Origin: an uncultured Verrucomicrobiota bacterium
GTDB taxonomy: Bacteria > Verrucomicrobiota > Verrucomicrobiia > Opitutales > Intestinicryptomonadaceae
Reading direction: 5' to 3'
NCBI GenBank assembly: GCA_949283955.1
Contig: CASDUP010000032.1
Location: 1-52,595 of the forward strand
DNA length: 52,595 bases
In this document: positions 1 through 52,595 of the stretch, in pieces
Layout of the letters: each line of letters opens with the position of its first letter
How positions within the stretch are numbered: the first letter of the stretch is position 1
Translations under genes and position numbers: made by a program
The notes under the pieces: model-generated
The model's input: only the letters and a program-made list of their open reading frames with translations
The model's database searches: none
Told to the model about the DNA's origin: nothing

Positions 1-185
1 TAATAAAACAAACAAAAAACCAATATTTTCTCCAAAAAAAACGCCGCATCTTTTAAGGCAAAAACAAACAAAAAGAGCTTAAAAAAAATCTCCTATATTT
101 TGAAATTCTCTGGCGCGATTCAAATATCGGGAAAAAACGCCCCAGATCCCTAAATACGGCCTGCACGAATCCGAATACCGGCTCA

Positions 186-229
186 AAAAAAAACGCCCCC
201 GCAACAAGGAAAGATGCGGGGGCGTTTTT
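186..229 (-). terminator. Rho-independent terminator of nrdJ
   Basis: An 11-bp perfect stem (ACGCCCCCGCA at 193-203 pairing with TGCGGGGGCGT at 215-225) is flanked by an A-run on the left and a T-run on the right. It can therefore stop transcripts in both directions. It lies 12 bp beyond the nrdJ stop codon. Positions 1-185, to its left, are AT-rich and show no gene. Confidence 0.9.
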
Positions 230-240
230 AAATCAAAACT

Positions 241-3200
241 TTAAGCCCCGCAACCTCCGTCTTTGTAGCCGCAATCTCTGCACGAACGGCATTTGCCGTC
301 GAACACATAGGCCAAAGAGTGGCACTTGGGACACACCAGAGCCGTGCGCATTGCGTCGGGATTCGGCTTCGCGGGTTTTGCCGAGGAAGAGGAAACCAAG
401 GGAAGTTCCGTCTGCAAAGGCTCCCTCTCGGAAATCTCGCTCACCCTCAAAACCCTGTCTCCGCTGTTGAACAACGCGTGTATGTAGTTCTGGTCGAGAG
501 AACGCAGACAACGGCCGTTCTCCGACGGGAACATCCAATCCAAAAGCTGCATTAGAAGATCCACTATGCTTTTGCACGTGTGAATCTCGGGCTTTTCCAC
601 GTCGGTCTCGTTGTAGTCGCCTATCCTCACAAATCCGGACGGATCGAACGACATATACTTGAAGGAGCTTATGAAGTCGTCGAAGGGAACTCCATACTGA
701 AGCGCTATCGAAAACGCCTTGCAGAAAGCTCCAAACATTCCGTTTATGAACGAACCTCCCTGGCCAAGCGTTCCGAAAATCTCGGCGCACTGACCGGTGT
801 CGGATATTCCGACTGTGAGGAATCCGTTGATGTTGTCGCCAACCGTAAACTTTACGGTCTGGCCCCAACGCCTATAGGGAAGCCGCTTGCGTATGGGATT
901 GGCGTGCTCTTCCACCCTAATTTGCGTCGCGGTGTTTAAAATCTTCTTCCACGCCTCCTGGACTTCGTAGGAATCTATCCTCGTGCTGTAAACCGCGTTG
1001 GCCTTGGAACCGTCGCGATATATCGCTATGCACTTAATTCCCATCGAGTGGCTCTCTATCAGGCTGTTTACTATATCCTCCCTCGTCGCGGAAACCGGCA
1101 TGTTTATGGTTTTCGAGGAGGCCCCGGATATGAACGGCTGAAGGGCTCCCAGCATCTTCAAATGCCCTTCGGTTGCTATGCAGCGAGTTCCCCCGAAAGC
1201 CACATTAGCGCAATCGAACACTTTCAATGTCTCCGGCTTTATCCACGGAATTCCCTCCATGTGCCCGCAACCGAAAAATATCGAGCGGTCTTCGAAGCCA
1301 AGCTTGCCTTTTTCCGCTGCGGAAGAGAGCCTGTCGTAGAAGGCGTGGTACTCCGCATCGTCAGAAAATTCCCCTATCCGAGACATTATCATGCGGCAAA
1401 TTTCGCCCCCGTCGCCCAGATTTCTGAGAACCTCCATGCGCTCCTTTACTCGCTTGGACTGCAGAAAATTCTCCACCCCGGCAAGCCCCGACACCTCGGC
1501 TACTATGGTTGCTATCTGCTCAAACGTATAGCCGAGTTTTGCCAAGCCCTGCGGAACTAGCCCGTTTATGAGGGTCATCGTTCCTCCTCCGCTAAGCTGC
1601 TTGTATTTCACAAGCGAATACTCCGGCTCGGCCGAAGTCGTGCCTTCCTCGTAGATTCCGAGAGGAGCGCTTATGGTTCCTGTGGGCGCTATGCAAGTTG
1701 TGAAGCTGTTCCTGAAACAATCCGCCTCCTTGACCGAGTTCCACACTCTGCCCGCCTCCTCCGCGACGGCTTTCCACTCCTTGCCTATATCGACCCTGTC
1801 GGAACCTATGCTTATGCGAAAACCTTTTATTGCGTCCTCGGGAGAAAACGAATCTTCGCGGGGAAGATCGGCCGTCTTCTTTGAAGCAGACTTGCGAAGG
1901 CCCAAAATATCCTTCAACTCTTCGTTCATGAGGGCGTGCATGTTCAGCACCCTCCTCATGCTGTTTTTGATTTTCGGATATTTCGCAAACGCTCCAAGCA
2001 TCTGGCCCAACTTCGAGCTCACCTCGTAGCAGGTGGAAGTCAAAAGCGACACAAGGCAGGAAGATATGACCCTGCCCTCCGGAGAGTCGTAGGGAAGGCC
2101 GAGAGACATAAGAAGCCCTCCGAAATTCGCCAGCCCTATTCCGGTAGTCCTATAATTGACGGTGTTTATGGCAATCTCGGGTATGGGAAAGCCTCCTTTG
2201 CTCACATTCATATCCGCCGCCAACATCGCCACGCAAACGCACTTCTTAAAGGAGTCTATGTCAAACACACCGTTTTTGTAGAAGCGGAGAATGTTGAAGG
2301 AACTCAAATTGCAAGAGCTAAACAGTGGCCCAAGATACTCCGAGCAGGGATTGCTCGTCTCAAGCATCAGCTCGTCGCGGAAGGTGCTCCAGAAATTGAT
2401 TATATCATTGTTGTGAAGGCCCGGTTCGGCATTGTTCCAGATTGCGTCCGCCATCAGACGCAAAAATTCGTACGGATCATATTCCCGAACTATGTGCGAC
2501 GGATCCTTTACCCAGCGCGTAGCATACTTTTCGCCGTTTTTGAACGCGACCCAAAATCCGCTCTTCATCGACACAGTGTGGTTCGCATTCTGATTGGAGA
2601 GGGTCTGCCCGTAAATGAGGTCGTCCATTCCCGCGCTGTACGTTTTCTCCACCACAAACGGAGTAGCCAACATCATCTTGGCGGCTATCTTCTCTTCGGG
2701 AGTTCCGTCCTCGAGCTTCTTCTTCGCCAACTCCCTGAGCCCGTACTGTACGTTATGCTCCTGAAGTATCACCTTGGCTATCTCCTCCTGCCTGAATTTG
2801 GTGTTTATAAATTCAAACACATCGGGATGGTCCGAATACATTATCACCATTCGAGCCGCCCTGCGGGTCTTCCCTCCAGACTTTATCGCACCAGCCATCT
2901 TGTCCCAACCCCTGTCGAACGACAAGGGACCAGACGCCGAGCCTTTTCCGGCTATCGGTTCGCCCTCGCTTCGAATCGAAGACAGGTTTATCCCTATTCC
3001 GGAACCGCTCGAAAATATGCTGCCCTCAGTGTACTGGTGCTTTAAAATCGCCTCCATCGAATCGTCGACTCCAAGAATGAAGCAAGCGCTCGCCTGGGGA
3101 TTCGCGTAGGAGTTTACGGATTTCTTCGCCTCCACTTCGCCCTCTTTGTTCTCCTGGCCGAAATAGGCGTCGTTGCCCCTTCCGCCCAGCAACCCGCGAA

Positions 3201-3681
3201 GATCGGGCCTGCCCCATCTCCACTGCTCCCAGTGCCCTATGTTAAACCACACAGGACTGTTGGGCGCCCATATTTGATGGAGAAGCATGTATTTCATCTC
3301 CTGGTTGTAGATGAAAGCGCTCTTTTCGTCGGCAAAATACCCGTTTTGGAAGCCCCAAACCGTGTAGGTGTTAGCTATCCTGTCGAAAATTTGCTTTATG
3401 GAATCCTCGTACTCCTCGGACTTGGGATCCTTGCCGAATATATACTTGCTGACAGTTATCTTCAGCGCGTTATCGCCCCAATGAGCCGGAACTTCGACGT
3501 TCGAGCGGGAAAACGTCGTCGTATTTCCCGCAAACATCTTTATATCGTGCCTAACCCATTTCGCGGTATCGTAGGCAAACTGCCCCTCTTTGGTAAAGAT
3601 TCGCTGAATCTTGAGGCCCTTGCCTTTGCCTTTTTTGCCGAGGTCCAGAACCTGATTCCCATCTACAACTATCTTCGCCAT
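241..3681 (-). CDS. nrdJ: Adenosylcobalamin-dependent (class II) ribonucleoside-diphosphate reductase
   Basis: Makes deoxyribonucleotides from ribonucleotides in the cytoplasm, using a cobalamin-generated thiyl radical and no oxygen. The 1146-residue protein has the family layout: a first redox cysteine at C200 (ASACFIL), the active-site loop NPCSEYL with catalytic C446 and E448, a second redox cysteine near C457, the phosphate loop PTGTIS at 666-671, a TSCPD-type domain at about 945-1060 (RKRLPYRRWGQT) and a cysteine-rich C-terminus (four CxxC-like pairs in 1117-1146) that probably binds zinc and re-reduces the active site. The length fits the large NrdJ type. It stands alone, with its own terminator downstream and a 449-bp leader/intergenic region upstream. 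No nrdR or cobalamin gene is adjacent. The family call is secure. Confidence 0.96.
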   Translation of the reverse strand: MAKIVVDGNQVLDLGKKGKGKGLKIQRIFTKEGQFAYDTAKWVRHDIKMFAGNTTTFSRSNVEVPAHWGDNALKITVSKYIFGKDPKSEEYEDSIKQIFDRIANTYTVWGFQNGYFADEKSAFIYNQEMKYMLLHQIWAPNSPVWFNIGHWEQWRWGRPDLRGLLGGRGNDAYFGQENKEGEVEAKKSVNSYANPQASACFILGVDDSMEAILKHQYTEGSIFSSGSGIGINLSSIRSEGEPIAGKGSASGPLSFDRGWDKMAGAIKSGGKTRRAARMVIMYSDHPDVFEFINTKFRQEEIAKVILQEHNVQYGLRELAKKKLEDGTPEEKIAAKMMLATPFVVEKTYSAGMDDLIYGQTLSNQNANHTVSMKSGFWVAFKNGEKYATRWVKDPSHIVREYDPYEFLRLMADAIWNNAEPGLHNNDIINFWSTFRDELMLETSNPCSEYLGPLFSSCNLSSFNILRFYKNGVFDIDSFKKCVCVAMLAADMNVSKGGFPIPEIAINTVNYRTTGIGLANFGGLLMSLGLPYDSPEGRVISSCLVSLLTSTCYEVSSKLGQMLGAFAKYPKIKNSMRRVLNMHALMNEELKDILGLRKSASKKTADLPREDSFSPEDAIKGFRISIGSDRVDIGKEWKAVAEEAGRVWNSVKEADCFRNSFTTCIAPTGTISAPLGIYEEGTTSAEPEYSLVKYKQLSGGGTMTLINGLVPQGLAKLGYTFEQIATIVAEVSGLAGVENFLQSKRVKERMEVLRNLGDGGEICRMIMSRIGEFSDDAEYHAFYDRLSSAAEKGKLGFEDRSIFFGCGHMEGIPWIKPETLKVFDCANVAFGGTRCIATEGHLKMLGALQPFISGASSKTINMPVSATREDIVNSLIESHSMGIKCIAIYRDGSKANAVYSTRIDSYEVQEAWKKILNTATQIRVEEHANPIRKRLPYRRWGQTVKFTVGDNINGFLTVGISDTGQCAEIFGTLGQGGSFINGMFGAFCKAFSIALQYGVPFDDFISSFKYMSFDPSGFVRIGDYNETDVEKPEIHTCKSIVDLLMQLLDWMFPSENGRCLRSLDQNYIHALFNSGDRVLRVSEISEREPLQTELPLVSSSSAKPAKPNPDAMRTALVCPKCHSLAYVFDGKCRSCRDCGYKDGGCGA

Positions 3682-3859
3682 CTACGTTATTTTCCTATTC
3701 TAACTATTCTAAAATAATTGGGTAAAAACTACGCTCCGCCGACCGATTTTGCGCCCGGCCGACAAAAGTCGGACTAAATTTCGAACTGCGCACGCGTACC
3801 ACACGGCGAAATTTAACTTCGCCAAAAATACGCGCTGCCGTTTTGAAGTTTGCCCGTAC

Positions 3860-3889
3860 AGTGAAAGTCAGATTGAGCAGGATTGTCAA
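3860..3889 (-). promoter_or_regulatory. Candidate nrdJ promoter
   Basis: On the minus strand a consensus -35 hexamer TTGACA (plus-strand TGTCAA at 3884-3889) lies about 200 bp upstream of the nrdJ start. The -10 element at 17-18 bp spacing (TTTCAC or TTCACT) is poor, so only the -35 half is convincing. If used, it gives a leader of about 170 nt containing the hairpins near 3804-3822 and 3760-3773. Confidence 0.3.
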
Positions 3890-3929
3890 GGCATTTTCAA
3901 GCCTCAAAACCATTTTACGCAATTTTTTA

Positions 3930-3946
3930 ATTGATTGAAAATCAAT
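3930..3946. promoter_or_regulatory. Inverted repeat, possible operator
   Basis: Perfect 7-bp inverted repeat ATTGATT / AATCAAT with a 3-bp centre, lying between two divergent genes and about 40 bp upstream of the candidate nrdJ -35 element. Its symmetry fits a dimeric regulator site, but AT-rich sequence makes chance symmetry likely. Confidence 0.3.
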
Positions 3947-4067
3947 CAGTTATTTTTACAGTTCCCCCTGAACGGCTTAAAATGGGGGATTGTTATTTTT
4001 TTTGTAAAAAATTTCGAAAAAATCCGCATTTTTTACGAAAAATATACACACTTGGCAAATAAAAGTC

Positions 4068-4097
4068 TTGATTGAAAGCGCGCTCGAAAAGTAGAAT
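4068..4097 (+). promoter_or_regulatory. Candidate sigma-70 promoter of the 4131 gene
   Basis: TTGATT at 4068-4073 and TAGAAT at 4092-4097 are separated by 18 bp, in AT-rich DNA just upstream of the gene starting at 4131. Both hexamers match the consensus in four or five of six positions. Confidence 0.5.
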
Positions 4098-4130
4098 ACG
4101 CCTTCAGAGGGGAGGTTTTGCAAGGGTGGC

Positions 4131-5270
4131 ATGAAAACCGAAATTTTTCGCAAAATTTTAAAGAGGGCGATTCCGATTTTTGTCGTTTTATGTTTCGGCA
4201 GGCTCGAATCTGCCGAGATTTTCGTCGAGAGGGGGGACACTTTCATATCGGAGCGAAATCCGGACTCGGAATACTCTAAATCCGACTATTTGATCGTCTC
4301 CAACGCCAAAGGCTCGAGACATTACGCCTACCTTCCGCTCGATCTCGATCCCGCCCGTATTGGAATATTTCCGGCAAGCGATAAAATTTCGGACGCCACC
4401 CTGGTTCTGTACTACAAGAGCTCCCCCGGGGAGACCAAGTCAGACGCGGCCGAAAGCCTTCCGAAAGAGATAAAGTCGGAGGGGGAGGCAAAGAAAGTCG
4501 TAAGGGGAGACGTTGAGGAGACGGCAGGCGAAAACTCTTTGGAAAAAGCTGGGGAAAAATCCCGCGAAACGGACGGCGCTCACGAAAAAGTATTCTCTGA
4601 ACACCAAGACGAAGACGACGTTATAGAAGTTCTCGGAATAACGGATTCGGAGCACTTCGAAGAGATGACGGAGAGGTTTCGCTATTCGTGGAACGGAAAG
4701 AGAAACGCAATAGCTCCAAAACACGACATTTCCTCCGGAAATTTGGAAAAGGGCGGAATTGCAAAGCTAGGAGAAATTCGCCTGAAAGCCGGAGAGCCTA
4801 TTCCGGAGAACGGCTCCTCCTTGGAATTCTCCACCCCGGAGTTGGAAGAATGGCTTTCGTACTGCCTGGGAATACTCTCAAATAGAAACATCTCCCCGAA
4901 GTTCGACGCCCAACTCGACAAACTGAGGCACGCCGTAATCATTCTGAGAAAAACTTCCGGAAGCCGCGATATAATTTTCCACTCGTCAGACTCTCTCGAA
5001 GAGAGCTTTCAAAATCCCAGAAGCGGGGACATCGCCAAGGAATCGGAGATAGAGGAGGCAAACTCCCCCGATGCGCCCGACTTCATTCCGGGAGGACGCC
5101 TGCCCTCCCTGCGCGAACTCGAAATGGAGGGCGATCTGAAAGCCGCAAGAAAAGCCGCCGCCGAAGGTTCGTTTAAAGATTCGGAAGGCAGAACCTTCGA
5201 AGAGGTTCCAGATTTGAGGCCGCGCGTCAGATTGGATTTTAAAAACGCGGGCGGAACCCAAATTGATTGA
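4131..5270 (+). CDS. Secreted protein with DNRLRE-like N-terminal domain, function unknown
   Basis: 379 residues. A signal peptide occupies about 1-27 (charged start, hydrophobic run IPIFVVLCFG, then LESA). Residues 28-100 (VERGDTFISERNPDSEY, later LVLYYKSS) resemble the start of the DNRLRE/carbohydrate-binding-like beta domain found in large surface proteins. The domain is split by a strongly charged, Glu/Lys-rich stretch at about 103-165. A second beta-rich part (LEFSTPELEEWLSYCLG, then AVIILRKTSG) follows at about 225-275, as in DNRLRE domains, so the charged stretch looks like an insert inside one domain. The C-terminus is charged and low in complexity. It precedes the Bat operon in the same direction. 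The domain assignment is by eye and moderate. Confidence 0.75.
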   Translation: MKTEIFRKILKRAIPIFVVLCFGRLESAEIFVERGDTFISERNPDSEYSKSDYLIVSNAKGSRHYAYLPLDLDPARIGIFPASDKISDATLVLYYKSSPGETKSDAAESLPKEIKSEGEAKKVVRGDVEETAGENSLEKAGEKSRETDGAHEKVFSEHQDEDDVIEVLGITDSEHFEEMTERFRYSWNGKRNAIAPKHDISSGNLEKGGIAKLGEIRLKAGEPIPENGSSLEFSTPELEEWLSYCLGILSNRNISPKFDAQLDKLRHAVIILRKTSGSRDIIFHSSDSLEESFQNPRSGDIAKESEIEEANSPDAPDFIPGGRLPSLRELEMEGDLKAARKAAAEGSFKDSEGRTFEEVPDLRPRVRLDFKNAGGTQID

Positions 5271-5298
5271 ACTTTAGAAAAGAACCCGTGTCTATATA
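5267..5298 (+). promoter_or_regulatory. Candidate promoter region of the moxR-bat operon
   Basis: TTGAAC at 5267-5272 and TATATA at 5293-5298 lie upstream of the small ORF at 5327 and of moxR. The 20-bp spacing is longer than ideal. A 13-nt palindrome GCTAAAATTTAGC follows at 5308-5320, just before the small ORF start, and could be an operator or part of the leader. Confidence 0.35.
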
Positions 5299-5326
5299 AA
5301 CCGTTAAGCTAAAATTTAGCAAAATT

Positions 5327-5485
5327 ATGACGACTCTAAAAAAAGAACGAATTTCCGGGAACGCAAAACTCGAAAGCGCCGTTCAAAAAACCTTCAACAA
5401 ATCGGTGTCGCATGCACTGTCTAACTTTAAAAACCGCAAAAAGAACTCCAAGCATAGAATAACTAAGACAATTATAAAAATATGA
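5327..5485 (+). CDS. Candidate small basic protein translationally coupled to moxR
   Basis: An ORF of 52 codons encodes a peptide starting MTTLKKERISG and ending HRITKTIIKI, with 11 Lys and 3 Arg. It has no cysteine, signal peptide or membrane segment. Its TGA stop (5483-5485) overlaps the moxR ATG (5482-5484) in an ATGA junction, the same arrangement as other gene pairs in this window, which favours a real translated ORF. No good Shine-Dalgarno sequence precedes it. The composition would suit an RNA- or DNA-binding peptide, but no family was recognised. It might instead be only a leader peptide for moxR. Confidence 0.45.
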   Translation: MTTLKKERISGNAKLESAVQKTFNKSVSHALSNFKNRKKNSKHRITKTIIKI

Positions 5486-6474
5486 GCAGCGCAAATCTAT
5501 CCGAAATAAACGACAAAGTCAGGGAAGCATCTCAGTGGACCGGACTCCTGAAGTCGGAAATAGGCAAAACGGTAGTCGGGCAAAAATATCTGGTCGACAG
5601 GCTCCTGACCGGAGTTCTAGCAAACGGACACGTACTTCTGGAAGGCGTGCCGGGCCTTGCGAAAACTCTCGCCGTAAAAACTCTCGCTTCCGGGGTCGAC
5701 GCCTCGTTTAACAGAATACAGTTCACGCCCGACCTACTCCCCTCCGACATAATTGGAACCTTGATTTTCAACCAGCAAAAAGGGGAATTTCTAACCCAAA
5801 AAGGCCCGATTTTCGCCAACATAATTTTGGCGGACGAAATCAACCGTGCACCCGCCAAAGTACAGAGCGCACTCCTTGAAGCCATGCAGGAAAGGCAGGT
5901 GACCATAGGCGGAAACACCTATAAACTCCCAGAACCCTTCCTCGTTCTTGCCACTCAGAATCCGATAGACCAAGAGGGAACCTACCAGCTCCCAGAAGCC
6001 CAGGTCGACAGATTCATGCTAAAACTTAAAATCGGATACCCCGACAAGAAAGAGGAGCGGATAATACTCGATTTGATGGCAAAAACCAAAATAGTCGAAG
6101 AGATAAACAAGGTCGCGACTCCCCAGAAAATCATGGAGTCCAGAGCAGTAGTCGACCAAATATATCTGGACGACAAAATCAAGGACTACATCGTCTCGAT
6201 AATATTTGCCACTAGAAATCCAAAAGAAATAGGCCTGGATATAGGCTCCCTCATACAGTTCGGAGCCAGCCCGCGCGCGACTATCGCGCTTGCCCTTGCC
6301 TCGAAAGCCCACGCCTTTCTGCAAGGAAGGGGCTATGTCGTCCCGCAAGACATAAAGGACATCGCCCAAGACGTCTTGAGGCACAGGATTATCGTCAGCT
6401 ATGAGGCGGAGGCTGAGGGCGTTTCAAGCGAGGATATAATCGCAAAAATTCTGAACAAAGTGGCGGTTCCCTAA
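5482..6474 (+). CDS. moxR: MoxR-family AAA+ ATPase
   Basis: 330 residues, a normal MoxR length. The Walker A motif GVPGLAKT is at 55-62 and the Walker B ILADE at 115-119, followed by the family signature NRAPAKVQSALLEAMQERQV. The sensor-like stretch ATQNPIDQEGTYQLPEAQ and a C-terminal lid domain complete it. MoxR proteins are chaperone-like ATPases that work with VWA-domain proteins encoded beside them. Here DUF58 and Bat genes follow directly, so it is probably the ATPase of the Bat membrane complex. The next gene starts 15 bp downstream. Confidence 0.96.
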   Translation: MSSANLSEINDKVREASQWTGLLKSEIGKTVVGQKYLVDRLLTGVLANGHVLLEGVPGLAKTLAVKTLASGVDASFNRIQFTPDLLPSDIIGTLIFNQQKGEFLTQKGPIFANIILADEINRAPAKVQSALLEAMQERQVTIGGNTYKLPEPFLVLATQNPIDQEGTYQLPEAQVDRFMLKLKIGYPDKKEERIILDLMAKTKIVEEINKVATPQKIMESRAVVDQIYLDDKIKDYIVSIIFATRNPKEIGLDIGSLIQFGASPRATIALALASKAHAFLQGRGYVVPQDIKDIAQDVLRHRIIVSYEAEAEGVSSEDIIAKILNKVAVP

Positions 6475-6489
6475 TAGCAAAGAGAACGA

Positions 6490-7404
6490 ATGGGAGACAA
6501 AATAACAGATCTGCTGAAAAAAGTCCGCCAGATAGAGATTCGGACTAACAAGCATGTCAGCGACGCGCTCGCGGGGGCCTACCACAGCGTCTTCAAGGGA
6601 CAAGGAATGGATTTCGAGGAATCCCGCGAATACCAGCCCGGAGACGAAATCCGCAGCATAGATTGGAACGTCACCGCAAGAACCGGCCGTGCCCACGTCA
6701 AAACCTACAGGGAGGAGAGGGAACTGACTATGATGATTGCCGTCGACCTCTCGGGAAGCGGGGATTTCGGCAGCGGGAACCAGTCTAAGCGCGAGCTGTC
6801 CGCGGAACTTGCAAGCACCCTCGCCTTCAGCGCCGCGCGCAACAACGACAAGGTCGGGCTTGTTCTTTTCACGGACGAAGTAGAGCTTATAATTCCTCCC
6901 CGAAAAGGGAGGCGGCACATACTCCGGGTGATTCGCGAAATTCTGTTTTTCGAGCCCAAGCACAGAAAGACCGACATCGCATCTGCCCTGAAGGAAATCA
7001 ACCGCCTTCTAAAACGGAAAGCGATAGTGGTTCTGATAAGCGACTTTTTGCAAGGATCCGACGGAAAGCTGCCCTCTGCGGACGACAAGGACTCGGTGTT
7101 CAAGGCAGTCGACATAACTAACAGGCGCCACGACCTCGTGTGCTTTGAAGTGGGGGACGCAAGGGAGCTGGAATTGCCCGCGGTTGGAGAAGTGACTCTC
7201 GAAGACGGCGAAACCGGAGAGATTGTCAGGATAGACACGAACAATCCGGAAGTCAGGAGGCGCTATTTCGAATTCAATCGGGAGCGCGCTCGCAATTTGA
7301 AAATGGAGTTTGCAAAATCGAACGTCGATCTCTTGGAGACACGCACCGACAAACCCTATATAGCCGTTCTCAGAAAATTTTTCAAAGACAGGGCACGCAG
7401 ATGA
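6490..7404 (+). CDS. DUF58 domain protein (VWA-like), Bat operon
   Basis: 304 residues. The N-terminal part contains the DUF58 hallmark FEESREYQPGDEIRSIDWN (about 42-60). A VWA-like metal site follows (DLSGSGDF from residue 86). It has no signal peptide or clear membrane segment, so it is cytoplasmic or peripheral. DUF58 proteins are regularly encoded between moxR and the batA/batB genes and are thought to be partners of the MoxR ATPase. The gene overlaps the next one by 4 bp, which suggests coupled translation. Confidence 0.93.
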   Translation: MGDKITDLLKKVRQIEIRTNKHVSDALAGAYHSVFKGQGMDFEESREYQPGDEIRSIDWNVTARTGRAHVKTYREERELTMMIAVDLSGSGDFGSGNQSKRELSAELASTLAFSAARNNDKVGLVLFTDEVELIIPPRKGRRHILRVIREILFFEPKHRKTDIASALKEINRLLKRKAIVVLISDFLQGSDGKLPSADDKDSVFKAVDITNRRHDLVCFEVGDARELELPAVGEVTLEDGETGEIVRIDTNNPEVRRRYFEFNRERARNLKMEFAKSNVDLLETRTDKPYIAVLRKFFKDRARR

Positions 7405-8096
7405 TTCGCAGCCGAAAGATTTTTTATGCTCTCGCCGCACTTGCGGCGCACGCCTCTGCAATTTTCGCCGGCGCGCAAACTCCGCCGAATCCGCAGCAGC
7501 TTCAGGGAGTTCCGGCTCTTTCCGGAGCCGCGCCTCAGCAAGTCGGCCAGCAGCAAAAAAAACGCGAGGTCAAACTTCCCGAGATAGAAGGCCCCACACA
7601 AAAGCTCGAAGCAGGCTTCTGGGAGGAAAATTGGCCGTACGTTATCGCGGGATCCGCCGCCTTGGCTGTAATTATCGGAGTGGCGCTCAAACCAAGGCGA
7701 AGAAATCCTCCCACACCATTCGAAACGGCAATGTCGAGATTGGCCTCCGCCCCAAAAATCTTCGACTCGGCAGGAGGAAAGAAATACGCCGACGAAGTAA
7801 GCCAAATCGTCAGAGACTATCTCGAGGCCGAGCGAAACCTGCCCGCCCCCGAGCGCACCACGGAAGAGTTCCTCGCCATAGCCGCCGATTCAAAAATTTT
7901 CGACTCCGCCCAGCGCCAACGGCTCGCGGAGATATTGAAGCTTGCCGACTTGGCCAAGTTCGCGGCCTTCGGCTTTCAAGAGAACGAACGCGACTCCATA
8001 CTCAAAAACGCCGAAGAGTTCGTCAAATCGGACGACGAACTGATCCGGTCGGAGAAAAAAGCGAAGAAAAACGAACGCGAGCAAATCGCAAAATAA
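7401..8096 (+). CDS. DUF4381-like membrane protein of the Bat operon
   Basis: 231 residues. It has a signal peptide (about 1-25), a Pro/Gln-rich periplasmic stretch, one membrane segment near 78-93 (YVIAGSAALAVIIGVAL) and a cytoplasmic helical domain with the pattern PAPERTTEEFLA near 148-160. This matches the DUF4381 type of protein found between DUF58 and BatA in Bat operons. Its role is not established; position and topology suggest a membrane link between the VWA proteins. It overlaps the DUF58 gene by 4 bp and ends 4 bp before batA. Confidence 0.8.
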   Translation: MIRSRKIFYALAALAAHASAIFAGAQTPPNPQQLQGVPALSGAAPQQVGQQQKKREVKLPEIEGPTQKLEAGFWEENWPYVIAGSAALAVIIGVALKPRRRNPPTPFETAMSRLASAPKIFDSAGGKKYADEVSQIVRDYLEAERNLPAPERTTEEFLAIAADSKIFDSAQRQRLAEILKLADLAKFAAFGFQENERDSILKNAEEFVKSDDELIRSEKKAKKNEREQIAK

Positions 8097-8100
8097 AAAG

Positions 8101-9129
8101 ATGGAATTTGCCAATCCAAGTTTTCTGTGGGGACTCGCCCTGATTCCGCTACTCGCCATTTTGAGGGGAGCGAGCGGAAAGAGCGGATCCTTGATATTTT
8201 CGAGCGTCGCCATAGCAAAAGATGCCGCAAAAAACAAGTCGAGGGCGGGAAACATTCTCTTCTTTATAAGACTGCTTGCCATAGCCCTCCTCATAGTCGC
8301 GCTGGCCCGGCCGAGAATAGGAACGGGATACAGCGAAAGAGAGGCAAGCGGAATAGACATAGTTCTTGCAGTCGACGTATCAGGATCCATGTCGGCTCTC
8401 GACTTTACGGTCGACAGGGCAGACCTCATGACCCGGCTGGACGCCGTCAAACGCGTCATGAAGGACTTCATACTCAACCGCCCGAACGACAGAATAGGCA
8501 TGGTAGCCTTCGGAGTGAATTCCTTTTTGGTGTCGCCCATAACCCTCGACCACGACTGGCTCCTAAAAAATTTGGAAAGACTCGACATCGGAGTTATAGA
8601 CGGCAGCAGAACCGCCATAGGACAAGCGATAGGAATGAGCGCAAATAGGCTAAGAGCGCTGAAAAACGCAAAATCAAGAGTCATAATACTCCTCACCGAC
8701 GGGGAAAACAACGCCGGGAAAATATCCCCCCTCGCGGCAGCAGAAGCCGCGGCTAGCTTCGACGCAAAAATTTACACGATAGCCGCCGGACGACAGGGAG
8801 TAGTCCCCATGGCGCGCGTGGACGAAAATCAGAAAATAATGCGGGACTCGAGGGGAAAGCCCCTCTACGCAGGAGACGTGGTAAGCAGAATGGACGACGC
8901 CACACTGAAAAAAATCGCCGAAATTACGGGAGGAAAATTTTACTCCGCCGACAATCTCCGCGAACTTAAAGCAATATATTCGGAAATAGACTCCCTAGAA
9001 AAAACGGAGGTAAAACTCAGAAATTTCACCTCCTACGAAGAGCTCTTTCAGTGGTTCGCTATGGGCGGGCTTGCTCTGCTTGCAGTGGAACTTTTATTGA
9101 GAAACACCAGACTTAGGAGGCTCCCATGA
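8101..9129 (+). CDS. batA: BatA-like membrane VWA-domain protein
   Basis: 342 residues, the usual BatA size. Two N-terminal membrane segments (about 5-22 and 51-70) are followed by a VWA domain with the metal-site motif DVSGSMS at 92-98, and a last membrane segment lies near 315-335. Bat proteins (Bacteroides aerotolerance) form a membrane complex linked to stress tolerance and envelope integrity; the molecular job is unclear. The stop overlaps the next gene by 4 bp (ATGA). Confidence 0.93.
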   Translation: MEFANPSFLWGLALIPLLAILRGASGKSGSLIFSSVAIAKDAAKNKSRAGNILFFIRLLAIALLIVALARPRIGTGYSEREASGIDIVLAVDVSGSMSALDFTVDRADLMTRLDAVKRVMKDFILNRPNDRIGMVAFGVNSFLVSPITLDHDWLLKNLERLDIGVIDGSRTAIGQAIGMSANRLRALKNAKSRVIILLTDGENNAGKISPLAAAEAAASFDAKIYTIAAGRQGVVPMARVDENQKIMRDSRGKPLYAGDVVSRMDDATLKKIAEITGGKFYSADNLRELKAIYSEIDSLEKTEVKLRNFTSYEELFQWFAMGGLALLAVELLLRNTRLRRLP

Positions 9130-11810
9130 AATCGGGCGTCGTTTTTCTAAATCCCGAAATGCTTTACTTGGGAATCGCTGCTTCGGTTCTCGTTGGTATA
9201 GCCTTCTTTTTCGAGCGCAGATCCAGAAGAAAACTCCTCGAAAAATTCGCCTCCGCCAGGCTCCTGCCTCAAATATCCAGAACAACCAGCAACGCCAAAG
9301 AAATTTTCAAGGGCATTCTTTTCACACTCGGAGTGTTTTTCATATTCGCCGCACTCGCCCGCCCACAATGGGGATATAGATGGGAAGAGTCTAAAACCCG
9401 CGGAATAGACCTGATATTTGCTATAGACACCTCTAAGAGCATGCTCGCAGAGGACGTTAAACCCGACAGGCTGGAACGCGCCAAACTCGCCGTTTTGGAC
9501 ATCTCGTCAAAGCTGGGAGGCGATAGAATCGGGCTTGTGGCATTCAGCGGTCAGTCGTTTTTGCAGTGCCCCCTTACGCTCGACTACGACGCTTTCAGAA
9601 TGTCGCTAGAAGCAATCGACACAAACATCATTCAAAGGGGCGGAACCAATATCGCCGCCGCAATTTCGGAAGCCGAAAGCGCCTTCTCAGACACTTCCAA
9701 TAGGAAAGTGGTCGTATTGATAAGCGACGGGGAAGAGCTCGAAGCCTCCGCCATAGAAAAAGCCAAACAAGCAGCCAAAGACGGCGTGACAATATACGCC
9801 CTCGGAGTCGGAGGTGCCTCAGGGGAGCCTATCCCCATAAGAGCTCCAAACGGAAGCGTAGAATACTTAAAGGACGAAAACGGAAAACTCGTATCGAGCA
9901 AACTAAACGAAAAAGTTCTCGCGGAAATAGCGGAGGCTACGGGAGGATTCTACTCCAAGCTGTCCGCGGCAGCAATAAGCGACATCTGCGATGCGCTCAA
10001 AAAAATACCCCAACAGGAAATGTCGTCGAGAATGAGGCAGCTTGCAATAGAGAGATTCCAGATTCCACTCGGAATAGCCATCGTGCTGCTTTCTCTTGCC
10101 GCCCTCGTAGGAAACAGAAAATTTTTTATTCCAAGAACGGGAAGCTCAATATTCCCGCTGGCCCTAATCGCCCTGCTGGCGGGCTTCTCCGCCGGAAACC
10201 TCAGGGCTCAAACGGAAAAACCTCCCCTGGAACAGCCGGGCGAACAAAAAATTCAATCTTCGGAAACCTCCGAGGAAAAAATCGATTCCCCCGAGAAGGC
10301 TTCCGAACTCTCCCAAATAGAAAAAACCCGGGCCCTCTTTAACGAAGGTATAGACTCCTACAACGCCGGAGAATACGAAAAATCCATTTCGCTTCTCGAC
10401 GAAGCTATGAGAAACTCCGACGACGTAGAAATTCATTCGAAGTCTTTCCACAACATCGGAAACTCCCTCTACAAAATGACCGAGCGGGCACTCTCAGAAT
10501 GCGAAACTCCCCAAGAGGCAAAACAGAGGGCCGATCAAATATCGCAGGGAGCCTCGCAAACTCTGATAGGGGGAACCGAACTGCTGCGCGAAGGCCTAAA
10601 CAGGCTCGCAAAAGAAAACGAGATGCTTTCAAAAGCCTCCAAAGAAGGAAAAATTCTTTCCGAAGAGGAGAAGAAAGCCCTTATGCAGAAAAGCCCCTTG
10701 AAAGAGGAAAGCTTCCAACAAACTCTAAAACAGCAAATCTCCCAGATGGAGCAAATGGAAAAAAGCGCCAAGGATTTTTCCGAAAAGAACGGATCGTCAA
10801 ATTGGGACAAGGCAAAAAAATCCATTTCGGATTCCGTAAAAAATTTCGGGAATGCCCTGGAAATAACTCCCGATTTTCCCAGAGCCTCGAAAAATTTGAA
10901 AATTGCCTCCGGAGTTGAAAAGAAAATTAAGGAGGACGCCTCGGACTATGAAAGCGCCGTCAAATCGCTGGAATCGCCTTCCGAAAAGAAGAAATTTGAG
11001 CGCATGGCTCTTTTGAAGGAGGAATTAAAAAAGCTTGTACGCGACGACCAGAATCAAAATAACCAGCAAAACGACAATCAAGACAACCAGCAGCAAGACC
11101 AGCAACAGAACCAACAGAACCAGCAACAAGACCAACAACAGAACCAGCAGCAAAATCAGCAGAATCAACAACAGAACCAGCAGCAAGACCAGCAGCAAAA
11201 TCAAGAAAACCAGCAAGACCAAGAACAAAATCAGCAGCAGAATCAAGACAAGCAAGAGCAAAAACAAGAACAGCAAAACCAGGAACAAAACCGCGACGAC
11301 AAACAAAACGGACAAGACGAAAAGAAAGATAAAGAGGAGAAAAAAGGCGACGACAAGAATTCTCGAGACGGGCAAAAGGACACCCAAGATAAGAGCGGAG
11401 GAGAGGACAAGCAAAGCCAAGAGGATCGGAATCGGGACGGCAAAGATGGCCGCAACGAGGATGAAAAGGACAAGAGCGGCCCGCAAGAAAAGCAGGAGGA
11501 GCAAAAATTCGACGAAGGGAATGAGCGCCAAAAAACCGCTCAAGATATTTCCGACAAGAAAGACGAGCAGGCAGTTGAAAACAAGAATGCACAACCCGCT
11601 GGAGAAGTATCCGAAGAGAAGAAGGAGGAACAATCTCCCGGATACGCCCGCGGAGAGGAAGACGAAAATTTCAGAAAGGCAGAGGGATTCATGACTCGCC
11701 GCGAGGCCAAGGAACTTTTGGAATCTATGCACGATTCCGAAAAAAGACTTCCGATGAGCGGGTTCGGCGAACAGAGAAACCGCTATGAACAGAATTACAA
11801 GGATTGGTAG
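9126..11810 (+). CDS. batB: BatB-BatC fusion: membrane VWA domain plus TPR and Gln/Asn-rich tail
   Basis: 894 residues, about the sum of separate BatB and BatC. The BatB part has membrane segments near 12-28 and 60-77, a VWA metal site DTSKSM from D101, and a membrane segment near 310-327. A second hydrophobic stretch ending in NLRAQ (about 339-362) looks like the former signal peptide of BatC and marks the fusion joint. TPR-like repeats follow (about 385-440 and further), then a low-complexity Gln/Asn-rich tract (about 639-735) grading into Lys/Glu/Asp-rich sequence. The protein ends in NYKDW, a BatC-like end. The tail is probably periplasmic. The neighbours are batA, overlapping, and batD, starting 1 bp after the stop. 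Confidence 0.93.
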   Translation: MKSGVVFLNPEMLYLGIAASVLVGIAFFFERRSRRKLLEKFASARLLPQISRTTSNAKEIFKGILFTLGVFFIFAALARPQWGYRWEESKTRGIDLIFAIDTSKSMLAEDVKPDRLERAKLAVLDISSKLGGDRIGLVAFSGQSFLQCPLTLDYDAFRMSLEAIDTNIIQRGGTNIAAAISEAESAFSDTSNRKVVVLISDGEELEASAIEKAKQAAKDGVTIYALGVGGASGEPIPIRAPNGSVEYLKDENGKLVSSKLNEKVLAEIAEATGGFYSKLSAAAISDICDALKKIPQQEMSSRMRQLAIERFQIPLGIAIVLLSLAALVGNRKFFIPRTGSSIFPLALIALLAGFSAGNLRAQTEKPPLEQPGEQKIQSSETSEEKIDSPEKASELSQIEKTRALFNEGIDSYNAGEYEKSISLLDEAMRNSDDVEIHSKSFHNIGNSLYKMTERALSECETPQEAKQRADQISQGASQTLIGGTELLREGLNRLAKENEMLSKASKEGKILSEEEKKALMQKSPLKEESFQQTLKQQISQMEQMEKSAKDFSEKNGSSNWDKAKKSISDSVKNFGNALEITPDFPRASKNLKIASGVEKKIKEDASDYESAVKSLESPSEKKKFERMALLKEELKKLVRDDQNQNNQQNDNQDNQQQDQQQNQQNQQQDQQQNQQQNQQNQQQNQQQDQQQNQENQQDQEQNQQQNQDKQEQKQEQQNQEQNRDDKQNGQDEKKDKEEKKGDDKNSRDGQKDTQDKSGGEDKQSQEDRNRDGKDGRNEDEKDKSGPQEKQEEQKFDEGNERQKTAQDISDKKDEQAVENKNAQPAGEVSEEKKEEQSPGYARGEEDENFRKAEGFMTRREAKELLESMHDSEKRLPMSGFGEQRNRYEQNYKDW
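11040..11330 (+). repeat. Gln/Asn codon repeat tract inside batB-batC
   Basis: Imperfect repeats of CAGCAA/CAACAG/AATCAA/GACCAG encode units such as QQQNQQNQQQD. The unit length is irregular (3-6 codons), as expected from slippage and selection for composition. The reverse strand reads as a long Leu/Val-rich ORF, which is only a shadow of this tract. Confidence 0.85.
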
Positions 11811-11811
11811 T

Positions 11812-13662
11812 ATGAGAAAACTTTTAAGCGCATTTGTTTTAATTGCGGCAATCTGCGGAAAGCTTTGGGCGGCTCCCCAAGTGGAGTGTCCCGGATTTTC
11901 CCCAAGAACGATACGCCCGGGAGAAGCGGCGGTATATACCATAACCATAAAGGACATGTCCCCGACTATCAACCTGTCGGATATTCCCGTTCCCCAAGGC
12001 CTGCGATTTGTCGGACAGAACCAGTCGTCGTCGTTTTCGATGACTTCGGGAAGCGGCATTTCAAGAAGCGTATCCCTTCAGCTGTCGTTTGTTCCCGAAA
12101 CGGAAGGTTCGTTCACAATTCCAAAGTGGGAAATTTCCTACGATGGAAAAACATATCCCGTCGAAGCCGCTACTCTGATAGCCGACGCAAACGCTCCGGT
12201 TTCTAACAATTCCGGAATGGGCGGAATAATGTCGAGAATACGGACGAACAATATGCGAAGAGCCGCCGGGCATGAAAATTCCGGGCGCAACTACATATCA
12301 TCGATAGAGGGAAAGGCCTCTTTGACAGCCAAGCTTCCGAGAGAGTCCGTATATGTCGGGGAGTCGGTGCCCTGCTCTCTCGTATTTTCGATAGACCGCT
12401 CGCTCCACGACGCGGGCTTTAAGCTGACTCAACTCGTGCCTTCCACGGACAAGGTTTCCGAATTTGAATGTTCGGGCTTGAACATGGAAAAACCCGAAAT
12501 AGACACCTCGGATCCAAACGAAATAAAAGTGGTATACAAGTTTTACATAACCCCTTTGAAGGCGGGAAATTTTTCTTTGGATTTTTCCGCCAAAGGTCTC
12601 TTTTTAAAGGAGACCTCGTTGGAGGAAATGATGGATATGTCGATTTTCGACAGAATGATGTCCATGGGTGCGGAACAGCTGCCGTTTGAAATTTCCGCGA
12701 AAGCAAATAGCGTGCGGGTAATTCCCCTTCCGCCCGAAGGAAGGCCTGAAAACTTTTCCGGAGCAATAGGGGAATTTAAAATAGATTCCATATCCGCCGC
12801 TCCCGATTCGCTCAGTGTCGACGAGCCATGCACACTGACTGTAAAAATTTCTGGCAAGGGGAACTTCGCGAGAATTCAGCGTCCCAACATGGAGGAATCG
12901 AAAGATTGGAAGGTTTACAAATTTAAGTCCTCATTCTTCGACGAAAGCAACGGGGCAGCCCACAGCGGAATAAAAACTTTCGAGGCTCCTCTCGTTCCCC
13001 TGAAAGCCGACATATCCTCTACTCCCAAGGTTTCCTTCTCCTTCTTCAACCCGGAGTCTGGCAAATATGAGACTCTCGAAGGCAAGGGCGTGGAAGTGAG
13101 CGTGGCTCCCGCGCTCAGCGCCAAACGCAGGGCCGAAGTGTACGAAACTTCTCCCAAGGCCGCCGAACAAACCCTCAACGGAATAGTAGAAACCCCTTCG
13201 ATTTCAAAATCCGAATTTCTATCCTCCGCATGGTTCTGGATTTTCCAACTGGCTATTCTGGTAGCCCTGGCGGTTTTTATAATGGCGAAGAAAAAGCAAA
13301 TAAGGCTTGCCAGCGACCCGTTTTACGCAAAAACACAAAAGGCTAAAATAGGCCTCAAACGCGAGCTCTCAGCCGCGGAAAAAAGCGCCCGCGAAAAAAA
13401 TGCCAAGACCTTTTACAACCACGCCAAAGCCGCCCTCCAGTGGGTTCTGTGCCCCCATTCGGAATCCGAGTCCAGCGCGATTCTGCTCGGAGAAGCGAAA
13501 CATATTCTAAAAACTCTAAATATTCCCGATGCGGAAGTTTCCGAATATTTCGACGGATCCGATGCAATAGAATACGGGGCTCTGAAGGCTTCGGACGTGG
13601 ATTTCGAAAAATCCTTCTCCAACCTGAAAAAAATCTGCTCTCGAATTCAACATGAAAACTGA
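11812..13662 (+). CDS. batD: BatD-like protein (oxygen tolerance family)
   Basis: 616 residues from this start. The ATG at 11812 is preferred over an in-frame ATG 27 bp upstream because a signal peptide begins here (MRKLLSAFVLIAAICGKLWA) and the preceding gene ends at 11810. The long periplasmic part has beta-sandwich repeats typical of BatD (VGESVPCSLVFSI near 180, VDEPCTLTVKISGKGNF near 335). One membrane segment lies near 471-490, followed by a cytoplasmic helical tail. It probably provides the periplasmic portion of the Bat complex. It overlaps batE by 11 bp. Confidence 0.9.
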   Translation: MRKLLSAFVLIAAICGKLWAAPQVECPGFSPRTIRPGEAAVYTITIKDMSPTINLSDIPVPQGLRFVGQNQSSSFSMTSGSGISRSVSLQLSFVPETEGSFTIPKWEISYDGKTYPVEAATLIADANAPVSNNSGMGGIMSRIRTNNMRRAAGHENSGRNYISSIEGKASLTAKLPRESVYVGESVPCSLVFSIDRSLHDAGFKLTQLVPSTDKVSEFECSGLNMEKPEIDTSDPNEIKVVYKFYITPLKAGNFSLDFSAKGLFLKETSLEEMMDMSIFDRMMSMGAEQLPFEISAKANSVRVIPLPPEGRPENFSGAIGEFKIDSISAAPDSLSVDEPCTLTVKISGKGNFARIQRPNMEESKDWKVYKFKSSFFDESNGAAHSGIKTFEAPLVPLKADISSTPKVSFSFFNPESGKYETLEGKGVEVSVAPALSAKRRAEVYETSPKAAEQTLNGIVETPSISKSEFLSSAWFWIFQLAILVALAVFIMAKKKQIRLASDPFYAKTQKAKIGLKRELSAAEKSAREKNAKTFYNHAKAALQWVLCPHSESESSAILLGEAKHILKTLNIPDAEVSEYFDGSDAIEYGALKASDVDFEKSFSNLKKICSRIQHEN

Positions 13663-14431
13663 CGCCCATAAAATCTCGCCGACATTCGCGCTCGGAAAAA
13701 TCCTCGCGATAATCGGAGCGTTGGCGTTTTTTGCGTGCAATAGCCTAACTGCCCAGAGCGCCGAAGAATTTTTCATGCTCGGAGGAGGTGCATTCAAAAG
13801 CGGAGACTACCAAAAGGCTCTTGCAAATTACGAGCTAGCCATGGAAAAGGGCATGAAGTCTCCCGAGCTTTACTACAACGCGGCAAACGCGGCAGCAAAA
13901 CTCGACAAAACCGGACTTGCAGAACTCTACTATCTAAGGGCAATCTACATGGCCCCGCGCTTTAGAGAGGCAACCGCCAATTTCGCTATATTCGCAAAAG
14001 ACAATGCAATATCTGTCCCGCACGAAAAACTGCTTGCCTCGCCCATATCCGAACTTTCGGAACCGGAATGGACAGCGGCTACCTTCGTGTTTTTTTGGCT
14101 GGCGGTGGGCCTTCTTGTGATCCCTCCCCTGTACGCAAAGCGGCACGCAATATGGATCTTTCTGGCAGTTCTTGCAATCGCTGCGGGAATCGTCTCGATG
14201 TTGTCCATGGGAAAGTGGAACTCTTTTGCAAACACCGCGGTATCATTAAAGGACGACGTTCCGCTGCGACTGTCGCCGGCTTCGCACGCTCCGATAGTGG
14301 CAACCGCTAATAATGGACAATCGGGCAAGCTCGAAAAAATTTTCGGAAAATTCGGTTATATAAAAATGAAAAACGGAAAATCCGGCTGGGCAAACCTTGA
14401 AGAGTTCTCTCCGGTTATATACGACAAATAG
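13652..14431 (+). CDS. batE: BatE-like protein: TPR, two membrane helices and SH3-like domain
   Basis: 259 residues. The hydrophobic N-terminus (about 12-36) could be a signal peptide, possibly a lipoprotein one (LAFFACN). TPR-like repeats follow (SGDYQKALANYELAMEKG and YYNAANAAAKLDKTGLAELY). Two membrane helices lie near 145-190, and a C-terminal SH3-like domain (about 190-255) carries the pattern LRLSPASHAPI. This order is the standard BatE layout. It is the last gene of the moxR-bat operon and ends at the shared terminator. Confidence 0.9.
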   Translation: MKTDAHKISPTFALGKILAIIGALAFFACNSLTAQSAEEFFMLGGGAFKSGDYQKALANYELAMEKGMKSPELYYNAANAAAKLDKTGLAELYYLRAIYMAPRFREATANFAIFAKDNAISVPHEKLLASPISELSEPEWTAATFVFFWLAVGLLVIPPLYAKRHAIWIFLAVLAIAAGIVSMLSMGKWNSFANTAVSLKDDVPLRLSPASHAPIVATANNGQSGKLEKIFGKFGYIKMKNGKSGWANLEEFSPVIYDK

Positions 14432-14445
14432 CGCTTCATTTAGAC

Positions 14446-14485
14446 AAAAAAAGGACGCGATTTCTTTCCCGCGTCCTTTTGCCGT
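14446..14485. terminator. Bidirectional terminator between batE and the first PEP-CTERM gene
   Basis: Stem GGACGCG (14453-14459) and CGCGTCC (14470-14476) with a 10-nt loop. An A-run lies on the left and T-rich sequence on the right, so it can serve the converging genes on both sides. Confidence 0.85.
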
Positions 14486-14498
14486 TTTTCTTTCCGTT

Positions 14499-15710
14499 TT
14501 ATCCAAGCCTTCTTTTGGCAAGCACTCCAATTAGAGCAAGTACCCCGAAAATAAAAGCGAAATCCGCAGGCTCCGGTATCGGAAAATTCGAATTGTTCAG
14601 GTACACTCCCAACAATTCTCCGTCATCTCCATAAGCTTCCTCAAAATACCAACCGCCGGAAAATCCTTCCGTCATGCTCTCGTCTTCATAGGCGGTAAAA
14701 ATAGCTTCCATCGTCTTCCAATTATCGTTAAACGCCGCAAGCTCTATTGCGCTTCCATCGTCCCCGCTTATCGTAAACCCGCAATTTTCGTTTAACAATA
14801 TATAATTGTTCTCAAAATTTACAAAGTTTAACGTAGCCTTGTTTGAAGTTGAAGAATCGTAGCTGTATATAGTACCAAGCGTCAATATATCGGATTTCTG
14901 CCCGTCCAAAACTATACTCGTGTTGGAATTGTTTTTTACTAAAAGCGACTGCTTGTACACTGCTCCATCGCCAAACTCTAAAGTCGACGTGCTTCCAGAT
15001 CCAAGTATGATAAATGTAGTAGAGGTTTGATTCAAATTCTCATACATCTACACTTCCTTTTCCACTCGAAGTGTAGCTCCTTTGTAAAGCTCTATGCCCT
15101 GCGCGCAAACTGTAGATCCCGCTTTCAGTACTAACTTGCTGCTTGTCTGGGAGTTGCTATTCCAGCCCACCATTATGCGGCAAGTTCCTGTTTCATTTGT
15201 GGAACCCTGTACGTTCGTATAATAGGCCCTCAAAATACCTCCATCTTCCACGGTCACTGTTCCCGGAGCCCCGCTCCCATAACTATCGTAAATTAACCAT
15301 AGACCAGAAGCGGTATTTGAAGTTGAATAACGCAAAAATACTGCTTCCCCCGATATGTTTAAATTTCCGGCGGCATTACAAGACATTCCAGAAGAGAGAG
15401 CATTATTCGCATTGGAAACCTTAAAATAAGCTCCTGCCTCTATATTAAAAATCCCAGAATTTAGAAACTGCCAACGCTGAGTTGAGGATTCGATGTTTAT
15501 TACATAGTCTGTCCCCCTAAGCAAAGTCACATTGTCGCCAGAATCGATGGTAAGTGTAGTGGAGGTGGGAAACTTTCCCGCTGCAATATCTTCCTGAGAT
15601 ATCGTTATGTCCTCGGCCATTGCCACAGAAAAAAAGAACGCCGCCGGCAAAGCTGCCAACAGGTTCCTAAAACCGTTCACTCTTTCAAACATTCTGTATT
15701 TGTCTTTCAT
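14499..15710 (-). pseudogene. PEP-CTERM-like surface protein interrupted by an in-frame TAG
   Basis: Read through, this is one frame of 403 codons aligning end to end with the two intact paralogs at 16267-17487 and 18099-19304. It has a signal peptide ending MAEDITI and a C-terminal IPEP motif followed by a hydrophobic helix and AKRRLG. Codon 221 (15048-15050) is TAG. The 16267 paralog has TCG (Ser) there, inside the matching context V-Ser-M-Y-[DE]-N-L. One base change is therefore enough to explain it. Both halves remain open and well conserved, so the loss is recent, or the stop is read through, or it is a sequencing error. The intact product would be exported and cleaved by an exosortase-type enzyme; no exosortase is in the window. 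Confidence 0.85.
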
Positions 15711-15733
15711 ATGTTAGCCTTTCAAAAGTTTCC

Positions 15734-16085
15734 GCCCTATCTAAATGATAAAAATCTATTCTACCGCATGTACGTCCCTACACACTCACCCCAACCAAGT
15801 CTGAAGCAAAACACGCAACACGCGCACCACTAGCCGGCAACCTACGTATTACATATATCTTTGTCAATATATTTTTAGATCTGCTACTCGAACGAATTAT
15901 AACTTAACAAAATAGCACGAGTTACGCCTATTTTATTTTAGGAAAATGATGGCATGCTCCTGTATAGTGTACTAAATAATATTAGCAAGATTAAAACTTT
16001 ATTATGCTTTTACTTCTGTTCTGTAAGCAAATTGACATTTTCTGCTGTTTCATAAATCGGAAGCCCTATCTAAATATACCGTGCA
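15734..16085. repeat. 13-bp direct repeat GCCCTATCTAAAT
   Basis: Two identical copies at 15734-15746 and 16073-16085, 339 bp apart. The first lies about 25 bp upstream of the start of the interrupted PEP-CTERM gene. It could be a regulator site or a remnant of duplication of the gene with its upstream region. No third copy was seen near the other paralogs. Confidence 0.45.
15839..15870 (-). promoter_or_regulatory. Candidate promoter (-35 TTGACA) of the interrupted PEP-CTERM gene
   Basis: The minus strand reads TTGACA (plus strand 15862-15867) with an AT-rich upstream flank. The -10 at 17 bp spacing, TAGGTT, is weak. The same TTTGTCAATAT block (plus strand) occurs upstream of the third paralog. 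Confidence 0.35.
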
Positions 16086-16213
16086 ATAAAAAGAATCTTT
16101 CATTGTTTCTATTCTAAAAAAATGTGGGTACTTTGCCTATAACTAAATAATTGAATATTCTCAAAAAAAGCCCGCAACTCAGCTTTATACAGATATAGAA
16201 AAGATTATTGCAT

Positions 16214-16242
16214 AAAAAAAGACGCGTAAAACACGCGCCTTT
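16214..16242 (-). terminator. Terminator of the second PEP-CTERM gene
   Basis: On the minus strand AAAGGCGCGT, a GTTTT-type loop, then ACGCGTCTTT and a T-run. One mismatch lies in the 10-bp stem. It is 25 bp past the stop codon at 16267. Confidence 0.8.
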
Positions 16243-16266
16243 GTAAATCCGACTGCAAAAAGACCG

Positions 16267-17487
16267 CTATATCCTTCTATTGGCAAATACCCCAATTAGA
16301 GCAAGTACCCCGAAAATAAAAGCGAAATGCGCAGGCTCCGGTATTGGGAAATTCGAATTGTTTAGATACGCCCCGATTACCTCTCCGTCATCGCCGTAAG
16401 CTTCCTGGAAATACCACCCGCTGGAAAATCCTTCAGTCATGTTATCGTCCCCATAGGCGGTAAAAACCATGTCCATCGTCTTCCAATAGCTGTTGAAAGC
16501 CGCAAGCTTTATTATGCTTCCATCGTCGCCGCTTATCGTAATTCCGTTGTTTGTGCCAAGCAACAAATAATTGTTAGTAAAGTTGATAAAATTTATGCTT
16601 GCAGAATTCGTGTCCAAGGAATCGTAGCTGAGTATGCCTCCAAGAAAGACCCCTTCCGATTTTTGCTTGTCGAAAATAATGTTCGTGTAGGAGCTACCCT
16701 TTATCAAAAACTGACGACTATATTCGAATCCGTCGCCAAGCTCTATTTTTACAGACTCACTCGAGGAACTTCCCCTGTTTACTATTATGAACGTCTCTGC
16801 AGTTTGTGCCAAATTGTCATACATCGACACTCCCTTCTCAATTCGAAGCGAGGCCCCTTTATAAAGCTCGATTCCCTGACTGCAAATCGTCGATCCCGTC
16901 TTCAAAACGAGCTTGCTGCTTGTCACGCCCGAATCTAGCCACCCCACGTGCACGCGGCAAGTTCCCGTTTCGTTAGTGGAACCGGCCTCGGTTGTATAAT
17001 AGGTTCTCAGTATTCCTTCGGCTTCCACGGTCACTGTTCCCGCCGGTCCGTTCCCGTAACCGTCAAACGCCAAAAACAATCCAGCTGTAGTATTTGAAGA
17101 GGCGTATCTCAAAAATACCGCTTCTCCGGATATGTTCATGTTTCCGGCCACATTGTACGCCGTGTTGTTAGATCCTGTATAGCTGGTATTGGAAACTTTA
17201 AAGTAGGCCCCTGACTCTATGTTGAAAGTCCCGTAATTGCGAAACTGCCAACGCTGTACATCCGGTATATCGACCACAAAATCAGTCCCGCTTAAAAGCG
17301 TCACCGTATCTCCGGAATTTATTAGAAAAGTTTCCATAGTGGATACCATTCCCATATCTACGTCGTCCTGAGATATGGTTATATCATCCGCCATTGCCGG
17401 AATAAATAAAGAGGCCACAAAGCCCACCAACAATGGCCTCTTTAGCATGCCTTTCAACTTCTCCAACATTGCAATATTTTGATTCAT
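16267..17487 (-). CDS. PEP-CTERM-like surface protein, paralog 2
   Basis: 406 residues. A signal peptide at about 1-33 ends near PAMADDITI. The body is Ser/Thr/Gly/Asn-rich with beta-strand repeats, as in right-handed beta-helix or autotransporter-like surface proteins (GAYFKVSNTSYTG, then GTVTVEAEGILRTYY, then SKLVLKTGSTICSQGIELYK). The C-terminus has IPEPAHFAFIFG, a hydrophobic helix and the basic end NRRI, the sorting tail of Verrucomicrobiota PEP-CTERM proteins. It is closely related over its whole length to the genes on either side. Role unknown; probably a cell-surface or matrix protein. Confidence 0.88.
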   Translation of the reverse strand: MNQNIAMLEKLKGMLKRPLLVGFVASLFIPAMADDITISQDDVDMGMVSTMETFLINSGDTVTLLSGTDFVVDIPDVQRWQFRNYGTFNIESGAYFKVSNTSYTGSNNTAYNVAGNMNISGEAVFLRYASSNTTAGLFLAFDGYGNGPAGTVTVEAEGILRTYYTTEAGSTNETGTCRVHVGWLDSGVTSSKLVLKTGSTICSQGIELYKGASLRIEKGVSMYDNLAQTAETFIIVNRGSSSSESVKIELGDGFEYSRQFLIKGSSYTNIIFDKQKSEGVFLGGILSYDSLDTNSASINFINFTNNYLLLGTNNGITISGDDGSIIKLAAFNSYWKTMDMVFTAYGDDNMTEGFSSGWYFQEAYGDDGEVIGAYLNNSNFPIPEPAHFAFIFGVLALIGVFANRRI

Positions 17488-18011
17488 TTATAACCTTTCG
17501 AATTTTTTTCCGAAGGAGTTCTTTCCCTTTCGTGTGTGTTAATAAATCTCCGGACATAGCGCCCGAAATACTTTTCGAATAATGTTGCTAAACGAGAAAC
17601 TTCCAATTGTAAAGTTTTTTCGTAGACTTTAATAATAAATTGCCGCTTGCCGGCTCTTTTTTTCTCCCATATAATTGCATATATTTTCAAAAATTCTAGA
17701 TTGGGATACGAGCAGAAATATTTATTGCATGATATCGCTACTACGCAATTTTCCCCATATTATTTTAATTGGCATTGCGGTATATTATACTGAATATCAT
17801 GATATTATACTTTAAAAATTTTTCAAAATATCGACAATATTTCCTCCTTTTTGCGGAGCGAAGTTTCTTCAAATTAAGACGCTAAAAGGAATAAAAAAAC
17901 TAAACTCATCTGACTATAATTTCCTATGCAAGACTTCCCCAAAATTATTTGAGATGCGAAAAAAAATACAACAAAATTGCAGTCAAGATTTGCAAGGAAA
18001 TTCCTCCCGAC
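17488..18011. other. AT-rich spacer upstream of PEP-CTERM paralog 2
   Basis: No credible gene. It contains the perfect 14-bp palindrome AATATCATGATATT at 17793-17806, flanked by two copies of ATATTATAC (17782-17790 and 17802-17810). This looks like a regulator-binding cluster or a promoter region for the minus-strand gene, though it lies about 300 bp from the start codon. Confidence 0.5.
17780..17810. promoter_or_regulatory. Palindrome with flanking direct repeats, possible operator
   Basis: AATATCATGATATT (17793-17806) is its own reverse complement. ATATTATAC is found on its left (17782-17790) and partly inside its right arm (17802-17810). The TATTATAC elements also resemble -10 boxes. Confidence 0.35.
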
Positions 18012-18043
18012 AAAAAAGGACGCCCGAATTCTTTCGAGCGTCC
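18012..18043 (-). terminator. Terminator of the third PEP-CTERM gene
   Basis: GGACGCCCGAA pairs with TTCGAGCGTCC around a 4-nt loop with one mismatch. The A-run at its left gives a T-run on the minus strand. It lies about 55 bp past the stop at 18099. Confidence 0.8.
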
Positions 18044-18098
18044 AAAATTAAGTATTTTCTTTGCAGTAAAAAACAGACTTGCTCAGATTCGAAATTTT

Positions 18099-19304
18099 TT
18101 AGCGCTTTCTTTTAGCAAGCACCCCAACTAGAGCAAGCGCCCCGAAAATAAAAGCGAAATCCGCAGGCTCCGGTATCGGGAAATTCGAATTGTTTAAATA
18201 CACTCCCAACAATTCTCCATCATCTCCATACGCTTCCTCAAAATACCAACCGTCGGAAAATCCCGTTCCCTCTTCATTGTAAGCCGTGAAAATTGCCTCC
18301 ATCGCCTCCCAGCTCGAACTAAACGCAGCAATTTGCAATATGCTCCCGTCTTCATCGTTTATCACTACAGTATCGCTGTCGGTCAAAATCAAATAATCAT
18401 TCGCGAAGTTAAGGAAATTCACTTTCGTGGAGTTTCCTTCTTGATTGTCGTAACTGACAATAGATTTTATAGTGACATTCTCATCCTTTAACTCATCGAA
18501 CGATATTGTGACGCTGGAATCGTTTTTTACCAAAATTGACTCCTTATAGTTTGCTCCATCACCAAACTCTATCGTCGCCGAAGCGCTCGTGTTCACTATC
18601 ACAAAGGTTGTGGCAGTTTGCGCCAGATTACCATAAAGTGAAGCGTTCTTCTCCACTCTAAGAGCAGCTCCGTTGTAGAGTTCCACCCCCTGCGCTACAA
18701 GCGTTGATCCGCTTTTTAAAACCAACTTGCTCGACGTAGTGGATCCGCTATACCCGATAAACACTCTGGCTGTTGCCTGTTCATTGACGGAACCCACCTC
18801 CGGAGTATAATAAACCCTCAAAATTCCGCCGTTATCCACCGTCACTGTTCCTGCCGGTCCATAGCTGTATCCGTTGTGAGCCAAAAACAATCCGCACGCA
18901 TAGAGGCTCGTTCCATAACGCAGAAACGTGGCTTCTCCCGCTATGTTCATAGTGCCGGCAATATTTATGCAAGTACCACCGGAAGATTCGGTATGGGCGG
19001 AATTCGAAACTTTAAAGTAAGCTCCCGATTCTATGTTGAAAACGCCATTGTTGATAAACTGCCAACGTTGCGACCCATCAATAACGTCTATTATGTAGTC
19101 GGTACCACTGGCGACTGTGACGTTGTCGTACTGCCCCGTAGAAAACGATTCGTTAGTCGGAAACAAACCCATGTCTATTCCCTCCTGAGTTATTATTATG
19201 TCTTCGGCCATAACAGCCGGAATAAAACAAATCGCCGACGCAATCGCCGACAATCTCTTTGAGAACACACTCAATTTTGTTTGTAATCTATTGTCTTGCT
19301 TCAT
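18099..19304 (-). CDS. PEP-CTERM-like surface protein, paralog 3
   Basis: 401 residues with the same plan as paralogs 1 and 2: a signal peptide ending near VMAEDIIIT, a beta-rich Ser/Thr/Asn-rich body (GAYFKVSNSAHTES, then GPAGTVTVDNGGILRVYYTP, then SSKLVLKSGSTLVAQGVELY), and a C-terminal IPEPADFAFIFG, hydrophobic helix and AKRKR. The last 60 or so residues are nearly identical to paralog 1, including GWYFEEAYGDDGELLGVYLN. This points to recent duplication or gene conversion at the 3' end. Intact and probably expressed from its own promoter. Confidence 0.88.
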   Translation of the reverse strand: MKQDNRLQTKLSVFSKRLSAIASAICFIPAVMAEDIIITQEGIDMGLFPTNESFSTGQYDNVTVASGTDYIIDVIDGSQRWQFINNGVFNIESGAYFKVSNSAHTESSGGTCINIAGTMNIAGEATFLRYGTSLYACGLFLAHNGYSYGPAGTVTVDNGGILRVYYTPEVGSVNEQATARVFIGYSGSTTSSKLVLKSGSTLVAQGVELYNGAALRVEKNASLYGNLAQTATTFVIVNTSASATIEFGDGANYKESILVKNDSSVTISFDELKDENVTIKSIVSYDNQEGNSTKVNFLNFANDYLILTDSDTVVINDEDGSILQIAAFSSSWEAMEAIFTAYNEEGTGFSDGWYFEEAYGDDGELLGVYLNNSNFPIPEPADFAFIFGALALVGVLAKRKR

Positions 19305-20896
19305 AGTAGTTCATAGCGCGTTAAGAAGAACGAAAATCTTTTGCTATGCAAAAAACTCCCATCTCCAGTTGACTCCGTCATAGGTGTGTTAGCATAAGAC
19401 TTTAAGGGGCAAAAACCATCTCTCACTATATAGAAGTAGACATGCTAAATACCCGCTCTTAATGGAATAAAGATCATATATTTAGCGCATGTTTGTCAAT
19501 ATTTTCTAATCAATAAGTTTGTTTAAAAAAATGCGATTGGAAATATATTTTTGTATTTTTTCATATATTTTTTTAAAACTTTTTCTCACTCGTTCCTTTT
19601 CTCTCTTGCTGGCTCCGAAAACATGGAAGCCTGGTATTCAATCTGCGGAAAAACGGCTGATTAACAATAAATAAAGAAATCAAATTGAAAATATTAAAAA
19701 CATTTAACCGTAGGAAATATAATGTGTACTTGCAAGCTGTCTATTTACCTAAAAATTTTCGGAAATTTGCTATTTATTGCTTGATTTTTAAATTCCTCAA
19801 ACGCCGCAAAATTTTTTTTCAAACGAGACTTTTATCGCGCTTCGAGCAAAAAATAAGATTACAAGCGCTTGGTGGAAGTGTTGGATTTCAAGAAGACGCG
19901 GTTCCGCCATGGAAAAAATGAATGCACTTGGCGGCTCGAACTTTTTTAAAGCTGCGATACTTGCCAGATGATAGGCTGCCTTCTCTTCCGAAAAGCCACA
20001 TTCATTTTATAAACGAAAATTCAACGAGCTAAAAGATATACAAATATCACAACGCGCATGAAAGGCTTCGTATTTGTCGCGCAGTAAAAGAAGCTTGCTT
20101 CATCTCTCAAAGAGTGTGCCTATAAATTCTTGCGAATCCCTAAAATGCCATTCAAAGCAGAAAATAACGCATGCCATGCATAATATCGAAGGCAAAAGAA
20201 GGCGCTCTTTGGCAGAAGAAATATATAGCGGAGGGAAAATTATTTGGAGGAGGCAGTGAAAATTCGTGCGCGTTAGAAATTAAGGCAAAGCGAAAATACT
20301 GCGAAAAAATACTGAACGACAATTTACGCGCATTAAATAGACTCTCAAAAATAAGGAAGCGCAAAAGAGAAATGTCCATGTGAAGTTGCAGCTTACATAA
20401 CACGAAATTTTTTCGAGTTGAACCGAGGTACAATATTAAAAACACCCCAAGAAGACATAAGCCATCGAAACGGAAATATCGGGAAAGCGCGAAAAAAATA
20501 GTTGCTAGAAAATCGAAGGCTTCATGCTCTGCCCGGCTTTTCAAATTAAAAAAATACCCGAAGTGCGAGTTAAAAAACGGAACTCTTCTTCAGCAAATAC
20601 CTCATCTATTTTATCTGCATGCACAAAAAAGCGCGGGGAAAATAATCATACGAAATTTAAAGGCGGTGCGGTACAATAGAAAAGCAAATTTTTTCTCTTG
20701 GACATTCGGACCGTATGAAAGCTGAATCTATCCGGCGCTTCGGGTTCGTACTGCGCCTGTAAAACTTCGCGTCGCCTAACGAAAACTCGAACGGCTTTTT
20801 ATTTATTCGTGCGATTTAAATTATTCGAGCAGTAAAATTCGCTTTTTTCCTCTATTCATGCGAGGCTGCCAACAATTTACAGGCAATTCTTTCAAA
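19305..20896. other. 1.6-kb AT-rich region with no convincing gene
   Basis: Only short ORFs without clear protein character occur, for example at 19685-19921 (plus, very Lys/Arg/Phe-rich) and 20152-20544 (minus, Phe/Leu-rich). Base composition differs from the flanking genes, and coding signals (codon rhythm, Shine-Dalgarno sequences, overlaps) are missing. Possibilities are a decayed gene, a horizontally acquired remnant or a long regulatory region. No tRNA, insertion-sequence end or terminal repeat was recognised. Confidence 0.5.
19473..19500 (-). promoter_or_regulatory. Candidate promoter of PEP-CTERM paralog 3
   Basis: The minus strand reads TTGACA (plus strand 19494-19499), 15 bp, then TATGAT (plus strand 19473-19478). 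Both hexamers are good but the spacing is short. It lies about 170-190 bp upstream of the start at 19304. The -35 block TTTGTCAAT is shared with the region upstream of paralog 1. Confidence 0.45.
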
Positions 20897-21415
20897 TTAA
20901 CGCCGCTTTTTAGCGCCTGGTAAAAAAAATTCCGGTCTGTATGAACCTTCAAGTTGCAAAAGTTTTTTCTTTAGATCCAATCCCCCGGCGTATCCCGTGA
21001 GATTTCCCTTCGCGCCTATAACTCTGTGGCATGGAACTATTATCGCTATTGGATTGCGCCTCACCGCCCCTCCGATAGCCTGAGCCGACATCTTTGCAAG
21101 TCCTCGTTCCCCTGCTATTTCTTTGGCCAATTCTCCGTAAGTTGCAGTCTTGCCGTAGGGAATCAAGCAGAGCCTTTTCCAGACCCATTGGGAGAAACTC
21201 CCTCCCGCGGAAAGATCAAGCGGCAAATCCAGCGGGGAAACTTTTTTCCCCATGAAATAATTGTCGAGCCATTTCTCGGCCTCCGCAAGCACTCCCTGCT
21301 TCCCAGACTCCGAAACCTCCCTCCCCTCAAAGTAAGCCTCCGACAGACTTTCCCCATCTCGACTTTTCAAAACCATTCTTCCAAACTTCGACAAATACAC
21401 GGACGAAAACATCAT
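20897..21415 (-). CDS. ogt: Methylated-DNA--[protein]-cysteine S-methyltransferase
   Basis: 172 residues. Repairs O6-alkylguanine by moving the alkyl group onto its own cysteine; a suicide protein acting on DNA. The active-site motif PCHRVIG is followed by GNLTGYAGGLDLKKKLLQLEG, as in the family. The upstream helix-turn-helix region (IPYGKTATYGELAKEIA) and the Asn hinge region (GGAVRRNPIAIIVPCH) are also typical. The N-terminal domain is short, as in Ogt rather than Ada. It is monocistronic and borders the AT-rich region. Confidence 0.96.
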   Translation of the reverse strand: MMFSSVYLSKFGRMVLKSRDGESLSEAYFEGREVSESGKQGVLAEAEKWLDNYFMGKKVSPLDLPLDLSAGGSFSQWVWKRLCLIPYGKTATYGELAKEIAGERGLAKMSAQAIGGAVRRNPIAIIVPCHRVIGAKGNLTGYAGGLDLKKKLLQLEGSYRPEFFLPGAKKRR

Positions 21416-21426
21416 CTTACCTTCCT

Positions 21427-21498
21427 ATCGATTGCAACTATCCAAAAAAACGCGCCCAACGCCAGGAATTTCGTTCTCTAACGGATTGGGTAGGCGCT
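21427..21498. other. Imperfect stem-loop upstream of the cytochrome c peroxidase gene
   Basis: GCGCCCAA near 21452 can pair with TTGGGTAGGCGC near 21485-21496 with a 3-nt bulge, enclosing about 32 nt. It lies between the divergent ogt and peroxidase genes. It could be leader structure for either side; no known RNA family was recognised. Confidence 0.25.
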
Positions 21499-21622
21499 TT
21501 CGAAGCCGAATGCAAGCAAGTTCTCACAAAATTCCTTTCGAGATTACGGAAAGAAAAATAAATCAAGATTCTGGTTGAAAAATACAGGCAATAGTATTCG
21601 ATGTGGCCGAATCCACACGCTC

Positions 21623-22987
21623 ATGAAAAAATTTCTATTACTCGCAATCGCCGTCGCCGTAATTTGGGCGGCGGGCTATCAACTCGTAGGGAACATGTCG
21701 GACATTCCGGAAGGAACGCAGGCTCAAAAAGTTCTCGCGATATTCAAGGATAACGGATGCTTAAAGTGCCACTCGAAAAAAGATAAGGCTCCCTTCTACG
21801 CAGAGTTCCCGATTTTCGGAAAGTTTGTGAAGGAAGACATCGCAATGGGCATCAGAAGTTTCGACATAGACCCGACAATAGAGGCTCTCGAAAGCGGCAA
21901 AACGGTCGACGAAACATCTCTTGCTAAAATAGAATTCGCCACGGAGGGTGACAGAATGCCTCTTTTCTCCTACAGAATTATCCATTGGAACAGCAAGATG
22001 TCCGAGCTCGAGGAAACCACTATAATGGAATGGATAAAATCGGAGAGAAAGAAATTGGCGGAAAATCTGAATGTCGCGGAGGAGTTTCTAAACGAGCCGG
22101 TTCGCCCGCTTCCGGAATCTGTTCCATACGATCCGCGCAAGGCAAAACTGGGATCCATTCTCTACCATCACACGGCCCTATCAGGGGACGAAACAGTCTC
22201 TTGCGCCACATGCCATGAACTCGGCAAAGGTGGAGTCGACGGGCTTCAATTCTCGACAGGAATTCGCGAGCAAAAGGGGGCAATAAACGCCCCGACTGTA
22301 TTCAACGCGTATTTCAACAAGAGGCAATTTTGGAATGGCAGAGCGGGAAATCTCGAAGAGCAAGCGGGAGGTCCGCCGATGAATCCGGTCGAAATGGACG
22401 GAGGTTCGTGGGAAAAGATAGCCGAGAGATTGTCCAAAGACTCCTCGTTCAAAAAGCAGTTTGAGGAGGTCTATCCCGACGGTTTCACCGAAAAGAACAT
22501 AACCGACGCCATAGGACAATTCGAGAGGACTTTAATTACCCCCAACTGCCGTTTCGACAAATATCTTAGAGGGGACAAATCCGCGCTGACTGCCGACGAG
22601 ATAGAAGGATACAAAGTGTTTAAGAAGGCGTATTGTTCGGTTTGCCACTCCGGAATAAACCTCGGAGGGCAGACTTTCGAGTACATGGGTCTTAAGCACG
22701 ACTACTTCTCGGCCCGCGGAGACATAGGAAACGTCGACGACAAGGGCCTCGAGGGCTTCACCTCCGACATGCGCGATCTGCACAAGTTTAAAACTCCCAG
22801 CCTAAGAAATATAGAGCTCACCGCCCCATATTTCCACGACGGCACGGTTCATTCGCTGGACAAAGCTGTGGAGATAATGGCCAAATACCAAAGGGACGTG
22901 GAACTTACCCAGCAAGAAAAGGACAATCTCGTGAAGTTCCTCAAAACCCTCACCGGAGAACTCAACGGGAAACCCCTGAAACAATAG
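21623..22987 (+). CDS. Three-heme cytochrome c peroxidase (haem-binding domain plus CCP/MauG)
   Basis: 454 residues from the ATG at 21623, chosen over a TTG 48 bp upstream because a signal/anchor sequence begins here (MKKFLLLAIAVAVIWAAGY). It reduces periplasmic hydrogen peroxide to water with electrons from the respiratory chain. Three heme c sites are visible: CLKCH from C46, CATCH from C194 and CSVCH from C338. The first lies in an N-terminal haem-binding domain (CLKCHSKKDKAPFYAEFPIF) and the other two in the di-heme CCP/MauG core. The extra heme probably passes electrons from quinol or cytochromes to the core. It is monocistronic with a strong terminator 20 bp downstream. Confidence 0.92.
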   Translation: MKKFLLLAIAVAVIWAAGYQLVGNMSDIPEGTQAQKVLAIFKDNGCLKCHSKKDKAPFYAEFPIFGKFVKEDIAMGIRSFDIDPTIEALESGKTVDETSLAKIEFATEGDRMPLFSYRIIHWNSKMSELEETTIMEWIKSERKKLAENLNVAEEFLNEPVRPLPESVPYDPRKAKLGSILYHHTALSGDETVSCATCHELGKGGVDGLQFSTGIREQKGAINAPTVFNAYFNKRQFWNGRAGNLEEQAGGPPMNPVEMDGGSWEKIAERLSKDSSFKKQFEEVYPDGFTEKNITDAIGQFERTLITPNCRFDKYLRGDKSALTADEIEGYKVFKKAYCSVCHSGINLGGQTFEYMGLKHDYFSARGDIGNVDDKGLEGFTSDMRDLHKFKTPSLRNIELTAPYFHDGTVHSLDKAVEIMAKYQRDVELTQQEKDNLVKFLKTLTGELNGKPLKQ

Positions 22988-23006
22988 GTACCAACTTCAA
23001 CTTGAG

Positions 23007-23038
23007 GCGCGCGGGCGAATTCGGTCGCGCGCTTTTTT
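23007..23038 (+). terminator. Terminator after the cytochrome c peroxidase gene
   Basis: Perfect 7-bp GC stem GCGCGCG (23007-23013) and CGCGCGC (23026-23032), a 12-nt loop, then six T. Confidence 0.9.
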
Positions 23039-23075
23039 GTTTACGCAAGCCCCCCTTTCCGTACCATAAACTTTT

Positions 23076-23819
23076 ATGTACGAAACCTCCTACAAAGTAA
23101 GAACCGCCGACGCCGACAAAAACGGCCTGTTGAAATTCGCGTCTCTAATGCTAATGCTGCAGGAGGCTGCGGTTGAACACGCCGATATTATTGGAATAGG
23201 ACAGAGGGACCTATCTCCCCGTGGCCTCGGCTGGGCCATGTTGAAGGCCTCCATTAAAACATTTAAAATTCCGCCGTGGGGGGAGAGGGTCAAAATAAAA
23301 ACATGGGTATCGGAAGTCGGCAGGGTATCCACAAACAGGGAATTTTCCGTGTTCTCTTCCGAGGGAGAAAAGCTCTACGAAGTCAGAACGCAATGGGTTC
23401 TCTTCGACCTTTCAAAGCGCAGAATAGAGCGCCTCCAGATTCTCAATGCCGATTTGGGAGCCAATGGAATTCCCGCCTCCGACGACTCTCTCGAAGGAAA
23501 AATTCCCTCTCTGGAAACCCGGCCTATATCGGTCGCTTTGCGCGCCACCAGAAACGACATCGATCTAAACTCCCACGTAAACAACGCTACGTACGTCTCC
23601 TGGGCCTTCGAAAGCGTCCCCGACGAAATAATGGAAAACTACACTCCGCAAAAAATAAAAATAAATTTTATAGAGGAAGTCGCTCCCCATTCGGAGGTGA
23701 GATCGGATTGTTATGCGAATTTCGACGGAGAAAAAAACTACACTGTCCTCTCCATTCGAAACATGGAAAAGGACGCCCGCGAATGCGCCAGAATCGGAAT
23801 AATCTGGAAGAAAAATTAA
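23076..23819 (+). CDS. Acyl-ACP thioesterase
   Basis: 247 residues, the usual length of bacterial FatA/FatB-like enzymes with two hotdog folds. It releases fatty acids from acyl carrier protein. The first hotdog covers about 1-130 (YKVRTADADKNGLLKFASLM, like acyl-ACP thioesterases and 4-hydroxybenzoyl-CoA thioesterases). The second contains the catalytic stretch NDIDLNSHVNNATYVSWA near 160-178, with the conserved Asn and His. It is cytoplasmic. The following membrane-protein gene starts shortly after. Confidence 0.9.
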   Translation: MYETSYKVRTADADKNGLLKFASLMLMLQEAAVEHADIIGIGQRDLSPRGLGWAMLKASIKTFKIPPWGERVKIKTWVSEVGRVSTNREFSVFSSEGEKLYEVRTQWVLFDLSKRRIERLQILNADLGANGIPASDDSLEGKIPSLETRPISVALRATRNDIDLNSHVNNATYVSWAFESVPDEIMENYTPQKIKINFIEEVAPHSEVRSDCYANFDGEKNYTVLSIRNMEKDARECARIGIIWKKN

Positions 23820-23865
23820 AAATACTTCGTTGATTTTGGAAATATTTTATCTTTTTGTTAAGAGA

Positions 23866-24402
23866 ATGGATTTATATCTGGCAACTTTCATATTTTCGGC
23901 GATTTTGCTGGTCGTCGGAATCCCTTTCCTCCTCTCCCCATCAAAATCCGCGAAAGAGGCTCTTAAACTTGTAAGAGACAAAACGGCCGCGATAGTGCTT
24001 TTCGGGGGGGCAATAGTGTGGTTTGTGTGGATTCTGATGAATTTAGGCGAGGCCGACTTCGGCGATATAAAGAACATACTGATACTAGTTTTCGGGGGAG
24101 CGGGCATTCTGGCTTTCCATTATATGCCCGACTTTCTCGCGGTGAGGGGAGCTTCGGTTCTGATGCTTTTATTGTGCAGATTCTTCCTCGACTCTGCCTA
24201 CATGGAAGAGCCGGCTTCCCGGCTCGTGATGGTATCGCTGGCATACATTGCCGTAGTCGTATCGATTTACATGGGCTCCCTGCCCTATAGGGCCAGGGAT
24301 CTTTTTAAATACTTCGAGGAAAAATCCGCCCGTGGAAGAATCTTCGGCTTGCTGTGCTGTTCGGGAGCCCTTGCCATGATCGTATCCTCAATCTTCTACT
24401 AA
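23866..24402 (+). CDS. Multi-pass membrane protein of unknown function
   Basis: 178 residues from the ATG at 23866; a TTG 36 bp upstream is an alternative. Five or six hydrophobic segments are visible: about 3-22, 43-63, 72-90, 94-112, 122-140 and 155-175. A basic stretch (SPSKSAKEALKLVRDK) sits after the first. No family was recognised. It lies 4 bp before gmk and probably shares a transcript with the thioesterase and gmk. Confidence 0.8.
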   Translation: MDLYLATFIFSAILLVVGIPFLLSPSKSAKEALKLVRDKTAAIVLFGGAIVWFVWILMNLGEADFGDIKNILILVFGGAGILAFHYMPDFLAVRGASVLMLLLCRFFLDSAYMEEPASRLVMVSLAYIAVVVSIYMGSLPYRARDLFKYFEEKSARGRIFGLLCCSGALAMIVSSIFY

Positions 24403-24406
24403 CGAC

Positions 24407-25006
24407 ATGCCAGAAAATCTCCTAATGATAGTAAGCGGCCCCGCCGGGAGCGGAAAAAACACCTGCGTGGAAAGGCTCCTCTCCGAATCCCCGAATTTGG
24501 AACGCGTAGTGACATGCACCTCGAGGGCTCCGCGGGAAGGCGAGCGAAACGGAATAGACTACTTCTTTCTCTCAAAGTCCGAGTTCGAAAAAAATATAGA
24601 GTCCGGAAACTTTTACGAGTGGGCCAAGGTACACGGAAACTACTACGGAACTTCAAAAAAATCCATAGCAGACGCTTTCTCCAGAGGCAAGGATCTCGTT
24701 CTAATAATAGACGTCGCGGGGGCAAAAACCTGGAAAAAAATCGGTGAGGAAAATCCGCAAATAGGAGGTCGTCTCATATTCACTTTCATAGTTCCCCCTT
24801 CGGAGGAAGAGCTCCGAAAAAGGCTCCGCGGAAGGGGAACTGAGACAAACGAGCAAATAGAAGTGAGAATGAAAACGGCGGTTTTCGAAATGGGAGAGGC
24901 TGATAAATTTGAAAATAAAATATTTTCAAAAACTCGGGAGGACGACTTCCTAGCCCTGAAAAAAATATACGAAACTTCAAAAGTAGAGATTTCGAAGGTA
25001 AAATAA
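24407..25006 (+). CDS. gmk: Guanylate kinase
   Basis: 199 residues, the normal length. Phosphorylates GMP to GDP with ATP. The P-loop SGPAGSGKNT is at about 9-18. It has Asn where most enzymes have Ser/Thr after the Lys, but a Thr follows directly. The GMP-binding stretch TCTSRAPREGERNGIDYFFL, the ANFYEWA-like motif (SGNFYEWAKVHGNYYGT) and the lid RLRGRGTETNEQIEVRM match the family. Essential cytoplasmic enzyme. Confidence 0.95.
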   Translation: MPENLLMIVSGPAGSGKNTCVERLLSESPNLERVVTCTSRAPREGERNGIDYFFLSKSEFEKNIESGNFYEWAKVHGNYYGTSKKSIADAFSRGKDLVLIIDVAGAKTWKKIGEENPQIGGRLIFTFIVPPSEEELRKRLRGRGTETNEQIEVRMKTAVFEMGEADKFENKIFSKTREDDFLALKKIYETSKVEISKVK

Positions 25007-25040
25007 AAAGCGGCGAGGTACTTTCACCTCGCCGCTTTTT
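25005..25040. terminator. Bidirectional terminator between gmk and tatA
   Basis: AAAAAGCGGCGAGGT pairs perfectly with ACCTCGCCGCTTTTT across a 6-nt loop. The long symmetrical stem with an A-run and a T-run serves the converging gmk and tatA genes. Confidence 0.92.
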
Positions 25041-25063
25041 CGAATGTCTAGAAACGAGCGAAT

Positions 25064-25330
25064 CTATTTAGACTGGGAACCGTCCGAAATTTCCTCAGGT
25101 TTCTCCTCCGGTTTTTCCGCCGGCTTCTCCTGCTTTTTCGGCTCCTCTTTCATGGCTTCCCTTATGTCCTCCTCGACTTCGCTCGTAGCCTTCTTGAACT
25201 CGCGAATGGACTTCCCCAATCCGCGCGCAAGTTCCGGCAGTCTCTTCGCTCCGAACAAAAGCAAAACCACAAGTATTATTACAATCCATTCGCTTCCCCC
25301 CGGAAGCCCAAAGGCAAATATCGTATTCAT
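25064..25330 (-). CDS. tatA: Sec-independent protein translocase TatA/TatE
   Basis: 88 residues from the ATG ending at 25330; a start 12 bp upstream is possible. It forms the pore-like part of the twin-arginine translocase in the inner membrane. Typical layout: a membrane helix ([15 protein letters not shown]), the FG hinge, an amphipathic helix with [20 protein letters not shown], and an acidic/Lys-rich tail. tatB and tatC are not in the window. The Gfo/Idh oxidoreductase at 39308 has a Tat signal. It lies 41 bp downstream of the unknown envelope operon and may be its last gene. Confidence 0.93.
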
Positions 25331-25371
25331 AAGTCGCCCCAATCTATTCTTCGCTCGTTCGTTATCAAGCC

Positions 25372-26952
25372 TTATTTTTTATTATCCCTTTCGGACATCA
25401 ATGCTTCAGCCTTCTCGGAAACTATCGACGCCCTTTCGCATTCCTTTTTAAACTCGGCAAAAAATTTGTAAAATTCATCTTCGTCGTCGTTCAGTATGCT
25501 CTCAAATATCCCTCCGAGCGACACCACGGCATTGTGCCACAGGGGATTCACATAAAAAAGAGAATACCTCAATTCCCTTGTTCTCCTCGAAACTTCTGCC
25601 CTAAAATTGTCGTCCTCCCTCAATTTCCACATCTCAGAAAAATTCGACACTCCCCTTCTTTCCCCGTCCTTCGCCGAATACTGTATTGCCACCATCGACG
25701 CCATTTCATCTCTGGAGTCTGAAGGAGTTTTCACTCCTCCCAGCCTGGACCAAATTTCACCCTCGTACACGCACTTCCAATACGCCTTGTTTTTGGACGC
25801 ATTCCATTCCCTATCCACTGACTCCGCCAATTTTTCTCCGCTATCCGCCTTTTGGGAAAAACGCAACAGCTTTGCCAATTCCCCCTGCGAGGGAGCCATC
25901 TGCCGAAGCGATCTCAAGGCCCAAAAAGCTTTCGCCGCGTTAACCTCCGCGTCCCCCTTTCCGCGGGACATCTCAAATATTTCCTTTAAATCCGGGGGCG
26001 GATATTTGGACGCTGCCATCGCCATATCGCGTATGACACCCGTTTTCATTCTGCTCTCAAGCTCTTTTGCAAACGCCAATTCCTGCCAATAAACAGACTC
26101 TTTTATGTCTCCGCCTTCCATCTCTGATATCTTTCTCAGAAAGGCCCCGCTCAAAAGCATGCACGCTTCGGACAATTTTAAATTTTTGTCCCATCTGGCC
26201 GAAATCGTTATCTCTCCGTTCTCCAAAATTTCCACCCCAACTTTGAAATCGGATTCCATTCCTGTCTTTTCCAGCTTTTCCGGGGTTATTAGCTGAAAAA
26301 CTATCAGCTTTACAAACGAAAGCTTTTCGCCGTTTTCCGAAAAGTATTCGGAAAACATCTTCGTGCATTCCCTCACCAACTTTGAACAGGCCATGACCGC
26401 CACCGGATCGTCGCTTACGAGATACACGCAGGAATTTTGGAAATATCTGTACTCGGAATTTATCGGAACTTCCGAATCTTTTGGGAAGAGTTTTTCCCTC
26501 TCTTCCCTCATGAGCTTAGACATGGCATCTTCGTACTTTTTTTTCTCGGCTTGGAAATCGACCGGCTCCCCATTAGAAGCTTTCTGTTCTTCCGAAACAT
26601 TCTCCCTGAGTGCTCCGCTTTCATCTTCCTTATTCCGCGATTCCCCCAAAAGACCGATTTTTTCCTCTTTCTCCGACTTTTCGATTTCGGATATTTCTCG
26701 CTTTATCTTTTCGATTCTTTTCTCTTCCGAATCCTTCGAAATTATTTCCCCTTCCGTCTCCGACGAGGGATTTACCCTTATTCTTACGGTTAATCCACCG
26801 GGCAGAGTGAAGCTTTGCCCGTCGCGAATTTCCCCGGAGCGCTCTCTTCCGGAGGGTGAACCGCCGAAAGGGGAATGCGGATCTGCGGCATGCAAACTCG
26901 AGAAATAGGCCGACAGAGCAAATATAAAAAATCCCTTTAAGACAGTTTTCAT
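25372..26952 (-). CDS. Exported protein of unknown function, possible inactive gluzincin-like fold
   Basis: 526 residues from the ATG ending at 26952, chosen because a signal peptide starts there ([22 protein letters not shown]) and because it gives an ATGA overlap with the gene before it. Residues about 25-160 are charged and Glu/Lys-rich. From about 170 the pattern ([20 protein letters not shown], later [11 protein letters not shown]) resembles the start of MA-type peptidase domains. The helix that would carry HExxH reads [13 protein letters not shown], and the later stretch [14 protein letters not shown] matches the glutamate helix only in outline. If the fold is right, it is catalytically dead. 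This is inference from pattern. It belongs to a four-gene cluster of unknown envelope proteins. Confidence 0.8.
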
Positions 26953-27527
26953 TTTACAAAAATCACCGCGCCGTCTTTTACGTCTATTGATTCCACCTTG
27001 GCAAGTTTTTCCCAAAACTCCGAAAGTCCGGGAAGTGAATCCGAATATTCTTCTGCGAAAGATTCCACAAAAATTCCGTCGAAGAGACCGGGAAACTTCG
27101 CCTTGCCTATTCCCGCCGAAACCACCCTAAAAGTCCATTTGCCTCGTTTTTCGGGCTTCACAAGCGCCCAGAATTCGAATGTTTTTCCCGCCCCGAAAAA
27201 ATTCACAAACGCCGGAACCGAAACCCTCAAAAATCCGTCCCCATCGGGCGAAACCTGCGGCGGAACAGGAACGGAAAAAGAGTTCTCCGAATTTTTTTCG
27301 GCGATTCTCAAAAAGGTTCCCGCCAAAGCTCCAGAAGGATTTTCAATTCTCAGCAAACTTCCCTTGGGGGAGGAAAAAAAGAAGTCGTCGAAATTCTCGG
27401 CCGAAACCTCCCTCCGCAATTCCCCCCCGAGAAACGCCAGATAAATGAAGGCGCAAAGCGCCCCCGCTACGAACAGCAAAACAAAGGACAAGGCCGCGCT
27501 GAAGCAGTTGAAAATAAAACTTCTCAT
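26949..27527 (-). CDS. Membrane-anchored protein of unknown function
   Basis: 192 residues. One N-terminal membrane segment (about 8-34, SAALSFVLLFVAGALCAFIY) is followed by an extracytoplasmic domain rich in Phe and beta-strand pattern (FLRVSVPAFVNFFGAGKTFEF, GKWTFRVVSAGIG). No family was recognised. It lies 3 bp after the 27531 gene and overlaps the next by 4 bp, so it is surely co-translated with them. Confidence 0.8.
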   Translation of the reverse strand: MRSFIFNCFSAALSFVLLFVAGALCAFIYLAFLGGELRREVSAENFDDFFFSSPKGSLLRIENPSGALAGTFLRIAEKNSENSFSVPVPPQVSPDGDGFLRVSVPAFVNFFGAGKTFEFWALVKPEKRGKWTFRVVSAGIGKAKFPGLFDGIFVESFAEEYSDSLPGLSEFWEKLAKVESIDVKDGAVIFVK

Positions 27528-27530
27528 TCC

Positions 27531-29405
27531 TCAATTCGACATGTAGCGCGGCGCTACGCGCTCTATGCCCATTCTGCACAGCCTGGAAGCGGGGAATATA
27601 TCCTGGGCGGCCAAATAGAGGTTAAGGGAAACCGCATAGTCTCCTCGTTTTTCCGCCGCCTCGGCGTCGCTCAAAAGCTTTACGTAGTCGGCCACCGCGG
27701 GAGCGAGTTTCGCGCGTGCCCGTGCCAATACGGGATCGTTCGGCTCCACCTCGAGGGCGTTTTCCAATATGTCCCAAGCAAAATACGGATTCTGCTGTTT
27801 TTCGAGTTCGGCGGCCTGGGCGAGTATGGAGTCGACCCGGGTTATCTTGACTATCGCGTCCTTGAGCTTGGCCGCGCGATCTTTGTCGGTTCTAAACGCG
27901 AGTCCGTACTCGGGGCCCTCCTCTACTATCTCCCTGTAATTTCCCTTCTCGTACAGCTCGTCAAATTTTTCCACGTATTTCATCGAGCCCATCGCCATTC
28001 CAACCATCTCCGAACTGAATTCGCTTATTCCGGGATTCAGTGGCCAAAGCTTGGCCGCCTCCTTCAATTCGGAAGCGAGGGTCTCCTTATCCCCCGAAAG
28101 CGCAGCATGCTTGGCGGACAACAAGTGCAAATCGCTGCCTTTTTTGGCCGCCTGGACCTTCGACAAAACCTCCCTGTACGGAAAATCTTTTGCCAAGCTC
28201 TTCATTTCCGAAACGAGCTCCTCTACGCCGTTCCAATCCTTGGAATCGGAAAGATCTTTTATTGTCGAAAGAGCACGGTATATCTTCAGCAGATCGCTCT
28301 TTTTGGAATAGTCGAAAAGCCTTACGTAGTAGTCGTACTCGCCTAGAAGAAATGTCTCCATCAGTCTCTGAAGAGCCGAATATTTATCTCCAGAATCGTA
28401 CAAATTATTCACCGCCACCATTCCATCGCGAATTTCCGATCTGGCTTCCCTAGCCGAATTTTCAAACACATCGACGGTAGGAACGAGCTGCGCCGAAGGA
28501 TAGATGGCTTTTATTTCGTCCACCCCCACCCTCAAATCCTGCGCGTTTCCCCTGTATATGTGTCTGTAAAACATCGACGCTATCTGAGCGCTCTGAAATT
28601 TTCTCGCCGCAGTAAATATCAAAATTTGCGACTGAAACTGTACCACAGCCTTCGCACCTGCCGCCTCTTTGGTAATTCTCGACGCCGCAAGATCCTCAAA
28701 AGCGTTTTTCATGTCCTCCGTCTGCATCACTATCCTGCTCTCCCCTTCAGTGCGGGTATTCTTGCTGACATTCGATTTCGACGACCCCCTCTTAGACTTG
28801 TCGCGGGCAAATTCGAAGTATGTGCTCATGCTTTCGAGGTTTCTCCTAGACTGCTCGTAGAAGCGCGATTTCTCGTACTCGTCCGCAGCAAATATCCTAT
28901 ACTCGTCGCGCATTCTCCACGCCAGATAGACGAGATTGGCAGTAGCCATCGAGGCGTCCCCGTCGACGGCGTACTCCGCAGCATCGAAGAGTCTCTTCCA
29001 GGCCGCAAACAGCACGGACGGATCCATGTCGTCGTTTGCCGCCGATAGCTGGGCAGATATTTCGTTTAGAATCGCCTGATATTCTCCCAATCCCTCGTCG
29101 TCCGGATTCAGGGCCAGATACTTCTCAAAGCGGGCCCTTGCCATTCTGCTGCTGCCTACATTAAAAGTTCTGCCCTTCCACGTGAACCCCCCGTTCTCCA
29201 AGTCGAGAGAGTCCTTTTCCACGTCGAAAGCCTTGTCCATGGTGCGTTCGAGGGTTCCGCTTTCAAAAAGCCCGGGAGCGCTGTGGACAACCTGCTGGCT
29301 TTTGGGTTCGCGATTCGAATCCGAAAACGACGACAAATTTTGAGCGTCGAGCCGAATAGAAAAAGCGAGGAAAATTAAGGATAGAAAAAGCGAATATATT
29401 TTCAT
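27531..29405 (-). CDS. Large exported helical/TPR-like protein of unknown function
   Basis: 624 residues. A signal peptide (about 1-21, ending RLDAQ) is followed by an almost entirely helical sequence. C-terminal TPR-like units are visible (AWDILENALEVEPNDPVLAR, then AEKRGDYAVSLNLYLAAQ) and similar units probably occur earlier (KYLALNPDDEGLGEYQAIL). This is the layout of a periplasmic scaffold. No enzyme motif was seen. Its gene lies 4 bp after the 29410 gene and 3 bp before the 26949 gene. Confidence 0.82.
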   Translation of the reverse strand: MKIYSLFLSLIFLAFSIRLDAQNLSSFSDSNREPKSQQVVHSAPGLFESGTLERTMDKAFDVEKDSLDLENGGFTWKGRTFNVGSSRMARARFEKYLALNPDDEGLGEYQAILNEISAQLSAANDDMDPSVLFAAWKRLFDAAEYAVDGDASMATANLVYLAWRMRDEYRIFAADEYEKSRFYEQSRRNLESMSTYFEFARDKSKRGSSKSNVSKNTRTEGESRIVMQTEDMKNAFEDLAASRITKEAAGAKAVVQFQSQILIFTAARKFQSAQIASMFYRHIYRGNAQDLRVGVDEIKAIYPSAQLVPTVDVFENSAREARSEIRDGMVAVNNLYDSGDKYSALQRLMETFLLGEYDYYVRLFDYSKKSDLLKIYRALSTIKDLSDSKDWNGVEELVSEMKSLAKDFPYREVLSKVQAAKKGSDLHLLSAKHAALSGDKETLASELKEAAKLWPLNPGISEFSSEMVGMAMGSMKYVEKFDELYEKGNYREIVEEGPEYGLAFRTDKDRAAKLKDAIVKITRVDSILAQAAELEKQQNPYFAWDILENALEVEPNDPVLARARAKLAPAVADYVKLLSDAEAAEKRGDYAVSLNLYLAAQDIFPASRLCRMGIERVAPRYMSN

Positions 29406-29409
29406 TTTC

Positions 29410-29784
29410 TTAGAATTTCTTCATGCTTTCGACTTGAAGGGAACCCCCTTTGGATACCCTTATATTGAGCCTGTATTTCTGGTTTGCGGACACGTTCAAG
29501 CCGAGGGAATCCGGAATAAACACCGCAAACTTCGGATTGCCCATGTTGTCCCTGAGCGAAACGACTCTCCCCGAGTCTGTCTTAGCCAGCTGGGCGTCGA
29601 CCGAGGCGAGAACGGTGTAGGTATTCCCCTCCAATCCCTTGGGAGATTGAATGTAGGAAGAATACGGAAACGGATCGCGCGAAGGGGTCATGGCTTTGTC
29701 GAAATAGACGTATGCCAAAGATGCCACCACTGCCGCCATGGGAACGAGAACCGCAACAAAAATGGATATATTTTTTGATTTCAT
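29410..29784 (-). CDS. Small membrane-anchored protein, possibly OB-like, function unknown
   Basis: 124 residues. An N-terminal membrane anchor (about 6-28) precedes a beta-rich domain with the strand pattern NTYTVLASVDAQLAK, FAVFIPDSLGLNV, QKYRLNIRVSKGGSLQV. This has the look of a small OB-type barrel. No family was recognised with certainty. It is the first gene of the four-gene unknown cluster, 137 bp downstream of the ABC transporter gene on the same strand. Confidence 0.78.
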   Translation of the reverse strand: MKSKNISIFVAVLVPMAAVVASLAYVYFDKAMTPSRDPFPYSSYIQSPKGLEGNTYTVLASVDAQLAKTDSGRVVSLRDNMGNPKFAVFIPDSLGLNVSANQKYRLNIRVSKGGSLQVESMKKF

Positions 29785-29826
29785 ACTATTAAAACTCTGA
29801 AAAAATCCCCCGCCAAAACCGCCCGA

Positions 29827-29842
29827 CGCTTCGGCCGAAGCG
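29827..29842. repeat. 16-bp perfect palindrome between the ABC transporter and the unknown cluster
   Basis: CGCTTCGGCCGAAGCG is its own reverse complement. As RNA it would form a 6-bp stem with a GGCC loop. There is no T-run next to it in the minus direction, so it is an attenuator or operator candidate rather than a standard terminator. Confidence 0.5.
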
Positions 29843-29921
29843 CCCCGATACTCAAGTAAGGTCCCGAAAATCGCAAGCTTTTTGTTTTTTAGTAAAAACT
29901 ATGAAAAATTCGCCTCCCGGC

Positions 29922-31586
29922 TCAATTCCAACTTCTGCGGTTTACTCCCACAAAGACGAAGGCTATCGCGGCAACCGCCTGGACCGCCAACACAGCCACG
30001 CACAAACTCGTCGAAGGCATGCTCTCCCACTCGGATCTGGCGAGCATAAACGCGTCGTAAATTCGCGTATCCGACATGGAGTTGATATATCCAGCCCAGC
30101 CCCAATAGGTGGCTATGAAAGGCCTGCATATCCATCTGAGGGCCTCGGGCAAAGCGAGCACTACTCCCGATAGAGGAAGTTGGAATCCCACCAGGTAGAT
30201 GGAGACCAAATTCGCCTTGTCCGCCGAGGAGAACAGCGAGCTGAAAGCTAGGCACACGCAGGTCATTGAAACGCAAACGGCAGTAAGCGACATGGCCTGC
30301 TCGAAAAACGACGACGGAAATCCGCAAACGTATTTGACAAAGGCGCACATCCACACTCCTTGAAAAACCGCCAAAGACGAGGTGAATAAAATTTTTGAAA
30401 GAGCGTACGCCGAAGGCCTTAGCCCGAACATTCGCTCCTTTTCATAAAGATTTCTCTCTCCCGCTATCTCCCTTGCGGAGTTGTTGGAACCCATTAGGGC
30501 AAGCAGCACGACTTGAAACAAAATCAGACCTGTGACGAGAGTCGAAGTTTCAACCGCCTCTATCTGTGCCCGCAAGCTTTCCTTCATCTCGTCTATTGCC
30601 CCGAGGTTTCTCTCCAAAGCCAGGCCCTCTATCTGGGGAAGTCCTCCCAGCGCAAAAATCACCACAACTATGGGGAACCCGAATGTGATGGCCAAAGTCA
30701 GCAAAAAATACGTCTTGTCCCTGAAGAACAGCCGGTAGCGCCTCGAAAGGAGAGTCGATGTCTGGGAAAGCATGGACGGGCGGCTATATTCCGATTTTCC
30801 CTCGAGCTCCTCCGGCTTCTCCGGAAGCGGGCTGCCCTCCTCCAGCCATCTGGATTTCCAATGGGATATGTCGAACCTATTGAGCTCGTCGTAGAGATGA
30901 AGCGCCGATTCTATCCCGAAATATTTTTTAAGTTCGGGAAGGGTTCCCCTAAAAACGATTTCACCCTCGTAAACCACGCTTATTGAGTCGAAATAGTCGA
31001 GTTTTGCGAGATTGTGTATTATGCACACGAACGTTTTTTCGGAGGTCAAGCAGAGTTTTTTCAGAAGGTCGAGAATGGCGTTTTCCGAAAGCGGATCCAA
31101 TCCTGAGGTCACTTCGTCGCACACCAAGACTTCGGGATCGTTCGCCAACTCCACCCCCAGGCCTATCCTTCTTAGCTGGCCGCCAGAAAGCGACTCCACC
31201 AATTTGTCCGCGTGTTCTTCCAGTCCCGTTATCTCCAGAATTTCCCTCATTCTTCGAAGTTTCTCCGCCTCGTCCAGAAGGGACAGATCCAGCGAGCTCT
31301 TAAGGGCCTCACGAACCGTAAGCTTAGGATGGACGCACGTGAACTGCGGCGCAAATCCCACCTTTCCCGCCAACTCCGAAGCGTCCGCTATCCTTCTTCC
31401 GCGAAAGTACGAGTCGCCCTCCGATGGGATTATTCCGAGCATCGCCTTAACGAGAGTGGTCTTGCCGCATCCGGACGGACCTATCACCGCGTGCATTTTT
31501 CCACCCTCGAAATCCACCGACGCCCCCTTCAAAATTGGAACCGAGGAATTCGACACTCTAACGTTTAGATTTCTGCAGCCAAACAT
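29922..31586 (-). CDS. ABCG-type half ABC transporter (ATPase plus permease)
   Basis: 554 residues from the ATG ending at 31586; a TTG at 31631 would add 15 residues. One chain holds the ATPase (about 1-240) and an ABC2-type permease (about 280-554). Walker A GPSGCGKT is at 36-43, the signature LSGGQLRRIGLGVELA near 130, and Walker B VLVCDEVTSGLD near 153. The permease has about six membrane helices. This domain order is that of the ABCG (White/Pdr-like) exporters, which dimerise and export lipids or other hydrophobic compounds. The substrate is unknown. It is transcribed towards the unknown four-gene cluster and divergently from the 31634 gene, with under 50 bp between them. Confidence 0.9.
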   Translation of the reverse strand: MFGCRNLNVRVSNSSVPILKGASVDFEGGKMHAVIGPSGCGKTTLVKAMLGIIPSEGDSYFRGRRIADASELAGKVGFAPQFTCVHPKLTVREALKSSLDLSLLDEAEKLRRMREILEITGLEEHADKLVESLSGGQLRRIGLGVELANDPEVLVCDEVTSGLDPLSENAILDLLKKLCLTSEKTFVCIIHNLAKLDYFDSISVVYEGEIVFRGTLPELKKYFGIESALHLYDELNRFDISHWKSRWLEEGSPLPEKPEELEGKSEYSRPSMLSQTSTLLSRRYRLFFRDKTYFLLTLAITFGFPIVVVIFALGGLPQIEGLALERNLGAIDEMKESLRAQIEAVETSTLVTGLILFQVVLLALMGSNNSAREIAGERNLYEKERMFGLRPSAYALSKILFTSSLAVFQGVWMCAFVKYVCGFPSSFFEQAMSLTAVCVSMTCVCLAFSSLFSSADKANLVSIYLVGFQLPLSGVVLALPEALRWICRPFIATYWGWAGYINSMSDTRIYDAFMLARSEWESMPSTSLCVAVLAVQAVAAIAFVFVGVNRRSWN

Positions 31587-31633
31587 CGCCTTTTTGTATT
31601 GAGATTTTTCATTTTTTTTGCCTAAAAGCAACC

Positions 31634-32251
31634 ATGAATATTTTCGCCAAGGTATCCGTGTGCGCGCTATTGTGTCTTGCCGCCTCTTCCCAGGCGTTCG
31701 CCCTGCAAGTAAAGCGCGGTGCGTTCAGGTCGAAGGAGATTTTTTCCGTTTCCATGCCCGACGGAACGAGTTTCTTCGGGAAGGAGAACATGATAGTCTC
31801 CATATCCCTTCAGAAGTACAGGCTCGAAGCGTTCGTCCTCACGGAAGTGAACGTGCAGTTTTTGGGTGAAAACGCCCTAATAAGAATCTACAACGCGACT
31901 CCCTCCAACCTCGCCGACGAAATATTTTCCGCCGCCCGTTCCCGTCTTCCCAAGCCCCTCTCAGAAGTAAATCCCCCGATAAAGGACAAGCTGCCCGTCG
32001 TAAAGAAGGCGGAGAATGCTATTAAAAAATCCACCAAGGTTGATTTCGTCTCGAAGAACTATCCTGCCACCACCCACGCAAAAACCGTGGAGTTCGTGGT
32101 GCCGGACCTCGAAGAGCTTCTCGCTTTCTACGACCAAATATCCAGCGATTTCGCACCCCTTAAGGAAGAATCGTCCACCACAATAAAAACCAAAAACGAC
32201 TCCGGAAAAATCGGTGGAACCCTTTATACCATAGAACTTCTTGACGATTAG
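31634..32251 (+). CDS. Secreted protein of unknown function
   Basis: 205 residues. The signal peptide is about 1-24 (VCALLCLAASSQAFA, then LQVKRG). The rest is beta-rich then helical, with no known motif; a Lys-rich middle (about 118-140) precedes a C-terminal beta domain. It is the first of two secreted genes divergent from the ABCG transporter, 15 bp before the next gene. Confidence 0.8.
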   Translation: MNIFAKVSVCALLCLAASSQAFALQVKRGAFRSKEIFSVSMPDGTSFFGKENMIVSISLQKYRLEAFVLTEVNVQFLGENALIRIYNATPSNLADEIFSAARSRLPKPLSEVNPPIKDKLPVVKKAENAIKKSTKVDFVSKNYPATTHAKTVEFVVPDLEELLAFYDQISSDFAPLKEESSTTIKTKNDSGKIGGTLYTIELLDD

Positions 32252-32266
32252 CTATTATAAGACACG

Positions 32267-33091
32267 ATGGCAAATTACACGAAGGATTTTATGAAAAGCA
32301 AAACTCTTTTATTGGCGGCCACTCTGCTGGTTTTTCCATTCTTTTCCCGCGCCGTAGCCGAAGAGGAAAAAATAGGCGACATAGTAAAAACCCCGGCCGG
32401 GGCTTATATGCTTGTCAACGTGTTCGCCACCTCCGCTCAAAACGAGGCATTCCAGCGGGACATAGGGATAATGATAAAACACTCGCACCTTATCGACATG
32501 GTCAGGCAAAAGCGGGACGAGGAGGCTTCCCCAGAGGAGAAGGCAAAGCTCGACGCCAAGCTAAAACAGATGGAAAACGAGTTTTCCGCCAACGACAAGG
32601 TAATGCAGCGCATATATAATTTTTCCGCCAATAGGAAATTCAAACTGACTTTTCTCGAATCATACCTGTGCGTTCCCCTCACCGACGAAGAGATGTCCAA
32701 CCTGCGCTCGTCGAAGGGCGAGGAGCTGAATCCGATGAGGATAGTCCAGTACAACAAAAAGAACGTCTATCGGGTAAAAAAAATATCCGGAACGAAGGAG
32801 AATGAGGAGCTTCAACGGGCCATTGCGTATTCTGTTTCGAAAAGAATGGAGAGCACTAAGCTCAGGTCCGAGCTCGCAAAAACGACCGACCCGGACGTGC
32901 AGATGGATCTTTCGAAAAAACTTGGAGCGATAGAAAAAGCTATAAACGACGCCTCCGCGAAATTGAAGGAAAAATACGGCATAGAATCAAAGCAGTCGTA
33001 CATAATAGAGGTGTCGCGCTCAAAGCTCTACATAATGCTTTCCCCGGACGAGCTCGTTAAAATAGAGGCCGAAAGAAAGAACAAAAGGTAG
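32267..33091 (+). CDS. Secreted, mostly helical protein of unknown function
   Basis: 274 residues from the ATG at 32267. The ATG at 32291 (MKSKTLLLAATLLVFPFFSR) is a better signal-peptide start and may be the true one. The mature part is charged and helical, with coiled-coil-like stretches near 85-115 (EEKAKLDAKLKQMENEFS) and 205-240. No family was recognised. It follows the 31634 gene by 15 bp and is co-transcribed with it. Confidence 0.8.
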   Translation: MANYTKDFMKSKTLLLAATLLVFPFFSRAVAEEEKIGDIVKTPAGAYMLVNVFATSAQNEAFQRDIGIMIKHSHLIDMVRQKRDEEASPEEKAKLDAKLKQMENEFSANDKVMQRIYNFSANRKFKLTFLESYLCVPLTDEEMSNLRSSKGEELNPMRIVQYNKKNVYRVKKISGTKENEELQRAIAYSVSKRMESTKLRSELAKTTDPDVQMDLSKKLGAIEKAINDASAKLKEKYGIESKQSYIIEVSRSKLYIMLSPDELVKIEAERKNKR

Positions 33092-33116
33092 CGGTTTCCC
33101 GCCAAGGCGCGGAGAC

Positions 33117-33145
33117 TTGACAAAAACTTCAAATAATACTTCACT
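33117..33145 (+). promoter_or_regulatory. Candidate promoter before the hit gene
   Basis: TTGACA at 33117-33122 with TTCACT 17 bp later, or the better -10-like TAATAC at 33134-33139 without a matching -35. The start codon at 33155 is so close that the transcript would have almost no leader. Confidence 0.35.
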
Positions 33146-33154
33146 TTTCGCCCG

Positions 33155-33646
33155 ATGATGGAACGTCTTCACTCATATTGGCGCGTAAACTATATAAACG
33201 CTCCAAAAGAATCCGGCGAAAAGAAAAATCCCTTTCCTGAAATGGCGAAATCCCGCGATTTCAAGAAGTTTCATATAGTTTGGAAGGGAAAGTTCACGTT
33301 CATAGTCATGAACAAGTATCCGTACAACTGCGGACATCTTCTCGTTCTTCCCAAACGCGAAGTCGGAGACTTGGAAGACTTAAAACCCGCCGAAAAGTCC
33401 GAATTTTTCGACTCCATAATAAGAGCCAAGCGAATACTTCGCCTCGCCCTGAATCCCGACGCATTCAATGTTGGGTTCAATCTCGGAGCGGGGGCCGGGG
33501 CCGGAATCCCCTCGCACCTGCACTGCCACGTGGTGCCTAGATGGAACGGCGACACCAATTTCATGCCGGTAATATCCGACACGAGGGTTTTGCCCCAATC
33601 GATGGATTCCATGTGGGAGAGGCTCCGCGAATTTGCGGACAAATAA
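33155..33646 (+). CDS. HIT family hydrolase/phosphorylase
   Basis: 163 residues. Histidine-triad proteins cleave nucleotides such as Ap4A or AMP conjugates. The triad is HLHCHVV starting at about residue 121. The upstream family stretch MNKYPYNCGHLLVLPKR and the Asn/Gly-rich loop GFNLGAGAGAGIPSHLH match the Ap4A phosphorylase-like branch. It is cytoplasmic. It lies 24 bp before phoH. Confidence 0.93.
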   Translation: MMERLHSYWRVNYINAPKESGEKKNPFPEMAKSRDFKKFHIVWKGKFTFIVMNKYPYNCGHLLVLPKREVGDLEDLKPAEKSEFFDSIIRAKRILRLALNPDAFNVGFNLGAGAGAGIPSHLHCHVVPRWNGDTNFMPVISDTRVLPQSMDSMWERLREFADK

Positions 33647-33670
33647 AGCTCGAACTTTACACGATACAAG

Positions 33671-34630
33671 ATGGAACAGACACTAACCTTCTCAAGCGCA
33701 AGACAACTCTCCGAGGTTTACCGCAACGACCAAAAAAATCTCGATGCGGCTGAAGAAAAATTCGGAGTAAAGATAGTGACGCGGGACGCGTGGATGAAAA
33801 TAGAGGGAGAAAGCCCGACTTCCGTCGAGAGGGCGTCGGCGTTCTTCAAATCTTTGGACGCCGGAAGGTCTCAAGGCCTTAGAATCACGCAGGCAGACTA
33901 CCTCAACATGATGGAAAAGGCTTCGAAAGGCCTGCTGGAGGACGTCACCAAAGTTTTCGAGAACCCCATAGTAATAGCTCTAAAGAAAAAGAGCATAGTT
34001 CCGAAAAACATCAGCCAAAAAAGATACCTGTCGTACATTCAGAAGAACGACATAGTTTTCGGAATAGGCCCGGCGGGAACGGGTAAGACATATTTGGCTG
34101 TCGCGGCGGCTCTGAAGGCTTTCCAGGATAAAAAGGTCGGCAAGATAATTTTGACGCGCCCCGCGGTGGAGGCTGGGGAAGCTCTGGGATTTCTTCCCGG
34201 AGACCTTCAGGAAAAGCTCCTCCCCTACCTTCGCCCGCTCTACGACGCCCTATACGACATGCTCGGCGCGGAGGATACTGCGAAACTTATGGAGAGGGGA
34301 CTAATAGAGATTGCGCCCCTCGCATACATGAGGGGCCGAACCCTCTCCGACGCGTTTATAATTCTCGACGAGGCTCAAAACACCACAATGGAGCAAATGA
34401 TGATGTTCCTCACTAGGCTCGGCGAAAATTCCCGAATGATAATAACGGGGGACGTCACCCAGATAGACCTTCCAAGAATCAAGAAGTCGGGACTGAAGGG
34501 CGCGATGGAAATTTTAAACGACATAGAGGGAATAAAGCTGTTTAAGTTCGAGGCCGGAGACGTAGTCAGGCACCCGCTTGTCACCAAGATAATAAACGCC
34601 TACGAAGCCCATTCCAGGGCCCAAATCTAA
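33671..34630 (+). CDS. phoH: PhoH family ATPase
   Basis: 319 residues, the typical length. Walker A GPAGTGKT is at 133-140 and Walker B FIILDEAQNTT near 232-242. The N-terminal RNA-binding KH-like domain (about 1-90) is present. PhoH-like proteins are ATPases linked to RNA metabolism. In many bacteria phoH is followed by a 7TM-HD gene and ybeY. Here the 7TM-HD gene follows but ybeY does not. Confidence 0.95.
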   Translation: MEQTLTFSSARQLSEVYRNDQKNLDAAEEKFGVKIVTRDAWMKIEGESPTSVERASAFFKSLDAGRSQGLRITQADYLNMMEKASKGLLEDVTKVFENPIVIALKKKSIVPKNISQKRYLSYIQKNDIVFGIGPAGTGKTYLAVAAALKAFQDKKVGKIILTRPAVEAGEALGFLPGDLQEKLLPYLRPLYDALYDMLGAEDTAKLMERGLIEIAPLAYMRGRTLSDAFIILDEAQNTTMEQMMMFLTRLGENSRMIITGDVTQIDLPRIKKSGLKGAMEILNDIEGIKLFKFEAGDVVRHPLVTKIINAYEAHSRAQI

Positions 34631-34654
34631 GCGGACGGCGCCGAAAAACGCGGA

Positions 34655-37000
34655 ATGAATATGTTTGAACCTTTGAACAAGAAAGCGCACACGCGCGTCA
34701 AGGCCGAAATCGCCAGGAAGAAGCTCGACGACGGAATAGAAAAGCGGGTTTACAAATCGTGGCGCTTTTTTGCGATATGCACGGCGGTTTTCACTCTTTC
34801 TCTGATAGTGTATTTTATATGTTTCTCGTTCAGGGTTCCCCTAATGCAGGGAGTTCACGCGAACAAAACTGCCCCATACCAGATTCTGTCGTCGCTGGAT
34901 TTCTCCTATGAGAGCGACATAATGACGCAGGCCCGCAAGGAGCACAGTGCCGAAAGGATACCTCCGTCGTACAAGATAAATCCGAAGGTAGGAGAGAAAT
35001 TGAAAAGCGACATGCTCAGATTGAAGCGTTTTCTGGACGACAGGCAGGAAGAGTACGAAGCTGTTGCCTCTACGCCCGAAAAGGAGGACGACGTGGCTTT
35101 TTTCGCGAAGCTCTCGCCCGACTTAAGAAGCGCTACCTCGGTAAAAATAAGCCCTGAAGACCTCTCCACCATATATTCCAGCGCAGATCCCAAGCGTAGG
35201 GCCCATGCCTTTAATCTCGGAGAATACCACGCCGATGAAATAATATCGAGCGGAATCTACGCCGACGACGACCCCATATTTTCCGCCCGCAACTCCGACT
35301 ATGTCGAGCCCGAAATAAAGGGAAGCGCCAAGGCCTCCAACGAATCCCGCGCCCGGGCGAGGCTACTCAGAAGAATGAAATCCCTCGGACTCTCCGAACC
35401 CCTCACTTTTGCGCTTTACAGAACGATAAACCAGAATCTAACCCCCAACGTAGAGTTCGACAAAGAAGAGACGGATCTTCGCAGGCAGAAGGCCATGGAA
35501 AAGGTCTCCCCCGTGGTAGTAAAGGTGATGGCCGGAGAGCCGCTCACGACAACCAACGCGAAGATAACCCCCATAATCCAGGAAAAGCTCAAGGCGTACA
35601 GGAGCGAACTTGCCAAGAGCGGCGAGATGAGAACGAGAATCGGAGTCGAGGAGTTTTTGGAAAGCCTTATTCTCGTAGCTACCGCCGCTCTCTTCATAGT
35701 AATCAGCAAGACACAGAGGAACAAAAAACCGAAAACAGTTTTAGTTTTTTCTACACTGCTGACTTTCAATCTTGCCCTTGAAAGGCTCATATTGGAAATA
35801 TCTAACATAGAGTTCGGAACAGGTAGAAATTGGATAGAAATTTTTGCGTTTAGTTCGGCGATAGTTTTAGGTCCGATGATACAAGTTCTGCTCTTCGGAT
35901 CATACACGGGATTTATAATGGCCCTGCTCATATCGGCTTTCACAACTCTGATGCTGGGCCAAACCGTATCGTTTTTTATCGTTCTGCTTTTGTCGTCGCT
36001 AATAGCAATATACTTCTGCGACGGAGCCCAGAAGAGATCGACGGTCTTAATGGGAGGTATCATTTACGGAGCGGTATTGGCATTTCTTGCCCAGATACTC
36101 GGGAATCTCGCCGGAGTTCCCTTTGAGATAATGTGGAGGCAGGCAGTAATGGCACTCCTTTCGGGAGGCCTTACGGGAATTCTCGCCTCCACCCTCCTCC
36201 CGCTCTTCGGGAGGGTGTTCAACGAATATTCCAACATAGCCCTCCTAGAATTTATAGACCTCAACAACCCGCTCTTAAAGAAACTCCAGATTGAAGCACC
36301 CGGAACCTACCACCACTGCGTCATGGTCTCGCATTTAGCCGAGGAGGCCGCTTTGAAAGTGAACGCAAATCCCCTCGTTTGCAGAGTCGGATCGCTCTAC
36401 CACGACATAGGGAAAATAATAAAGCCAGAATTTTTCGCCGAAAACCAGGGCGGAGGAAAAAATCCCCACGACGACCAAACTCCCTCTATGAGCGCTCTGA
36501 TAATAAGGAGCCACATAATAGAGGGAATAGAGATGGCAAAGCAAAAGAACATGCCCGCCCAAGTCATAGACGCCATAGCCCAACACCATGGAACTTCGAT
36601 AATATCCTACTTCTACAACAAGGCTATAAAGCAGGCCAGGGAAAACGGCGACGGCAAGGATCCCATTCAGACGCTGAGAGACAGCGGAATCGACGAGTCG
36701 ACATACAGGCACGAGGGCCGAAAGCCGCAAAACGTGGAAAATGCCATTATAATGCTTGCGGACTCGTGCGAAGCGGCTTCCCGCTCGCTGAAGCGCATAA
36801 CGCAACACGGGCTAGAGGAAATAGTCGACTCGATATTCAAGTCGAAGATGACCGACGGGCAGCTCGACGAATGCCCCATCACAGTAAAACAACTTTCGAA
36901 AATTAGGGAGAGTTTCGTAAGTACGATACTCAGCATGATGCACTCCCGGGTTGAATACAATAACGGAGCAAAAAAATGGAATTCAAACTCGAAGATATAG
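34655..37000 (+). CDS. 7TM-HD membrane phosphohydrolase (PgpH-like, HDIG domain)
   Basis: 781 residues. A first membrane helix (about 31-55) is followed by a large extracytoplasmic domain (about 60-330), some seven membrane helices (about 335-535) and a cytoplasmic HD domain. The HD residues are H..H near 553 (TYHHCVMVSHLAEEAA) and HD near 583 (SLYHDIGKIIKPEFF), with further metal ligands at SHIIEGIEMA and AIAQHHGTSI. Proteins of this type (PgpH) hydrolyse cyclic di-AMP. That activity is inferred; a diadenylate cyclase is not in the window. The gene end overlaps the lpxD start by 25 bp. Confidence 0.92.
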   Translation: MNMFEPLNKKAHTRVKAEIARKKLDDGIEKRVYKSWRFFAICTAVFTLSLIVYFICFSFRVPLMQGVHANKTAPYQILSSLDFSYESDIMTQARKEHSAERIPPSYKINPKVGEKLKSDMLRLKRFLDDRQEEYEAVASTPEKEDDVAFFAKLSPDLRSATSVKISPEDLSTIYSSADPKRRAHAFNLGEYHADEIISSGIYADDDPIFSARNSDYVEPEIKGSAKASNESRARARLLRRMKSLGLSEPLTFALYRTINQNLTPNVEFDKEETDLRRQKAMEKVSPVVVKVMAGEPLTTTNAKITPIIQEKLKAYRSELAKSGEMRTRIGVEEFLESLILVATAALFIVISKTQRNKKPKTVLVFSTLLTFNLALERLILEISNIEFGTGRNWIEIFAFSSAIVLGPMIQVLLFGSYTGFIMALLISAFTTLMLGQTVSFFIVLLLSSLIAIYFCDGAQKRSTVLMGGIIYGAVLAFLAQILGNLAGVPFEIMWRQAVMALLSGGLTGILASTLLPLFGRVFNEYSNIALLEFIDLNNPLLKKLQIEAPGTYHHCVMVSHLAEEAALKVNANPLVCRVGSLYHDIGKIIKPEFFAENQGGGKNPHDDQTPSMSALIIRSHIIEGIEMAKQKNMPAQVIDAIAQHHGTSIISYFYNKAIKQARENGDGKDPIQTLRDSGIDESTYRHEGRKPQNVENAIIMLADSCEAASRSLKRITQHGLEEIVDSIFKSKMTDGQLDECPITVKQLSKIRESFVSTILSMMHSRVEYNNGAKKWNSNSKI

Positions 37001-38043
37001 TCGCGCTATTTGACAAACCCGAAGTCGACGGCCCGATAGACTTAACGATAGAAGCCATAGCCGCTTTGGACAAAGCCAAGCCCGGAGAAATTTCGTTTCT
37101 TGGCAACAAGAAGTATTCCCACTTGGTTCCCGACACCAAAGCAAGCGCGGTTCTTCTCCCCAAAAACTACTCCGGAAAACTTCCGCCCTGCACTGTCATA
37201 AAAGTCGAAAATCCCTCGGCGGAGCTTGCAAAAATCTGCGCAAAAATAGAAAAGATACTCCTTCCCAAACCGGAGCCCTCCATTCACCCCACCGCCGTAA
37301 TAGACAGGGAAGCTAAGGTTGGCGAAAACGTTTTCATAGGGGCCAACGTCGTAATATGCGCCAACGCCACCGTCGGCGACGGAGCCATTCTGTACGGGAA
37401 CAGCTACGTGGGCAGAAACGTAAAGATTGGCGAGGACTCGGTTTTGATGCCCAACTCCGTAATTATGGACAACTGCGAAATCGGCAAGAGATGCAGAATC
37501 CAACCCGGGGCAGTCATAGGTTCCGACGGATACGGATACGAATTCGTAAACGGGGTTCATGTCAGGGTTCCCCAAGTGGGAAGAGTCGTTCTTGGAGACG
37601 ACGTCGACGTGGGGGCGAACACCTGCCTGGACAGGGCTCGTTTCGACAAGACTTTCATAGGGAAAGGAACGAAGATAGACAATCTTGTACAGGTCGCACA
37701 CAATGTGGAAACCGGACAGGGTTGCCTGCTCGTGTCGCAAGTTGGAATTTCCGGCAGCACGAAATTGGGAAATTACTGCGTGCTCGGTGGGCAAGTCGGG
37801 GTAGCCGGACATATAAAGATAGGCGATGGGGCCATGATAGGCGGGCAAAGCGGAGTAAACGGCGACATTCCCCCCGGGTCCTATATGAGGGGAACCCCTC
37901 CGAGACCCTACTTGAAGGCGCACAAAATAGAGATACTGATAGGGCATCTTGAGGAATTGTACGCGAGGGTAAAGGAACTTGAAAAAAAGCTGGGAATTGA
38001 AACCAAAGTGTTTGTCAAGCGCGACCAAAAGAACGGCGGCTAA
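36976..38043 (+). CDS. lpxD: UDP-3-O-acylglucosamine N-acyltransferase (LpxD)
   Basis: 355 residues, the usual length. It transfers a hydroxyacyl chain from ACP to UDP-3-O-acylglucosamine, the third step of lipid A synthesis, so the organism has a lipid A-type outer membrane. The N-terminal uridine-binding domain (about 1-100) is followed by left-handed beta-helix hexapeptide repeats (IHPTAVIDREAKVGENVFIG onwards) up to about 310, with the family stretch GSDGYGYEFVNGVHVRVPQV and the catalytic His in AHNVETG. A C-terminal helix ends it. It starts inside the preceding HD gene, so the two are translationally linked. Confidence 0.96.
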   Translation: MEFKLEDIVALFDKPEVDGPIDLTIEAIAALDKAKPGEISFLGNKKYSHLVPDTKASAVLLPKNYSGKLPPCTVIKVENPSAELAKICAKIEKILLPKPEPSIHPTAVIDREAKVGENVFIGANVVICANATVGDGAILYGNSYVGRNVKIGEDSVLMPNSVIMDNCEIGKRCRIQPGAVIGSDGYGYEFVNGVHVRVPQVGRVVLGDDVDVGANTCLDRARFDKTFIGKGTKIDNLVQVAHNVETGQGCLLVSQVGISGSTKLGNYCVLGGQVGVAGHIKIGDGAMIGGQSGVNGDIPPGSYMRGTPPRPYLKAHKIEILIGHLEELYARVKELEKKLGIETKVFVKRDQKNGG

Positions 38044-38168
38044 GCGTTCTTCTTTTCGACAGCCAAAAGCTATCGAACATGCGAAGCGATCCTATCCGGC
38101 ATGTTTTTGATGCGGAAGCCGGAGGTTCCCTCCAATCGTTCCAGGCTAAACAAAAAGATCCGGAAAGT

Positions 38169-39011
38169 TCAAAGGCACATCGCTCCGCGGGCCGAGCAAA
38201 CTCTTGCCGCTACTTTGTTGGCGGCGCGCGCCGCGTCTTCGGCAGAATCCCCTTTTGCTATGCTTGAAGCGAAGGTTGCAGTAAATGAATCACCCGCTCC
38301 GACGGTATCTACTACTTTCGTTTTTTCCGCAGCCCCCCTAAAATCCGAATCCTGGGAAATAACCCTATAGCCTTTGGCTCCGAGAGTCAAAACGAGATAC
38401 TTCAAATTAAACTTCTCAACAATTCTCTTTGCGGGATCTTCCGCTCCGCCCGCAAATAATTTCGCAAATATGACGAGTTCTTCGTCGTTTAACTTCAGCA
38501 TGTCGCATTTGTTTAGCGAATACTCCAACACCTCCCGATTATAGTACTTCTGCCTTAAATTTGCATCGAAGACCTTCAAGCACGACTCCGGCAGAATTTC
38601 CAAAATTTTGCGCAGCGAGTCCCTGGAAAAATTCCCCCTTTGCGAAAGGGATCCGAATGCGAAAATTCCGCATTCTTTCGACAACCCTTTTATATCCTCC
38701 GGAAGGGATATGAAATCCCACGCGGAGTTCTCGGCAATCTCGTAATGCGGCTTGCCGTCTTTACCTTCCGATACGGCCGCTACACCCGTGGAATGCCCCG
38801 GTACAACCCTCACAAACTTTGGCGATATCCCCCTGCGTTCCATTTCGGCAATCGCTTCACCCCCCAGCGCGTCGTCCCCCACCGCGCTTATTACGCAGGA
38901 GGGCAAACCATTCTTAGAACAAAAATAGGCAAAATTAAGCGGAGCTCCACCAAGAGTTCGAACATCTCCGGAAACGTCCCATAAAACTTCGCCGAAACTT
39001 ATCGCGTCCAT
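38169..39011 (-). CDS. PfkB family carbohydrate kinase
   Basis: 280 residues. It phosphorylates a sugar with ATP; fructokinase-like by the short length and the start MDAISFGEVLWDV. The first family signature region is GGAPLNFAYFCSKNGL. The second, DTVGAGDSFTATFAS near 235-249, contains the catalytic Asp. The substrate cannot be fixed from sequence alone. It converges with lpxD across 125 bp that hold no clear terminator. Confidence 0.92.
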   Translation of the reverse strand: MDAISFGEVLWDVSGDVRTLGGAPLNFAYFCSKNGLPSCVISAVGDDALGGEAIAEMERRGISPKFVRVVPGHSTGVAAVSEGKDGKPHYEIAENSAWDFISLPEDIKGLSKECGIFAFGSLSQRGNFSRDSLRKILEILPESCLKVFDANLRQKYYNREVLEYSLNKCDMLKLNDEELVIFAKLFAGGAEDPAKRIVEKFNLKYLVLTLGAKGYRVISQDSDFRGAAEKTKVVDTVGAGDSFTATFASSIAKGDSAEDAARAANKVAARVCSARGAMCL

Positions 39012-39253
39012 ATCTTCAAAAAGTTTGGAAGACGATATAAAATGCTCTGACTACTTCAAGCTTAAACGATTTATAACATGATTTATAAAATCCCTCAAAA
39101 AACAGGATCTCCCGCAAATTTCTCTTTCATAAAAAATCGCGGATATCCACTGGGCTCTGCTTTCTAAGGACAAGCAAAAGCGCTAAAAAACGAACGGATA
39201 GACCGCGCTAAAAATCCACTTCCGAAGCGAATCCAAAGCGCCATGAAGCGGAC
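39012..39253. other. Intergenic region upstream of the PfkB kinase gene
   Basis: AT-rich, no gene seen. It must hold the kinase promoter, but no well-spaced hexamer pair stands out. Confidence 0.4.
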
Positions 39254-39287
39254 AAAAAAAGCCGCCCCCCTCAAACGGGGAGCGGCT
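39254..39287 (-). terminator. Terminator of the Gfo/Idh/MocA gene
   Basis: GCCGCCCCCC pairs with GGGGAGCGGC with one mismatch across a 6-nt loop. Seven A on the left form the T-run for the minus strand. It lies 20 bp past the stop at 39308. Confidence 0.9.
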
Positions 39288-39307
39288 TGCGCGATAACAA
39301 GAAGCGC

Positions 39308-40672
39308 CTACGCTATGAAGCCCGGACGATACTCGTAGAGAGACTTCATCATGGCGTTTGCCGAATCGTTGCCTTCGAAGCGCATTTTTTCCGCGTCAAA
39401 GCGAAGCGGCTGGTCCTGAGTAATCGCGACCATATTCATCAGGCACATCTGGGTAAACGGAGCCGCATAGTCGAAGTTGGCGGGAGGCTGCTTGCGCTCA
39501 ATGCAAGCTGTGGCAAACTCCGCCTGGGGATTACCCTTGAACTTGGATCTTTCAATCTTCGGCTCGGGAAGTTTGCCGGATTTTTTCATTTCCACCATAG
39601 CTTCGCGCGGGAAGAGAATCGTGCCGGCACCGTACTCGTTAGTTTTAACAGTCTGCTTGGTTCCTACTATGAGAGTGCAGTTCTTATTTTTTGGATTGTC
39701 TATGTATTCCTGCGGGACGCGCTTTACGTCTTTTGGTTTTCTGCCTCCGTCGTACCAATGCATGGTTATCTTGCCGTCTTTGCCTCTCTTATTGTTGAAC
39801 TTCATGTCGACAGAGGTCGCGGAAGGCCAGCTGTAATCGTTAAATGGAGTATGCGTTGCCGAAACTTCCGTCGGGAATCCCAAATCAAACGCCGAGTACG
39901 GAACGTCCATAAAGTGGCAGGCCATGTCTCCGCACGCTCCTGTTCCGTAGTTGCGCTCGCCCCTCCAGTTGAACGGAACAACCTTGGAACTGTACGGCTG
40001 GTACGGCGCCACACCCAACCAAAGATCGTAGTCGAGAGTGGAGGGAACAGGTTCTCCCTGAGGCGGAGTAAGCTCCCCTTGCGGCCATATCGGACGATTC
40101 GTCCAAATGTAAACGTCCTCGATTTCGCCGAGAATTCCGGCTTCGTACCATTCCTTAACGAGCCTCCAACCGTCGTTGGTGTGGCCCTGGTTGCCCATCT
40201 GGGTGATTACTCCGGCCTTCTTGGCAAGCCTTTTCAATTCCTCGGCCTCCCACATCGTGCGTGTAAGGGGCTTTTCGCAAAACACGTCCTTGCCCTTGGC
40301 TATGGCCCACGACGAAATCGGATAGTGCATGTGGTCCGGAGTGCAAACCGCCACCGCGTCTATATCCTTATCCATCTTGTCGAGCATCACTCGGTAATCC
40401 TTGAACTTCGGAATATCCGGATATTCTTTGAATTGGCTAGCCGCCCTGTTAAAGTCGACGTCGCAGAAAGCCACCACGCGCGAATTGGAAGCTTTCATGA
40501 ACGAGGAAACCGACGCCTTTCCGCGTCCCCCAACGCCTATTATCGCAACGTTGAGCTTTGAATTCGGCCCCTTTTCTTTTCCTATGATCCAGTTTGGAAG
40601 AATCATCATTCCGCCAAAGGCCGCGGCGGATTTTACAAACTCCCTGCGGCCAAGTTTATTGCCTTTTGACAT
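39308..40672 (-). CDS. Tat-exported Gfo/Idh/MocA family oxidoreductase
   Basis: 454 residues. The N-terminal twin-arginine signal GRREFVKSAAAFGG (about 8-21) directs folded export. The NAD(P)-binding fold follows, with a nucleotide-binding glycine motif (AIIGVGGRGKAS near 40-51) and the catalytic-region stretch CEKPLTRTMWEAEELK near 132-147. The C-terminal domain is the secreted-glycosyl-hydrolase-like type common in Verrucomicrobiota and Planctomycetota. It probably acts on sugars or sugar acids in the periplasm. Substrate unknown. Confidence 0.94.
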   Translation of the reverse strand: MSKGNKLGRREFVKSAAAFGGMMILPNWIIGKEKGPNSKLNVAIIGVGGRGKASVSSFMKASNSRVVAFCDVDFNRAASQFKEYPDIPKFKDYRVMLDKMDKDIDAVAVCTPDHMHYPISSWAIAKGKDVFCEKPLTRTMWEAEELKRLAKKAGVITQMGNQGHTNDGWRLVKEWYEAGILGEIEDVYIWTNRPIWPQGELTPPQGEPVPSTLDYDLWLGVAPYQPYSSKVVPFNWRGERNYGTGACGDMACHFMDVPYSAFDLGFPTEVSATHTPFNDYSWPSATSVDMKFNNKRGKDGKITMHWYDGGRKPKDVKRVPQEYIDNPKNKNCTLIVGTKQTVKTNEYGAGTILFPREAMVEMKKSGKLPEPKIERSKFKGNPQAEFATACIERKQPPANFDYAAPFTQMCLMNMVAITQDQPLRFDAEKMRFEGNDSANAMMKSLYEYRPGFIA

Positions 40673-40794
40673 ATTTTGCTCCTTTTTTGGTTGATTAAAT
40701 TTGTTCGGAAAACGCAGCGCATAGTCGGACTATAAAATCCCGACATGCAAGCCTTGCCCGCTCCTCCCAATCGGTTTTAGAATTGAGTTTTTTC

Positions 40795-40808
40795 GTTGAT
40801 TGGTCAAC
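40795..40808. promoter_or_regulatory. Inverted repeat GTTGA-TTGG-TCAAC, possible operator
   Basis: A 5-bp inverted repeat with a 4-bp centre, between the divergent Gfo/Idh/MocA and cutA genes and 25 bp before the cutA start. A regulator site is possible; nothing identifies the protein. Confidence 0.35.
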
Positions 40809-40832
40809 TATTTTTTTGTTAAAAATCGTTTT

Positions 40833-41144
40833 ATGAATAGAGAAATCTCCATAGTCCTGACAACCTGTCCCAGCGCCGACGTGGCCGAAGAGATATCGAA
40901 AAAACTTGTAAAAAACGGCTCGGTAAAGTGCGCACAAATATTGGGAGAAATTAGATCGTTCTACATCTGGAAAGAAAATTTTTATTCGGAAAAAGAGGTC
41001 AAGCTAGCCTTCAAGCTAAAGAGCAAAAATTGCGAATCGGCAAAGAGGGACTACTTTAAGATGCACCCCTACGAATGCCCCGAATGGGTGGAACTGAGCG
41101 GACTTGCCTCGGAGGAGTACGCAAGATGGGTAAACGAAGGCTAA
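40833..41144 (+). CDS. cutA: CutA1 divalent-ion tolerance protein
   Basis: 103 residues from the ATG at 40833; the reading frame extends upstream without family similarity. CutA1 forms a trimer linked to metal tolerance. The start ISIVLTTCPSADVAEEISKKLV and the middle SFYIWKENFYSEKEVKLAFKLK match the family. The C-terminal ECPEWVELSG corresponds to the usual YECPEI stretch. Confidence 0.9.
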   Translation: MNREISIVLTTCPSADVAEEISKKLVKNGSVKCAQILGEIRSFYIWKENFYSEKEVKLAFKLKSKNCESAKRDYFKMHPYECPEWVELSGLASEEYARWVNEG

Positions 41145-41147
41145 ACG

Positions 41148-41315
41148 CTAAGCCGGGACTTTTGCCGAGACTTCGGGATTAAAATCCTCCGAGGGGGAAT
41201 TTATCTGGGGGGCGTCGTTTTTTATTAGGAGAAACATCAAGGGAGATATAGTGAAGGCGCACCCCGACATAAACGCGGAGCAGCACAACAGCACCAATAT
41301 CGTTGCAAATTTCAT
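41148..41315 (-). CDS. Small lipoprotein of unknown function
   Basis: 55 residues from the ATG ending at 41315. This start is chosen because a lipoprotein signal begins there (MKFATILVLLCCSAFMSGCA). The lipobox FMSGC gives a mature peptide of about 36 residues, starting CAFTISPLMF and ending VSAKVPA. It lies between cutA and the CNNM-type gene on the opposite strand. No family recognised. Confidence 0.6.
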   Translation of the reverse strand: MKFATILVLLCCSAFMSGCAFTISPLMFLLIKNDAPQINSPSEDFNPEVSAKVPA

Positions 41316-41456
41316 TCGGGAAAGAATCTCATTTTTCGGAGCCTGGCGCAAGACCATATTTCGGGTCGGGGAAAATTTTTGATATTTTTTTGGCTGCGGA
41401 AAAACCGGCATGATTTTATTTGCCCACGGAAAAAAAAGCGACAACATGCCTCGTAC

Positions 41457-42509
41457 ATGATTTGGATTGTATTCATAATCGGAACCACGCTGCTGCTTTC
41501 GGCTTTTTGCTCTACGCTGGAAGCGATGGTGCTGAGCACTACGCCAATCGAGATAGAGGCTCTGAAGAAAAAAAGCGCAACCCGCGGAGCATTGATGGAG
41601 AAGCTCGTCGGAGACTTCGACTCGACTATATCCGCTATTCTGGCGCTCAACACCGTGGCAAACACTTTCGGAGCGACTTTGGCGGGAGTGCAGTGCGCCG
41701 ACGTGTTCGGGACGGATTTTTCAACGCGCTACATAATTCCCACCTGCCTCACGGTCGCGATACTTCTATTTTCCGAAATACTGCCCAAGAAAATCAGCGT
41801 GTTTTACAGGAAGAGCCTTCAGGGAATTCTGACCTACCCTCTTTGGATTATAACCCTGGTGATGGCTCCCGTCGCGAAGGCCTGCGGAAGCATAATAGGA
41901 ATATTCACCCCGAAAGTAAACCCGCCCTCGACGAGCGACGACGAAATAATCCTGCTTGCCGAAAAGGGTGCTAAGGACGGATTGCTAACTGACCAGGAAA
42001 AAGATTTGATTTCGAACGCACTCTCTCTGGACGACGTGGAAATTTCGGAAATTATGACGCCCAGAACCGTGCTTGTTGCCTTCGAAGCTTCCATGACGGC
42101 GGAAAGCGCCTTTAAAAAGGGCCTTAGTTTTTCGAGAATACCCGTTTACGAGGAAAGCATCGACAACATAGTCGGCATAGTGCGCAGGAGGGATATTCTG
42201 ACCGCCATGGCAAACGACAGAAACAACGTCAAAATTTCCGAATTTGCCCAGCCCGCGATTTTCGTTCCGGAAAACGGAAGCGCCCTGAATGTTCTGAGGC
42301 AGCTTATAAAAAAACACCAACAGATGGGAATAGTAGTCGACGAATTCTCGTCTTTGACGGGAGTCGTCACGCTGGAGGACATTTTCGAAAAACTGTTGGG
42401 GTCGGAAATTTTCGACAAGGACGACGTGGCCGTTGACATGAGGGAATTCGCCCTGCTCCGCAGAAAGCGCTCCATGAAAAATAATCCTGTGGAATCGGGG
42501 GACAAATGA
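41457..42509 (+). CDS. CNNM/DUF21 membrane protein with CBS pair (CorC/HlyC-like, transporter-associated)
   Basis: 350 residues from the ATG at 41457; an upstream ATG at 41379 would add 26 basic residues before the first membrane helix. The DUF21/CNNM membrane domain (about 1-180) has its opening FIIGTTLLLSAFCSTLEAMV. Two CBS motifs follow, near 198-255 (IMTPRTVLVAF, IVGIVRRRDIL) and 260-325 (QMGIVVDEFSSLTGVVTLED). The usual C-terminal CorC domain is missing. Such proteins are linked to magnesium or other metal homeostasis. It overlaps the next gene by 4 bp. Confidence 0.9.
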   Translation: MIWIVFIIGTTLLLSAFCSTLEAMVLSTTPIEIEALKKKSATRGALMEKLVGDFDSTISAILALNTVANTFGATLAGVQCADVFGTDFSTRYIIPTCLTVAILLFSEILPKKISVFYRKSLQGILTYPLWIITLVMAPVAKACGSIIGIFTPKVNPPSTSDDEIILLAEKGAKDGLLTDQEKDLISNALSLDDVEISEIMTPRTVLVAFEASMTAESAFKKGLSFSRIPVYEESIDNIVGIVRRRDILTAMANDRNNVKISEFAQPAIFVPENGSALNVLRQLIKKHQQMGIVVDEFSSLTGVVTLEDIFEKLLGSEIFDKDDVAVDMREFALLRRKRSMKNNPVESGDK

Positions 42510-43522
42510 ACGGCTCTATAAAAATTCCGTGCGAATGGTCGAAGCAGGAAGAGGTATGGCTTGCGTGGCCAGTCCAGGAAAAATGGTGGCCGAACCTCAG
42601 GAGGGAATGCGAAGAGGCGTTTTCAAAGCTCGTTTCCGCCATTTCCGAATTTGAAAGGGTGAGAATTATATGCCCCGAGAACAAAATAGAATCGGTAAAA
42701 TCGTCCGTGGGTCCAAGGAGCGGAGTCGAGTATTTCAAATGCGAGACGAACGACGTTTGGTGCAGGGACAGCGGGGCTATTTTCGGATTCTCGGAAGGCG
42801 GGCTGGCAGCGCTGGATTTTAGGTACAACTCGTGGGGCGGAAAGTTTCCCCCGTGGGACAAGGACGACGCCCTCGCGGAAAAAATGGCATTGGAAACGAA
42901 AGCCCGAAGAATTCGAGTGGACGGTTTTGTCTGCGAAGGAGGGGCTTTGGAATTCGGCGAAAACGGGACTCTAATAACCACCGAGTCCGTCGTCTTGAAT
43001 CCCAACAGAAACCCTGGAGCGACTAGAGAGAGCGTGGAAAGGCTAATGGAAAAAATTTGCGGCGTGTCAAAAATCTGCTGGCTGAAAGGCGGATTGGCAA
43101 ACGACGATACCGACGGTCACGTCGACAACATAGCCCGCTTCGCCCCGGGAGGAAAAATTTTGGCGTGCGTATGCCCTCAGGGCAATCCGTCGAAGAGGAA
43201 TCTGGACGAAAACCTGGAAACTCTGAAAAATTTTTCGGACGCCCGAGGCAAAAAATTCGACGTGGTTCCCCTCCCTCTCCCCGAGCCGGCAGTATGCTTC
43301 CCCGACGGCTCCACGGCTCCGGCAAGCTACGCCAACTATCTCGCTATAAACGGAGCGGTTATAGTTCCCCAGTACGGGGGGCGCAAAACGGATTTCGAAG
43401 CTCGTGAAATAATAAAGAGCGCCTTCCCCGGCAGGGAAATTGTCGGCTTGGAATGCGGAATATTTTTGAGGGAAGGCGGAGCCGTGCACTGCCTTACGCA
43501 ACAGAGACCATCTCTGCAATAA
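42506..43522 (+). CDS. aguA: Agmatine deiminase (peptidyl-arginine deiminase family)
   Basis: 338 residues. It converts agmatine to N-carbamoylputrescine and ammonia, a step to putrescine. Family motifs: CRDSGAIF near 89-96, NDDTDGHVDNIARF near 199-212 with the catalytic His, and EGGAVHCLTQQRPS at the C-terminus with nucleophile C329. A downstream carbamoylputrescine amidase is not in the window. It overlaps the CNNM-type gene by 4 bp. Confidence 0.94.
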   Translation: MNGSIKIPCEWSKQEEVWLAWPVQEKWWPNLRRECEEAFSKLVSAISEFERVRIICPENKIESVKSSVGPRSGVEYFKCETNDVWCRDSGAIFGFSEGGLAALDFRYNSWGGKFPPWDKDDALAEKMALETKARRIRVDGFVCEGGALEFGENGTLITTESVVLNPNRNPGATRESVERLMEKICGVSKICWLKGGLANDDTDGHVDNIARFAPGGKILACVCPQGNPSKRNLDENLETLKNFSDARGKKFDVVPLPLPEPAVCFPDGSTAPASYANYLAINGAVIVPQYGGRKTDFEAREIIKSAFPGREIVGLECGIFLREGGAVHCLTQQRPSLQ

Positions 43523-43546
43523 CACCAATTTAAAAAAGGAGACAAA

Positions 43547-43852
43547 ATGCCAAAAGAACACCACCATCACAGCGAACATCGCTCCGAGTCCGAAAAAAGC
43601 GAGACCCACCATTCAAAATACGCGCCGACCATTACCCAAATAATTCAGACTGCCGCCAAACTTCCCCACCCCATGAAGGCCAAGGAACCCACCTTTGAAA
43701 CCTTCGTAGTCGGGGACTCCACACACTCCATAACTTTCGACATAGTAAAAATTGTCGACAGGGAGGGTACAAAAGTCCAAAAATGGACCTACAAAGGCCG
43801 CATAATAATAGATTCCAAATACCACAAGAGCATAAGCAAAAGCGACGATTAA
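43547..43852 (+). CDS. Small His-rich protein of unknown function
   Basis: 101 residues. A strong Shine-Dalgarno sequence (AAGGAG at 43536-43541) precedes the ATG. The N-terminus is His/Glu/Ser-rich (KEHHHHSEHRSESEKSETHH), which could bind metal. The C-terminal half has a beta pattern (FVVGDSTHSITFDIVKIVD, KWTYKGRIIIDSKY). No family recognised, and no signal peptide. Confidence 0.75.
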   Translation: MPKEHHHHSEHRSESEKSETHHSKYAPTITQIIQTAAKLPHPMKAKEPTFETFVVGDSTHSITFDIVKIVDREGTKVQKWTYKGRIIIDSKYHKSISKSDD

Positions 43853-43858
43853 AAAACT

Positions 43859-44065
43859 ATGAAAAACCAAATTTTATCACTGCTATCCGCCCTTCTTCTT
43901 TGCGCTTGCGCCTCCGAAATCGGCGACGACGCCAAGCGCACTCCAATAGGCTCGGTGTTGACGGGGGAAACCACATCGACCGAAGGATACGTGGAGAGGG
44001 TCAGGAAGGAAAACAGTTCCCTCGAAAAAGACGCCTGGCGCCCGGAAAGCAGGGAGAGGTTCTAA
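43859..44065 (+). CDS. Small lipoprotein of unknown function
   Basis: 68 residues. A lipoprotein signal (MKNQILSLLSALLLCACAS) has two possible lipid cysteines at 15 and 17. The mature part is short and charged. It starts 6 bp after the preceding gene and ends 7 bp before rlmN, so it belongs to the same run of genes. Confidence 0.7.
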   Translation: MKNQILSLLSALLLCACASEIGDDAKRTPIGSVLTGETTSTEGYVERVRKENSSLEKDAWRPESRERF

Positions 44066-44072
44066 GAGAGGC

Positions 44073-45218
44073 ATGGAAGAGTCCCGTCCATCGGATTGCG
44101 AGGAGAAAACGGCGAGCCGAAATTCCGGGCAAAAGGGCGAATTTATGCTGCTGTCGCTAGGCGAGCTTTCGTCAGTATTCGCCGAAGCGGGATTTGAAAA
44201 ATACAGGGCCAGGCAAGTGTTCGAATCTGTTTATTCGAACAAAATTTTCGACCCCCAAAAAATCACCTCCGCACCGAAAAAGCTCAGGGACTTTTTAAGC
44301 GAAAAATTTTCCTTTTCCCCCGCCCTTCCCGTTGGCGATTCGCATTCGAGGGACGACACGAAAAAGCGCCTATTCGCTTTAAGCGACGGATTTTTCGTGG
44401 AATGCGTACTTCTCGAAGCGCCCGAAAACGACCGCTCTAGTCCCCGCAAAACGCTCTGTTTGAGCACACAGGTTGGCTGCGCGAGCAAATGCGCCTTCTG
44501 CGCCTCGGCCCTTTCCGGATTTAAGAGAAACCTTACCGCCGGAGAAATCGTTTCGCAAGCGCTTCCGTTCACGAATCCTGAAAACCCAAAAAAATTCGCG
44601 TTCGAAAATATAGTCGTCATGGGAATGGGCGAACCGCTCGCCAATCTCGACAACCTCACTGCGGCTTTGGAAATTTTCAATTCCCCAGAAAAATTCAATT
44701 TTGGAGCCCGGCGAATCACCGTCTCCACATGCGGGCTGGCGGATAAAATCGAGGAGCTTTCTGAAAGGCCCTTCCCCTACCGACTCGCGATAAGCCTCCA
44801 CGGGGCCACCGACGAAGTCCGCTCGAGAATAATGCCCATAAATAAAAAATTTCCAATCGCAAGGCTCGTGGACGCCGCCCGGAAATTTTCGTCCTCCCAC
44901 GGAAGAATGATAACTTTGGAGTACATTCTCATAGATTCCGTAAACGACTCCGCAGAACAGGCGAAAAAGCTCTCCGAGATAGCCTCCCGGCTGCACGCCC
45001 ACGTGAACTTGATTCCCTACAATGCCGTTCCCTCGCTGGAATGGAGGAGAAGCCCCGCGCGGAAAATAGAGGAGTTTGCAAAAATTTTGGAGCGCCGCGG
45101 AACTTCGTTTACTTTGAGAAGGGAAAAAGGCGGGGACATAGACGCGGCGTGCGGACAGCTTGCCCTGAAGCGCAACGTCGAAAATTTTCAAGCCAAAAAA
45201 AACTCCAACAATGCGTAA
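44073..45218 (+). CDS. rlmN: Dual-specificity rRNA/tRNA adenine-C2 methyltransferase RlmN
   Basis: 381 residues. A radical-SAM enzyme that methylates A2503 of 23S rRNA and A37 of some tRNAs. The cluster motif CASKCAFC gives C136, C140 and C143. The family stretches ENIVVMGMGEPLANLDN, RRITVSTCG, AISLHGATDEVRSRIMPIN and EYILIDSVNDS are present, and the methyl-carrying Cys is near the end (DIDAACGQL). The N-terminal helical domain is at about 25-90. The first 20-25 residues are non-conserved; ATG at 44145 is an alternative start. Confidence 0.95.
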   Translation: MEESRPSDCEEKTASRNSGQKGEFMLLSLGELSSVFAEAGFEKYRARQVFESVYSNKIFDPQKITSAPKKLRDFLSEKFSFSPALPVGDSHSRDDTKKRLFALSDGFFVECVLLEAPENDRSSPRKTLCLSTQVGCASKCAFCASALSGFKRNLTAGEIVSQALPFTNPENPKKFAFENIVVMGMGEPLANLDNLTAALEIFNSPEKFNFGARRITVSTCGLADKIEELSERPFPYRLAISLHGATDEVRSRIMPINKKFPIARLVDAARKFSSSHGRMITLEYILIDSVNDSAEQAKKLSEIASRLHAHVNLIPYNAVPSLEWRRSPARKIEEFAKILERRGTSFTLRREKGGDIDAACGQLALKRNVENFQAKKNSNNA

Positions 45219-45232
45219 AACCGCGGTTTTTT
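45217..45232 (+). terminator. Weak palindrome with T-run after rlmN
   Basis: AAAACCGCGGTTTT followed by TT, a perfect 14-bp palindrome overlapping the rlmN stop codon. The tight loop makes it a weak terminator or attenuator at best. Confidence 0.3.
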
Positions 45233-45269
45233 GTTGCAAAAAAACATAAGCGGATAAAGGCTTGCTGCG

Positions 45270-46256
45270 TTGAAAACTTTTGGAAAAAAACCTAAACCGT
45301 TCGAGGCTGTGGCGAAATCCGCGCAGCCTCTCGTTTCGGATTTGAAAAAGTTTCTCGCGTCGAAAGTTCGCGATTTTGAACCGGAAATAAGAAACGCCGC
45401 CCGCGATTGCATATCGTCAAGGGGCAAATTGATACGGCCCCTTCTGGTCTTTGTGTCGGCGCGCGGGGCTAAATGCGATCCCTCCTCCCTCGTAAGAAGA
45501 GCCGCCATAGCAGAGCTCATACATATATCAAGCCTCGTCCACGACGACATAATCGACGGAGCCGACATTCGCAGAAACAGGGAAACTCCGAACAAAAAAT
45601 TCGGAATAAAAACGGCAGTTCTGCTCGGAGACGCGATATTCGCCCACACCATGCTGTTGGCGTTTCAGGAGTGCGAAACTGTACTCTCCATGAAAACGGT
45701 CGAGTGCGTTCAAAAAATTTGCGAGGGGGAAATTTCCCAAACTCTGGCAAAGAGGGGAATACCGCTTACGGATTCGGCATACGAATCCGCCGTGAGGGGA
45801 AAGACTGCCGCGCTATTTTCGCTGTCGTGCTTTTTGGGTGCCAGCGCAAAGAGCGGAGTCGATTCTCCGTGGGCAAAAGCCGCGGAGAAAATAGGCGACA
45901 CTCTCGGCATAGCCTACCAAATCTACGACGACGCCTGCGACTGGTTCATGTCGGAAAAGGACGCCGGCAAAACTCTGGGAACAGACCTGGCCGAAGGAAA
46001 GCAGACCTTCCCCCTTCTTGCCCTCATGAAAAAATTGCCTTCGAGGGAGGCGAAGCGCCTTGCGAAGAGTTTTGACGCTATCGACCAAAAGTCCGCCAGA
46101 GAACTTCTGGAGAAAAACTCCATTTTAAACGACTGCGAAGCGGCCTTCATGGAAAGAATGGACAGGGCCGAAAAAATTCTTTCTAAATTTCCCTCGGAAG
46201 GCGAAGGCCTCATGGAGTTCTGCGAATCCATGAGGGATCTGTTCCCCATTTTGTAG
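45270..46256 (+). CDS. Polyprenyl diphosphate synthase
   Basis: 328 residues. A TTG start at 45270 is used; an AAAGG lies 8-9 bp before it and no better start fits the conserved N-terminus. It extends isoprenoid diphosphates by adding isopentenyl diphosphate. The first Asp-rich motif (HDDIIDGADIRR) is at about 91-102 and the second (YDDACDWF) begins at 219. GKLIRPLLVF and KTLGTDLAEGKQTFP are family stretches. It could supply the quinone side chain or other long prenyl chains; it may be octaprenyl or nonaprenyl by length class. It lies 9 bp before hemA. Confidence 0.93.
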   Translation: MKTFGKKPKPFEAVAKSAQPLVSDLKKFLASKVRDFEPEIRNAARDCISSRGKLIRPLLVFVSARGAKCDPSSLVRRAAIAELIHISSLVHDDIIDGADIRRNRETPNKKFGIKTAVLLGDAIFAHTMLLAFQECETVLSMKTVECVQKICEGEISQTLAKRGIPLTDSAYESAVRGKTAALFSLSCFLGASAKSGVDSPWAKAAEKIGDTLGIAYQIYDDACDWFMSEKDAGKTLGTDLAEGKQTFPLLALMKKLPSREAKRLAKSFDAIDQKSARELLEKNSILNDCEAAFMERMDRAEKILSKFPSEGEGLMEFCESMRDLFPIL

Positions 46257-46265
46257 ATTTCTGAA

Positions 46266-47318
46266 ATGGGAGACGGAATCGCACATCTTTTTGTGGTTGG
46301 AATAGCGCACGGGGACGCCGGAGAAAAGCTGGTGGGAGAGTGCGGAATCGCGAGGGAGAGCAGATCGGAGGCGGAGGAATTTGCCATCGGAAAAGGAATC
46401 GCGGAGGAGGCTTTGATTTTGAGCACATGCAACAGGGTCGAATTTTACTTCGCGTCAAAAAATAAAAATTTCGACTTTTTGGACGCCGCCAGGCAGCTCT
46501 TCCTCTTCTCAGGAAAAAAACCTAAAACTTACCTCGACTTTAAAAATTCGGCCTTCGCACTGTGCGACGAAGACGCAGTCGAGCACATTTTTTCGGTCGC
46601 ATCCGGGTTAAAATCGCAAATAACCGGAGAGACCGAGATATTCGGCCAGGTAAAAGACGCGTACGCCCGTGCCTTCGAATCGGGACATTGCGGACAAGTT
46701 CTAAACCGGGTCTTCCAAAAAGCTGCCCAGTGCGGGAAATGGATTAGGACAAACACCGAAGTCGGCAGGGGAAAAATTACCATAGGAAGCGTATCGGCGG
46801 AACTTGCGGCGAGAATCTTCGAGGACGAAAAATCGGCAAGCATACTGCTGTTGGGCTCCGGAGAGGCGGGAAAAAGCGTGGCGGAAGCTCTCTATGTGAG
46901 AGGCTGCAAAGATGTAACGGTGGCAAGCAGAACGAGGGAAAATGCCATGCGCCTGGCAGAATCCTCCGATATGAAATACGAGGATTTCTCGGACGCCCTC
47001 GCCGAATTGGAAAATTTCGACATTGTAATCTGCGCTTCGGCAAGCCCCACTCCCCCTCTCAGCCTTGAAATAGTGGAGGAAGCCGCAAAAAGGCGGCCCG
47101 GTAAATCCGTCTTCATAATAGACCTCGGAGTTCCCAGAAATTGCGATCCGGCGTGCGAAGCGATAGAGGGAGTCTACGTTTACACCCTCGACGACCTCTC
47201 GCGCATTGCAAATAAAAACTTGGATTCGAGAAAATCCGAAATGGAAAAGGCAAAGGCGGAAATAAGAAGAAGAGCCGAAAATTTGACAAAGAAATTGTTC
47301 GTAGAATCCCAACAATAA
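46266..47318 (+). CDS. hemA: Glutamyl-tRNA reductase
   Basis: 350 residues, shorter than many (about 420) because the C-terminal dimerisation part is reduced. It reduces glutamyl-tRNA to glutamate-1-semialdehyde, the first step of heme and cobalamin synthesis. The active-site stretch LSTCNRVEFY has nucleophile C55. The substrate-binding GLKSQITGETEIFGQVKDAY and the NADPH-binding fold LLLGSGEAGKS near 197 are clear. The C-terminal part ends in a charged helix. Other hem genes are not next to it. Confidence 0.93.
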   Translation: MGDGIAHLFVVGIAHGDAGEKLVGECGIARESRSEAEEFAIGKGIAEEALILSTCNRVEFYFASKNKNFDFLDAARQLFLFSGKKPKTYLDFKNSAFALCDEDAVEHIFSVASGLKSQITGETEIFGQVKDAYARAFESGHCGQVLNRVFQKAAQCGKWIRTNTEVGRGKITIGSVSAELAARIFEDEKSASILLLGSGEAGKSVAEALYVRGCKDVTVASRTRENAMRLAESSDMKYEDFSDALAELENFDIVICASASPTPPLSLEIVEEAAKRRPGKSVFIIDLGVPRNCDPACEAIEGVYVYTLDDLSRIANKNLDSRKSEMEKAKAEIRRRAENLTKKLFVESQQ

Positions 47319-47587
47319 AAATAGACTTCCTTCAAAAACCTTCGAAAAATTTTTCTACCAACTACACAGCAAAAAATTTTTGATTTTTTTTGGATTCGCG
47401 GATACGCATTCGCAGATATATAAGAAAACCATATTCCTGCCGAAAAATTCTCTGGATTTTCCCTTGGGGTAGTTCCGCAAAATATATGTACAAAAATGTA
47501 GTTTTTCCAAAAAAGGAATCAATATAGGTCAATGCGGTATAAAAAATACTTGTTAAAAAAGAGTGGCGAAGTAAAATTCGCGCCTTT
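47319..47587. other. AT-rich intergenic region upstream of pntAA
   Basis: 269 bp without a gene. A possible promoter is TTGTTA (47550-47555), 16 bp, TAAAAT (47572-47577), which would give an almost leaderless transcript for the ATG at 47588. No strong terminator for hemA was found. Confidence 0.4.
47550..47577 (+). promoter_or_regulatory. Candidate promoter of the pnt operon
   Basis: TTGTTA and TAAAAT are separated by 16 bp, close to the sigma-70 consensus. The start codon follows at 47588, only 10 bp after the -10 element. Confidence 0.4.
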
Positions 47588-48703
47588 ATGAAAACGCTGT
47601 TTGTAGCTTTGGAAAAGAATTCGAGAGAAACGCGCGTGGCGCTCACGCCAAACGACGCGCAAAAACTCTCAAAACTTGGCTGGGCGGTTAAAGTTGAATC
47701 GGGAGCCGGGGCGAAGGCGGGCTTTGCCGACTCCGATTACGTCGCGGCGGGAGCGGAAATAGTGAGATCCGATTTCGCGAAAGAAGCGGATTTCGTGGTG
47801 TCGGTTCGCAAACCGACTATAGAGGAAGCGAAGTCCCGCAAGGCCGGATCTATTCACCTCAGCCTGCTCGATCCTTTCAACGAGAAAGATTTGATAAAAG
47901 CCTTCGCCGAAGCTAAGGTGACTGCCGCCAGCTTCGAAATGATTCCAAGAATCACCGTTGCCCAAAAAATGGACGTTTTGAGTTCGCAGTCCAACTTGGC
48001 CGGATACGCGAGCGTCATCAAAGCGGCAGCCACTATAAAGAGAATTCTTCCCATGATGATGACTCCGGCGGGAACAATAACTCCTTTGAGGGTGTTCGTG
48101 GTTGGAGTGGGAGTGGCTGGACTCCAAGCTATAGCCACAGCCAAGAGGCTCGGTGCCAGAGTCGACGCTTTCGATACCCGCCCCGTGGTCGAGGACCAAG
48201 TAAAGAGCCTCGGAGCCAAGTTCGTGAAGATAGATCTCGGAGAAACCGGACAGACTGCTCAGGGATACGCCAAAGAGCTCACACCCGAGCAAATAGAGCT
48301 CCAGCGCAAGGGAATGGCAAAGGTCTGCGCCCAATCCGACATAATCATAACAACAGCAAAGCTTTTCGGTAGAAAGGCCCCGCGCATAATAACCAAGGAA
48401 ATGGTCGACGGAATGAAACCGGGAAGCGTCATAGCCGACATGGCTGTCGAAAGCGGCGGAAATGTAGAGGGATCCGTTCCCAACGAAACGGTCGTCACAC
48501 CCAACGGCGTGACAATTCTCGGCGATACCTGCTACGAGGCAAATGTTCCTACCACCGCAAGCCAAATGTACGGTTCGAACGTTTACAACTTCATAGAGCA
48601 TTTCACAAAGGACGGCGAATTCGTAGTAAACCTCGAGGATCAAATTCAAAAAATCTGCGTCGTCACGTCGGACGGGAAGATAAACGACCCGCGTTTCCAA
48701 TAA
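47588..48703 (+). CDS. pntAA: NAD(P) transhydrogenase subunit alpha, part 1
   Basis: 371 residues. It is the NAD(H)-binding domain I of the proton-translocating transhydrogenase, which moves hydride between NADH and NADP+ in the membrane. The nucleotide-binding glycine motif VVGVGVAGLQA and the alanine-dehydrogenase-like fold are present (KVESGAGAKAGFADSDY, DMAVESGGNVEGS). As in alphaproteobacteria, the alpha subunit is split into PntAA and PntAB. It is the first of three genes in one operon; pntAB starts 21 bp downstream. Confidence 0.95.
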   Translation: MKTLFVALEKNSRETRVALTPNDAQKLSKLGWAVKVESGAGAKAGFADSDYVAAGAEIVRSDFAKEADFVVSVRKPTIEEAKSRKAGSIHLSLLDPFNEKDLIKAFAEAKVTAASFEMIPRITVAQKMDVLSSQSNLAGYASVIKAAATIKRILPMMMTPAGTITPLRVFVVGVGVAGLQAIATAKRLGARVDAFDTRPVVEDQVKSLGAKFVKIDLGETGQTAQGYAKELTPEQIELQRKGMAKVCAQSDIIITTAKLFGRKAPRIITKEMVDGMKPGSVIADMAVESGGNVEGSVPNETVVTPNGVTILGDTCYEANVPTTASQMYGSNVYNFIEHFTKDGEFVVNLEDQIQKICVVTSDGKINDPRFQ

Positions 48704-48724
48704 AACCTCTTTCTAACACAAAAT

Positions 48725-49012
48725 ATGGAACTGATACTTCTTCTCTTTATATTCACGCTGTCCGCGTTCCTGGGTTTTGAGTTGATCGCGAAAGTGCCGA
48801 GCCAACTGCACACCCCCCTCATGAGCGGATCGAACGCCATAAGCGGCATAACAATAGTGGGAGCCATAATCGCCACGGGAGGAACCGCGGGAAGCGCTTT
48901 CGCCACGGCCCTCGGAGCATGCGCTCTCATTCTGGCCGCAATCAACGTCGTAGGAGGATACATGGTCACAGACAGAATGCTTGCCATGTTCAAAAAGAAG
49001 GGGGGAAAATAA
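48725..49012 (+). CDS. pntAB: NAD(P) transhydrogenase subunit alpha, part 2
   Basis: 95 residues with three membrane helices (about 3-18, 35-55, 58-82) and the family stretch HTPLMSGSNAISGITIVGAI. It forms half of the proton channel with PntB. pntB starts 1 bp after its stop. Confidence 0.94.
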   Translation: MELILLLFIFTLSAFLGFELIAKVPSQLHTPLMSGSNAISGITIVGAIIATGGTAGSAFATALGACALILAAINVVGGYMVTDRMLAMFKKKGGK

Positions 49013-49013
49013 C

Positions 49014-50423
49014 ATGAATCCCGAACTCATCAACATATCCTACATCGTCGCCTCCGTGCTTTTTATCTTCGGAATAAAAATGCTCGGAAAGGCCGAGACC
49101 GCCAGAAAGGGAAATTTGATTTCCTCTTTGGGCATGCTCATAGCGGTAGTGGTGACCCTCTTCGACAGGCAAATACTCGACTCTAAAGACGTCGCTTCGT
49201 GGTACGTGCTCGGAATCTGCCTCGTCTTGGGCTCTCTGATAGGCGCGGTAATGGCAAAAAGAGTCAAGATGACCTCCATGCCCGAAATGGTCGCCCTATT
49301 TAACGGATTCGGTGGCTTGGCAAGCTTGCTCGTAGGCTGGGAAGACTTTTACTACAACGGCTTCGTCAAAGGAGTTGAAATCTCCGAATTCACAAAAATA
49401 GCCACCATAGCCGCTATAATAATAGGCGGCATAACGTTCACGGGAAGCCTCTACGCTTGGGGAAAACTCTCCGGAAAACTATCCGGAAGAGCACAGGTTT
49501 TCTCCGGACAAAAACTCGTAAACGGAATAATAGCCTTTGCGCTTCTAGCGGCGGGAATAGCATTCTCGATTATAGGGGACGTCCAAACAGCTTACTGGTT
49601 CCTCATCGGAGCGGTGGTAGTATCCCTCATACTCGGTTTTGCCGCGGTTATGCCGATAGGAGGAGGCGACATGCCCGTCGTAATATCCCTACTGAATTCC
49701 CTGTCGGGATTGGCTGCTTGCGCCGCGGGTTTTGTAATCATGAACAACGTTCTCGTCGTGGCAGGATGCCTCGTGGGAGCCAGCGGAGTGATTCTTACCG
49801 TGATAATGTGCAAAGCCATGAACCGCACCCTCCACAATGTCCTCTTCTCCGGTTTTGGAGCCAAGAAGCAGAAAGCCGGAGGCCAGGCGTCCGGAGAGAT
49901 GAAGGCCATATCCACTGACGACGCCTACTACGCTCTTGAAGCCGCCCAGAATGTAATGATAATTCCCGGATACGGAATGGCGGTGGCGCAGGCCCAACAC
50001 GCGGTCAAGGAGCTTGGAGAATTGCTCGAGAACAACGGAGCCACGGTAAATTACGCGATACACCCAGTAGCTGGAAGAATGCCCGGTCACATGAATGTGC
50101 TTCTTGCGGAAGCTGACGTGCCCTACGAGCAACTTCGCGAAATGGACGATGTAAACCCGATGATGGACAGCGTGGACGTCGCGATAGTAATAGGGGCCAA
50201 CGACGTGGTAAATCCCGCCGCCGCCCAAGACGAAGGAAGTCCGATATACGGAATGCCCATCATAGAGGCCTACAAGGCAAAGTCGGTATTCTGTTTGAAG
50301 CGCGGCAAGGGAACGGGATTCTCCGGACTTGAAAACGCTCTGTTCTATCAACCGAACACGCGAATGATCTACGGAGACGCAAAGGCTACCATCACGGATT
50401 TGGTTTCCAAATTTAAAGAATAA
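49014..50423 (+). CDS. pntB: NAD(P) transhydrogenase subunit beta
   Basis: 469 residues from the ATG at 49014; the frame extends upstream but MNPELINISYIVASV is the family start. Eight or nine membrane helices cover about 1-275. The NADP(H)-binding domain III follows (ENAQ-like AAQNVMIIPGYGMAVAQAQH near 315-335, then HPVAGRMPGHMNVLLAEADV and GANDVVNPAA). It couples proton flow to NADPH formation. It is the last gene of the operon. Confidence 0.95.
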   Translation: MNPELINISYIVASVLFIFGIKMLGKAETARKGNLISSLGMLIAVVVTLFDRQILDSKDVASWYVLGICLVLGSLIGAVMAKRVKMTSMPEMVALFNGFGGLASLLVGWEDFYYNGFVKGVEISEFTKIATIAAIIIGGITFTGSLYAWGKLSGKLSGRAQVFSGQKLVNGIIAFALLAAGIAFSIIGDVQTAYWFLIGAVVVSLILGFAAVMPIGGGDMPVVISLLNSLSGLAACAAGFVIMNNVLVVAGCLVGASGVILTVIMCKAMNRTLHNVLFSGFGAKKQKAGGQASGEMKAISTDDAYYALEAAQNVMIIPGYGMAVAQAQHAVKELGELLENNGATVNYAIHPVAGRMPGHMNVLLAEADVPYEQLREMDDVNPMMDSVDVAIVIGANDVVNPAAAQDEGSPIYGMPIIEAYKAKSVFCLKRGKGTGFSGLENALFYQPNTRMIYGDAKATITDLVSKFKE

Positions 50424-50429
50424 AATTTT

Positions 50430-50462
50430 ACGGATTCCTCTTCTGGGGAATCCGTTTTTTTT
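50430..50462 (+). terminator. Terminator of the pnt operon
   Basis: Perfect 9-bp stem ACGGATTCC (50430-50438) and GGAATCCGT (50447-50455), an 8-nt loop, then T8. Confidence 0.92.
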
Positions 50463-50609
50463 GGGGAAAATAAAAAGCCTTTGGCGTAGGCAAAGGAGAT
50501 ATATTTTCACGCCTTGACTTTAAATGGGATTTTTGAGACCTTCGCGCAAATGGATTGCGAAACGCCCTGTTAAAACGGCAGTCCATATACCCCTCAACAG
50601 ACAGTAAAG

Positions 50610-52595
50610 ATGCAGGAATTATCCCCCGAAATAGAGGCGCTAAAAAACGCCGGAGTATCGACCGAAAAGACCGTGAGAGCGGCTATTGACGGAGCGATAA
50701 GATGGATTAAGGAACGGCAGGCGCAGGACGGAATGTGGTGCGCTCCGCTCGAGACAAACTGCTGCATGGAAGCGCAGTGGTTGATGGCGATGTACTTCAT
50801 AGACTTTGACGATCCCAAGAAAGACAGAGTTATTCGCTACATTTTGGACAGGCAGCGCGACGACGGGGCTTGGGACGTCTATTACGCTTCGGAACACGGG
50901 GACATCAATACAACCCTCGAGTGCTATCTCGCCTTGAGGATCTATGGATTCAGCCCGGACGATCCCGTAATGGCCAAGGCGCGCAAATGGCTTCTAAAAA
51001 ACAAGTGGACTGAAAACATAAGGGTGTTCACAAAATATTGGCTGGCTTTGTTCGGGCAGTGGCCTTGGGCTCACACTCCGGTTCTGCCTCCCGAAATTTT
51101 CTTTTTGCCAACCTGGTGCCCCTTCAACATATACGACTTTGCGGCATGGGCGCGGGCAACCATGATGTCTCTATCGATAGTTACGATACGTCGCCCGATA
51201 AAGGAGCTTCCCGCCTCACTGTCTCCCGACGAACTTTTCCCCGAAGGCAGGGATAAAGTAGATTACAGAATGCCCCGCAAGAGCGACAAAACTATAAGTT
51301 GGGAAAACTTTTTCATGAAGCTCGACCACATGCTTCACGCCTACAATAGGTTCCCGATAAAGCCGCTAAGGGAAAGCGCCGTAAAGCTCGTTCTTCAATG
51401 GGTTCTCGAACACCAGGACGAGGATGGGGCGTGGGGAGGAATTCAGCCGCCTTGGATTTACGCAATCATAACTATGCACGTCGAAGGATTTTCGGCGGAC
51501 CAGATAAACATGTCTAAAGCGGTGGACGCGTTCAACCTCCACTGGCAGGTAAGGCGCGGAGAGGGAACAATGCTGCAGGCAAGCGAAAGCCCGGTGTGGG
51601 ACACTTTCCTGACCATGATAGCCCTGCTCGACTCCGGAGAGACTCCCGAATCGTCTCCGGAACTGATGAAGGCGTTGGACTATGTTCTTGCCAAGGAAAA
51701 CCGCTATCACGGCGACTGGTCTATGAAAGTAGGCAGGCACGTGGAACCCGGAGGCTGGGCTTTCCAGAGGGCCAATAACTATTATCCCGACATCGACGAC
51801 GCCGCTATCGCGTTGTGCGCCCTGAAGCGAATACAAAAGTTTATACCCAGGGAAAGCGCCCGCGCCCGCCGCATAGACGCCGCAATACGCCGCACGATAA
51901 ATTGGCTTCTTGAAATGCAATCGTCAAATGGTGGCTGGGCAGCCTTCGACAAAGACAACACGAGAAATCTAGTCACGAAAATACCGTTTGCCGACTTCGG
52001 TGAAATGCTCGATCCTCCGAGCTCCGACGTGACCGCCCATGTGGTGGAAGCTCTGGCCATGTGCGGATTTTCGAGAAACCATCCCGCCGTGGCAAAGGCA
52101 CTTGAATTTATATACGGCGAACAGGAAGACGACGGTTCGTGGTTCGGAAGATGGGGAGTGAATTATATCTACGGAACGTGGTCGGTAGTGTGCGCCCTTA
52201 CCGCGATGGGAGACACGAAAGAGAATCCGCAAATTCGCAAGGCTCTGGAATGGCTCGCCTCCAAGCAAAACGCCGACGGAGGTTGGGGAGAGAGCATAGC
52301 GTCGTACATGGAACCCAAATACTCCGGTACGGGCATTCCATCGACCGCCTCGCAGACTTCGTGGGCCATTATGACATTCATAGCGGCTGGAGACTGCAAT
52401 TACGACAAAAACATACGCCGCGGATGCGATTTCCTGGTTTCAACCCAAAGGGCGAACACATGGGAGGAACCCTATTACACGGGAACGGGATTCCCCGGAT
52501 ACGGATTGGGCGCTAAGGTCGACTTGAGGGCGGGAGCCACTCTTCCCCAGGGAAAGGAATTGGCAAGGGGATTCATGCTAAACTACAACTGGTAC
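50610..52595 (+). CDS. shc: Squalene-hopene cyclase, 3' end outside the window
   Basis: 662 codons are in the window with no stop; a family C-terminus of about ten more residues is expected, since the last visible residues are FMLNYNWY. The enzyme folds squalene into hopene at the membrane, the first step of hopanoid synthesis. The acid motif DIDDAA begins at D394 (family DxDD). QW repeats are visible: QSSNGGWAAFD, QEDDGSWFGRWG, QNADGGWGES. The N-terminal helix MQELSPEIEALKNAG has no signal peptide. Other hopanoid genes are not in the window but may follow. Confidence 0.95.
   Translation, partial: MQELSPEIEALKNAGVSTEKTVRAAIDGAIRWIKERQAQDGMWCAPLETNCCMEAQWLMAMYFIDFDDPKKDRVIRYILDRQRDDGAWDVYYASEHGDINTTLECYLALRIYGFSPDDPVMAKARKWLLKNKWTENIRVFTKYWLALFGQWPWAHTPVLPPEIFFLPTWCPFNIYDFAAWARATMMSLSIVTIRRPIKELPASLSPDELFPEGRDKVDYRMPRKSDKTISWENFFMKLDHMLHAYNRFPIKPLRESAVKLVLQWVLEHQDEDGAWGGIQPPWIYAIITMHVEGFSADQINMSKAVDAFNLHWQVRRGEGTMLQASESPVWDTFLTMIALLDSGETPESSPELMKALDYVLAKENRYHGDWSMKVGRHVEPGGWAFQRANNYYPDIDDAAIALCALKRIQKFIPRESARARRIDAAIRRTINWLLEMQSSNGGWAAFDKDNTRNLVTKIPFADFGEMLDPPSSDVTAHVVEALAMCGFSRNHPAVAKALEFIYGEQEDDGSWFGRWGVNYIYGTWSVVCALTAMGDTKENPQIRKALEWLASKQNADGGWGESIASYMEPKYSGTGIPSTASQTSWAIMTFIAAGDCNYDKNIRRGCDFLVSTQRANTWEEPYYTGTGFPGYGLGAKVDLRAGATLPQGKELARGFMLNYNWY

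Follow-up and report, generated by a model that had tools for sequence, protein, structure and literature searches.

Diverged bodies and closely alike sorting-tag codons in three tandem PEP-CTERM-like genes of an uncultured Verrucomicrobiota bacterium

Three tandem genes in a stretch of 52,595 nucleotides from an uncultured Verrucomicrobiota bacterium (the window) have bodies that diverged long ago and C-terminal ends that remain closely alike even at synonymous sites. The account that we consider rather probable, though by no means secure, is that these genes encode exported β-solenoid surface proteins with old bodies, whose sorting tags have been converted between neighbours.

Organization of the three genes

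The minus strand carries three tandem paralogs, A, B and C, whose proteins are pairwise 55–61% identical, which bears out the same-strand trio reported in a preliminary description of this DNA. The spacers, described there as AT-rich and of about 560 and 610 bp, measure 556 bp between A and B (15711-16266) and 611 bp between B and C (17488-18098), and the G+C content is 0.31–0.34 across the 500–600 nt upstream of each gene. The length of about 400 codons assigned to each gene holds for B and C and fails for A, which is interrupted at codon 221.

14499..15710, minus strand: paralog A, interrupted; signal-peptide-like start (by eye), predicted β-solenoid passenger, PEP-CTERM-like tail
15048-15710 (220 aa) and 14499-15047 (182 aa), minus strand: the two open reading frames of A, split by an in-frame TAG
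15048..15050, minus strand: premature TAG, codon 221 of A; serine at that column in B and C
16267..17487, minus strand: paralog B, intact, 406 aa
18099..19304, minus strand: paralog C, intact, 401 aa
14449..14480, minus strand: terminator-like hairpin after A, 12 pairs, T-run; also 17 nt beyond the convergent batE-like gene
16218..16242, minus strand: terminator-like hairpin after B, 11 pairs, T-run
18018..18043, minus strand: terminator-like hairpin after C, 11 pairs, T-run

By eye, the N-termini of A, B and C show a basic n-region, a hydrophobic core and an AxA-like site. Of 12 genes considered in the window, 4 terminate in TAG, including B, and as ordinary genes of the genome end in this codon its reassignment to sense is ruled out and the TAG of A is a true stop. 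A nonsense codon has split A in two, apparently late in its history, and the intact genes of the trio are B and C only.

Each paralog had also been credited with a hairpin of its own and, indeed, a terminator-like hairpin with a T-run lies 18 nt (A), 24 nt (B) and 55 nt (C) past the stop codons. The scanned region holds 10 terminator-like sites, which is no excess over shuffled sequences (mean 8.8, sd 3.7), and another such site of 12 pairs lies inside gene C; the terminator-like hairpins of the trio, however, have 11–12 pairs and are located where terminators belong.

Divergence along the genes

We have carried out an analysis of synonymous divergence along the aligned codons of the three pairs. 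The dS over codons 1-345 ranges from 1.2 to not computable, over codons 346-380 it amounts to 0.79, 0.91 and not computable, and in the 23 tag codons (aligned 381-403) it falls to 0.13–0.20 in all three pairs, the contrast being graded, not sharp, over codons 346-380. The rise in identity at the 3' ends proposed earlier is therefore present at synonymous sites, whereas the proposed recent amplification does not hold, as the bodies are those of old paralogs; likewise, "closely related" applies to the tails and not to the bodies. With dN/dS of about 0.11–0.32 over codons 1-380 where computable, the bodies are judged to evolve under purifying selection.

14526..14594, minus strand: homogenized tag codons of A (aligned 381-403), 37-nt core at 14543-14579
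16291..16359, minus strand: homogenized tag codons of B (aligned 381-403), core at 16308-16344
18123..18191, minus strand: homogenized tag codons of C (aligned 381-403), core at 18140-18176

The last 60 residues of A and C had been described as nearly identical and the middles as diverged, in agreement with nucleotide and amino acid identities of 92–95% and 95–100%, respectively, over codons 361-400 of this pair, against nucleotide identities down to 43–65% over codons 241-320. B too has the last 24 or so codons in common with A and C, and the best 20-codon windows fall on the PEP-CTERM codons in every pair. At conserved residues, identical codons are more frequent in the last 45 columns than elsewhere for A-C (33/40 and 91/179, Fisher p = 0.00016), for B-C (25/35 and 86/181, p = 0.0075) and for A-B (27/37 and 115/203, p = 0.045).

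The best shared segment of A and C covers codons 352-408, and permutation of segments gave a clear result for A-C (0/5000), a fair one for B-C (49/5000) and a weak one for A-B (346/5000). The local drop in synonymous divergence which characterizes gene conversion is seen in all three pairs. Against conversion speaks the shortness of the shared tail core, whose longest exact runs of 40, 37 and 21 nt are near the lower limit for RecA recombination. Taken at the level of the nucleotide sequence, the homogenized 3' ends fit gene conversion between the trio neighbours, and the earlier suggestion of such conversion is supported by the dS of 0.13–0.20 in the tag against at least 1.2 in the bodies.

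The C-terminal tail and the exosortase

All three proteins end, by eye, in a PEP motif followed by a hydrophobic stretch and a basic end. The top NCBIfam match of each 39-residue tail is a PEP-CTERM model, aligned to its last 25 positions, and the tails also match other PEP-CTERM-type proteins of the same genome. No tail reaches the curated cut-off of any PEP-CTERM model listed: with TIGR02595, B reaches 12.9 bits against a cut-off of 16 (A and C are absent from the matches listed), and with PF07589 A, B and C score 9.8, 15.1 and 15.2 bits against 20.7. Because of this shortfall the trio is named PEP-CTERM-like. The 24-position PEP-CTERM models are known to miss sets of proteins, and a passage of Haft et al. 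2006 (PMC1569441) notes that PF07589 misses the V. spinosum set.

The genome has one exosortase-family gene (G000:C39:4752-5531), located on a contig other than that of the trio, which matches PF09721 above the cut-off (3.1e-20) and TIGR04178 with 47.3 bits against a cut-off of 23; none of the specific exosortase subfamily models among those listed reached its cut-off for this gene.

The PEP-CTERM/exosortase (EpsH) system (PMC1569441; TIGR02595, PF07589, PF09721) shares with the trio the C-terminal PEP motif, hydrophobic helix and basic end, a start that by eye resembles a signal peptide, a genome that also encodes an exosortase-family protein, the lineage-specific occurrence, a passenger without family model and a content of Ser, Thr and Asn that is 7–10% each in B and C. 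The layout is also the same, since PEP-CTERM genes are described there as single-gene units with long upstream non-coding DNA and rapid lineage-specific turnover (Haft et al. 2006), and the trio consists of single genes with long non-coding DNA upstream; the difference is that the trio tails remain under the model cut-offs. Section 5 and further passages of that paper put forward modular expansion and gene duplication for PEP-CTERM proteins, not homogenization of neighbours at the synonymous level, and the word "recombination" is absent from its main text.

Tails of neighbouring PEP-CTERM-type genes

A census of 76 PEP-CTERM-type genes from nine genomes left 762 pairs with at least 8 comparable tail codons and at least 10 body codons. 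The mean codon identity of the 23 adjacent pairs is 0.67 in the tail and 0.51 in the body, against 0.40 and 0.41 in the 739 non-adjacent pairs, and the tail-body difference separates the two classes with a Mann-Whitney p of 5.8e-5, the pairs not being independent. When genes were reshuffled within genomes, a procedure that ignores that neighbours are more closely akin, 0 of 5000 rounds attained the tail identity observed for adjacent pairs. Leaving the trio out, the comparison of 18 consecutive pairs with 672 gives p = 0.0036, and its restriction to bodies at least 40% identical (9 and 19 pairs) p = 0.038, with a Wilcoxon value of 0.1.

The tail exceeds the body in 15 of 20 consecutive pairs, singly with p < 0.05 in 10 of the 20. 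The pair on G007:C9 is reversed (bodies 90% identical, tails 4/10), and in G009 the tails of dispersed genes resemble each other about as much as those of neighbours do (0.67 against 0.63). Homogenized tails are thus seen again among other PEP-CTERM neighbours of the family, though not in all such pairs, and hardly in dispersed copies. That tandem exosortase substrates throughout the family undergo recurrent, proximity-dependent conversion confined to the sorting-tag codons is a tentative proposition, to which we would give somewhat less than an even chance.

As to the composition of these sets, one spurious candidate (G001 75028) was removed from the 37 of the G001 census. The comparison of dispersed with neighbouring tails dropped L114 14019, L115 4535 and L102 11293 (spurious or very short) and a fragment on C30. 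In the 76-gene set, from which L115 4535, L102 11293 and C30 were again dropped, G001 genes come from the census only, so that two G001:C2 genes in L114 are out, and for the later pair analysis a short open reading frame, G001 1460050, was also taken out of the non-adjacent pairs. The pieces at contig ends of G000:C42 and C39 have no complete tail and stand outside the counts. Most regions outside G001 were picked for nearby PEP-CTERM matches among the matches listed, not for codon identity.

Fold of the passenger and the esterase copy

In the structure model of C, residues 31-270 form a β-solenoid (10-residue pLDDT means of 61–95) and the tail a helix at 380-398 of low confidence; the whole-model mean pLDDT is 63.5 and residues past about 270 are not confident. 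The top rows of the VIA-align comparison are β-helix proteins, namely UpaB (Z 15.8, 256 residues aligned with an rmsd of 4.2) and the L. reuteri SRRP (Z 14.9), and Z is at least 8 for 101 of the 120 chains compared. Foldseek with the passenger model against the PDB gave no match at E 0.001 or better, and neither did the PDB sequence search with passenger query A3 return one. The passenger is accordingly predicted, from the model, to adopt a parallel β-helix (solenoid) fold, as in the adhesins and autotransporter passengers UpaB, antigen 43, SRRP and PfbA, from which the trio differs in having no PDB sequence match and in its exosortase-type tag as anchor, theirs being a β-barrel or LPXTG.

The check for further copies suggested earlier yielded one and no others in the genome, which is 91% complete: a protein of 807 aa carries it at the N-terminus, followed by an AXE1 domain (6.4e-14) as the C-terminal part. 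The passenger is here fused to a domain of the AXE1 acetyl xylan esterases (PF05448), whereas the domain search found no esterase domain in the trio proteins. Among 32 listed matches in other genomes, 26 sit in open frames of 424–473 aa, which are too short to hold both passenger and esterase. The fusion probably points to a link of the passenger with glycans.

Origin of the similarity between tails

A modular origin, in which new passengers arrived in front of a tail already present, or tails were exchanged or captured, would let the ages of the two parts differ with no conversion at all. The esterase copy, a passenger without a sorting tag, speaks for it, as do neighbours with like tails and hardly like bodies (body 30% and tail 18/24 in G015; 35% and 18/23 in G009) and the common body with differing tails on G007:C9. 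We nevertheless regard it as rather unlikely for the trio, whose bodies are homologous over their full length and in tandem, so that the simplest event is the replacement of one tail by another; as this is also recombination, the conversion and modular readings partly merge.

Selection alone appears improbable. If the exosortase demands the tag and codon bias makes the codons alike, amino acid conservation of a functional tag is what one expects, and PEP-CTERM-type proteins of the genome that are not related in other respects do have tails resembling one another; however, the likeness extends to synonymous sites, with 23–30 identical codons in the last 40 columns against 11–13 expected from codon usage, and tail codon identity is 0.38 between dispersed PEP-CTERM-type genes of the same genome (86 pairs) against 0.83 between neighbours (5 pairs).

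No evidence was found for the antigenic or adhesive variation proposed earlier. Antigenic or phase variation from a cassette array expressing variants can practically be set aside: tandem surface-protein paralogs with signs of recombination and a stop codon in one copy would suit it, but none of the copies lacks a start, a signal-peptide-like segment, an upstream region or a terminator of its own, no further or partial copies were found in the remainder of the window (tblastn) or in the 91% complete genome, which holds only the trio and the esterase copy, no clear invertible or slippage repeats occur, and purifying selection acts on the bodies, whose exposed parts have diverged while the homogenized part is the tag and not the passenger. 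Repeat searches of the window gave only three weak inverted pairs of 21–22 nt, and phase variation by repeats was rejected with only five short low-copy tandem rows.

We infer that the tails became alike through conversion and not through some other process. In the account we favour, B, C and formerly A would be single-gene transcription units for exported surface proteins, each built from a signal peptide, a β-solenoid of about 240 residues or more and an exosortase-type C-terminal sorting tag. After export the tail helix would halt in the inner membrane and the exosortase would cut at or near PEP, freeing the passenger to the outer surface or matrix, its probable role there being to bind glycan or adjacent cells; the homogenized tail would be the very part that one expects to be removed by the cut or to lie buried. 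Three old duplicates would have diverged under purifying selection, with gene conversion (short-tract ectopic recombination) later carrying the short 3' tag segment from neighbour to neighbour, which would keep the tags matched while the passengers diverge. The nonsense codon that cuts A in two apparently arose late.

PEP-CTERM proteins are counted, in PMC1569441, among the fastest-turning protein sets of their genomes. An explanation of how new ones keep a working tag was not found in the open-licence PMC literature searched, and the papers listed there included none on gene conversion or tail conversion in PEP-CTERM genes. Recopying between neighbours, if true, would be a testable mechanism for this: passengers would be free to diverge or be swapped with the tag still matched to the sortase, "swap the cargo, copy the tag" could be a general mode of surface-protein evolution, and C-termini would be a poor basis for dating PEP-CTERM families or building trees. 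Taken by itself, the trio is an ordinary case of lineage-specific genes.

Distribution and genomic neighbourhood

Passenger homologs were matched only in the own genome among 54 relatives (E 1e-10), and no clear one was found in the 383 other genomes of the class (E 1e-6; 384 with the own); the stable trio in distant genomes, which the preliminary description had named as a finding that would refute its reading, was likewise not found in these two sets. With passenger query A3, 0 of 155 stretches from the named genomes searched were confirmed as a related locus. Of 19 genomes in the family, one besides the own has a single weak passenger match (G006:C81, E 1.1e-6), which spans positions 246-402 of the query profile; the protein matched is 385 aa long and ends in PEP-CTERM. 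Part of this match is the tag, and the protein may be a distant relative of the passenger. In other fetched loci tblastn matched only the C-terminal half of A, reaching the tag (L112, 1.4e-4; L103 and L164, which are one gene, 8e-4).

A mobile element was rejected, with no integrase in ten Pfam-scanned window proteins, no long flanking repeats and no tRNA, and Rfam gave no match at gathering score anywhere in the window. The idea that the spacers or the 1.6 kb of 19305-20896 contain the remnant of a fourth paralog was also rejected: after masking of the three genes, tblastn searches of the window with B, C, the esterase and both open reading frames of A produced no match below E 0.1.

14432..21574, no strand assigned: lineage-specific segment of 7.1 kb, comprising the trio, about 1.6 kb in which no gene is convincing, and an O6-methylguanine-DNA methyltransferase gene
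20897-21415: O6-methylguanine-DNA methyltransferase gene, within the 7.1 kb segment
13652-14431 and 21575-22987: flanks of the segment, a batE-like gene and a cytochrome c peroxidase gene

The trio sits in this 7.1 kb insert within a conserved neighbourhood, the batE-like and cytochrome c peroxidase genes adjoining each other in 11 of the 14 relatives fetched.

Organization of the paralogs and their genomic context

The three paralogs are encoded on contig C32 (52,595 bases) of a genome assembled into 58 contigs (1.65 Mb, completeness 91%), and are separated by spacers of 556 and 611 bp:

14499-15710, minus strand, paralog A, with an in-frame TAG
16267-17487, minus strand, paralog B
18099-19304, minus strand, paralog C

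A T-run hairpin lies 3' of every stop, at a distance of 18 (A), 24 (B) and 55 (C) nt, and the proteins are 61% (A-B), 56% (A-C) and 55% (B-C) identical. The TAG at codon 221 of A (15048-15050) splits the gene into a 220-aa and a 182-aa ORF; this genome uses TAG as a regular stop, 4 of the 12 window genes taken being terminated by it. Because the A-B divergence is similar before and after this codon (pN 0.25 in either part; pS 0.67 before and 0.60 after), the break appears to be young, being either a polymorphism or an assembly error.

Together with an O6-methylguanine-DNA methyltransferase gene, the trio occupies the 7.1 kb that separate a batE-like gene (13652-14431) from a cytochrome c peroxidase gene (21575-22987). 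We found the batE-like gene in 16 other genomes and compared the region in 14 of them: in 11 the peroxidase gene directly follows the batE-like gene, in one the batE-like gene adjoins the next gene of the block, and two have none of the block. These genes have diverged between species (batE-like identity within the genus is 39-46%), so the absence of the insert elsewhere does not make it young. No convincing gene is present in the roughly 1.6 kb of A+T-rich sequence (19305-20896) that separate the trio from the methyltransferase gene.

Divergence of bodies and tails

Nei-Gojobori dS over aligned codons decreases along the genes. For codons 1-345 the values of the trio pairs are at least 1.2 and in part beyond computation, for codons 346-380 they are 0.91 (A-B) and 0.79 (A-C), B-C being not computable, and for the PEP-CTERM part (codons 381-403) they fall to 0.20 (A-B), 0.20 (A-C) and 0.13 (B-C). 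In agreement, identical codons at conserved residues amount to 33/40 in the last 45 columns versus 91/179 in the rest for A-C, 25/35 versus 86/181 for B-C and 27/37 versus 115/203 for A-B, and the best 20-codon windows of every pair lie on the tag. A segment permutation test reached the observed values in 0/5000 (A-C), 49/5000 (B-C) and 346/5000 (A-B) cases, the A-B case alone thus being weak. Similarity fades at the stop codon; a repeat search placed the shared stretches within the genes and found none in the terminators or spacers. Judged from these sequence comparisons, the trio would combine old bodies with young tails.

We have extended the analysis to PEP-CTERM-type genes of this genome and eight others. 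In a first set, pooled tail codon identity was 280/377 for 17 neighbouring pairs and 1014/2504 for 163 dispersed pairs. In a census covering 1.2 Mb of genome G001 (36 usable genes) it was 101/171 for adjacent genes (11 pairs), 128/284 for those nearer than 30 kb (22) and 3196/7930 for distant ones (597; adjacent versus far, p 0.0024). Over the combined 76 genes, adjacent pairs (23) averaged 0.67 in the tail and 0.51 in the body, versus 0.40 and 0.41 for non-adjacent pairs (739), the tail-body difference being significant at p 5.8e-5. In 5000 within-genome reshuffles, which take no account of neighbours being more closely related, the tail identity of adjacent pairs was never attained. In all these comparisons, pairs from one array or genome are non-independent. 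Leaving out the trio, the tail exceeds the body in 13 of 18 consecutive pairs (18 versus 672 pairs, p 0.0036), and among bodies at least 40% identical p is only 0.038 (9 versus 19 pairs). The tendency is not universal: five of 20 consecutive pairs lack a tail excess, among them one in genome G007 (contig C9; L101:4411 and 6575), the reverse of the trio, with bodies 90% identical and differing tails (4/10), and in genome G009 dispersed pairs are as alike in the tail as neighbouring ones.

Short-tract recombination, by conversion or tail swapping, best explains the homogenised tags. Selection on the tag alone fits less well, since shared codons are mostly lacking between dispersed copies even though their tags are of the same kind. 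The antigenic variation proposed in the preliminary description is not supported.

Predicted passenger fold and occurrence

The AlphaFold2 model of C, built on an alignment of the window's own rows only, is a beta-solenoid with a mean pLDDT of 63.5 (10-residue means of 61-95 at residues 31-270, about 50 at 271-300 and lower further on). A Foldseek search of the PDB gave antigen 43 as top match, every E being above 0.001, and in a VIA-align comparison of these candidates the autotransporter UpaB reached Z 15.8 and L. reuteri SRRP Z 14.9. Neither family models (none significant) nor a PDB sequence search matched the passenger.

Searches of 54 relatives with protein C (E 1e-10) and of 384 genomes sampled from the class with an alignment combining B, C and the C53 protein (E 1e-6) matched this genome only. 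Within the family (19 genomes searched), G006 was the single other genome matched, and weakly (E 1.1e-6), its target being a PEP-CTERM protein aligned partly via the tag. On contig C53 (L038:664-3087), a fourth passenger copy makes up the N-terminal ~380 residues of a protein of 807 aa that ends in an AXE1 acetyl xylan esterase domain (6.4e-14). An esterase ORF of genome G018 (L177, 1047 aa) likewise has a long N-terminal part, beta-helix-looking by eye, in which no sequence relation to the trio was detected. Passengers of this kind are therefore joined either to an enzyme or to a sorting tag. Among the 32 esterase matches listed in other genomes, 26 fall within open frames 424-473 aa long.

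Putative sorting signals and exosortase

A, B and C have a signal-peptide-like N-terminus and a C-terminal PEP motif, hydrophobic stretch and basic residues. Their 39-aa tails match PEP-CTERM models best, yet under the curated cut-offs: 19.3-20.8 bits for NF038126 (cut-off 50), 12.9 bits for TIGR02595 with B (16) and 9.8, 15.1 and 15.2 bits for PF07589 with A, B and C (20.7). In PEP-CTERM sorting, cutting is the exosortase step. By analogy with known PEP-CTERM biology (Haft et al. 2006, PMC1569441), the protein would probably be exported, the tail helix would stop export, exosortase would then cut, and the beta-solenoid would be displayed and bind glycan or other cells. According to that paper, PEP-CTERM genes form single-gene units preceded by long stretches of upstream DNA, turn over rapidly in a lineage-specific manner and carry the tag as a module; the trio layout is thus ordinary, and what it adds is the homogenisation of neighbours' tags at the synonymous level.

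This genome holds at least 11 more genes or gene ends with PEP-CTERM-type tails, on other passengers. Several contigs (C3, C6, C23, C30, C39, C42 and C50) carry such genes, or parts of them, at or close to an end; the assembly may thus be interrupted within these families, which makes this number a minimum. One exosortase-family gene is present (C39:4752-5531), while two or three matches, in part fragments, occur in 11 of the 13 other genomes of the genus; a further copy may have been lost here or be missing from the assembly. The motif TTGACA, whose raw background in the window, uncorrected for A+T content, is 0.07 per 500 nt per strand, occurs on the coding strand upstream (366-600 nt taken) of 8 of the 13 PEP-CTERM-type genes examined in this genome, as at 15860-15867 and 19492-19499.
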